This document shows positions 1 to 46,986 of a DNA stretch of 46,986 nt, piece after piece. Below the pieces are notes generated by a model, which was not told where the DNA came from, ran no database searches, and saw only the letters and a list, made by a program, of their open reading frames with translations. A program made the translations under genes and the position numbers. The DNA is from Candidatus Poribacteria bacterium (GTDB lineage: Bacteria; Poribacteria; WGA-4E; WGA-3G), in assembly GCA_009845545.1 (NCBI GenBank), contig VXZK01000018.1, positions 1 to 46,986 on the forward strand, given 5' to 3'. The first letter of the stretch is position 1. Every line of letters starts with the position of its first letter.

Positions 1-7
1 ATGCTTT

Positions 8-859
8 TCATAATCGAAGAGTATAACACTTTTTAAGAAATTGCGTAAGTCCTAATCTATAATTGGGTATGAGATTATCTTCAATCCATTTTGCGTATTT
101 TCCTGTTAGTGGTACTGACCAAACACGCCCTTTTGCTCTAACATCATATCCTGACCAAGGTTGTGAACTTTCACCACCGCTATATCCGTGAGATGGTCCC
201 GTCAAATCGCCTGATCTGTATTTGCCACGTCCATCTGTAAGAGGATATGCTTTATCAATCTCTTCCGGTGATTTTGGAGCTATAATAGCATCTCCATTCC
301 AAACTCTTTTTGTGCACCTTTTGGAATAATATAACAACCTATCTGTATTATTTCCGTATTTTTGAGGATCGTTATGTGCTGTAGCTCTACGCCATACAAT
401 CTCATTTTGAAAGTTTTGTTTCCCAAAGATAGCGTCCATGCACGCTTTGATATAGTGACTGGCTGTCGGGTCACAATGCAAATAGATAGAACCCGTAGAT
501 TTTAGGATACGGTGCATTTCAAGGAGTCTAACGCTAAGAAAACAGAGAAAAGCAGCGGTATTTTTATCTTGGACGACTTCTGCTGCTTTGATTACTGAAT
601 GAAGTGCCTTATGATTATCTTCAATTTCTTCCAGCCATTTTGGATGCACTTCGTTCCATTTCCACTGGTCGGGTAGTATGTTCGTATCGCCATATTTCCA
701 ATTATCGACATAAAATCCAGCAGTACCACTCCGGCTACGTTTGGTATTGAATGGCGGATCAGTCGCGATAAGGTCAACTGTTTCGCTGTTCATGCCACGT
801 AGGACAATTAGGTTGTCCATTTCATAAAGCGTATTGTCTGGGAAATTCTGGGTTTCCAT
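8..859 (-). pseudogene. Site-specific DNA methyltransferase (N4/N6, DPPF motif), 3'-truncated
   Basis: ORF contains LIATDPPFNTKRS and GSIYLHCDPTASHYIKACMD. The likely start is METQNFPDNTLYEMDNL (859). After KWIEDNLIPNYR the protein runs into unrelated residues and stops, with no C-terminal SAM-binding motif. Confidence 0.75.
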
Positions 860-970
860 ACAAAAATAACCTTTCAGAATGGCATAGATTAATTCACAAA
901 CTTCGTGAAGATACACTCAAAGTTTCGGGCGTTATAGACTAACACCGTTCTCCTACGTACAAACGGTATC

Positions 971-2074
971 TTAACTGATAACTGATAGTTGACAACTGAC
1001 AATTTTTAATGCCTTGATAAATCTTTCGTTTTCCTGTTGTGTGCCGATTGTTACGCGGACTGTATTCAGGTACCCGTACCCTGCCATCGAACGCACGATG
1101 ACTCCCTGCTTCAGAAGTGCATCGGTGATCTCTGCTCCCGACTGTTCCACGTGCAACATAATAAAATTGCCTTCCGTTTCGATATAACGCAGCCCCATGT
1201 CGTCAAATGCTTTGTAGAGGAACGTTTTTCCTGCTGCGTTGCTCTTCCGGGTTTTCGTAATGTGATCTGCATCCTTAAGTGCTGCGCGTGCGGCTGCTTG
1301 CCCGACCAAACTACAATTGAACGGCTGCCGTACCCGATTCAACATCCCAATCAAAAGAGGCGGCGCGATGCCATAACCGATACGCAGTCCTGCAAGCCCA
1401 TAAATTTTAGAAAAAGTACGGGTAATGATGAAATTCCGTCCCTCCAGCACATAAGGCAACGTCTGAGGATAATCTGAACGTGCAACATATTCATAATAGG
1501 CTTCGTCAAAAACGACCAGCACATCCGCTGGCACCTGTTCCATAAATGCCGCTGTCTCATCCGCTGTGACCATCGTCCCCGTCGGGTTATTCGGGTTCGC
1601 GATGAAAATAACCTTCGTTTTATCAGTAATAGCTGCTGCCATAGCGGAAAGGTCGTGTGTATCGTTCACCATCGGTACGACGACAGCTGTTGCATTGCAT
1701 AACTTCGTTACAAGGCTATAGACGACAAAGGCACCCGCCGCGTAGATCACTTCATCGTCCGGAGCGACATAAGTCTCAGCGATTAACTGTAGTACATCGT
1801 TTGAACCGTTCCCTAAAATCAGGTGACCATCCGAAACGCCGATATGCGCTGCAAGTTCCCTCTTAAGATAGTAGGCGTTCCCGTCGGGATAGAGATGCAC
1901 TTGTGCAGCACTCTTAGCAATCGCCTGCACCGCCAATGGCGAGGGACCCAACGGGTTTTCGTTGGATGCGAGTTTGATAATATCGGTGATGCCCAACTCG
2001 CGCTGGACCTCTTCAATCGGTTTGCCACCCTGATACGGTTGAATCGTTTCAATACCGGGTTTCGGTTTTAGCAT
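971..2074 (-). CDS. hisC: Histidinol-phosphate aminotransferase (class I/II PLP aminotransferase)
   Basis: IKLASNENPLGPSP, NPNNPTGT, TRTFSKIYGLAGLRIGY motifs typical of HisC. Confidence 0.93.
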   Translation of the reverse strand: MLKPKPGIETIQPYQGGKPIEEVQRELGITDIIKLASNENPLGPSPLAVQAIAKSAAQVHLYPDGNAYYLKRELAAHIGVSDGHLILGNGSNDVLQLIAETYVAPDDEVIYAAGAFVVYSLVTKLCNATAVVVPMVNDTHDLSAMAAAITDKTKVIFIANPNNPTGTMVTADETAAFMEQVPADVLVVFDEAYYEYVARSDYPQTLPYVLEGRNFIITRTFSKIYGLAGLRIGYGIAPPLLIGMLNRVRQPFNCSLVGQAAARAALKDADHITKTRKSNAAGKTFLYKAFDDMGLRYIETEGNFIMLHVEQSGAEITDALLKQGVIVRSMAGYGYLNTVRVTIGTQQENERFIKALKIVSCQLSVIS

Positions 2075-2286
2075 AGTGTCTTTTGTATCTCAATCCTTCT
2101 ATATCTTTCTTTCAAGCGCGTTCACAGACACGCCTAAATACAATTTTATTATACCATATCTCTCCTTTTTTCAAAAAGGGAATTTTATGCCTACACAGAT
2201 TTTCGGCTATCGGTTGTTAATCGTTGGAACTTTTCTGAAAAAAGTGGTGTTATCCGACAAATTGTTATATACTAAAGGAGGAGCCG

Positions 2287-2726
2287 ATGATTCGAGAGGC
2301 TTTAGACAATTTTCAGATCACGCCGCATCTCACAGAGAATATTATGCGTGAGATTGCGCGTATCAAACCGATTGCACCCTCTGGTGGTAAACCGTTCATA
2401 CCGTGGGCGATCGCCGTTTCCACGATAGCAGTAAGGTACAGCTCTCTGATGCGCCGCCCGCTGCTGCAGCGTTGCGGTTCTCTGAAGATGGTCGGACTCT
2501 CATTAGTCTGGGTAAATCAAGAGTCCTAATTAGCAGGTTAGATGTTAAAACAGGAAGACGGACTGAGAATAAATTGGGAGAACGCCAAGGTCGCATTCAT
2601 CTCGAAACCTACGCGCTCGTACCAGATAAAGTCGCTATTGGAATGGACAACGGAAACATTGAGTTATGGGATACAACAACTGGAAAGAAGTTATCCACGA
2701 TCAGGGAAAATGTGCCTGCATCGTAA
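2287..2726 (+). pseudogene. Remnant of a membrane-anchored WD40-repeat protein
   Basis: RBS AAAGGAGGA then MIREALDNFQITPHLTENIMREIARIKPIAPSGGKPFIPWAIAVSTIAV. WD40-like sequence (ALRFSEDGRTLISLG...GNIELWDTTTGKKLSTI) continues in another frame. Confidence 0.6.
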
Positions 2727-2841
2727 TCTGTTCGTGTGCTTTTGTAGCACCATAGGTCAATTTAGGATTCTACACAGATACCATCCCTACGGGATTCAAG
2801 AGGGGTTTGAAGTTTTCAAGGTTTCCGAGGAGTATCCGGTT

Positions 2842-2945
2842 CGGTTGGGAAACCGAACCTACCGGACCTGGGTCTGAGACAGTTATTTTTCTAAAATTGA
2901 CGCTTATGAAGCGGTTGGGAAACCGCACCTACCGGGTCTGGGGTC
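2842..2945. repeat. Two copies of a GTAGG-headed palindromic repeat (rc: GGTAGGT[TG]CGGTTTCCCAACCG)
   Basis: cggttgggaaaccgaacctaccggacctgggtc (2842-2874) and gcggttgggaaaccgcacctaccgggtctggggtcc (from 2911). Confidence 0.8.
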
Positions 2946-3139
2946 CAAAATTGGACTAAAAAATCGAGAATTGAATGGCTATGTGCATCATGCTACAAAG
3001 GTGGCAATTTGCGTTATACAATGGTATTATAAAGACAGCATTCTCGTCAAAGTGTGCAATGAAACATCGAGCTGGGGATTCTACCTGCGGATTACTGACA
3101 CCGATGGAAAACCGTTTGATGATTTGAAAATTATAGGCC

Positions 3140-3237
3140 TAGTGCTTCGTCAAGTCATAAATGATTGATACATCGGGCGGGGAAACCCCGCCCCTACGAA
3201 AAATTCTATCCATCATTTGAATGTGGACAGAACACTA
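3140..3237. mobile_element. MITE-like element with imperfect terminal inverted repeats flanked by TA
   Basis: TA-GTGCTTCGTCAAGTCATAAATGATTG...CATCATTTGAATGTGGACAGAACAC-TA, with internal palindrome cgggcggggaaaccccgcccctacg. Related element at 22576-22679. Confidence 0.7.
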
Positions 3238-3383
3238 GCAAAATAATGCACCCTTTTCAGCCTTAAAGTGCGTCACCATAAGTAACACCATAAAGTTTTA
3301 TTAGAGAGTTTCCCACACAGGATGATTTAGTTTTCGGTTGTGATTTTGGTTTTCGTTTACAGATGGTAAGGTTTTTTCCACAA

Positions 3384-3410
3384 GATCGCGAGCACAGCTC
3401 GCTCCTACAG
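3384..3410. repeat. REP-like palindrome (rc CTGTAGGAGCGAGCTGTGCTCGCGATC)
   Basis: GTAG head followed by GAGCGAGC/GCTCGCG hairpin; same motif at 26741-26811. Confidence 0.8.
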
Positions 3411-3478
3411 AGGAAAGTATACCCATATATGAAGTCAATTTTTAAAACTGAATCGCTCTGGTTTCCCACAAAAATGTC

Positions 3479-3507
3479 TTGACATTGCGCAAAGCCTTTG
3501 TTATAAT
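3479..3507 (+). promoter_or_regulatory. Consensus sigma70-like promoter TTGACA-N17-TATAAT upstream of the 3574 gene
   Basis: ttgaca (3479-3484), 17-nt spacer, tataat (3502-3507). Confidence 0.75.
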
Positions 3508-3573
3508 TGGTGGCAAGCACACAGTAACTACTGAAATGGTCATTCGGATACTTTTACAAAAGGAGCAGATTTC

Positions 3574-5046
3574 ATGGAAGAAAAATTGATTCTTGAAAAG
3601 ATCCAGCGCGTCCGACAGCGACTGAACATCCAACGCTACTTCCAAACGTTAGCGATATTCCTCTTCTACGGATTCTTGATGTGTGTCCCGTTCGTCATCG
3701 CTGACAGCGTCACATCCTTTAATATCCCACCTCTGGTTTTTCTCTGGGTGGCACTCGGCATCGCCGCTGCTGCCTTAGTATTCCGTCTCTTGCGCCCTGT
3801 GAGTCTCGAAGAAGCAGCACGGACTATTGACACAGACGCGTCCCTCAAAGACCGCGTTATAAGTGGTTTAGAACAGATTCAACACCAGACCAGCGAAACC
3901 TTGACGGCTCTTCAACTTCAAGATACAACCAAAAGACTACAAGCGGTTCCAGTGAATCAGGTCGCGCGGTATGCTGTCCCACGCGAGACCAAATTTATTG
4001 TGCTCGTCGCCATATTTCTCGTCGGTTTTTCGTTCGTCGAATTTTTCGCACCGTCCGCCACCTCAACAGAGATTGATTTCTCACCGCAGATCGCTGCGGA
4101 GGCTGATACACTCTTGAAAGAGATTGAAAAGGCAAAAAAGGAAGCCGATCAGAACGAAGACCCAGAGCTTGAAGAACTCTTGAAAGAGATTGAGAAACGA
4201 GCACTTGCCTTGAAAAAACCTCAGATTGCGCCGAAGGAAGCACTCGCCCGCATGACGGAATTGAGCGCACTGTTGAAGACGAAAGTTAACCCCCAGAAAA
4301 TGGCGCAGCAGGAATCGCTCATGAGCGGGTTAGGGCAACAGTTCATTGGCAACCCATATTTAGGCGAATTTGGACAGCAGCTGAAACGCGGTGATTATCA
4401 ACAGGCAGCGGCAAAACTGGAGCAAGTGACGAAAAAGCTGCCGGAATTCGAGAAGGAGAAACGCCAAAATATTTCCGATGAGTTGAAACGTGGTGGCAAG
4501 AGCCTACAAGGCACCGATCTTGATGGACTCGGTACAGAGTTGTCCGGCGCGGGTGAAGGCTTAGCCAACGACGATGTCGAAGGCGCGCAAACACGGCTCC
4601 GCGCATCAAGCAAAAAGATGCGGAATCTTGCACTGCTCAAGAAACGCAATCTACAGTTGGCAAAATTGCTCTCGGAATGCGAAGCGTGCAAGGCAGGTAT
4701 TGCTGGTGTGTGCCAAAACAACAATACAGGGTTAACCAATGCCCTGAGCCAAAATCCGAGTAAGCGTATAGGAAAAGGGACTTCTAAGGGGCAACTCGGT
4801 CAATTCACATCACTTGACTCTACGCTCAACCTTGAACAGATTACGGGTGTCCAGGGCGAAGGCAGTTCTACCGTTCAAACCTCTAAGACATCAGCCGAGG
4901 GGCAGCAATCCGCTGTCAGTTACAAAGATGCGTACACGAAGTATCAGAAACTTTCAGAGGATGCTCTGACCGAAGAGCAAATTCCTTTGGGTTACAAGTT
5001 CTACGTGAAACGCTATTTCGAGTCGATCAAACCGAGTGATGAGTAG
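3574..5046 (+). CDS. Membrane-anchored coiled-coil protein of unknown function, first gene of the MoxR/VWA cluster
   Basis: 490 aa, two N-terminal TM helices, then long charged coiled-coil; RBS aaaggag. Confidence 0.8.
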   Translation: MEEKLILEKIQRVRQRLNIQRYFQTLAIFLFYGFLMCVPFVIADSVTSFNIPPLVFLWVALGIAAAALVFRLLRPVSLEEAARTIDTDASLKDRVISGLEQIQHQTSETLTALQLQDTTKRLQAVPVNQVARYAVPRETKFIVLVAIFLVGFSFVEFFAPSATSTEIDFSPQIAAEADTLLKEIEKAKKEADQNEDPELEELLKEIEKRALALKKPQIAPKEALARMTELSALLKTKVNPQKMAQQESLMSGLGQQFIGNPYLGEFGQQLKRGDYQQAAAKLEQVTKKLPEFEKEKRQNISDELKRGGKSLQGTDLDGLGTELSGAGEGLANDDVEGAQTRLRASSKKMRNLALLKKRNLQLAKLLSECEACKAGIAGVCQNNNTGLTNALSQNPSKRIGKGTSKGQLGQFTSLDSTLNLEQITGVQGEGSSTVQTSKTSAEGQQSAVSYKDAYTKYQKLSEDALTEEQIPLGYKFYVKRYFESIKPSDE

Positions 5047-5060
5047 AACGAAGTGATAGA

Positions 5061-5090
5061 GAAGCCGAGTTGCCATAACTCGGCTTCTTT
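5061..5090 (+). terminator. Rho-independent terminator-like hairpin
   Basis: GAAGCCGAGTT-gccat-AACTCGGCTTC-TTT, perfect 11-bp stem. Confidence 0.75.
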
Positions 5091-5110
5091 GCCAAACGGT
5101 AGGGAGCAAT

Positions 5111-6094
5111 ATGTCCGAACACGCTGAAGAAAAATATGAAGAATTTCGCGAGACTTTCCTAAAAATACAACAAGAAATATCCAAACAAATCGTCGGGCAA
5201 AAAGAAATTATCGAAGGGGTTCTCATCTGTCTCATGACGGGTGGACACGCGCTGTTAGAAGGTGTCCCCGGCTTGGGTAAAACCCTGCTTATCCGGACAT
5301 TGCATGAGGTGTTAGACCTCAAATTTGCCCGAATCCAATTCACACCAGACCTGATGCCGGCAGACATCATCGGCACCACTGTTGTCGCTGAGGATGAGGC
5401 CGGACGGAAGTTCTTTGAATTTCAACAGGGTCCCGTATTTGCCAATCTTATTCTCGCCGATGAAATCAACCGTGCGACCCCCAAAACACAGTCTGCCTTG
5501 TTAGAAGCGATGCAGGAAAAATCCGTGACTGTTGCCGGCCAGCAGCGGGACCTCAAATTGCCTTTCTTTGTGATGGCGACGCAAAATCCGTTGGAAATGG
5601 AAGGCACCTATCCGTTGCCTGAAGCGCAACTCGACCGCTTCTTCTTTAAACTCAAGGTCGAATACCCAAGCCTCGACGAACTCGATCTCGTTATGGAACG
5701 GACAACGCGGCGCGAAATGCCGTCCGTGGATAAAGTTTGTGACGGCGCACAGATTAACGCATTGGAACAGATTGTCCGTGATATCCTCATTGCTGAAGAT
5801 GTAGGCAGGTACGCTTTGCGAATTGTGCTGGGTACACACCCCGAAGCAGAAGATGCGCCGGAACTGACGAAAAAATATGTTCGCTACGGTTCGAGTCCGC
5901 GTGGTGCGCAAGCGTTGATTCTCGGCGGAAAGGTTCGGGCAATTCTTGATGGCAGATACAACGTCGCTCGTGAGGATATTCAAGCCATCGCCCTACCGAG
6001 TTTGCGGCATCGTCTCATCCTTAGCTTTGAAGGCGAGGCAGAAGGGATTGACCCAGACGACATCATCCAGCATCTGTTGGAAGAGATTGAATGA
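5111..6094 (+). CDS. MoxR-family AAA+ ATPase
   Basis: Walker A EGVPGLGKT, LADEINRATPKTQSALLEAMQE, ATQNPLEMEGTYPLPEAQLDRFF. Confidence 0.95.
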   Translation: MSEHAEEKYEEFRETFLKIQQEISKQIVGQKEIIEGVLICLMTGGHALLEGVPGLGKTLLIRTLHEVLDLKFARIQFTPDLMPADIIGTTVVAEDEAGRKFFEFQQGPVFANLILADEINRATPKTQSALLEAMQEKSVTVAGQQRDLKLPFFVMATQNPLEMEGTYPLPEAQLDRFFFKLKVEYPSLDELDLVMERTTRREMPSVDKVCDGAQINALEQIVRDILIAEDVGRYALRIVLGTHPEAEDAPELTKKYVRYGSSPRGAQALILGGKVRAILDGRYNVAREDIQAIALPSLRHRLILSFEGEAEGIDPDDIIQHLLEEIE

Positions 6095-6981
6095 TGAACG
6101 ATACACAGTCCGCTTTCGACAGCGAATTCCTCAAAAAACTTGAATATCTCTATATCGTCTCGAAAAAGATTTTTGCCGGACGTATCAAGGCGGAACGCCG
6201 TAGTCCACGCCGCGGTGTCAGTGTCGAATTCGCCGATTACCGTAACTATACCGCAGGCGACGATTTCCGTTACATTGATTGGAACGCTTTCGCACGCTTG
6301 GATGAACTTTTGCTAAAGCTTTATGAAGAACGCGAAGATCTGCACATCTACTTCCTCGTCGATGCCAGCCAGTCCATGACCTATGGCGAACTGCCAAAAC
6401 TGATTTATGCGAAGCGTGTCGCCGCTGCGCTCGCCTATATCGGTCTATCCAACCTTGACCGGATCAGCATTACGACCTTCAATAACACAGGAGCGGAGCG
6501 ACTTCCAACAGAACGCGGCAAAGGTAAAATCTTTACCGTGCTTGAGTTTCTTGATCAAATCAATGGTACCGGGGAAACAGATTTGGAAACCGCGTTCCAC
6601 AACTTCGTTCATACGACCAAACGTCGTGGTCTCGTCGTCCTAATTTCTGATCTCTTTGATCCGAGCGGATTTACCAACGGACTGAACGTGTTGAAATTTC
6701 AAAAGCATGAGCTCTTCGTGATCCATATCATTGATCAGAAAGAAGTCGCCCCTGATCTACTTGGTGACTACCATCTCGTCGATGTTGAAACAAATCAGCT
6801 GCGTCAAGTCACTATCAACGAAAATCATCTCAAGCGGTATCAAGCACTGTTCCAAAAATATTGCGACGACATGGATTTATACTGCACGCAACGTGAAATC
6901 AGCCTTGTACGGACGACGACAGAATCGCCTTTCGAGGAACTTATTTTACGCATCTTTAGGATGGGTGGTTTCGTCTCTTAA
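6091..6981 (+). CDS. DUF58 domain protein (VWA-like)
   Basis: GVSVEFADYRNYTAGDDFRYIDWNAFARLDELLLKLYEEREDLHIYFLVDASQSM; ATGA overlap with moxR-like gene. Confidence 0.93.
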   Translation: MMNDTQSAFDSEFLKKLEYLYIVSKKIFAGRIKAERRSPRRGVSVEFADYRNYTAGDDFRYIDWNAFARLDELLLKLYEEREDLHIYFLVDASQSMTYGELPKLIYAKRVAAALAYIGLSNLDRISITTFNNTGAERLPTERGKGKIFTVLEFLDQINGTGETDLETAFHNFVHTTKRRGLVVLISDLFDPSGFTNGLNVLKFQKHELFVIHIIDQKEVAPDLLGDYHLVDVETNQLRQVTINENHLKRYQALFQKYCDDMDLYCTQREISLVRTTTESPFEELILRIFRMGGFVS

Positions 6982-6984
6982 ACT

Positions 6985-9051
6985 ATGAATTTTTTATCTC
7001 CGACCTCGCTCTTGCTATTTGGGTTGGCTATTCCGATTGTCGCGCTATATATCCTTAGATTGCGTCGGCGTCGCGAACCGATTTCTACACTGATGTTCTG
7101 GGAGGAACTTTTCAGAGAACGGCAGACGACCTCGCTGTTCCAGAGACTGAAGCACCTCCTATCGCTGTTGCTGCAACTTCTATTTTTGACACTCTTAGTG
7201 CTTTCGATCGCGCGTCCGCAGTTCGCTTTCATAACGAAATCTGCTCGGCAACTGGTTTTGATTATTGACCAGTCAGCGAGCATGAACGCGATTGAAGCAG
7301 AAACTGACGAACGCACGCGGTTAGAGGTTGCGAAAGAGAGTGCCCTGCGAAGCGTAGATGGTCTCCGTTTCATGGACGAAATGACGATAATCAGTTCCCA
7401 TACACGCCCTATCATTCACATCCCGTTTACGAATCACCAGAAATCACTGCGAGAAGCGATCCATGCGATCCAACCGACCGACATCAGCACCAACCTTGAA
7501 CCCGCTTATGATTTAGCTTATGCTATTGCCCAAACAAAGCCTAATCCTGAAGTTGTTATCTTCAGCGATTTTCAGTCTGTTTCAGAAACATTGCTCGCGA
7601 AGCTTAAAAGCAAACCGGAACAGGACACAGATACCGAAGCACCTGCCCCGGAAGTCAAACAGCATTTGATACAGATAGGAAAAGCGAACGACAATGTTGG
7701 TATTACAAAGTTTCGTGTCCGAAAGAGTCTCGTTAACGCTTTCGATTACCAAACACTGCTGCGCGTCGTCAATGCCTCAGAGGAAGAGAAAAAATTCAAC
7801 GTTGAACTCTATTTCGATGAGAACCTCTTTGATGTCCGTCCTTATACGCTCGCCCCTGGTGAAAGTAAGTCCGAGATTTTCAGCAATTTTGCGTTTGAAG
7901 GTGGCAAACTCAAAGCTGTGCTTGATATTCAAGACCCACTGGTCTCAGACAACATTGCTTACGCCACACTTCCGAAACGTGATCTTATCCCTGTTTTGCT
8001 GGTGACAGCAGACAACCCGTTCCTCCAAAAAGCACTCGCTGTTGATGAACAGCTCCAGTTGACTGTCCTCACACCAACGGAATATGAAACCGATGTCCTT
8101 CCTGAAAGTGCTAATTCGCAAGGGAAAAAGAATTATCAAGTTGTTATCTTTGACCGGTACAGTCCACCTACCCTCGGTGATGGGAATTATATGTTTATCT
8201 ATCCACCTGCTGTTGATTCGTCAGAAACGCCTAACCCTGAATTGAAATGGAATATCGGTGCAGCGTTGGAGACACCGATTATTACGGATTGGGAACGGAC
8301 ACATCCTATTCTACAGCACGTTCATCTGGAGAATGTCCAAATCGGTACAGCGTATGAGGTCACGCCACCGTCCACGGCGCAGGTGCTTGCCCGTTCATTT
8401 GAATCGCCTGTATTATTCATTGACGTTAAGCCGAACCGAAAAATTGTCTTTGCTGCTATCAATATCTTGGAATCCGATCTGCCGTTACGCATCGCCTTTC
8501 CGGTAATTATAGCGAATACCATCCAGTGGTTCCAACAGCGTTCTGAAATTCTGGAATATCACCTCCATACGGGAGAAGTCTTAAAACAGCAGATTGAATC
8601 GATAGATGCAATCTCGCAACCGGAATTAAAGACAGAAACTGATTCACCCGAAAGCCCCCCAAAACTTGTAAAAATCACGGGACCTGGAGACCAAACGTGG
8701 GAACTCCCCGTTGAAGGGGATGAGCTGCTTTTTGAGCAGACGCAGCGTGCAGGTTTCTACGAACTGAAAATATCGGAAGCAGTGGATTCTACATCAGAAG
8801 AAGAACAACCACCATCAGAGGTATCCGATCCTACAAAAGATAATAGCGGAACGGTATGGGCGGTTAACCTCGCCGATGCAACAGAATCACACATCGGTGC
8901 CGACCCGGCAGTTGAAGACCTGACAAAGGCATCTGTAGCCCAGAGCAGTGCCGCGCTTTTACGCTATCCACCTTGGGTTTACTTGGTATTCCTCGCTGTT
9001 GGATTGAGTGTTTTTGAATGGTTCTTATATCAACGTAGAAGGATTGACTAA
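6985..9051 (+). CDS. BatA/VWA-domain membrane protein
   Basis: N-terminal LSPTSLLLFGLAIPIVALYILRLRRRREPISTLMFWEE, VWA MIDAS IIDQSASMN, C-terminal TM helix. Confidence 0.9.
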   Translation: MNFLSPTSLLLFGLAIPIVALYILRLRRRREPISTLMFWEELFRERQTTSLFQRLKHLLSLLLQLLFLTLLVLSIARPQFAFITKSARQLVLIIDQSASMNAIEAETDERTRLEVAKESALRSVDGLRFMDEMTIISSHTRPIIHIPFTNHQKSLREAIHAIQPTDISTNLEPAYDLAYAIAQTKPNPEVVIFSDFQSVSETLLAKLKSKPEQDTDTEAPAPEVKQHLIQIGKANDNVGITKFRVRKSLVNAFDYQTLLRVVNASEEEKKFNVELYFDENLFDVRPYTLAPGESKSEIFSNFAFEGGKLKAVLDIQDPLVSDNIAYATLPKRDLIPVLLVTADNPFLQKALAVDEQLQLTVLTPTEYETDVLPESANSQGKKNYQVVIFDRYSPPTLGDGNYMFIYPPAVDSSETPNPELKWNIGAALETPIITDWERTHPILQHVHLENVQIGTAYEVTPPSTAQVLARSFESPVLFIDVKPNRKIVFAAINILESDLPLRIAFPVIIANTIQWFQQRSEILEYHLHTGEVLKQQIESIDAISQPELKTETDSPESPPKLVKITGPGDQTWELPVEGDELLFEQTQRAGFYELKISEAVDSTSEEEQPPSEVSDPTKDNSGTVWAVNLADATESHIGADPAVEDLTKASVAQSSAALLRYPPWVYLVFLAVGLSVFEWFLYQRRRID

Positions 9052-9104
9052 AGTCGTATAATATAATCCGCTGCCCAGACGCTACCTGATGAGGAGAGAT
9101 GGTG

Positions 9105-9421
9105 ATGAACAGCAGGAATCTAAAAGTGGTAGGTGCTGTGGTTCTCTCCTGCTTGGTATTGACGCGAACATTAAAGCCAACGCTAAACTGATTGTCGTTC
9201 TCACAAGGGTACGCCAAGAGATGCAGGGACTTACCGAAAAGATTCAACGCCTTAATGAAGAAAAAGCACCTTTACACCTATCAGAGGCAACCGTTCACAC
9301 GCTACTTACCACTATAACCGAGTTGTTAGAGAATAATAGTCAGGCATGGCATGCGCTTAGCGAAGCATGCATAGCATACCACGAATGCCAACGCGCCCGA
9401 ATTGGCGCAGGACGATGGTAA
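9105..9421 (+). pseudogene. Small predicted secreted coiled-coil protein, possibly frameshifted
   Basis: Frame at 9105 encodes signal-like MNSRNLKVVGAVVLSCLVL. The frame of ORF 9089..9421 encodes IKANAKLIVVLTRVRQEMQGLTEKIQRLNEEKAPLHL... Confidence 0.35.
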
Positions 9422-10551
9422 CTGTAAAGGAAGAAAATATAGGCAATCAAAGTAAGAAGAAAAATATGCTAAGTCTAACCGATACAGTACAAGCCAACAA
9501 CAGTAATACTTCTATACTTCAACCGATGGGGTTCAGCGAGATTCTGGATACAACCTTCAGTCTTTATCGGAAGCATTTTCGGCTGTTTTTAGGGATTATC
9601 AGCCTCCATTTTTGCGGACATTTAGTGGTATATTTATTATGGCTTTTTCTCCCAAATGTTCCTGTAAGAAACTTGGTAACAGAGTTCGTTGACATACCTT
9701 TTGGTTTAATCAGCATGGGCGGAATAATCGCCGCGACATCTACAATCTATTTAGGCAAGCATATCACAAGCCGCGATGCCTTGCAGCAAACCGGACACCG
9801 GTTCTGGCAGATGTTAGGGTCTCTCCTTCCATGGAGCTTAGTTTTTGTGATACCCCGCGCTGTTTCCATATTTCCTATATTTTATTATGCGGGGTATGCG
9901 GATGTTTGGGAGCCTGGGGCGGATATTAGGGAGTCTACGGAGTCTTCTATATTAATGTTAGAGTGGACTATTTTCATTAGGTTGGTTTCTGCGCCTTTCG
10001 CAATTGATCTCCCGATGAATTGGGAGAGCATCACTCAAAGTTTAATACCTTGGGTGACGAGACATGGATATATATGGATCGGCCTCATTCCTTTAGTGTT
10101 CGCGCCTTTCTCAATTTACTTTGCCGTGCGTTGGCTGTTCGCCCCCGCTGCGGTTCTAATTGAGAAACCTTTCATTCGCCCCGCTTTTGAAAGGAGCAGT
10201 GCACTCACTCGTGGTAGCTGGTGGCGGGTCTGGGGTCTATTAACTTCTTTCGGCGTGTTAAGTAGCACAATTCAGTATATCATCGCTGTTATGACTGGCT
10301 TCATCCTTACCTTAACAACAGGGACAGATGAAACAACGCTTATAGACATTCTTAAAAGGATAGTGATCCTTCGCTTTGATAGCATTAATCCGCTCTTTTC
10401 CCTGATTATGTGGTGGTTCAATGTCATCGTTGCCACTTTCATCTATCCAATTTGGGTCATCGGCATTACGCTGCTATACTTTGACCTGCGGATCCGAAAA
10501 GAAGGATTTGATATTGAAATACAGGCGAACACTACTGCTATGCCAACCTAA
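9415..10551 (+). CDS. Multi-pass membrane protein of unknown function
   Basis: Several hydrophobic helices; ILDTTFSLYRKHFRLFLGI and RSSALTRGSWWRVWGLL resemble glycerophosphoryl-diester-phosphodiesterase-type membrane domains. Confidence 0.75.
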   Translation: MVTVKEENIGNQSKKKNMLSLTDTVQANNSNTSILQPMGFSEILDTTFSLYRKHFRLFLGIISLHFCGHLVVYLLWLFLPNVPVRNLVTEFVDIPFGLISMGGIIAATSTIYLGKHITSRDALQQTGHRFWQMLGSLLPWSLVFVIPRAVSIFPIFYYAGYADVWEPGADIRESTESSILMLEWTIFIRLVSAPFAIDLPMNWESITQSLIPWVTRHGYIWIGLIPLVFAPFSIYFAVRWLFAPAAVLIEKPFIRPAFERSSALTRGSWWRVWGLLTSFGVLSSTIQYIIAVMTGFILTLTTGTDETTLIDILKRIVILRFDSINPLFSLIMWWFNVIVATFIYPIWVIGITLLYFDLRIRKEGFDIEIQANTTAMPT

Positions 10552-10577
10552 ATATAGTAGCAGTCTCTGCAAACCGC

Positions 10578-10607
10578 TTGACACACAGCCGGACGGCATG
10601 ATACTAT
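10578..10607 (+). promoter_or_regulatory. Putative promoter TTGACA-N18-TACTAT
   Basis: ttgaca 10578-10583; tactat 10602-10607; 34 nt upstream of the ATG at 10641. Confidence 0.5.
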
Positions 10608-10640
10608 AAATGGTGATAACAGTATTAGCGAGATAAAATT

Positions 10641-13223
10641 ATGGAAATTACACGACCTCTCTTACTTCTACTTCTACTACTCCTCCCGCTGCTTTATTAC
10701 GGTTTTCGGCGCAGTCTGGTAGATCTGTCGAGAACGCAGCGCGTGATTAGCCTAATTACTCGCATTATCATTGTCCTGCTGCTGATTCTGAGTGTTGCGG
10801 ATGTCCAGTACCTGAAAACCGATGACAAATTAGCGGTTATGTTTCTGGCAGACATCTCAGATAGCATCTCAGATGATGGATTGACAAAGGCGACAGATTA
10901 TCTCAACGAGGCACTGAAATTACAAGGCGGGAACCAAGAAGCCGGTCTTATCGCATTTACGGACAAGGCAGAAATAATTCAAGCATTATCGGAGAGTGAA
11001 GCTGAATCTGACGCGGAATTGGAACTTGCTGAAATCAAGAAATCGTGGCTGGATACAGATGAAGATGCGGGTGATACAACAAATATAGCGCAGGCGATTG
11101 AAACGGCTTGGGGCATGTTTCCAGCAAATGCGAACAAACGTATTGTTCTCATCACAGATGGGGTTGAAACACAAGGCGAGGCAATTCATACGGCACTTCG
11201 CGGAAAAGATTTTGGGATACAGATCGATACGGTCCCAATACATCCGAGCGATGAACCGGAAGTTATGGTTCAGCGGCTTGATATGCCAGCACAAGTCAAA
11301 CAGGGTGCCCCGTTCAATGTAGAAGTTATCATCCACAGCAACCATGAAGACGTAGCAGAGGTCCGCCTCTTCAAGAACAAATTTGAGGTAGCGAAACAGG
11401 AGGCTCGGCTTGAAGCGGGTGAAAACCGCGTGATCTTTACCGAGACTGCTGAGGAGAGCGGCACCCTCACCTACGATGCGATCTGCCGGACGACGAAAGA
11501 CACACGCTATGATAATAATCGTGCGCTTGGTATAGTGTCCGTTACTGGCAAACCGAAAGTCCTCCTCATTGACGAAAACGAGTCGCAAGCGCGTTATCTG
11601 ACAAGAGTCCTCGAAGATGCTAAGATCCGTGTGGATGTTCGCAACGGATTGGGTGTTCCGAATGAACTTGCTGACTTACAAAATTATGAACTCATTATTT
11701 TTAGTGATGTTTCTGCGAATCGTCTCACCGAAAAGCAGATGGATCTCATCCGCACTTATGTTCAGGACCTCGGCGGCGGTTTCATGATGCTCGGCGGCGA
11801 AAACAGTTTCGGACTTGGTGGCTACTACAAAACGCCAATCGAAGCGATTTTACCTGTTCGTACCGATACGGAAAAGAAAAAGGAGACACCGTCTCTGGCA
11901 ATTGTGCTGGTCATTGATAAATCAGGCAGTATGGGGGGTATCAAGATTGAGTTGGCAAAAGAGGCGGCGCGAGCATCGGTAGAGCTGCTCGGACAACTTG
12001 ATAAGATTGGGGTTATTGCTTTTGATGGGTCCCCGTTCTGGATTGCGGAGATGCACGATGCTTCTGATAAGCAGTACCTCTCAGACCAGATCGGTTCGAT
12101 TGTTGCGGGTGGTGGCACGAACCTCTATCCTGCGCTCGAACAAGCGTACTTTGCGCTGACAGAGACGACCGCTAAACTCAAGCATGTCATTGTTCTTAGT
12201 GACGGACACTCTACGCCGGGGGACTGGTACGGTATTGCAAATTCCATGCACAGTGAGAGTATCACAATCTCAACAGTTGGTATCGGCAGCGGTGCTGATA
12301 TGAACATGCTTGGTAATCTCGCGAATTGGGGTGGTGGTCGTGAATACTTTACCCAAGACCCGTATAACGTCCCTCAGATCTTCGCGAAAGAGACCGTCAC
12401 GGCATCTAAATCGGCAATCATTGATGAACCTTTTATACCACAACAGATCAAGCCGACCCAAGTCTTGAGCGGAATTGATTTGGAACTCGCGCCCTTCCTA
12501 CTCGGTTATGTTGCTACACAACCGCGTCCCACTGCCGAAACCTTCCTTGTCTCAGACCGGGGAGATCCGCTGCTTGCGAGTTGGCAATATGGGTTGGGCA
12601 AGTCTACCGCTTTCACCTCCGATGCGAAAGCACGCTGGGCTGCCGATTGGCTGGAATGGCCCGGATACGGTAAGTTCTGGGCGCAACTCGTTCGCGACAC
12701 GATGCGAAAAACGACGCTCAGCAATTTTCAAGCGGAAATTACGAAAGAAAAAGGCACTGCTTATCTTGGCATTGATGCGCTTGGGGAAACTGGGGAATTC
12801 CTGAACGAATTGGACAGCGACATCTCTCTCATCGGCCCCAATCTCAAAAAGCAGCAACTCGCTGTTACACAGAGCGCCCCAGGGCATTACGAACTCGATT
12901 TCCCGACAAAAGATGTGGGACCCTATTTCGTTAACATCATGCAAAAACAGGCAGGTGAAATCGTCAACACGCAAGTGACGGGAACCGTAGTCTCCTATCC
13001 TGAAGAATATGTTGTTCATAACGCAGATGAATCACTGTTGAGCCAACTCTCGACAACATCTGGCGGGAAATTCAACGCTTCCGTGGAGGACGCATTTCGC
13101 TCACCTGAAGACCCAGTGATGCTTCGGATTCATCTCTGGAGACCGTTTCTCATCACGGCACTCTGTCTGTTGCTCATAGATATTGCGTTGCGCCGAATCG
13201 ATCTCATACGTCCCCGAAATTGA
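10641..13223 (+). CDS. Large VWA-domain membrane protein with two VWA-like modules and a glutamine-amidotransferase-like segment
   Basis: MFLADISDSISDDG...IVLITDGVETQGE (first), LVIDKSGSMGG...HVIVLSDGHSTPGD (second), GGGFMMLGGENSFGLGGYYKTPIEAILPV between them. Confidence 0.9.
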   Translation: MEITRPLLLLLLLLLPLLYYGFRRSLVDLSRTQRVISLITRIIIVLLLILSVADVQYLKTDDKLAVMFLADISDSISDDGLTKATDYLNEALKLQGGNQEAGLIAFTDKAEIIQALSESEAESDAELELAEIKKSWLDTDEDAGDTTNIAQAIETAWGMFPANANKRIVLITDGVETQGEAIHTALRGKDFGIQIDTVPIHPSDEPEVMVQRLDMPAQVKQGAPFNVEVIIHSNHEDVAEVRLFKNKFEVAKQEARLEAGENRVIFTETAEESGTLTYDAICRTTKDTRYDNNRALGIVSVTGKPKVLLIDENESQARYLTRVLEDAKIRVDVRNGLGVPNELADLQNYELIIFSDVSANRLTEKQMDLIRTYVQDLGGGFMMLGGENSFGLGGYYKTPIEAILPVRTDTEKKKETPSLAIVLVIDKSGSMGGIKIELAKEAARASVELLGQLDKIGVIAFDGSPFWIAEMHDASDKQYLSDQIGSIVAGGGTNLYPALEQAYFALTETTAKLKHVIVLSDGHSTPGDWYGIANSMHSESITISTVGIGSGADMNMLGNLANWGGGREYFTQDPYNVPQIFAKETVTASKSAIIDEPFIPQQIKPTQVLSGIDLELAPFLLGYVATQPRPTAETFLVSDRGDPLLASWQYGLGKSTAFTSDAKARWAADWLEWPGYGKFWAQLVRDTMRKTTLSNFQAEITKEKGTAYLGIDALGETGEFLNELDSDISLIGPNLKKQQLAVTQSAPGHYELDFPTKDVGPYFVNIMQKQAGEIVNTQVTGTVVSYPEEYVVHNADESLLSQLSTTSGGKFNASVEDAFRSPEDPVMLRIHLWRPFLITALCLLLIDIALRRIDLIRPRN

Positions 13224-13273
13224 GGTTAAACTAAACTATAGCAAAGTTTAGAATTATATTAAAATTAAGAAGA

Positions 13274-13340
13274 CACTCTCAAATACTTCCTAATGCCTTC
13301 ATGGTCCTTGAGAGTGCTACAAACTAAAAGTTTGTGCTAC
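13274..13340. repeat. Nested inverted repeats including GTGCTACAAACTAAAAGTTTGTGCTAC
   Basis: CACTCTCAA/TTGAGAGTG (13274-13282/13308-13316), then a palindrome at 13314-13340; similar palindrome at 22909-22933. Confidence 0.65.
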
Positions 13341-13376
13341 AATGAGGATTTGTTTAGACAGCAAATAGCATACACA

Positions 13377-14207
13377 ATGGCATTTCAATTTCAGGATTCA
13401 ATGGTAAACGAATACCTTTCGCAAGGTTATCTGATTCTTCGCGGGATTGTGCCACCGTTGTTGCTCACCGATTTACGCCGTGAGGCAGAGAAGGCGCGCG
13501 ATCTTGCACATAAACTCAACGGACCTCAGACACAACGCATCCAACCGTTATCGAATTACGGTGATGAATTAGACCTGAAACCTTTCTATGACTACACAGA
13601 ATTGCCGGAACTCCGCGACGCTATCGAAAAATTGCTCGGTGCTGACTACACGCATGGTCACGTTGACATCATGGGACTCCTCGTTGAGCCGCTTGAGTAT
13701 CCATGGCATATCGGTTGGCATCGAGACGGTGTTGTTGAGGTACCGCTTGAAGCACGCGATGAAACTGTCAATGCCAAGTTAGCGGAAGTCTGGTACGACC
13801 TGCGGCACTTCAATCAGGTCAACTGTGCGATTTACGCGGATTCTTGTACATGGTTCGTCCCCGGCAGTCATCTACGGCAGTGGGACATGCCGGGTGAAGA
13901 GCAATCCACAAAGGATCCAAAACTGCGAAAACCTGCTGAAGGGCAGTCTAATGCTGAAGCAGAACGGTACTGCTTAGAACATTGTAGGCAGTTCCCCGGA
14001 GCAGTGCAGGTGCATCTGGGACCGGGAGATTTTATGGTTTATCGGAATCTCGCATGGCACACCGGGAACTACATTACCTATCAACCGCGCGCAACCATCC
14101 ACGATGTTGTCCGGTATGAAGGCGGGAAAGACTGGACTGATTGGCAACAGACGAAACTGGATGCTGTTAAACGGATGAAGGAAAAACATCCGGAAGCACA
14201 GCGTTAA
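13377..14207 (+). CDS. Phytanoyl-CoA dioxygenase (PhyH) family protein
   Basis: YLSQGYLILRGIVPPLLLTDLRRE, HIGWHRDGV (HxD), WHTGNYI. Confidence 0.88.
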   Translation: MAFQFQDSMVNEYLSQGYLILRGIVPPLLLTDLRREAEKARDLAHKLNGPQTQRIQPLSNYGDELDLKPFYDYTELPELRDAIEKLLGADYTHGHVDIMGLLVEPLEYPWHIGWHRDGVVEVPLEARDETVNAKLAEVWYDLRHFNQVNCAIYADSCTWFVPGSHLRQWDMPGEEQSTKDPKLRKPAEGQSNAEAERYCLEHCRQFPGAVQVHLGPGDFMVYRNLAWHTGNYITYQPRATIHDVVRYEGGKDWTDWQQTKLDAVKRMKEKHPEAQR

Positions 14208-14351
14208 TTCAATTGTGTATGAGCTGCCATTCATCTGAAACCGCTGGTGTCCGAAACCCACCTAAAGCCGCGATTCGATATTTTCTGAATTTAATTCCAC
14301 AACACGGATTGAATCTTCTCAGAATATCCGAACTACAGGAGGATTCATGAC

Positions 14352-15224
14352 ATGGATACAAAACAGACCCAAACAAATGAAATTCTAAAACACCCGTTCC
14401 CACAACAGCGACCGGACGTGAAGATTGTCGAAAGCGATGATCGTATCACCGAAGTTGACTGTCCGGAACTGCAATGGTGGTTCACTATCCCTCAAATGGG
14501 CGAGCACCATTTTTCGGCATCGTACGATGCCCTGACGTTGGAACTCGCCGAAGTGAAAGAAATTATCGCTACAGCACCTGCTACAGTGCAAGATATTGAT
14601 TGTGTTGAACTTCGGGTAAAAGAGTGGGCAGTTCGAGAGGATTGGCCAACCGGACCTGAATTGATGTACGCCGCCTTAGAGAAACACTGCGCAAGGTGGG
14701 TTGCTATCTCCATGACATTAGAAGATGGCAGAAAGATTTTCGATGCAGTAGGCACAGATTTCTTTGAAGACCAATGGGGTGGCGCGATGACCCGCAGACA
14801 CATCGTTGACAATGGACGTTATCAACGCCAATCCGATGGCTCCTATAGACTTACCGATGCCCAAGGACTGGGAGCAGGCACCTATGACGTAACGATCGGC
14901 GAAAACACCTTCCACTGTCTTCGCGTCTTGGATCCCGACATTGATGAGCCGAACGGCGGCGAACTCAACGAGGTCTATATCGAAAGCGAGGGACGGACCG
15001 TTTTACACAGAAGTTACGATGGTAGGTCCTTCAGGGGCAGCGATTTAGTCAGCAAGTTCCCGGACAACCGGCGTATCATCATCAATGATGTCGTCTATGT
15101 GCACCACGATTGCAGCGGCAGGGCAAACGATGATATTATGTTGACTGGGCTCGGTATGAACGGAAAGGAGAGGGAGGATGTCGGGCAAGACGGGAGCCTC
15201 CCTCATAAGTTCGGCAATACTTAA
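14352..15224 (+). CDS. Conserved hypothetical protein
   Basis: Long ORF with RBS-like aggagg upstream; no recognised domain. Confidence 0.7.
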   Translation: MDTKQTQTNEILKHPFPQQRPDVKIVESDDRITEVDCPELQWWFTIPQMGEHHFSASYDALTLELAEVKEIIATAPATVQDIDCVELRVKEWAVREDWPTGPELMYAALEKHCARWVAISMTLEDGRKIFDAVGTDFFEDQWGGAMTRRHIVDNGRYQRQSDGSYRLTDAQGLGAGTYDVTIGENTFHCLRVLDPDIDEPNGGELNEVYIESEGRTVLHRSYDGRSFRGSDLVSKFPDNRRIIINDVVYVHHDCSGRANDDIMLTGLGMNGKEREDVGQDGSLPHKFGNT

Positions 15225-15242
15225 CAGCGAAATTGTGTCACT

Positions 15243-15277
15243 CAAGTGGCAGTACCTAAAACGCAAGTTGCCACTTG
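15243..15277. terminator. Hairpin between convergent genes, possible terminator
   Basis: CAAGTGGCA...TGCCACTTG-TTT, 9-bp stem. Confidence 0.45.
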
Positions 15278-15282
15278 TTTAG

Positions 15283-15355
15283 AGACATAGCACCCCTACG
15301 GGGTGCGGTCGCTTGAATATACCGTTTTCTATAGACATAGCACCCCTACGGGGTG
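15283..15355. repeat. Two direct copies of agacatagCACCCCTACGGGGTG, 50 bp apart
   Basis: 15283-15305 and 15333-15355 are identical over 23 nt; core is a CACCCC/GGGGTG palindrome. Confidence 0.85.
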
Positions 15356-15844
15356 AAGAAAGTGTCCGAAAAACTGTGCTACAATACGCAGAAATACCCA
15401 AGCAAAAACCCCAAAATCCGTTGGTAGCAACTTGGGTTAATATTGGAAGATAGTGTCTAAAACGCATCAGTTATTCTCCTCAAGCGAGATGTGGAACATG
15501 CCTTGATCGCGGGTTCCAACGTAAAGTCGATCGTTGCTGGTAACGAAGGAGTGAATTTCGCTGGGGACCTCTGAGGAAAGCGGTTTCCATTTGTTGTGAG
15601 CATCTAAGCGGTAGGCACCGCTATCGCCGACACGGTAGATTGTAGTGCTGTCTGCAGTGAATCTGTTTATGACGGTGGGTATTGCGGTTTCATTGCTGAT
15701 GATCCGCCAGTGTTCTCCAGTTTGTGAGATCAAAACCCCTTTGTCGGTTGCGATACAAATCGTTGAACCTGCGAAGGTAATCTCCTTGAAATACACAATG
15801 GAGATCGGCAGCGTTGACGTGATGTCTTTCCAACTGTCTCCGCC

Positions 15845-16006
15845 ATCAACGGATTGAAACAATTGAGCATTCGGCTTATTGGCGTAGCAGGTTTTAGCAT
15901 CACGGGGTTTAAACACTTTTCCATTTGGCTTACTGGCGTATAAAGCCTTACCCTTAAAGAAGTGAAGCAATTTTCCATTCGACTTACCGGCGTAAACGGT
16001 TTTACC
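15845..16006 (-). repeat. Three 54-bp (18-aa) tandem repeats within the propeller fragment
   Basis: GKTVYAGKSNGKLLHFFK / GKALYASKPNGKVFKPRD / AKTCYANKPNAQLFQSVD. Confidence 0.75.
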
Positions 16007-16260
16007 TGAAACAGCCAAAGCAGATCCCGAATCAATACCGACTAATCCTGTGTCTATCCATTCGGGATTGCCGAGTTTCCATTTGAAAAGCCGCCCCCCG
16101 TATTTAGCGTAAAATGTCCCGTCACCGACAGCAAAGTCTCCAATTTCCGTGCGTTTTTTTCTATATAGACGCAACGCATGTGATGCGGAAGGGTCATCAT
16201 TTTTAAAAGCGGGAACACCGTGTATTGGGATAAGTTCATTACCTGCAGTGGATGTGTGAA

Positions 16261-16290
16261 TTGACAAACACGGTAAAAATGCGGTATAAT
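16261..16290 (+). promoter_or_regulatory. Consensus promoter TTGACA-N18-TATAAT at the left end of the element
   Basis: ttgaca 16261-16266, tataat 16285-16290. Confidence 0.65.
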
Positions 16291-16444
16291 TAGAGTATCC
16301 ATTAGTGGGAGCCAATGCTATCTTTACGAACCTTCGTGGAGTGGCTCCCCGTCCAAATAGCATAGAGGATTTTAGTGGTTTAGTGGAAACTCCGATTTAG
16401 ATACAGATATACCTAAAATGGTGTATATCACCTAAACACAGATT

Positions 16445-16706
16445 AAAGCACTTTACGCTTTCGCGACACATGTCAATTGGGCAGTCGCGTATCAGGGAAT
16501 TCCACAACTAAAAACTTTCCCTGTAGTTGGGTCTGTGGTGCGCCCCGCGGTTGCTTGCATCAACCGCGTCCCTTCGGTTAACAGGTCACCCTCAGGGGAC
16601 TTATGCCGTTGGAGTTCCTATAAGGAACAAAACGCTGCCAGTATGCCTTGTGGGAGGCTGGTCTTCCAAAAGAAGCCCACGCATTTATGCGTCGGGAGTG
16701 CATCAC
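16445..16706 (+). ncRNA. Candidate structured RNA (HEARO/omega-RNA-like)
   Basis: Successive stems: aaagc/gcttt, cgcgac/gtcgcg, cagggaa/ttccctg + caacta/tagttg pseudoknot, cgcggttg/caaccgcg, gtccc/gggac, gttcc/ggaac, cacgcat/atgcgt. Confidence 0.5.
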
Positions 16707-17147
16707 AAATACTCGGTTTGCCCTCCTGAACCGAAATGACATAGAGGAGATTATCGGCAATTGTTAACCTTATGTTATTATAAAAATCGGTATCTAATTC
16801 GGGTGTGTGCTTCTGAGCATTGAAGCGAACACTTTCCCAAGTTTCACCGCCATCACTTGACTGGACAAGGTCTCCCCCAATCTGCTGAGTGGAAAACCTT
16901 TTTTTTTGTGTTTCAGGGGTCGATTTTGGGAACAATCCAGTGGATTCCGAGACGATGATATCAGGTCCCGTTCCAACATAGAGGTGGTTTCTGTCGACGG
17001 TCAAAGCGTAAACAGCACCGGATGCGTCGGTGAGCAATCGTTGCCAGTTCCTTGAACTGAAGCGATAGAGCCCTTGGTTTGTGCCAGCGAATAGGGTGTC
17101 TCCTATTGCAGTGCCTGTATAAATCCGTTTCCCTGCTAATCCGTTTA

Positions 17148-17260
17148 TAGTAAAGCACGAAAATAAGTTGACACTCCACGATAACGTTACCCACTCGTAG
17201 GGGCTGGGTTACCCAGCCCCTACGGTCAACCGCGCGTCTAAATAATTATGGGCTTTACTA
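17148..17260. mobile_element. 113-bp MITE-like element flanked by TA
   Basis: TA-TAGTAAAGCAC...GGGCTTTACTA-TA with central GTAGGGGCTGGGTTACCCAGCCCCTAC palindrome, inserted in the propeller pseudogene. Confidence 0.75.
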
Positions 17261-17573
17261 TAAAGGTGTCCAGTGCTGACCGACATCAGTCGATCGAAAA
17301 ATCCCCTTCTCTTGAAGGGCAAGATACAGCGTTACAGGTGCTTTCGGATCGTGTTTTTGGATTGCCGTTGTGACGATGAGTCCATTTGCGGTCCCTTTCG
17401 GACGCGTTCCAAGGGTGTTCCACGTTTCACCACCATCTTCTGAGGCGAGTGCCTCATCAACGGAGACAGTATAGAGAGTGCCTTGGTGCTCTGCCATAGG
17501 TACTCGGTACTGTCCAGTGGGGATGTCAGCATTAATAAGCGCCCATGTTGCATCGGGGGTCAATTTATCTACT

Positions 17574-18776
17574 CTACAACCGATCAACTGTGTATGCTTC
17601 TAACAACGCTTCGTCCAAGTCTACACCGAACCCCGATGCATCGTTGAGAGTGAAAAACCCATCGTGAGGCACAGGTCGTAAACGGCGATAGAGTTCGTTT
17701 TCAACGCCATCGCGGGAGGGACCGAAGGTCTCTGCCATACACGGCATCGGGAGACATGCTGTGAGATGTAAGCCCCACGGTGTTCCCGCTTGATGCAACC
17801 ATGTTGGGATATTGAGTTCAGCGGCTTCGTTGGCAATCCGCAGACATTCCGTGAAACCACCCGCCCAACTAATGTCGGGTTGAATCATATCCGCTGCTTT
17901 CCAACGTAACAACTCACGAAACCCGTATCGCGTGAATTCATGTTCACCAGAAACGATCCAAGTCGATTGGACATTTTGGACGAGTTGTGCCATGCCTGCA
18001 TAGTCGTCAAGTGGGATAGGTTCCTCAATCCATTTGAGACGGACATTAGAGGCTTCCTCGGCAAAACGGAGCGTGTAGTCTACATTCCAACGGAGATAGA
18101 TGTCTGCCATCAGTTCCACCTCTGTCCCGATAGCATCCCGCGCAGCGTGTATCATCTCAACGTTTTCTGTGAATCCATCTTCACCTTCGGCGAGTCCATT
18201 GCGGAGCGGTAGCTTGCAAGCGGCGAATCCGTTCTCTGCGTAATAACCGACATCTGCACCTGTTGCATAAGCCGGAATTTTAAGGCACGGCGTCTCTGTT
18301 ACGAGACCGTAAACAGGCGCGTCTACAATTTTTCCACACAAATCAACGAGTGCGAGTTCTATACCGCTCAATGCGTAAATCACCAAACCGCGCCGTCCGT
18401 AAATTGAGGTGATATGATACAGATGTTCCCATATCTCCTCAACATCAAGGGGATCGCGTCCGATAACGAAGTGCTGAAGGTGTTTTTCAATAACCAACGC
18501 GCCAGCAAGTCCGCCACCGCCGAGGCCGTACCCTTTCAAGCCCTTATCGGTCGTTATTTCTACGATTAACGCCCCTGCTTGCGTTGCGAAGGGACCACGC
18601 CAGTCAACGTGCGCTGTCTGGGTCGCAGGTTTCTGCCACTGTCCTTTGGTAAATCCTAAACCGGGCATTGCGCGAGGGTTCAGATTAACGTGCCATGTCC
18701 GGATTCCAGTAACAGTATGTTGGGTTTTTGCCCGTTCTTTCCACATAGCCGTGAGATTATTTTCATTGGCGTGCAT
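17574..18776 (-). CDS. Mandelate racemase/muconate lactonizing enzyme family (enolase superfamily)
   Basis: ELMADIYLRWNVDYTLRFAEE, WIEEPIPLDDYAGMAQL, VSGEHEFTRYGFRELL, MIQPDISWAGGFTECLRIA. Confidence 0.9.
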   Translation of the reverse strand: MHANENNLTAMWKERAKTQHTVTGIRTWHVNLNPRAMPGLGFTKGQWQKPATQTAHVDWRGPFATQAGALIVEITTDKGLKGYGLGGGGLAGALVIEKHLQHFVIGRDPLDVEEIWEHLYHITSIYGRRGLVIYALSGIELALVDLCGKIVDAPVYGLVTETPCLKIPAYATGADVGYYAENGFAACKLPLRNGLAEGEDGFTENVEMIHAARDAIGTEVELMADIYLRWNVDYTLRFAEEASNVRLKWIEEPIPLDDYAGMAQLVQNVQSTWIVSGEHEFTRYGFRELLRWKAADMIQPDISWAGGFTECLRIANEAAELNIPTWLHQAGTPWGLHLTACLPMPCMAETFGPSRDGVENELYRRLRPVPHDGFFTLNDASGFGVDLDEALLEAYTVDRL

Positions 18777-18827
18777 GATGTAATTCCTTCAAAAGATTGG
18801 GTAGGTGTCGTTGCGATAGCTTATAGG

Positions 18828-20837
18828 TCACGATGGTAGTGCGAAATAACCGATGCCTGTGAACATCCCGACTATCATCCATAGTGCAACCATCACATAT
18901 TCACCGAAAATTAAGCCGAACGCGATTGGTCGAATCTTTCGATATGTCGAGGCACCACCAAATTTCAGTGCCATGTATTTAATGAACCACCCAATTAGAA
19001 TTGACGACCAGAGGTGGAACGGCGGATACGTTGCTCCCAAAAGATAGCCGATCGGATGTAAGGACCACCAGACGAAGTTCTGTCGCATCCAGAGCATAAA
19101 GCCAGTAAACCCCGCGCCAGCAATCATACTGTAGACCTCGCCCCACTTCGTCTCGATAGGGAATTGGATGAGATTGTTCATCCGTTGAAAATAGTTACGC
19201 GGCGCGACGACGAAGGACCAACTCTGTAAAAACAGCGCACCTTTGTCGTAAATCAGCGTCAATGAGGCATAAACAGAGATAAGAATTGCGGCGACAATTG
19301 CGATGCCCAAAATCGGCACAACGCGTCGGCGTGCGAGTTTCACCTCATCCGCTGCCTTGAAACTGTGCAGGAAATTCGGCATCATAAACTCGCCCCAATC
19401 ACGTAGAAACGTGCGTTGGAAACTTAGAATTGCGAGACTCTTATGCCCCAACGCATTGGAACCCAAGGTAATATCAATGTATTCTGAAGGAAAAAAAGGA
19501 GCCTGGACGAGCAACAATCCGCCGTTAACGACCATCCAAGACAGGACAATAGAGGTGATAAAGATAGAGAGCAGCGTCACGACCGCAACCCATGTTGTTA
19601 TACCTGCGATAGCTAAAAATATCACTAAGGTGATGAACCCGAAAAGAAATCCGAGCAGTGCGATACGATACGATACAGGTTCGTTGGAGTCGTCTATCGG
19701 TTGCCGCGCCAAAGCAGTGGAGGTTGTCCTTGCATGCCCGAGACCAAAGGTTTTCCTAAAGATTGTTGCAATATGTTCACGCCCGATCCAGAAAACAGCA
19801 GGGACAAAGATGAGATACCCGCCCATCACTTGACGGCTACAGCTAATCCACGGACCGATGTTCAGTCCCATCGCATTCATGATGATATATTGGAGTTTGA
19901 AAAAGAGGTAGAAGAACCAGAGGCTGAATGAGACTTCAAGTGTCAGTAAAGAAGCGATCCCGATAACTGAAAAATAGATGACGAACCGCATCGCGGGCCA
20001 CCATCCGAGTGTATGCCACGGTTTTTCAGTAAAGACGGTGTAGATATTATAAATCAGTGGAATTTCTGGCACCTTTGGAAAATGCGCGTGCAATCCGTTG
20101 ATTAGGTGCAGCACCACAGGCAGTGCCATCCCCGCCCAAAGGAGTCTGCTTTTGAAAAAGGTGTTGAGAAGTGTACCGCGTGCGGGTTCCGCAGCGAGTT
20201 GTATCGGAATTTGAATTAGGGGAAACGAAAAACGCTCACGTTCTACCCACTGCTTTCGGAGGATTGTTGAGAGGCAGAGCATTGTAAAATAGAAGACGAG
20301 GACGAAAAGTCCCCAAACGAGCAACGGTTTGATCCAGAACACCCAGGGCACACTTTCACCTGCAGAGATTCCTTCATAGAAATCTGTTACAGCCCGAGCA
20401 TCAGTGACAACGAGCCACTCTGGAATGTGCGGGTGGAGCGTTTCGGACCAATCGTTTTCGGTCGTTGCGAAGTATCGAAGAGCGACAAGGGAGGGCAGCA
20501 GAAATTGCAGCAACCCCATTGATGGAATGCCGACCGCCACGATTAACATCATCCAAATAACCGTCAATTCGAGTGCGGAGAAGGCAAAACGCTTGCTCCG
20601 CATGAACTTCCGCAACGGTACATTGACGAGAAAGACCAGAATGAGGAGTCCGAAGATTGAACCGACAGGGAGATGATTGCCTGCAATTTTGGTATTTTGT
20701 AGGAAATAGTTGTTGTAGGGTGTAATTGCGCACATTGCGCCTACTAAGAGCAGCCCCACGAGAATAGCAGGGAATCTAATTTTGGGGTGTACCCTGCTAG
20801 TTCCTCCAAAATTGTTCTTAAAAGTGTTAGCAGCCAA
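18828..20837 (-). CDS. DUF6785-like multi-pass membrane protein
   Basis: Many TM segments; shares motifs (RKQWVERERFSFPL, FATTENDW, FFYLFFKLQ) with the 35139 protein. Confidence 0.7.
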   Translation of the reverse strand: MAANTFKNNFGGTSRVHPKIRFPAILVGLLLVGAMCAITPYNNYFLQNTKIAGNHLPVGSIFGLLILVFLVNVPLRKFMRSKRFAFSALELTVIWMMLIVAVGIPSMGLLQFLLPSLVALRYFATTENDWSETLHPHIPEWLVVTDARAVTDFYEGISAGESVPWVFWIKPLLVWGLFVLVFYFTMLCLSTILRKQWVERERFSFPLIQIPIQLAAEPARGTLLNTFFKSRLLWAGMALPVVLHLINGLHAHFPKVPEIPLIYNIYTVFTEKPWHTLGWWPAMRFVIYFSVIGIASLLTLEVSFSLWFFYLFFKLQYIIMNAMGLNIGPWISCSRQVMGGYLIFVPAVFWIGREHIATIFRKTFGLGHARTTSTALARQPIDDSNEPVSYRIALLGFLFGFITLVIFLAIAGITTWVAVVTLLSIFITSIVLSWMVVNGGLLLVQAPFFPSEYIDITLGSNALGHKSLAILSFQRTFLRDWGEFMMPNFLHSFKAADEVKLARRRVVPILGIAIVAAILISVYASLTLIYDKGALFLQSWSFVVAPRNYFQRMNNLIQFPIETKWGEVYSMIAGAGFTGFMLWMRQNFVWWSLHPIGYLLGATYPPFHLWSSILIGWFIKYMALKFGGASTYRKIRPIAFGLIFGEYVMVALWMIVGMFTGIGYFALPS

Positions 20838-20882
20838 GCGTGTAGGTGTCTCCCATTCTTGTTATAGGTTCAAACGTTCTTC

Positions 20883-22343
20883 TCAATCCTCGTCTCTTAG
20901 CGAAGGCTGATAGAGACAGGTTTCCGCATCAACGATCCGTCCATCAGGTAGTGTGTACTGATTGGGGGTGCCTCTGCCCCACGGCTCCTTGAAATCTTGG
21001 CTTCGGACTTTATCTGCTGCCATCTGTTCAGCGACAGATTCCCATGAGAAGCCATCCATGAGCTGCGCGTGAAGGGCCGCTTCTAATTCCTTATATTCTT
21101 CTTGTCCTGATAGGTTCTCAAACTCATCTGGGTCTGTCTCCAGATCGAAGAGGATGGATTCATCTTCAGGGAAGGCGACATACTTATAGCGCGGGGTTCG
21201 GAGCATACGCATTGGACCTGTCGTCTGATTTGCCCAGTATTCGGTGATTGCGGTGTCGCGCCAACTTTCGGTGTCCCCCGACATAAGATTCGTTAGATCA
21301 TCGCCATCCAAACCTGCAGGGATAGGGATGCCTGCTCTGGCGCATAACGTCGGGAAGAGATCGTTTAGCTCGACAGGTGCTGTTATGCGTGCGCCGTGTG
21401 ATTGCTGGAGCTGCCTGTCCGATATGATTAGCGGGACTCGCGCTGCGGCTTCGTAGTAGCTGGATTTCCACCACTGCCCGTGTTCGCCTGCCATCTCACC
21501 GTGGTCTGTAGTATAGACGATGATGGTGTTATCTAAAAAGCCGTCCCGTTCCAGAAGTGTGAGCAGATCTCCAAGGGTCTCGTCCAAGAATTCGCAACAG
21601 GCGTAATAAGCGGCTCTTGCTTTTCGGGCTTCTTCGGGTGGGATTTCCTCTGTGTTGAAGTTGTCCCGTAAGCCTTTCGCGAAGGGGTGTGTCTGTTCTA
21701 AGTGCCCGGGTGGAATGTTGGGCATATCGACATTATCGGGCCAATACTTATCCAGGAGTCGTTTGGGGGCTGTAAGAGGGAAGTGTGGACGACTGTAACT
21801 TGCGAGCAGGAACCACGGTTGTTCTGACGGTTGGGACCTTAAGTATTCCAGTGTCTCTTCGTTAATAACCCGCTCTTGCAGGAGACTCGTCGGGATTTCT
21901 GTGATGCCTGCGAGTCGTGTTCGTTGTCGTATGCGAGACGGCGGATTCAGTGGGTCTGTTTGGTGTCCAGCATAGCCGCGTAGATCGCCGTAGGGTCGAG
22001 ATTGGAAGCCGTTTTTCTGTTCTTTCCCACCGAAGTGCATTTTCCCGACGAGTGCGGTTGCGTAACCGTGCTGTGCGAAATGTGCGGGCATTGTGAGATG
22101 CTCAGGAAATAGGATGGATCCGTTATTCCACGCGGAGCAGCGATGTGCGTATTGCCCAGTTAGCATACACATCCGGGAGGGTGTGCAGAGCGGGACTTGG
22201 CAGTACGCGCCCTCAAAGTAGGTGCCAGATGCTGCAAGTTGATCGAGATTTGGGGTCTGAACAATAGAATTCCCTTCATACCCTATAGCGTGTGGACTGT
22301 GCTCATCACTCATTAAAAATAGAATATTCGGTTTTTGAGCCAT
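20883..22343 (-). CDS. Sulfatase (arylsulfatase/choline-sulfatase-like)
   Basis: PNILFLMSDEHSPHAIGYEGN, formylglycine motif CTPSR, YTTDHGEMAGEHGQWWKSSYYE. Confidence 0.93.
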   Translation of the reverse strand: MAQKPNILFLMSDEHSPHAIGYEGNSIVQTPNLDQLAASGTYFEGAYCQVPLCTPSRMCMLTGQYAHRCSAWNNGSILFPEHLTMPAHFAQHGYATALVGKMHFGGKEQKNGFQSRPYGDLRGYAGHQTDPLNPPSRIRQRTRLAGITEIPTSLLQERVINEETLEYLRSQPSEQPWFLLASYSRPHFPLTAPKRLLDKYWPDNVDMPNIPPGHLEQTHPFAKGLRDNFNTEEIPPEEARKARAAYYACCEFLDETLGDLLTLLERDGFLDNTIIVYTTDHGEMAGEHGQWWKSSYYEAAARVPLIISDRQLQQSHGARITAPVELNDLFPTLCARAGIPIPAGLDGDDLTNLMSGDTESWRDTAITEYWANQTTGPMRMLRTPRYKYVAFPEDESILFDLETDPDEFENLSGQEEYKELEAALHAQLMDGFSWESVAEQMAADKVRSQDFKEPWGRGTPNQYTLPDGRIVDAETCLYQPSLRDED

Positions 22344-22368
22344 TAATTAAAAAATCTCCTTTAATTCC

Positions 22369-22392
22369 TTGTAGGACAAGGGGTTCCTACAA
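22369..22392. repeat. Small GTAGGA-headed palindrome
   Basis: TTGTAGGA...TCCTACAA, 8-bp stem. Confidence 0.6.
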
Positions 22393-22410
22393 CCTGCATT
22401 TAGAACATCT

Positions 22411-22771
22411 TTAGGTGCGCGGTACAGCATAAGCGTGAAAATCTACATCAAAAGGCAGCATTATGTCTGAATCTTTTTGAGCGAAGTGTTGAGAAAAATC
22501 AATAAACGTGAAACCCACTAACTCTTTCGTCTCTGGATGGAAACGCAGGATGACATCTTCGGTGTATTCAACGTAGTAGTCTGTCACATCTAAAATGAAG
22601 GGGATATGTTTCGGTATCGGGCGAGGGAACCTCGCCCCTACGAGGAATATAACCTATCAAGATAACGTTGACAGAACAGTAGTCAGTATGCTTGGGTGTC
22701 CCTTTTGTCACATAGAGTACATCTGCTTCCTGGTCATAGACCATCTTAAGCCTGTTTTTATTGGAATTCAT
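22411..22771 (-). pseudogene. DUF2283-like small protein gene split by a MITE
   Basis: 5' part KMVYDQEADVLYVTKGTPKHTDY; 3' part in another frame VEYTEDVILRFHPETKELVGFTFIDFSQHFAQKDSDIMLPFDVDFHAYAVPRT*. Removing 22576-22679 plus one TA joins them in frame. Confidence 0.75.
22576..22679. mobile_element. 104-bp MITE-like element flanked by TA, inserted in the DUF2283-like gene
   Basis: TA-GTAGTCTGTCACATC...AACGTTGACAGAACAG-TA; core tatcgggcgagggaacctcgcccctacga resembles the 3142-3235 element. Confidence 0.75.
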
Positions 22772-22908
22772 GGAATCTGCTTTTTCTTATAGGGAATACG
22801 GTAATCAGGATATGCCGCTATCTCTCATCGGAACATTCTTAAGCTCAACGTGAGTTTGATAAATGTTGGACTTATGTAGCGTCCAGTGTTAATTTACGTC
22901 ATATACTG

Positions 22909-22933
22909 CACAAACTGGAAAGTTTGTGCTACA
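22909..22933. repeat. Palindrome GCACAAACT-ggaa-AGTTTGTGC-TAC
   Basis: 9-bp perfect stem with TAC tail (rc GTAGCACAAACT). Confidence 0.65.
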
Positions 22934-23071
22934 ATTCACGCCTCTGTGATGCGAAAATAGAACTCACAACACATCCGAAATGATTAATCAAACTGGCGTT
23001 AAGCTCAATTTAGTTTACACGATTCATTGAGAATATGCAAGCAGAATCTCGGAGAAATCTGGACATGTTTA

Positions 23072-25075
23072 TCAATGGGGAGGTTTTGCTTTGCGCTTAG
23101 TAACTCCCATTGTGAATGCTGGTAGTACAGTCTCAGAAATGTCAAGGGAATAATCGAAAATTGTCCATCCAGAAGCACCTAAGTTACGCGACAAGTAAAT
23201 CTGCTCAATGACCGTATCTGGTGTCAGTAGCGAATTAGAGGCGGTTGCGCCGATCCCTGGATAGATGGCAACGTCTTTAGGCATTCGCGCGAGTTGGTTG
23301 GTTAACAGCTCCGTGAAATAGTCTGTATCTTCCGTATAGTTCATCGGACATACGAAATCGACATAACCTGCCTTCGCCCATGCGATCCAATCCTGTCCGA
23401 TGGTTGTGATACATCCTGGATACCAACCAAAGACGGCAGCAGAAATTTTGATTTTAGAGTCCGCTTTACGTAGCCGTTTATGGAGCAAGCGTACCAAGCG
23501 CGTAATCTGTTGCGCTCTCCATTCAATATACTTTTCGCTATGTGCCCCCGTTTTTGGCAAGACAGCGGCGGGCCATTCGTCAATCTGCAGTCGCGTTGCA
23601 AGCACAAATCTTTGACGACATCCGTCACAGTAGCAGGCGTGGCTTCCCGGATAGCGGATGTAATCGAGATGGATACCGTCCACATCATAATTCGTCACGA
23701 TTTCAAGACTACTGTCCAATTCCAGCAGCACATTTTTCGGATGCGAAGGGCAGAGCCAATTGAGTGCTTGACCGGTTGCGGAGACTTGGGTACGTTTCTC
23801 TGCTCGTATTTTTTCCACGAATTCTTTCGGCGCGCCTTCTAAATTCCACGTAATTTTCCAAACATGTACCTCTAAGCCGTGCGTGTGTGCGGCTTCAACG
23901 CATTGTGCAATCTGATCGCCGTATTGCGTAAAAGTTTTGCTCTGTGGCAAGATTTTACTCGGATAATGTGCGACACCTGCCCATGCCATGTTTGGCAGAA
24001 CTATGTTGACTCCTGCAGATGCTAATTCCTTAGCAGAGCGTTCCCAATCTCCGGGGTAGGCACCAAGTCCTGAGTGATTCCATACGGCGCGCCCTTCGGT
24101 TTCAACGCTTACGTGCGATAGGAAATAGGCTTTTGAGAGTTCCGCACGACTCGCCCGTGCTACTGTTATTGCCGTATTGTAAGCCTCAGCACTATACTCG
24201 GCACGCGCCCGTTTCATCAAATCTGTTCCTGTCTTTAACGCTTCATTCGCTTCGGGGACATCGCTGTGTTGGACAAATTGCTTTAGTTCAGTGAAATTCT
24301 TGGTGTGCCCAATGGTCGTCATCGCCGCTATCGCTTGTTCAGCAAAGGGACGCCGAAACTCAGGGACGAGATGCCCTAAGAGTGCAGCGAGCATCTGCAT
24401 CTTGCGCTGGATGTCGTCTGGCAGGAAAATATGACTAAAGAACACCCCTGACTTCCCTACAGATAGCGCCGGTAAACCCGTAGATTCTCCCTTTGCATTG
24501 TGCCAGTACCCGATAATTTTTGTATCGGGTGTTGTCGGTTTTGCTACTGTAACGTTCCATGATGCTTGCCTGATAGATACCGGCATATCAAGTATATCCG
24601 GTGCGTTCAGTTGAATTGAAGCAAAATGCCCAGGTGCTTCTTGTTTTAGCCAATCCGTTTGACGCAAGCCGAGGAGTGGTGCCACCGTATCGGATAAAGT
24701 ATAGGTTACGAAAAGTTTACCACCGTTTGCTATGAAATTCTTCAATAAACTCTCAGTTTGTGGTGCAATCACGGGGTTTAGTGGAAGAATAACCAAACGG
24801 CGAGATTTGAGTTGTGGTTCAGAGAGCGAAGCCTCTTCGAGTGTGTCAGCGGTTAACCCGATGCCGTTGAGCATCCGATTGAATCGTTTCGCGACAGAAC
24901 GTGCGTATTGAACATCACCTTCTGATACCTGAGGCGTTTTTTTCGGTAAGACAATCGCAATCTCCTGCTGATGCGCGAAAGCGAGGCTGAGCCCACTAAT
25001 ACACGAGAGTCGTAAGCAGAGAAAGATAACTATTGCGGCTACATAGGGTAGACGTTGACTGGCAAAAAGCATCAC
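23072..25075 (-). CDS. Glycosyl hydrolase-like 10 (GHL10/DUF187-type) family protein
   Basis: VHVWKITWNLEGAPKEF, WLCPSHPKNV, YDVDGIHLDYIRYPG, DFVCPMNYTEDTDYF. Confidence 0.85.
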   Translation of the reverse strand: MMLFASQRLPYVAAIVIFLCLRLSCISGLSLAFAHQQEIAIVLPKKTPQVSEGDVQYARSVAKRFNRMLNGIGLTADTLEEASLSEPQLKSRRLVILPLNPVIAPQTESLLKNFIANGGKLFVTYTLSDTVAPLLGLRQTDWLKQEAPGHFASIQLNAPDILDMPVSIRQASWNVTVAKPTTPDTKIIGYWHNAKGESTGLPALSVGKSGVFFSHIFLPDDIQRKMQMLAALLGHLVPEFRRPFAEQAIAAMTTIGHTKNFTELKQFVQHSDVPEANEALKTGTDLMKRARAEYSAEAYNTAITVARASRAELSKAYFLSHVSVETEGRAVWNHSGLGAYPGDWERSAKELASAGVNIVLPNMAWAGVAHYPSKILPQSKTFTQYGDQIAQCVEAAHTHGLEVHVWKITWNLEGAPKEFVEKIRAEKRTQVSATGQALNWLCPSHPKNVLLELDSSLEIVTNYDVDGIHLDYIRYPGSHACYCDGCRQRFVLATRLQIDEWPAAVLPKTGAHSEKYIEWRAQQITRLVRLLHKRLRKADSKIKISAAVFGWYPGCITTIGQDWIAWAKAGYVDFVCPMNYTEDTDYFTELLTNQLARMPKDVAIYPGIGATASNSLLTPDTVIEQIYLSRNLGASGWTIFDYSLDISETVLPAFTMGVTKRKAKPPH

Positions 25076-26553
25076 TTGTTCCTCTCAACACCCTTAGCGA
25101 CAAATCTTAGGCTTTGTACTTTAGCAAAAGGCGTTTCCCCGGTCTTCCCTAAAAACTTATCAACGCCTTGTGCGATAGCGGCGGCAATTTTATGCTGATA
25201 CGCTGATGTTGTGAGTTTCCGTCCTTCCACTGGATTTGACACAAATCCGGTCTCAATGAGAATAGCAGGCACCTTTGTTCCGATCAAAACCACAAAACGA
25301 GCGTGCTTGACCCCACGGTCAACCGCTCCTGTGTTCTGTACCAATGTATCCTGTACATGCCTTGCCAAGCGTTTGCTATCCTCACTTTTGCTTTCCCGTA
25401 TCAATCCGTCCAACAATGTCTCCAATTCTTGGATACTATAGCCGGAGTTTATATTCTCTCGTGCTGCGATTTTTTCTGAGGCTTTGTCCGTACTGTTGAC
25501 ATCCAGATAGTAGGTTTCGATTCCGTTGGCTCTCGAACTGTCAGCTGCATTGGCATGGATGCTTAGGAAAAGGTCTGCTTTATGTTGCGTCGCGAATTCG
25601 GTACGTTTTTTGAGTGGAATAAAATGATCGGTCTCGCGTGTCATCAGAACTGTGTAGCCCTTTGCTGTTAAGACCTCGCGAAGTTTGTGTGAGATACTGA
25701 GAACAATACCTTTCTCTCCAAGATTACTACTTCCGAGTCCTCCTGGGTCTTTCCCGCCGTGTCCGGGGTCGATAACAATCGTCTTCGCGGTTAACCCAAA
25801 TTCTCGCGTTAACGATTTTGGGACTAAAGGCTCAGGATCCGTAATCGGTGCTGCGGATTTTGGTTGCTTTGCTTGCTGTGGTTGAGTCCGCTGTTGTGGT
25901 TGTATTTGAATATTTTCTTTAGCGGGTGGAGCAGCAGGTTTGGGTTGTGTCTTGAGTATTTGTAGTTCTTTAGCGGCAACATCGCCAATTTCCTGATTTA
26001 TTGAAGAATCAACAAGGCTTTTATAGGACGTTTCAGCGCGTGTGCCATATCCTTGCCTTGCATACGCACGTGCCAATTCCAACTTGGCAGGCTCAGATAC
26101 TTGGGAATCCGGATAACGGTTCCCGACGAGTTGGTATTGCATGATAGCCTGAGAATCGTCGTTGATATAATCGTAGCAACGTCCTAACCAGTAGTGAGCC
26201 AGTGGTCTGTATGTTGAGTTAGGATAGGTGTGAATTAGTTTTCGGAGTGCTTTAATCGCCTGTTGCGGGGCTTCGGTGTCCCCAACCTTGATGCTCCACA
26301 TCCAACTTGAGGCGATTGCGTATTGGGCATCATCTGCTGACGGTCCCTGGATATCTACATCAATAACCTTTTGGAACTCTGAAACAAGGGCACGCCACTC
26401 GGCAGCAGTGGCACGCGTTGTCCCGGTTGCATACGCATGATGGCGCAGTGAAGCCTCTTCATATAACGAAACCTCTTTATAACCTGACATGCTCACACAA
26501 CCAGGCAATATTGCCAGAAAAAGTCCCAGCAGACAAAAACGACACATTTTCAT
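25072..26553 (-). CDS. N-acetylmuramoyl-L-alanine amidase lipoprotein with N-terminal tetratricopeptide/BamD-like repeats
   Basis: Lipobox LPGCVS; TPR-like YRPLAHYWLGRCYDYINDDSQAI; amidase_3 motifs KTIVIDPGHGGKDPG, LSIHANA, ILIETGFVSNP. Confidence 0.92.
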   Translation of the reverse strand: MKMCRFCLLGLFLAILPGCVSMSGYKEVSLYEEASLRHHAYATGTTRATAAEWRALVSEFQKVIDVDIQGPSADDAQYAIASSWMWSIKVGDTEAPQQAIKALRKLIHTYPNSTYRPLAHYWLGRCYDYINDDSQAIMQYQLVGNRYPDSQVSEPAKLELARAYARQGYGTRAETSYKSLVDSSINQEIGDVAAKELQILKTQPKPAAPPAKENIQIQPQQRTQPQQAKQPKSAAPITDPEPLVPKSLTREFGLTAKTIVIDPGHGGKDPGGLGSSNLGEKGIVLSISHKLREVLTAKGYTVLMTRETDHFIPLKKRTEFATQHKADLFLSIHANAADSSRANGIETYYLDVNSTDKASEKIAARENINSGYSIQELETLLDGLIRESKSEDSKRLARHVQDTLVQNTGAVDRGVKHARFVVLIGTKVPAILIETGFVSNPVEGRKLTTSAYQHKIAAAIAQGVDKFLGKTGETPFAKVQSLRFVAKGVERNK

Positions 26554-26710
26554 AATGTTTCTCCTCTTACCCGATATTTTGTTGTTTATTTATTTTGTAT
26601 ACCATAAAATAAAACGAAATATTTCCTTTTTTCGTTACTAAATTGTGCTATTACGATAGCGATCAGCAGTCAGTGAAGATCGCGAGCGTGAAGAGACACC
26701 CAAGCAAACA

Positions 26711-26811
26711 CTTGCTCCTACAGTGAAGGCAATCGCACCGGATCGTGAGCACAGCTTGCTCCTACAGTGAAGGCAATCGCACCGGATCGCGAGCACAGCT
26801 CGCTCCTACAG
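26711..26811. repeat. Two 44-bp tandem units of a REP-like sequence plus a partial third
   Basis: cttgctcctacagtgaaggcaatcgcaccggatcgtgagcacag at 26711, repeated at 26755; period 44. Confidence 0.85.
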
Positions 26812-26927
26812 CGGAAGGGTCGGGATACTGAATGGCTCTGATCAACTGCATTTCCGTGTTGACTCACATTATTATCTATGCTAAACTGACATTTCACAAC
26901 TGATTCTGAATATGATGGAAGGCACCG

Positions 26928-27635
26928 ATGGAACTGACTCCGCAAGAAATCCAACTGTTTCGCCACAATGGCTTCATCAAATTTCCGACCCAACTCTCTA
27001 CCGATCACGTAGCGGCATTAAAAACGGCGGCGTTGAAGGACATAGCGGAAGGCGTAGAACCTGTTGCACGTCAAGATGACAGAATTATCCGCATCTCCGC
27101 AATTTGGGAGCGCGGCGGTATCTTCCAAGAGACGATCACATGTGATGAAATTCTCAACCCATTGGAATCGCTATTGGGTTCGGATATAGAATTCGTGTTA
27201 AATCGCCACAATCATGTCTATCTCCGAGATGCGGGTTCAAGTCATTCGCTGGCGTTACATCGCGATGTCCGTCACTGGTCACGGACAATAGCGACTGTCT
27301 TGGTCTATTTGGAGGACACAAATTTAGAAAATGGTTGTACACGGGTTGTGCCTGGATCACACCACTTACCCGCTTTCGCTAATCTTCAAGATGAAACACT
27401 ACAAGAGATCGCTGCGAGTCAAGCGATTCCGTTACCGATGCCAGCAGGCGGTTTGCTCGCCATTGATAGCATGATAATCCATTCGGCAGGCATCAATCGG
27501 ACAGATAGCACGCGGATGAGTATGACGCTCGGTTATCATAGTGCGGATGAACTCACGTGGGAAGAAAATCCGCGGAGAGTGCTTGTCCGTGGCACGCGAC
27601 CGTATCGCGGTAACGACAAGCCAGGGGAATATTAG
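26928..27635 (+). CDS. Phytanoyl-CoA dioxygenase (PhyH) family protein
   Basis: ELTPQEIQLFRHNGFIKFPTQLS, LHRDVRHW (HxD), VYLEDTNLENGCTRVVPGSH, IHSAGINRTDSTRMSMTLGYH. Confidence 0.9.
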   Translation: MELTPQEIQLFRHNGFIKFPTQLSTDHVAALKTAALKDIAEGVEPVARQDDRIIRISAIWERGGIFQETITCDEILNPLESLLGSDIEFVLNRHNHVYLRDAGSSHSLALHRDVRHWSRTIATVLVYLEDTNLENGCTRVVPGSHHLPAFANLQDETLQEIAASQAIPLPMPAGGLLAIDSMIIHSAGINRTDSTRMSMTLGYHSADELTWEENPRRVLVRGTRPYRGNDKPGEY

Positions 27636-27744
27636 TATCCGGGCGAAATTTGTTCTGCTATTGAGATCGACTTGCAAGCAATACCTGAAAACCATTTTGG
27701 TAAGGGTTATTTTTATTATTTTTTCGGAAAAAAGTAATTTTTTC

Positions 27745-27773
27745 TTGACAAACATTAGCCGATGTGGTATACT
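27745..27773 (+). promoter_or_regulatory. Promoter TTGACA-N17-TATACT for the tRNA genes
   Basis: ttgaca 27745-27750; tatact 27768-27773; tRNA-Val starts 40 nt downstream. Confidence 0.8.
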
Positions 27774-27812
27774 TAATAACGTCCTTGAGGTGAGATGCTA
27801 TAATCTCATTTT

Positions 27813-27886
27813 GGGCGGGTAGCTCAGGTGGCTAGAGCGACAGCCTTACAAGCTGTAGGTCACAGGTTCAAGTCCTGTCCCGCCTA
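27813..27886 (+). tRNA. tRNA-Val (anticodon TAC)
   Basis: Cloverleaf GGGCGGG...ACAGC-CTTACAA-GCTGT...ACAGG-TTCAAGT-CCTGT-CCCGCCT-A. Confidence 0.95.
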
Positions 27887-27905
27887 CCTGTTAGGTGATC
27901 TTTAT

Positions 27906-27980
27906 GGGCTCGTGGCGCAGTTGGTTTAGCGCGCCTGCCTGTCACGCAGGAGGTCGCGGGTTCAAGTCCCGTCGGGCCCG
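27906..27980 (+). tRNA. tRNA-Asp (anticodon GTC)
   Basis: Cloverleaf GGGCTCG...CCTGC-CTGTCAC-GCAGG...GCGGG-TTCAAGT-CCCGT-CGGGCCC-G. Confidence 0.95.
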
Positions 27981-28000
27981 TTTTTATTATACCGAATTAG

Positions 28001-28034
28001 CCACAGGTTGTGTCTTACAATGCTGTGGTTTTTT
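28001..28034 (+). terminator. Rho-independent terminator after the tRNAs
   Basis: CCACAG...CTGTGG followed by TTTTTT. Confidence 0.65.
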
Positions 28035-28185
28035 CGTTACTGAACAACCTACCATAGTATTTATTCTCAGTATGCTATCTGTACCAACGAACCCAGCATG
28101 GAGATGTGAAGATGCAAACTGCAAGACAATCAGACACGTCCGCGCTTGCTGAATATAAACCCAAAAACGGAGGAATGACACTCTC

Positions 28186-29475
28186 GTGATTGATCTTAAA
28201 TTTATTCGCGAAAATACCGAAGACGTCCGCCAGATGTTAGCAGATCGGCATACGGAAGCTGATTTGGACCGGTTGGTAGCATTGGATACACGCTGGCGTG
28301 AGAATCTGACGCATACACAATCCCTTAAAGCACACCAAAACCGAGTCTCACAACAGATTGCTGAGCGCAAAAAGGCGAAACTGGATGCGACGGAGACTAT
28401 TGCCGAGATGCGGGAACTCTCCCAAAAAATCAAGGAACTCACTGCCGAAAACAACGATTCAAAAGCCGAGATAGACGCTATTCTACTGACGATTCCAAAT
28501 ATGCCCGAAGCAAGTACACCGGTTGGCACCTCTGAAGACGATAACATCGAAATTAAGACGTGGGGTGAATTGCCGAGTTTCGATTTTGAACTGAAACCGC
28601 ATTGGGAAATTGCTGAACAGTTGGATATCGTCGATTTTCAACGCGGTGCTAAGGTCGCGGGTAGCAACTTTGTGCTGTTCAAAGGCTTAGGGGCACGGTT
28701 AGAGCGCGCGCTGATTCAGTTCATGCTTGATTTGCACACAACACAGCACGGTTATACTGAAGTCTCTCCGCCGTTTCTCGCGAACCGTCCTACGATGACA
28801 GGGACAGGACAACTCCCGAAATTTGAGGCGGATATGTACCGCTGCGACAGGGACGAGGAAAATCGCGACAGCGATTTGTTCCTCATTCCAACAGCTGAAG
28901 TTCCTGTAACGAATCTGTTTGCAGGCGAGATCCTCTCCAGTGAAGATTTGCCTATCTATTACACTGCTTATACACCGTGTTTCCGGCGTGAAGCGGGTGC
29001 TTATGGCAAGGATACACGCGGTTTACAACGTATCCATCAATTTGATAAGGTAGAGATGGTGAAGTTTACGACCCCCGAAACCTCTTATACCGAACATGAA
29101 TCACTCTTAGCAAATGCCGAAAGCGTTTTGCAGGCGCTCGGGTTGCCGTATCGCGTTGTGCAACATTGCACAGTGGAACTCGGTTTCGCTGCAGCGAAAT
29201 GCTACGATATTGAGGTGTGGGCACCTGCGCGACAACGGTTTTTAGAGGTTTCTTCCTGTAGCAATTTTGAGGCGTTCCAAGCGCGTCGTGCGAATATCCG
29301 TTATCGTCCAGAAGCGGGGGCGAAACCGGAGTTCATCCATACGCTCAACGCGTCCGGTACTGCATTGCCACGCGTCGTCATTGCGCTCCTTGAAACGTAT
29401 CAGAACTCAGATGGCACAGTCCGTATACCTGCGGTGCTACAACCCTATATGGGTGGTCTGACGCAGATTGGATAA
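28186..29475 (+). CDS. serS: Seryl-tRNA synthetase
   Basis: [18 protein letters not shown] coiled-coil arm; motif 2 [27 protein letters not shown]; motif 3 [16 protein letters not shown]. Confidence 0.97.
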
Positions 29476-29550
29476 AATCAGATCATTCAATTTTCCATAG
29501 ACAATTTCCGAACTTGGGTTTGTAATCTATGCTTAACAAGGACGTTAAAC

Positions 29551-30534
29551 ATGGCAAGAAGTACCACTGACAAAATCAATACTGTCTTAACTCAAAACAC
29601 TTTTTGGTTCCAGACCAGAGCGTTTGCGGAAAAAAGCGAAGCAGATATTACTGCTCTAAAAGAAACCTTACTTGTTGTGAGAAATAATGTCCAAAACGAA
29701 GGCCTCAGCAAAAAGTTGATTGAAGATTTGATTCTGGAAAAGAAATATGGTTTCAAGGCTTTGCTGGCACTGACAGGGTTTTCTAATGAAACTTTTAAGA
29801 GGTTAATCACTTTTATCCGAATCATTGATGACAAGGAACTTTCAACACTCTCTTACAGAGATCATTGGCAAGAAGGTGTAGAATCAGGAAAATCTGGCAT
29901 ACAGGAATGGTCTAACTCAAAAATTGAGAAAAAGATCCGAGAGTGTCCGAATTTTAGAAAAGGGATTGTTAATCTTTTTTTTGAAGGATGTACTGTCCCC
30001 GTGCTTTCTGAAACACTTCCACTTTTCGAGCTAAAAAAATTAGGCGTTTCTAAGCTCAGTTTTGAGGTTGAGGCGATGATAGATACATTGATTCGCTATA
30101 AAGAGAAGGGTTCTTACTCTGGAAAGTCTCAGAATAACGCCGAAGTCATTATTCAAGAACTATTAGATAAGATGGAAATCAGTTTTGAAAAAAGTGTAGA
30201 TCTGAATAAGTTAAAGGAACATGCTCCGAATCAAAAGCGCACGATGGATTTTGTTATTCCTGACCGAGAGAACCCTAAAATTGTTATTGAGGCATCGTAC
30301 TTAATAACTACCTCCTCGGGACAAGGTGATAAAGCAAAAACGGAGGTAGCGGTGAGCCAACTTATTGCCAAACATTATCCGAATGTGCATTTTTGGGGAT
30401 TTGTTGATGGTATTGGGTGGTATGTCCGCAAAAAAGATTTGGAAAGGATAGTTGGTGCATTTGAGGATGTCTTTACTTTGAAGGAAACAGAGCTCAAACG
30501 CTTCAGCGAATTATTAACTGCCATTTTGAAATAG
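29551..30534 (+). CDS. Putative type II restriction endonuclease (PD-(D/E)xK-like)
   Basis: KRTMDFVIPDRENPKIVIEASYLITTSSGQGDKAKTEVAVSQLI...VHFWGFVDGIGWYVRKKDL, directly upstream of a DNA methyltransferase. Confidence 0.7.
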   Translation: MARSTTDKINTVLTQNTFWFQTRAFAEKSEADITALKETLLVVRNNVQNEGLSKKLIEDLILEKKYGFKALLALTGFSNETFKRLITFIRIIDDKELSTLSYRDHWQEGVESGKSGIQEWSNSKIEKKIRECPNFRKGIVNLFFEGCTVPVLSETLPLFELKKLGVSKLSFEVEAMIDTLIRYKEKGSYSGKSQNNAEVIIQELLDKMEISFEKSVDLNKLKEHAPNQKRTMDFVIPDRENPKIVIEASYLITTSSGQGDKAKTEVAVSQLIAKHYPNVHFWGFVDGIGWYVRKKDLERIVGAFEDVFTLKETELKRFSELLTAILK

Positions 30535-30575
30535 CGTTGTGTTGACAAACACTCGTGGATTGTTTAAGGTGCGTT

Positions 30576-31547
30576 ATGAAAAAATATATCAATAAAATCA
30601 TTCACGGCGATTGCATAGAAGTCATGCGGGAGATACCTTCAAACAGCATTGACGTTACATTTGCGGATCCGCCCTTCAATTTGAAAAAGAAGTACGGAAC
30701 TTACAAGGACGAAAAAGAGACAGACGATTATTTGAGTTGGTGTAGACAATGGATTATGGAGATGGTCAGAATTACGAAGCCGAGTGGCTCCATCTTTGTT
30801 CACAACATCCCAAAATGGTTAACCTTTTATACGAGTTTCTTAAACGAAGCCGCAGATTTTCGGCATTGGATCGCGTGGGACGCGCCAACTGCTCCAATGG
30901 GTAAGACCTTACAACCGTCGCACTACGGCATCTTGTTCTACGCGAAAAATCAACAGGAAAACAAATTTTATGAAATCCGCTATCCGCATAAACGGTGTCG
31001 AAAATGCGGGTATCTGTTGAAAGACTACGGTGGGAAAAAGAAGATTTTGCACCCGTTTGGTCCCCTCGTTTCTGATGTTTGGTCAGATATTCATCGCATT
31101 CGCCATAACAAACATAGAGATCCGCACCCTTGCCAACTCCCAATTCATCTCTTAGAACGTCTCATTTTGATGAGCACGGATGAAGGGGATATAATTTTAG
31201 ATCCGTTTATGGGGACCGGCACAACAGCCGTTGCGGCCGCAAGATTGGGCAGAAAAGTTATCGGTATAGACCTTGATCCGCAATATGTAGAAATTACACA
31301 AAGAAAACTGGAGCAAGAATCCGCAAACTCTAAGATCGGCGATATATGGGTGAGTTTTCACCGCGGCGAAATCATCACGATTGCTGATAAAGATTGGGAG
31401 CCGCTGAAGTCACATTTTGTGATTCCAGAAGACATGCGGCGTATTGATTTTGAAAAGATTAAAACCGGTAGCGCAGTAATAGCAACAACCCCTCAAACAT
31501 TACAACTTCACTTGGAAATCGAAGAAGAGGCATGCGATTGCTATTAA
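30576..31547 (+). CDS. Beta-class site-specific DNA methyltransferase (modification subunit)
   Basis: Motif IV ADPPFNLKKKYGTYKDEKE precedes motif I DPFMGTGTTAVAAARLGRKVIGIDLDPQYVEI; CRKCG motif in the central region. Confidence 0.9.
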   Translation: MKKYINKIIHGDCIEVMREIPSNSIDVTFADPPFNLKKKYGTYKDEKETDDYLSWCRQWIMEMVRITKPSGSIFVHNIPKWLTFYTSFLNEAADFRHWIAWDAPTAPMGKTLQPSHYGILFYAKNQQENKFYEIRYPHKRCRKCGYLLKDYGGKKKILHPFGPLVSDVWSDIHRIRHNKHRDPHPCQLPIHLLERLILMSTDEGDIILDPFMGTGTTAVAAARLGRKVIGIDLDPQYVEITQRKLEQESANSKIGDIWVSFHRGEIITIADKDWEPLKSHFVIPEDMRRIDFEKIKTGSAVIATTPQTLQLHLEIEEEACDCY

Positions 31548-31584
31548 TGCAAAGTTACAGCACAGCGGAGTGTGCCTACTACTT

Positions 31585-32658
31585 TTAAGATTTCATGCGC
31601 GGTCGAAGCACTTTTAGTTCTTTGAGAAGTACATCTCTTTTCTCTATGTCGTCCTGATTGAGTTGTTCAACGTCTTCAGCGTTTGTTTTCACCGTAAATC
31701 CGGCATCCTTGATCATCTCCACTGTCCGCGATGCCGTCGAACCTTCCGCATTTAGGTAGCCATCAATAAACATTGAATTTGCTGGATAGAGTGCCATCAC
31801 CTCCATACTTCTTAGGTGGTGTTCTCTACCTGCGGCGACCCTTATCTCTGCTCGTGGATTCAAGAATCGGTACAGACACAGGACTCGGAGACAATAATCT
31901 GGTGTCAGCGTTGGGGTTTCTGACAACTGCGTACCGGAGATCGGTAAGAAAAAGTTGACCGGAAGTGAGGCGACCTCAAGCTGACGGAGCGATTTGGCAA
32001 CCTGAATTAAGTCGTCTGTTCCTTCACCCATTCCTACGATTACACCTGAACAACAGGCGATCCCAACCGTTTGTGCGGCTTGTAGCGTCTCCATCCGATC
32101 CTGATACGTGTGCGTGCTACAGATATTTGGATAGTGGGCTTCGGAAGTATTCAGATTATGGTTTAACCTATCCAATCCCGCCGCTTTCAGGGTATGAGCG
32201 GATTCTATGTCAATTAGCCCTGCGGAGAGACATACCTCAATCGGATAGCGTGTCTTTACAGTGTGAATGAGTTCTGCGAGATGCGATACGCGTTTCGGCG
32301 AGGGGCCGCGTCCACTCATGACAATGCAGTAACGATACGCGCCTGATTCATAAGCGCGTTTTGCTTCTTCCAGAATCTCAGCATCGGGTTTTAAGGGATA
32401 AGCCTCAATGTCTGTCGTTGCTGAACTTGCCTGCGCGCAATAGCCACAATCCTCTGGGCAGTAGCCGTTTTGTGCGTTGTTGAGGATATGGAGTTGCACC
32501 TCGTTCTGGAAGTAAGTTTTGCGAACTTGGTATGCAGCATCCAATAGCGGAAGTAATTCCACGTCCGACCCAGCGAGTATCTTTTCACAACAGGCATCGG
32601 AGAGCAATTTGTCTTGGAGGCTGGTGGTTGTTAATTCATGATAAAATGTAGTCTTCAT
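31585..32658 (-). CDS. bioB: Biotin synthase
   Basis: Radical-SAM motif NAQNGYCPEDCGYCAQ, LNHNLNTSEAHYPNICSTHTYQDR, RVAAGREHHLRSMEVMAL. Confidence 0.95.
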   Translation of the reverse strand: MKTTFYHELTTTSLQDKLLSDACCEKILAGSDVELLPLLDAAYQVRKTYFQNEVQLHILNNAQNGYCPEDCGYCAQASSATTDIEAYPLKPDAEILEEAKRAYESGAYRYCIVMSGRGPSPKRVSHLAELIHTVKTRYPIEVCLSAGLIDIESAHTLKAAGLDRLNHNLNTSEAHYPNICSTHTYQDRMETLQAAQTVGIACCSGVIVGMGEGTDDLIQVAKSLRQLEVASLPVNFFLPISGTQLSETPTLTPDYCLRVLCLYRFLNPRAEIRVAAGREHHLRSMEVMALYPANSMFIDGYLNAEGSTASRTVEMIKDAGFTVKTNAEDVEQLNQDDIEKRDVLLKELKVLRPRMKS

Positions 32659-32733
32659 ATTTTTAACAATTGGGTTTCTGCTCCGATTTTTCAGGGTTTT
32701 CGATCGATGTCAACCACATTGATTACAATTAAA

Positions 32734-33552
32734 CTATTTAATATTCCATGCAATGTCAGTTGCATTAAAGACAGGTCCCTCGGTACAAACGCGTTGGTAT
32801 TCAATAGTGTTCATGTCAATATGGACAGGGCACACACAACCGAGACACACTCCCATTGCACACCCCATCCGATTTTCCATAGCGATTTGCGTTGGGACTT
32901 CAAAATCAGCGGTTATCTCTGCGACAGCGGAAAGCATCCCGTGTGGCCCGCATGCATAAACCGTTGGACTCTGCCAAGCGGTATTCTCAAGCAGGTCTGC
33001 GAGGATGTCAGTGACATACCCGTGATGCCCGATGCTTCCATCGTCCGTAGTTACATGTACTTCAATGTCAATTGCTTCTAAATCCTTGACACTCAAGAGT
33101 CGGGCATGATGCTGAGCCCCTACCAATCCGAGTGTGTGTATACCGTTTTTACGCAGTGCTACAGCCAGCAACATAAGTGAAGCGATTCCTGCACCGCCGC
33201 CAACGAGAATTGCGGGTTCGGGTTTGGTGGTAAAATCAAATGTATTGCCGAGCGGGCCCAACACCTGTATCGGTTCACCTTCCAGCATTTGCGACAATCG
33301 CTGCGTTCCTTCGCCGATAATCTGATAAAGCATCGTAATCTCGGGTCCGTCAACTGTATAGATTGTGAACGGGCGGCGGAGGAGCATACCGGTATCTTGT
33401 GAAATCATAACGTGGACGAACTGCCCCGGCCGTGCATGTTGCGCGATTTCGGGGCATTCACAACGCAATAGGTAGTGTGCTTCCGCTACCGCCTCGTTTG
33501 AGAGAATAACGGTATGGAGATCATAAGTGCTCGATAAACGGTCATTTGGCAT
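32734..33552 (-). CDS. pyrK: Dihydroorotate dehydrogenase electron-transfer subunit
   Basis: LLRRPFTIY, VGGGAGIASLMLLA, CGPHGMLSAV, iron-sulphur CAMGVCLGCVCP. Confidence 0.85.
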   Translation of the reverse strand: MPNDRLSSTYDLHTVILSNEAVAEAHYLLRCECPEIAQHARPGQFVHVMISQDTGMLLRRPFTIYTVDGPEITMLYQIIGEGTQRLSQMLEGEPIQVLGPLGNTFDFTTKPEPAILVGGGAGIASLMLLAVALRKNGIHTLGLVGAQHHARLLSVKDLEAIDIEVHVTTDDGSIGHHGYVTDILADLLENTAWQSPTVYACGPHGMLSAVAEITADFEVPTQIAMENRMGCAMGVCLGCVCPVHIDMNTIEYQRVCTEGPVFNATDIAWNIK

Positions 33553-33772
33553 AGCATATATGTTACCACGAAAAATTGGATGTGGCAAGGCTATTCTACG
33601 CCTGGGGGGCAAAATATGTTTTTTACTATCTTTTTAAGAATAGCGGTATCTATAAGAGTTGAAACAACATTCTGTTTCCGTCAGTTGACCCCCAACGGTT
33701 CTGACAGTAAAGAATTTATTTGCAATTTTTGGGAATTATGCTATGATTATGCCCCAAGGAGAATAAGATATA

Positions 33773-34717
33773 ATGAAAAATATATTGAAGTTCCGCAGTG
33801 ATCGACGTTTCAAAATTGTGCAATTTACCGATATTCATTGGCATAACGGTGAACCGCCCGACCAACAATCAGCAGCCCTGATGACACAAATCGCAGCAGT
33901 AGAATCCCCGGATTTAATTGTGTTGACGGGTGATATTTTGGCGGGTGGTGGATGCGATGATGCTGCCGATTCCCTCCGAGAGGTCGTTAAAATTGTAGAA
34001 GGATGCGGAATTCCGTGGGCAGCGGTTTTCGGCAACCATGATGACGAAGGCAGTGCCGATCGTCATGAGTTGATGGCAGTTATGCAAGATAGCAACCTGT
34101 CTCTCTCAGAACCAGGTCCCGAAGATATACCAGGCGTCGGTAATTACGTTTTACCCGTCCAAAATTCTGAAGAGGAAGTAGCTGCTGCAGTGCTTTATTT
34201 TCTGGATTCGGGTAGTTATGCGCCAACAGACATTGGCGGCTACGATTGGATTAGACGGGAGCAAATTGTATGGTATCTGCAAGAATCAGCAAAGTTCACC
34301 GCTGCAGCGGGGCATCCACTTCCTGCCCTTGCGTTTTTCCACATCCCAATTCCGGAATATGATGAGGTGTGGGATTTTCATACCTGCTACGGTGTGAAAT
34401 ATGAGAACGTTTGCGCGCCTCAGATTAATACCGGATTTTTTGCTGCGATGCACGAAGCGGGCGATGTGTTGGGAACCTTTGTTGGGCATGAACATATCAA
34501 CGATTTCTGGGGCGATCTACACGGTATCCGTCTCTGCTATGGTCGTGCGACTGGCTACAATACGTACGGCAGAGAAGGGTTTCCGCGCGGTGCACGTGTC
34601 ATTCAGTTACAGGAAGGGATGCGGCAATTTGAGACATGGCTCCATCTTGACGACGGTGTCATCATTCGTTCCCAACCCGAACATACACCGCTCCAACGAA
34701 CTTTTACTGAGGATTAA
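33773..34717 (+). CDS. Calcineurin-like metallophosphoesterase
   Basis: QFTDIHW, VLTGDILAGG, FGNHDDEGS, VGHEHINDF. Confidence 0.92.
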   Translation: MKNILKFRSDRRFKIVQFTDIHWHNGEPPDQQSAALMTQIAAVESPDLIVLTGDILAGGGCDDAADSLREVVKIVEGCGIPWAAVFGNHDDEGSADRHELMAVMQDSNLSLSEPGPEDIPGVGNYVLPVQNSEEEVAAAVLYFLDSGSYAPTDIGGYDWIRREQIVWYLQESAKFTAAAGHPLPALAFFHIPIPEYDEVWDFHTCYGVKYENVCAPQINTGFFAAMHEAGDVLGTFVGHEHINDFWGDLHGIRLCYGRATGYNTYGREGFPRGARVIQLQEGMRQFETWLHLDDGVIIRSQPEHTPLQRTFTED

Positions 34718-34768
34718 TAGGTTATATTGCGACTAATGATCAGATTCAACGAATTATAGGAGGGAATT

Positions 34769-35113
34769 GTGAGAGCAAATTCTCAAATCTCAGTTCGACA
34801 CGAAGGAAAAATCGCTATATTTGACATCACGGGGTACCTTACGGATGCGTCTGAAACTATTTTGAGTGACGCTTACGCTGACGTAGAGGTTCAAGCCGCC
34901 GAAAAAGTGCTACTTAACTTTGAACGACGCAGTTTCATTACAAGCAGTGGGTTCGGTGAGATTATCAGATTACTTTGGAAGATGCGGGAGAAGGGACAAG
35001 TTCTACGTGTCGCACACCCATCTACGCAGGTCCGTAATATTTTTAACACCATCGGTCTAACGCAAAGCATAGGTGTCTTTGAATCGGAAGCAGAGGCACT
35101 GGAAGACTTTTAA
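34769..35113 (+). CDS. STAS-domain protein (anti-sigma-factor antagonist-like)
   Basis: GKIAIFDITGYLTDASE, VLLNFERRSFITSSGFGEIIRLLWKMREKGQVLRVAHPSTQVRNIFNTIGL. Confidence 0.85.
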   Translation: MRANSQISVRHEGKIAIFDITGYLTDASETILSDAYADVEVQAAEKVLLNFERRSFITSSGFGEIIRLLWKMREKGQVLRVAHPSTQVRNIFNTIGLTQSIGVFESEAEALEDF

Positions 35114-35138
35114 CGCATTTTCCTGTTGACTGAAATTT

Positions 35139-37031
35139 TTATGGAAAAAGGGTGTACATATTCATATTCAAGACCACTCCGAGTAAACTCCAGAAGCTTC
35201 CGGCGAGGAACTGACCGAATACGAACCCCAAGAAAAGCGGTAACGCCCGGCGATAGGCTCGCACCCCACCCCCGGCGAAAAGTAATTGTTTAAAGAGCCA
35301 TCCCAAAAAGATTGAGAACCACATCCAACCGATAGCCCAACCGTTGCCGACAGCATAACCGACAGGATAAAACGGCCACCACAAAAACTGACGTTTCAGA
35401 AACGTCAGTACACCGGTAAACAAAAAACCGAATGCGATATGTTGAATAGCCGGTAAATTCGGTGCTCGTGGTGCTATAATCCAGCTTTGCAAACGGTTAA
35501 ATTCGCCAACGCCCCACCGTGCGAACCGGTATTCATAATAGAGTGCGACATGTCCGACAATCGAAACGATTGTCCCAACGACTGATGCGACAATAAGTGC
35601 CACAACCAACCGGTTTTCAAGCAATCGGAATTGTCTGCCGATTTTAAATGCCTCTAACTGATGTGGCATCGGATGGCATCGGTATCCATACGCAAGCCAA
35701 GACAGTAGGGTTGTGTTGGTTAGATTTTGCGCGCCTAACGGACGACTGCCTCCGAATAGTAACATAATCCTGTCTGGGTGCATATTGTGTAATTCATGTG
35801 TTGGGGGCCCGAGTTCCGCTCGCATACGTGTCATTGCGATGCATAACACCAAATAGATCCCGAAATAACCGAGCGCGACCCACGGTGAAAGCCCGGCGAA
35901 ATACCAGAATACCAGGACGAATGCCATACCGATTATCAACCCGAAAACCGCGAGTCGGTATAAGCCATCTTTTGACCTAAAGGAGAATACACCGGTAAGT
36001 ATCTCCCAAATCTGCCGCCGACTCGTGACGAGCGCGAGTGCACCGATTCCGAGCCATGCCCCGCCCCGTTGTTCGGTTTGTAAACCGATAGCCGTTGTCC
36101 ACCCTGTCGCGCTGAAAAAGACGCGCTGTGCCCCCCAAAACAGATAGAAGAACCACAAGGATAACGACAAATCCAGCGGCATGAGGTAGCCAAATCCTAT
36201 TGCAAACGGATAGATATAGATCGGCAAACGTCCCATTGCGTTCCACGGTCGGTCAGCAAAATAGAGTTGATATTTGATTTTGAGGGAAGGTATCACAGGA
36301 AAGAGATAGTTCAAGCCTGCCAGCATCTCTAATCCGAACGCGATGCCGAAACCGAGCCAAATGAGTTTATTCCGAAAAAGCGCGGATGTGTTGCCGAGCA
36401 GCTCAACAGGCAGCGTCGTTAAGGGGTAACTCAATTTCTCGTGGTCAATCCACTGCTTCCTTATGATAATATTGACACATAGCATCATAAACAGGAGAAC
36501 AATGACCAATCCGCTCCACGCCACGATGGGCCACAGCCACGCTTCCATGTACTGTTTCTGCCAAAATGTATCATCGCCTTCAAAATAGCCTTGCAGAATA
36601 CCGCGGTCGGTAATCGTTAACCATGTTGGCATGAATCGGAAGAAGAGGTCTGCCCACTCATTTTCAGGTGTTGCGAACCATCCGGCATTAGCAATCATCG
36701 GTACTAATTGTCGAACGATGTCGTGTCCTGCGAGTGCGGTCGCCACGGATACCATTATATAGGTCAGTGCGAGTTCGCGCGATGTCGGTGCGAAACCTTT
36801 GAATACCTTTTTGAGGAGCGGGGTAATGAGCGCCAAAAGAAAGAACGTAAAAAGCACAGTGGGAAAAATCGAAAAATCGGTAAGTTCCCACACGACACGA
36901 TTTTCTGCGGAAATAATCCAATAACAGGTGAGAATAATAAGGATTGAACCGAAGACGAGTGTCCCGAAAAGAAAACGGAGTGTTGAGGATTTTTGGTTAC
37001 TCTCAGTCGTACTTTGTGCTTTGTGCTGCAT
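35139..37031 (-). CDS. DUF6785-like multi-pass membrane protein (paralogue of 18828..20837)
   Basis: RKQWIDHEKLSYPL, FATPENEWADLFFRFMPTWLTITD, many TM helices. Confidence 0.7.
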   Translation of the reverse strand: MQHKAQSTTESNQKSSTLRFLFGTLVFGSILIILTCYWIISAENRVVWELTDFSIFPTVLFTFFLLALITPLLKKVFKGFAPTSRELALTYIMVSVATALAGHDIVRQLVPMIANAGWFATPENEWADLFFRFMPTWLTITDRGILQGYFEGDDTFWQKQYMEAWLWPIVAWSGLVIVLLFMMLCVNIIIRKQWIDHEKLSYPLTTLPVELLGNTSALFRNKLIWLGFGIAFGLEMLAGLNYLFPVIPSLKIKYQLYFADRPWNAMGRLPIYIYPFAIGFGYLMPLDLSLSLWFFYLFWGAQRVFFSATGWTTAIGLQTEQRGGAWLGIGALALVTSRRQIWEILTGVFSFRSKDGLYRLAVFGLIIGMAFVLVFWYFAGLSPWVALGYFGIYLVLCIAMTRMRAELGPPTHELHNMHPDRIMLLFGGSRPLGAQNLTNTTLLSWLAYGYRCHPMPHQLEAFKIGRQFRLLENRLVVALIVASVVGTIVSIVGHVALYYEYRFARWGVGEFNRLQSWIIAPRAPNLPAIQHIAFGFLFTGVLTFLKRQFLWWPFYPVGYAVGNGWAIGWMWFSIFLGWLFKQLLFAGGGVRAYRRALPLFLGFVFGQFLAGSFWSLLGVVLNMNMYTLFP

Positions 37032-37102
37032 GGTTACAGTATACCATATCGGTTAGTGCTGAGGCAAGGATATGTACCTGCTTGCAGTGCGGAGCTTCGA
37101 GA

Positions 37103-37131
37103 TTGTCAACGCCACAGCTTTGTGGTATAAT
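37103..37131 (+). promoter_or_regulatory. Promoter TTGTCA-N17-TATAAT for the glycosyltransferase cluster
   Basis: ttgtca 37103-37108; tataat 37126-37131. Confidence 0.65.
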
Positions 37132-37166
37132 AAAGAACACTTTAACAGTACAGGCAAGGAAAAGTT

Positions 37167-38231
37167 ATGCGATCCCGCGCCCTGAAAAACAGTGATCCGC
37201 TTCTTAATATCAATAAAATGCTGGTCATCCGTGTTGATGGTATCGGCGACCTTTTGAACTCAACACCGGCGATTGCATTGTTGCGGGAAAATTATCCATC
37301 CGCAGAAATAACAGTATTAGCGCGCCCGCTTAACGCCCCTGTGTTAATCGGTAACCCTGACGTGGATCGGATTCTAATCTTTGACCGAGATGGCAAGCAC
37401 AGCGGGCTCTTAGCACGATTCCAATTTTATCGTGAATTACGCCGGGAGCGGTTTCAACTCGCCGTTGCCATGCAGACAGCGATGTGGACCCATCTTGTGG
37501 CTTTTCTCTCAGGTGCGACTTACCGCTTAGGACGTTATCAGAAACGCTTCAGATCCACCCTTACCCACGCGTGGCTCGGTAGATACCGAAAAGGGGAAAC
37601 CCACGAAGTCGACAGGAATTTGGAACTGGTACGACTCATCTGTGCCGGAGAAGGCAAACGGGAACTCATCTTCGAGTTGTCGCCTGATGAGATTGCCGCT
37701 GCTGAGGCACAGTTTGCCTCGTTGGGTATCGGTAAGGATGCTTTTCTGATTGGTATCCACCCCGGCGGGAGTTCGTTTGATAAACGCTGGCCCGAAAAGC
37801 AATACGCTGAACTCGCTGACAGGTTCGCGCGACACTACAATGCAACGATCCTTCTTTTATGCGGTCCTGAAGAAGCAGAATTGGTGCAGAACATTCAAGC
37901 GGCGATGCAATCCGATGCTCTAACTTACGCGCCGGAGACGATTCGTGCGCTGGGTGCGCTGCTCTCCTGTTGCGACTTGGTCGTCTGTAATGATTCCGGT
38001 CCGATGCATCTCGCTGCGGCATTGGACGTCCCGACAGTCGCGATTTTCGGTCCCACTGACCACGTAGCCTGGCATCCGTTAAGCGAAAATGCCTCTATCG
38101 TGCGACGGGATATGCCGTGCTGGCCCTGCAGTGCGCATAAATGTAAAATCGGGTGGGAATGCACGAAAAAACTTCCCGTTGAACCGGTTTGGGATGCAAC
38201 CATACTAACCATAGAGGCAAGCGAAAAATGA
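37167..38231 (+). CDS. Glycosyltransferase family 9 (heptosyltransferase-like)
   Basis: RVDGIGDLLNSTPAIALLRENYP, GIHPGGSSFDKRWP, NDSGPMHLAAALDVPTVAIFGPTD. Confidence 0.92.
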   Translation: MRSRALKNSDPLLNINKMLVIRVDGIGDLLNSTPAIALLRENYPSAEITVLARPLNAPVLIGNPDVDRILIFDRDGKHSGLLARFQFYRELRRERFQLAVAMQTAMWTHLVAFLSGATYRLGRYQKRFRSTLTHAWLGRYRKGETHEVDRNLELVRLICAGEGKRELIFELSPDEIAAAEAQFASLGIGKDAFLIGIHPGGSSFDKRWPEKQYAELADRFARHYNATILLLCGPEEAELVQNIQAAMQSDALTYAPETIRALGALLSCCDLVVCNDSGPMHLAAALDVPTVAIFGPTDHVAWHPLSENASIVRRDMPCWPCSAHKCKIGWECTKKLPVEPVWDATILTIEASEK

Positions 38232-39460
38232 AAATTGTCGTCGTCTGCTGGGGATCAACGGGAGATGTCTATCCGGTTTTAGCACTGTCGGAGCGTTTAT
38301 TGGCACGTGGGCATCAGGTACGTGTCTGTTCACCCGCACTCTATAGAGATAAGATTCTTGAGGTTGGCGCGGAATACTATGAGATAGGCGTTGCTTTTGA
38401 TTTAGCGGAATTCCACGCGGCGATGGATGCTATTATTCCGAAGCGTGACCCGACCGCGATGCTACGATTGATCGTGAAAGAGGGGATTGTGCGTCGCGGT
38501 GAAAAGTGGTACCAAGATTGTTTAGCGGCAATGAAAGGGTTTGATATAGCGATCTGTCATTCAGTCGATATTCCGGGACAGGAGGCTGCGATTCGTAATG
38601 GAATTCCGTGGCTCACTGTAACGTATTGTCCAGGTTTCATCAAGTCTTTAGACTTCGCGCCTTATCCGTTCCCAAATTGGGGACGCATCTGCAACGCTAT
38701 TGTGTGGAAATTGGCGGAGCTCCGTCTTGCCTCAAGTATAGATACACTCTTTAACCAATTTATTGCGTCCGTCGGCGGAGAGCCGAGGTCTTCCGTGGCG
38801 TTAGATGGCATGTATTCGCCACATCTAAACCTCATTGCTGCATCTCCAGTGCTTTGTCCACCAGCTGATTTTCCCTCGAATCACAAATTCACGGGAGTCT
38901 GGCATCTTGCGTCGCCTTCTTATACACCACCGATGGAACTTGTCGATTTTTTAGCGGCGGGTCCGCCCCCTGTCATTATAACGTTTGGCTCCATGGGCGG
39001 ATCCAACGGACGTGAGACAACAGAAATCCTAATTGAGGCTGTCAAAAAGACGAACCAACGGGCAATTATTCAGGCGGGATGGGGACAACTCGGCACACCA
39101 GAGACATTGCCGGACATCTATTGCACAGAATATGTCCCGCACCAGTGGTTATTTCCACAAGGGTGTTGTGTTGTGCACCATGGTGGCGCGGGGACGACCG
39201 CTTCGGTGTGTCGTGCGAAAGTTCCGTCTATTGTCGTAGCACATCACGCGGATCAGCCGTATTGGGGAAAACGGCTATTCGATTTAGGGGTGGCACCGCG
39301 GCATCTGTACCGTCGAAGCCTTACCGCCAAGCGTTTGGCAGAACGGATCCAGCAAGTCTTGGAAACGCCCGCGATGACTACGCGTGTTCAGGTTTTAGGA
39401 GAACAGATGGAAACAGAAGATGGTTTGACTGCAGCTGTTGACTTGATTGAATCTTTTTAA
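38228..39460 (+). CDS. GT1-type glycosyltransferase (UDP-glucosyl/sterol-glucosyltransferase-like)
   Basis: MKIVVVCWGSTGDVYPVLALSERLLARGHQVRV, ITFGSMGG, VPHQWLFPQGCCVVHHGGAGTTAS; ATGA overlap with upstream gene. Confidence 0.92.
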   Translation: MKIVVVCWGSTGDVYPVLALSERLLARGHQVRVCSPALYRDKILEVGAEYYEIGVAFDLAEFHAAMDAIIPKRDPTAMLRLIVKEGIVRRGEKWYQDCLAAMKGFDIAICHSVDIPGQEAAIRNGIPWLTVTYCPGFIKSLDFAPYPFPNWGRICNAIVWKLAELRLASSIDTLFNQFIASVGGEPRSSVALDGMYSPHLNLIAASPVLCPPADFPSNHKFTGVWHLASPSYTPPMELVDFLAAGPPPVIITFGSMGGSNGRETTEILIEAVKKTNQRAIIQAGWGQLGTPETLPDIYCTEYVPHQWLFPQGCCVVHHGGAGTTASVCRAKVPSIVVAHHADQPYWGKRLFDLGVAPRHLYRRSLTAKRLAERIQQVLETPAMTTRVQVLGEQMETEDGLTAAVDLIESF

Positions 39461-39472
39461 GGAGTTAGGAAA

Positions 39473-39979
39473 ATGCTAAACTTGTTTGACATTCCAATGC
39501 ACGACAGAGAAGGCTTTATTGAAGCTTTAGAAAGACTTGAGGAAAAAACAACTGCTGTTGCGTGGGAGTTTTTGGAGCGTGAGATTCCCGGCGTTGTTGA
39601 CGATGAGGCGTTCGACGGACTGTGCTGGTACGATATCGCCGAAGTAGAACTTGACTTAACCCTGCAAGAAATGATGGCTCTAACAACTTTTGACCCTATA
39701 GGTATCAGTATAGATGCGATGGACATGCACGGACGAAATCCGCTCAGTGACGTGCAGTATCTTCACAGCCTTTATGAATGGTGGGAGGTATTACAAAAAG
39801 ATCGCGAAACACTTGAGAACCTTTTTCAAAACAAAGTCGTTTCTGAAATACTCGAGGAAATACACACCGTTCTAAAAGTCTATAGTATCCGTTTTGGTAG
39901 CATAGAGAACGTTCACAGGTTCTGTGAAAACGCAAGGCGGGAAGCAATGGATGCGTGGTTAAAAAACGAGAAGCGTTAA
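39473..39979 (+). CDS. Hypothetical protein
   Basis: 168-aa acidic ORF with RBS (aaggagttaggaaaATG) inside the glycosyltransferase cluster. Confidence 0.7.
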   Translation: MLNLFDIPMHDREGFIEALERLEEKTTAVAWEFLEREIPGVVDDEAFDGLCWYDIAEVELDLTLQEMMALTTFDPIGISIDAMDMHGRNPLSDVQYLHSLYEWWEVLQKDRETLENLFQNKVVSEILEEIHTVLKVYSIRFGSIENVHRFCENARREAMDAWLKNEKR

Positions 39980-40055
39980 ACCCTTTCCACTTCAATATTA
40001 TTTTTTCTTTTTACTCAATTTGCGTAAGTCTTGATTAAAAAATCTTTGATAAAAA

Positions 40056-41075
40056 ATGTTGAAGAAAATTCTCGTCTTTAGTTTCTCTTTTATCGGTGAT
40101 GCGGTCCTGTCTACTTCAGTTATCCAACCCCTGCGAAGACACTTTTCGGATGCACATATTACCTTCCTTGTCGGACCGCGAGCCTTTGACCTCCTTGCGA
40201 CCGATCCCAATATCGATGCAGCATTGGTTTATGACAATCGAGGTGAACACGCCGGTTGGAAAGGACGGCTGCGTCTCATAAAAACCTTACGACGTGACAA
40301 ATTTGATCTCGTTGTGAACCTGCGAGATAGTCTTACGGCGCGGTGTATTGGTGCGGAACATTGGGGAATGGTTCGCGGTGAGAGCAATCGGCATGCTGTT
40401 ACCCGCTACCTGGAGGTGCTTCAGAGACATGACATTGAGACAACGGATGCACATCCACATTTACAATTCACTGAAGATGAACAGACTATAGCGCGCTGTT
40501 TTCTCACCGAAGCAGATATTCCCTCGGAACGGTTGTTAATCGGCATTCATCCGGGTGGCAATTGGGAATATAAGTTGTGGGACGCGAAGAACTACGCGCA
40601 ACTCGCGAACGCCCTATGCAAAGAACAGAACGCTTCGATTTTACTTTTCGCCGGTCCAAACGAACGCGAACTTCAAGCAGGTGTCGCGAAGATAATGGAC
40701 GTTCCGCCAATCCTTGTCAAAACCGAAAACCTACGCCACCTCGCGGCGTTAATCTCAGTGTGTGATGTGTATATCGGGAATGACACGGGACCGATGCATA
40801 TCGCTGCGGCTGTGGATACCCCGGTAGTTGCGCTTTTTGGGTCAACGAACCACATTCGGAGCGGTCCCTATGGCGAGAAACACGCGGTTTTGCAGAGTGG
40901 AATAGAGCTGGGCTGCAACCCGTGTCATCCGGGTCGGCATCCGGGGGGCTGCGGTGCTGGCAGTTGTGAGGTGATTGCGGGGATTACAGTGGAGCCGGTT
41001 CTGGCAGCAGTGAAGCGTTACACTTCCTCAATTTCAATTCCTAATGCCCGTAAATTCTCCTTAAACTCATCATAA
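40056..41075 (+). CDS. Glycosyltransferase family 9 (heptosyltransferase-like)
   Basis: SFSFIGDAVLSTSVIQPLRRHFPDA-type start, GIHPGGNWEYKLW, GNDTGPMHIAAAVDTPVVALFGSTNH. Confidence 0.92.
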   Translation: MLKKILVFSFSFIGDAVLSTSVIQPLRRHFSDAHITFLVGPRAFDLLATDPNIDAALVYDNRGEHAGWKGRLRLIKTLRRDKFDLVVNLRDSLTARCIGAEHWGMVRGESNRHAVTRYLEVLQRHDIETTDAHPHLQFTEDEQTIARCFLTEADIPSERLLIGIHPGGNWEYKLWDAKNYAQLANALCKEQNASILLFAGPNERELQAGVAKIMDVPPILVKTENLRHLAALISVCDVYIGNDTGPMHIAAAVDTPVVALFGSTNHIRSGPYGEKHAVLQSGIELGCNPCHPGRHPGGCGAGSCEVIAGITVEPVLAAVKRYTSSISIPNARKFSLNSS

Positions 41076-43804
41076 GCATCTTGTGAGATTTTGCCATCGG
41101 AGGCTTTTAACTCAATCTGCATATTTTGAAATTTGGCTTGCAATTGATTGAGATGCTGTGCCACATTGCTTACCTTTCCTTGTGGTAATGTAAATCGGAT
41201 GTCAATTGTTTTTTTAGGTTCAGGTGGATCCAGACGCGGAGGTTCAACAATCGGTGGATCCGGACGCGGAGGTTCAACAATCAAATCTATGCAAAGTGAC
41301 GCTTGGATTAGAATTTCATTATCACCTAAAGTAATCGTTGAAAGTTCTTGCCTGAAAACACGTGGAATGGTTTCATCGTCTATTTTTTCACCGAGTCCAA
41401 ATGTACCCTTCCGAACGCCTTCACGGATTGCTGTTTCCCAAACTTCGCGAAGGGGTCGCGGTTCGTTGGTAGACTTTGGATTGTATTGGAACGGCAGAGA
41501 TGTTGAAATTGTTTCGTTTTCCTTCAGATAGTCACGCAAGATTTCTTCTGGTGTCATACTTTCGCGAATGAGGTTCGGTTGGGTAATCACCTCAGCATCG
41601 GTGAGGGTGACCTCCGATAATGGCGTGTTAAAAGCGCGTGGCACGAGTCTATCAACTGCTTTCTCACCGATCCCAAATATCCCAGTTTCAACACCTTTAC
41701 GAATACCTCCTATCCACGTCTGGCGTTGGACGCGTTTTTCGCCTGGGGTACGGAGACAGGTGTTGAGCAACTGTACGGTTGATACAGTGTCGTTATTTTG
41801 CAGATAAGCAATAGCGATATTTCGGGGCCCGAGGTTTGTGGCAATTGCATTCTTAACACAGAGCAGATCGTAAACCACCTCGTCAAATGGAGGTGTCATA
41901 CCAACGACGGGAAGTCCGAGGTCTTCCTCAGTAAATCCATCTTTTTTTGGGACGAGCACCGTCCGATAGTCCCGCCTCAACGCACCTTCCAAACTACTAT
42001 TAGACTGCTTTAGTGCGTCATCTACCTCCCTTTTTTGCTCCCTTGATAAGTTGAGGGAGGTATCCTTCTTAATCTCTTCGTAAGCGATAATTTTTCTGGT
42101 TTCTGCTTTGAGTTCTGTTGCTTCGCCAGTGGCGGGGAGAATAAAAAAGAGGGTATTGCGATAGATACGTCGTGTCTCGCCTCGATTCTCTATAAGGTCT
42201 TGGCAAAATGGGTCATCACGTCTATCTAAAACTATCAATTTCAGAGTCTCATCATCGGGGACGGCCATACCATCTTTGGGCAGGGGATAGATTTTGAGGC
42301 GCGCCTCACGACCCGCTTTGAAACTTGTTCGGAGTTGCGCGGCGACGCGTGCTTTGACGACTTCAGGGTCTACGTTCTCCATTCGGGTTTGGACAATCCG
42401 GTTTAAGTTCGGTTGCGTGTCAAAATAGGCTTTGCCGTTCTCGGTGCGGAGGAAAAAGAGATATTCGGTGAGTCGGTGTTTTGCAGCATCAATGATAGCT
42501 GCAGGATGTTCCAGAACAGCAACACTCCGTTTGATCTCCTCCAATGTTGCTCCGCGCTCCATGCCGCCTGTAAAGGAATAGAGAAAGATAGCAGTCGCCG
42601 TGCGCGTGCCTAATGCCAAATGTTGATAGGTGCCTCCCGATGTTTTGTCAACGGCTTTAGCGCCCGCAGTGTGTCCCGTAATGTCGTTGTTGATGATCCC
42701 GCGGTAGGAGGCATCAATATGTTCTAAGAGTTCACCACGAATGTCACTGTCGGTGAGGTCGAAATCGGCGAGCGTGATGTAGGGACGGTTTTTACCACTT
42801 GCCCGACGTACAACGCGTGAGAGAAACCTAAGAACGCCACGGGTTCGCTGGAAATTCGGGAAGCTGCCCCATCTATTATAGAGGACATCAATGACTTCCG
42901 GCTGGAACGGGTAACTTTCCATGAATTGTTTGCGATATTCAGATTCTTGAATGCCGGGCGGAAGGATATTCTCCTGTCTGGCGTATTTTGCGAATTCTTG
43001 GGCGACTCGCTTGACTTCATTGGAATTGACCTCCCCAAAAAGCCGTTTCCGAATGATACTGGCGATTTCGGTGTCTTCAACTGGTGTAACCACGCGTTTC
43101 ATGCGTGTAAGCAGATCGGTGAAGAGGGGGTATTTCTCTTTGATAGGTGCGACTTCACTCTCTTGTAGAGTTGCGACGAAAGTGGTTCGTTTGTTAGCTG
43201 CGACTGCTTCTGTCAACGACAACATAAATGCCAAGGTCTGTTCTGCTAACGTGCTGTCCTGGACAGACACACCTGCGGCGCGTTCAAGGTAATTAAGCAC
43301 TTCGTCCATTAGGATGAGTACTGGTTTTTGTGTTTGCGTGAATAGGTCGGAGAGGCTATCGCTGCCGGGTGCGACTTGCGTTGTAAAATTTTGGAAGCTG
43401 CCTGTGAGTTGTTGTTCAATGGCTCCCCAGAAGGTGTCGCCATTTCCCGGGTCCATTACTGAACCGACAATCACTACGGGGATAGCGTTCCACTCTTTCG
43501 CTTTGTGATAGAGGGCGATAAGCGTGTGCGTTTTCCCACCGCCGAAGGGGGTCTGGAGTTGGATGATCGGATCCTGGTTTTGCCGGTTGCGTCCTTTCAA
43601 GCGACCTTCTATGCCAGAAAGGAGTGTCTTGAGTCCGTCTGTAATGTGGGTTCTCTCGAAAAACCGCTGGGCATTTCTGTATTCAAGGGGTCCTTCATTT
43701 TGAACGACTTGTCCGAGTCTCGCAGCATAAGTGTCTGCTGTAAACCTGCCTTTCAATATATCGCTGTGCGGTTTCGCAATGGTTTCAAAAGGGGATAGTC
43801 TCAT
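41018..43804 (-). CDS. DUF499-like AAA+ ATPase
   Basis: Walker A QTPFGGGKTHTLIALYHKA, Walker B VLILMDEVLNYLERAAG, LRFLSRVVRRA; RBS aaaaggataaacATG; directly after the DUF1156-like gene. Confidence 0.85.
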   Translation of the reverse strand: MRLSPFETIAKPHSDILKGRFTADTYAARLGQVVQNEGPLEYRNAQRFFERTHITDGLKTLLSGIEGRLKGRNRQNQDPIIQLQTPFGGGKTHTLIALYHKAKEWNAIPVVIVGSVMDPGNGDTFWGAIEQQLTGSFQNFTTQVAPGSDSLSDLFTQTQKPVLILMDEVLNYLERAAGVSVQDSTLAEQTLAFMLSLTEAVAANKRTTFVATLQESEVAPIKEKYPLFTDLLTRMKRVVTPVEDTEIASIIRKRLFGEVNSNEVKRVAQEFAKYARQENILPPGIQESEYRKQFMESYPFQPEVIDVLYNRWGSFPNFQRTRGVLRFLSRVVRRASGKNRPYITLADFDLTDSDIRGELLEHIDASYRGIINNDITGHTAGAKAVDKTSGGTYQHLALGTRTATAIFLYSFTGGMERGATLEEIKRSVAVLEHPAAIIDAAKHRLTEYLFFLRTENGKAYFDTQPNLNRIVQTRMENVDPEVVKARVAAQLRTSFKAGREARLKIYPLPKDGMAVPDDETLKLIVLDRRDDPFCQDLIENRGETRRIYRNTLFFILPATGEATELKAETRKIIAYEEIKKDTSLNLSREQKREVDDALKQSNSSLEGALRRDYRTVLVPKKDGFTEEDLGLPVVGMTPPFDEVVYDLLCVKNAIATNLGPRNIAIAYLQNNDTVSTVQLLNTCLRTPGEKRVQRQTWIGGIRKGVETGIFGIGEKAVDRLVPRAFNTPLSEVTLTDAEVITQPNLIRESMTPEEILRDYLKENETISTSLPFQYNPKSTNEPRPLREVWETAIREGVRKGTFGLGEKIDDETIPRVFRQELSTITLGDNEILIQASLCIDLIVEPPRPDPPIVEPPRLDPPEPKKTIDIRFTLPQGKVSNVAQHLNQLQAKFQNMQIELKASDGKISQDAYDEFKENLRALGIEIEEV
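41223..41282 (-). repeat. Two 30-bp tandem repeats encoding IVEPPRxDPP
   Basis: ggtggatcc[ag]gacgcggaggttcaacaatc at 41223-41252 and 41253-41282. Confidence 0.9.
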
Positions 43805-43837
43805 GTTTATCCTTTTTCTAAAATCGTATCCTGACAA

Positions 43838-46498
43838 TCAGAAAAGCTTTCCTTCTTCAGGTTGTTCCAATAGATTTTGTACTTCGCGTTGGATAGTGGT
43901 TCGGTCGGCAAGCCATCCGTCCAGCCATTGGCGTTCCTGGCTTTCCGTTGATAGTGTTTTGCTAATTTGCTGGGCGACGTTCCATATCAACTCACTTAAA
44001 CCGATGCTGTCTTTTGAGAGACATTTGATCATTTCGGGGCGATTTCCTGAACGCCACAAGAGCAAGACATGGTGCAGAATATCTATCAACTCCTCACTCT
44101 TGCAGAGGTCTTTCTGTTCTCTTTCTTGCGGTCCTAACACGCGCACGTTTGTTTTTTCCTGCTGGATGAAGCTGCCTTCCCCCCATTCATCTTTGAGTTC
44201 AATACCAACGGAGAGCGCGAGTTCGTGGGCATCGTTAAAGATTACTAATTTTTCCGCGTGTTCCCGCCGCCAACGGAGATAGAATCGCGTGAGTTTTGTG
44301 CCAGCTACGCCAGCTTGCTCTCCATCAAAACGTTCTAATATTTCTCGAATGTCCGCTATCATTCCATCCGCGCGAATGTCAGTGTCATTGTCGTCAATTA
44401 CTTGTTTGTATTTGCCGAACACCTCAATTCCGCTACCAATAGCGGCAATGAACAAGTCCGCTCCTGAGAACCCTGATTCCCACAACGTAAAGAGTTTCTG
44501 TTTAAGGTGATCCTCTAACTCTTTTTTTACATCTTGGTAAAGCCCGTACGCTTCCCGTTTCCTTTTGCGTGCCACCATATAAATAGAGGAGGCAAGGGCT
44601 GCGGAATCCATCGCTCTCAAACGAGATTTCATCTCAGTGTCAATCGGCCATGCTCCTGTAATTACTAGTCCTGAGTCCAGCAGAGCGTTAATCAATGTTT
44701 CCCAACCTTCGGTTGACTTGTGAGCATAAACGATGACAGCAATACCGTTCGGTTTCAATACCCGATGTATTTCCCTAAACGCTTTGGAGAGTCTGTCTTC
44801 AAAAAACTGCTTTCCAGCTGCTACTCCTCCACCCCGGTGACCATACATAACGATTTCGTCATCTTTCGGAGTCATTAATTCATCAAAGAACTCAGGATAG
44901 AGTTTGCCATTACTCCGTTTGAACCATACGTAAAAAAAATCGGAGAGGTAGGCATAAGGGACATTATCGTAGTAAGGCGGATCAGTTACCACTGCATCAA
45001 ATGTATCATCTGAATAAGGGAGCAATGTTGATGATGCTTGCTGCACGACAGATGGTTTTACGCTCATTTGAACCAAATGTTTGAGAGGTTTCAGAAGGGT
45101 TTTTAATCTATCTTCTGCCTTACGTAAAGCATTCGCTTCAGCATAATCCCAGACCATCGGTTGCGCTGCTCTACCAAAAACATGTCCTAATGTTTCACTA
45201 GTATTTGTCCATGTACAAAGATTTGATAAATTATCCACTATTTGATTCAGCCAAAGTCCAAGGTAAGTTGAAACTGTTCGAGCATAGTCGACTTTATAGT
45301 CCTGAGCGATCATCTCTGAATGTACATTTTTTATCTTTTCGGTTAAAGAGATGAGGGCAAGTTGCTGGCGAGCGTTGAAAAGCTCACCATATACGTTTAG
45401 ATTATAATTGTGAATTGCAATCGCTCGCTCTGCCCCTTGACCTTTTAGTTTGGGTATTGGCTCGTCCGGTACTGGATCAAATCCCCAATTCTCTATGAGA
45501 AATTCACGTTTTTCTGATAGCTTCCTTTGGGCGTGACTGAAAACCGTTTTATCTTTTTCTCTGGGAAGGCGATAGTGTTTTCCCGGGATGCCTCGACGTT
45601 GCAGAACTACACTGAGAAGCCGTTCTCCTGATTTTCTTTTTTGAAATAGCACCTGTTTTTCTTTGGATGGAATAGTAGTGTTGCAAAGAGGGCAGGTAAC
45701 TATTCCATTCGTGACAGTTCCTTCTCCTGGGTTAAAATCAATTGGCATTGCTTCATGGGTCGTCCCAACAATACGAAAGGCAATTTGTCCATCCTTTTCA
45801 TATGGAAAAAGTGCTATCTTTTTCTTTTCATTCTTTGCCAACCAAAACTTCTTGACGAGCGGAATAACAGCATCACAATGGAAATTCTGACATGGTAGGG
45901 TGCGTGCCCAGATGTAGGTAAAAATGTCAGAACCGTCAGGTTCCTGAGGGTAGAAAGGTGCTAACTCTTCCGTCAACCGTTCAAGAATTTGATATCCCCA
46001 CTTTTTAACGTCGTCATGGAGACGCTGCCCATATTTTTGTGGAAATTCAAGCGTACACTTCTGAATTATCACGGCAATAGGGTTTAGGTCACAGGAGTAG
46101 GTCTCACATCCAAGACGTTGCGCCTCTAATGGAATAGAACCACCACCACCGAAAGGATCAAGGACTTTAGGAGGTCTTCCACCGTGGGATTCTAGTACAT
46201 CTTCTCTTGCTTGTTGAATCCAAAGAGGCTTGAGGGCATTTTCCCATTTAGAAAGTTCAGCGATGAAATCGTGTTTAGGCGGACGTAGTGTATTATTATT
46301 CCTCGTTAAATTTATTTCATTGGACCTGGGATTGTCTACGAGGGCAGCATATGCAGTAGCACGTGATGGGCCGAGGGGCCGGCGTGCCCACCAAGTGTGA
46401 ATTCCAGTAATTTGATGTTTATATTTATCGCGGCGGCCTTGTTCACTCACCTCTTCAACAGGGAAGGCAACTTCAATGATGCGTTTGTTGTCACTCAT
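43838..46498 (-). CDS. DUF1156-like DNA methyltransferase with Zn-ribbon-like cysteines
   Basis: IHTWWARRPLGPSRATAYAALV, DPFGGGGSIPLEAQRLGCETYSCDLNPIAV, VTDPPYYDNVPYAYLSDFFYVWFKR, CPLC. Confidence 0.9.
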   Translation of the reverse strand: MSDNKRIIEVAFPVEEVSEQGRRDKYKHQITGIHTWWARRPLGPSRATAYAALVDNPRSNEINLTRNNNTLRPPKHDFIAELSKWENALKPLWIQQAREDVLESHGGRPPKVLDPFGGGGSIPLEAQRLGCETYSCDLNPIAVIIQKCTLEFPQKYGQRLHDDVKKWGYQILERLTEELAPFYPQEPDGSDIFTYIWARTLPCQNFHCDAVIPLVKKFWLAKNEKKKIALFPYEKDGQIAFRIVGTTHEAMPIDFNPGEGTVTNGIVTCPLCNTTIPSKEKQVLFQKRKSGERLLSVVLQRRGIPGKHYRLPREKDKTVFSHAQRKLSEKREFLIENWGFDPVPDEPIPKLKGQGAERAIAIHNYNLNVYGELFNARQQLALISLTEKIKNVHSEMIAQDYKVDYARTVSTYLGLWLNQIVDNLSNLCTWTNTSETLGHVFGRAAQPMVWDYAEANALRKAEDRLKTLLKPLKHLVQMSVKPSVVQQASSTLLPYSDDTFDAVVTDPPYYDNVPYAYLSDFFYVWFKRSNGKLYPEFFDELMTPKDDEIVMYGHRGGGVAAGKQFFEDRLSKAFREIHRVLKPNGIAVIVYAHKSTEGWETLINALLDSGLVITGAWPIDTEMKSRLRAMDSAALASSIYMVARKRKREAYGLYQDVKKELEDHLKQKLFTLWESGFSGADLFIAAIGSGIEVFGKYKQVIDDNDTDIRADGMIADIREILERFDGEQAGVAGTKLTRFYLRWRREHAEKLVIFNDAHELALSVGIELKDEWGEGSFIQQEKTNVRVLGPQEREQKDLCKSEELIDILHHVLLLWRSGNRPEMIKCLSKDSIGLSELIWNVAQQISKTLSTESQERQWLDGWLADRTTIQREVQNLLEQPEEGKLF

Positions 46499-46601
46499 GT
46501 ATCAATCCATTCATCTAAAAAATTGCGGATATGATACCAGACAGTGACTTAATTGTCAAATTTATTTTCAATAATGCCTTTATAGGAACAGTCTATAGGC
46601 T

Positions 46602-46913
46602 TTAGAATATTAGGGCAGAAGCAATTTTGAGCAGATCGTAGAGGAAATTTCCGAAAACGGCTATAACCAAACATCCTAAGATATACCTATGTTTTCGTAC
46701 AGTATCTGTTGAACTTTTGTACTCAACAATCGGAAAAATCCATCTGGCATAGTCAAACAGTATTTTGAATACGTTTAGCATCAAGAAGAACAAACAGACA
46801 TAGGCTCCGTTTTGAACAAATACAGAAAGTCCGCCAAACATTCTATTTATCAGCTCTGATGATTTATATGCCATCCAAAATGCGAAGGGAAAACCTACAA
46901 GGAGAAGCAGCAA
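46602..46913 (-). CDS. Small predicted membrane protein
   Basis: 103-aa ORF with about three hydrophobic segments. Confidence 0.45.
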   Translation of the reverse strand: MLLLLVGFPFAFWMAYKSSELINRMFGGLSVFVQNGAYVCLFFLMLNVFKILFDYARWIFPIVEYKSSTDTVRKHRYILGCLVIAVFGNFLYDLLKIASALIF

Positions 46914-46986
46914 ATCGTAAACACTATGTCTATGAACTCATAGCGAGTACGCGTTATGAATGGTTGAAAGTGATACGAAAGTTAAT

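Follow-up and report, generated by a model that had tools for sequence, protein, structure and literature searches.

Transposases of the IS605 type use single-stranded DNA hairpins as their substrate, and standalone IscB omega-RNAs without a nuclease gene have been reported. Among TnpB systems, the reRNA of ISDra2 has a 3′ guide arrangement with a guide of 16 nt (PMC8612924), and an Alicyclobacillus TnpB trims its own mRNA to omega-RNA (PMC10278001). Our literature search, which covered mostly papers available without subscription, found no account of elements without tnpB in which a covarying omega-RNA persists, and novelty is accordingly unproven. Here we describe an insertion from Candidatus Poribacteria that, judged from its sequence, is most likely a non-autonomous IS605 element with its own promoter making an omega-RNA-type guide RNA.

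The window, meaning the whole stretch of DNA analysed, comprises positions 1-46,986 of the + strand of contig VXZK01000018.1 (assembly GCA_009845545.1). A beta-propeller gene on its - strand is interrupted by a block of 446 bp, and the features of this region are collected in the table. When the block is omitted, a single open propeller frame is obtained (...EGKPSI-F-HTSTAGNELIPIHG...), which bears out an earlier observation that the frame is lost across it. The boundaries given in the preliminary description, 16260-16708, likewise preserve the frame but exceed the exact block, 16261-16706, by one codon. In at least 12 genomes of the genus, the propeller orthologue is uninterrupted at this place (e.g., ENKPSIFHTFAASDELIPVHG), with the same spacing in most. 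Because these orthologues do not have the segment, the idea that the block is normal propeller coding sequence is ruled out. Furthermore, the joined window sequence aligns with the DNA of eight uninterrupted orthologues without a gap at the junction, and therefore the insertion involved neither duplication nor loss of target sequence. The element is oriented antisense to its host gene. A search of IMG/VR viral contigs with the propeller protein found no relatives.

The same propeller gene carries a second insertion of ~121 bp (window positions 17144-17264). Its ends are imperfectly inverted over 29 nt (TTTATAGTAAAGC...GCTTTACTATAAA), a palindrome (GTAGGGGCTGGGTTACCCAGCCCCTAC) lies at its center, and ~20 near-full-length copies are present in the same genome. 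This second insertion is an ordinary MITE, and the propeller gene is thus broken twice.

Table. Positions of the element, its parts and the interrupted gene within the window.
Feature	Position	Strand	Basis
Propeller gene, 3′ part	15467..16260	-	Interrupted gene; frame and orthologues
Target motif GTGA, possibly GTGAA (NTGA in other copies)	16256..16260	+	Copies and empty-site alignment
Inserted element, left-end-truncated, IS200/IS605-type, non-autonomous	16261..16706	+	Empty site in orthologues; other copies
Promoter-like TTGACA-N18-TATAAT	16261..16290	+	Boxes kept across copies
5′ pseudoknot module, shared with tnpB 5′ leaders in the genus	16295..16388	+	Covariation in both groups
RNA middle part, variable between subgroups, structural support weaker	16389..16488	+	Alignment, consensus fold
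RNA 3′ part, omega-RNA-homologous; matches tnpB gene 3′ ends from GTATCAGGG onward	16489..16706	+	
Domain of model R1, 172 nt; closing helix 16535-16543 / 16698-16706	16535..16706	+	Covariation
P6 hairpin, in tnpB-less copies only among those inspected	16637..16662	+	Covariation
Right-end subterminal hairpin	16676..16695	+	Sequence; copies
Candidate guide segment AAATACTCGGTTTGCC, right flank	16707..16722	+	Position; 16 nt by analogy with ISDra2
Propeller gene, upstream part to second insertion	16707..17143	-	Frame and orthologues

At least 13 further copies, full or partial, are present in Poribacteria genomes. In a BLAST search of the block over 59 related genomes, one genome (G016) had a copy at 91% identity, another (G017) two at 74% and a third (G010) four near 70%, and copies in other genomes were partial; the window's own genome holds the single copy only. 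Named records with the same RNA are from Poribacteria. Pattern matches in Flavobacterium and Bacteroidales are due to chance and are not detected by the covariance model described below. Complete copies are 495-533 bp long, begin directly 3′ of NTGA (GTGA, TTGA, CTGA and ATGA are all found) and finish with the bases CATCAC. Their left end mostly reads AGGGAATT...AACAATCCCAA-hairpin-TTGGGTC. The copies within G010, and likewise those within G017, are 97-100% identical to each other and have different flanks and sites, which indicates recent movement.

The window copy ends in GTGCATCAC at 16706 and is preceded by GTGA (16256-16259), with the promoter-like boxes at the positions first proposed; the "gcgtccctt..." stretch and the terminal hairpin that had been pointed out are likewise present. 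Complete copies have subterminal hairpins at both ends, and the window copy has one at the right end only. Approximately 80 nt between NTGA and the promoter are missing, and the left-end hairpin is gone with them, a loss that the preliminary description overlooked. Because this hairpin is missing, the window copy is probably immobile, and its RNA gene looks intact. Both promoter boxes are retained in nearly all copies, with a spacer that varies. No transposase or nuclease ORF was found in the block, as originally noted, nor any ORF of note, tnpB included, in any copy examined. The copies also have no Y1 transposase (TnpA) of their own and are classed as a non-autonomous IS200/IS605 derivative. 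Thus, the empty site and the copies uphold the proposal of a nuclease-less insertion of this type at NTGA that causes no target duplication.

The parentage of the element can be traced within the genus. Its left end is nearly identical to those of L116, a tnpA+tnpB element, and of the tnpB-only elements L157, L163 and L165. Close TnpB relatives were identified by protein search, and one TnpB of the type with the shared left end (L095) has the Pfam domains OrfB_IS605 and Cas12f1-like TNB. Upstream, homology to tnpB genes continues across GTATCAGGG...CCCTGTAGT and enters their coding region, and a TnpB C-terminal remnant is still readable in frame +1 of the window copy. Given the shared left end, this remnant and the matches of the RNA model to tnpB 3′ ends (see below), the element is most naturally read as the descendant of a tnpB-only element in which the reading frame between the 5′ leader and the omega-RNA was lost.

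For the 3′ domain of the RNA, eight tnpB-less copies were aligned over 56 base pairs, and 96% of cells are paired, with changes on both sides in 23 of the 56 pairs spread over six helices; these counts overstate independence because related sequences are included and the structure was taken from the same alignment. Four of five measures lie above all of 500 shuffles; for the fifth, further pair types, 25 of the 500 attain the observed value. When partners were slid by one to three columns, pairing fell to 38-44%. The closing helix (GUGGUGCG/GUGCAUCAC), which directly adjoins the right-flank DNA, hardly varies, and its support therefore comes from conservation rather than from covariation. The P6 hairpin covaries among tnpB-less copies, and the inspected tnpB omega-RNAs showed no counterpart. 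By folding alone, z is -4.1 on the + strand and -2.2 on the - strand. Together with the strong covariation among relatives, this places the structure beyond chance, in line with the earlier impression of an almost continuously structured block.

We built a covariance model (R1) of the 172-nt domain from the eight tnpB-less copies only, and in many genomes it detects tnpB genes at their 3′ ends, with 35-49 bits (E of ~1e-7 to 1e-13, according to how many bases were searched). This homology favors the suggestion of a structured omega-RNA-type RNA behind a promoter, in its TnpB form. The element is best supported as a variant of the TnpB form of omega-RNA, with a trans-acting role that is putative. 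A more distant solo omega-RNA-like element was also encountered in another genus of the family (G064, L093:1501-1659), where R1 scores 79.7 bits. That element ends in GCGTCAC, and a tnpB-like ORF is absent from the fetched locus.

The 5′ part of the RNA is a pseudoknot module whose pairing was counted by script separately for tnpB leaders and for tnpB-less copies. Across 13 tnpB leaders, the crossing helix is paired in 100% of cells and five of its seven pairs have changed on both sides. The order of strands is the same in the tnpB-less copies, whose alignment is imperfect and shows 79% of cells paired. No Rfam family matched the module in the window. An HDV-like ribozyme was considered and dropped after a check by hand, given that P4 is missing and the strand order does not fit. 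Many tnpB genes of the genus have a conserved, covarying pseudoknot of ~90 nt in their 5′ leader (e.g., L058:5287-5379 on the - strand, L157:2743-2832 on the - strand and L048:2673-2765 on the + strand). In tnpB leaders, its 3′ strand is duplicated beside the start codon (ACTTGAxACTTGATA), and two alternative pairings could be possible.

Partner proteins were sought in the host genomes. The window's genome has TnpA genes and two tnpA+tnpB elements, and 14 of its stretches match the TnpB domain TNB. A search there for a close intact TnpB found none, the best relatives of the L116-type TnpB being ~45% identical. Because this genome and most others are incomplete drafts, a partner might possibly have been missed. 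G016 and G017 have a close TnpB but with in-frame stops. The single-contig genome G010, which holds four copies, has only TnpB fragments (46-49% identical), and no TnpA related to that of L116 was found in it at E≤1e-6; other Y1 transposases are present. Perhaps the element uses a more distant TnpB, or its RNA may do something else with TnpB. As a separate observation, the closest TnpB is absent or interrupted by stops in genomes with the tnpB-less element (G016, G017, G010 and G000), whereas several genomes on the side of G005, G032, G027, G029 and G022 have an intact close TnpB and no full-length element copy. This contrast may be due to chance.

As its tnpB-less relatives show, the RNA-only element lacks a nuclease gene and has nevertheless spread and preserved its fold. 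Starting from the observed mobility, ends, target site, omega-RNA homology, kept fold and kept promoter boxes, we propose a mechanism. A tnpB element would have lost its tnpB reading frame and founded a separate lineage. The conserved promoter would drive an RNA of ~410 nt whose last part is a guide taken from the right flank. The conserved RNA extends to the right end and the candidate guide follows 3′ of it, at the point where the guide starts in TnpB guide RNAs. TnpB made elsewhere in the cell would bind this RNA and cut the empty allele at NTGA plus flank, of which ATGAA-AAATACTCGGTTTG in the L138 orthologue is an example. Repair after the cut would restore the element, and TnpA acting in trans would move complete copies. 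By analogy with the Alicyclobacillus protein, trimming by TnpB might remove the leader of the element RNA, and the P6 hairpin might hinder TnpB binding.

We hold with moderate confidence the reading as a whole, in which the window carries a truncated IS605-type copy that came from a tnpB element, formed its own lineage and has an RNA used in trans. A bolder version is more tentative, and we regard it as possible while leaning against it. According to this version, a protein-free lineage is maintained by its guide RNA alone, borrows both TnpA and TnpB, and has evolved its own RNA parts (the extra hairpin and the retained leader pseudoknot) for competition over TnpB with autonomous elements.

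Other explanations deserve consideration, and the most serious of them is that the element is an ordinary decayed IS605 remnant, a PATE, with ends mobilized by TnpA and a fold inherited from a lost tnpB that is now functionless. In its favor, no intact TnpB is nearby, the genome of the window has just this one truncated copy, and a PATE that includes a short tnpB 3′ end has been described (PMC7290912). However, compensatory changes occur in both the 5′ and 3′ parts of tnpB-less copies that differ by up to ~30%, and they extend to P6, which is absent from the tnpB omega-RNAs inspected. The promoter boxes have also been retained. We therefore consider simple decay unlikely. Less probable still, and rather doubtful in our view, is that the RNA acts on TnpB not as a guide but as a decoy or inhibitor, either by occupying the protein or by competing with autonomous elements. 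Part of one tnpB mRNA does inhibit cleavage (PMC10278001), and both the extra P6 hairpin and the presence of copies in genomes whose close TnpB is absent or broken would suit such a role. Yet the CATCAC right end and the closing helix are nearly invariant at the guide boundary, as a working guide predicts.

It is very improbable that the fold has been kept as single-stranded DNA for a transposase or for replication. G-T pairs form in DNA as well, and IS605 transposases do act on single-stranded hairpins, but the terminal hairpins alone suffice for the transposase, the promoter has been retained, and the interior shows homology to a known type of guide RNA. The preliminary description had assigned the block to HEARO, the IscB type of omega-RNA element, a label that fits the NTGA insertion site and a structured RNA within an IS605-type element. 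We now give this label virtually no credence. HEARO (RF02033) was not matched, and indeed the Rfam search of the block returned nothing at gathering score; its sole matches at E≤10, SNORD100 and STnc310, are at chance level. Moreover, the candidate guide lies on the 3′ rather than the 5′ side, and the homologues are tnpB rather than iscB genes. A mini-IStron, that is, a self-splicing intron with IS605 ends, could likewise be imagined from a structured RNA with such ends inside a gene; this is scarcely credible given that Rfam yields no group I or other intron match and that the element lies antisense to its host gene. The broader proposal of an inserted RNA element had staked itself on covariance of the stems, further genomic copies and orthologues free of the segment, and all three were found, with relatives at 91%, 74% and ~70% in other genomes of the genus and empty sites to match.

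If the proposed guide function is true, the family carries nothing but a guide RNA, which has its own promoter and a structure that has evolved independently. Such a family would parasitize the OMEGA system with RNA alone, and it would be a natural case in which a TnpB guide has parted from the nuclease gene. The element makes it testable whether TnpB guides act in trans and whether RNA-guided retention alone can sustain a transposon in a population.

Among known systems, HEARO and IscB omega-RNAs (RF02033, PMC9755519) share with the element a guide RNA encoded by a transposon, yet they differ in nuclease family, structure, 5′ guide and an iscB gene downstream. PATEs (PMC3119063, PMC7290912) are similar in being short, in having no transposase, in their IS605-like near-terminal palindromes and in causing no target duplication, and the element family falls within their definition (PMC3119063). 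Unlike PATEs, it has a promoter and an RNA of ~410 nt that covaries and is homologous to omega-RNA. TnpB omega-RNAs or reRNAs such as that of ISDra2 (PMC8612924) match the element in the predicted RNA terminus at the right end, the candidate guide from the flank, the subterminal hairpin and the 5′ target motif, and its scaffold is homologous to the tnpB 3′ ends of the genus. The element differs from them in being without tnpB, in having its own promoter and leader module joined directly to the RNA, and in P6. The tnpB-only elements L157, L163 and L165 have tnpB, end in TATCAC rather than CATCAC and have no P6, whereas their left end, promoter position, 5′ pseudoknot leader, omega-RNA core and right-end hairpin are like those of the element described here.
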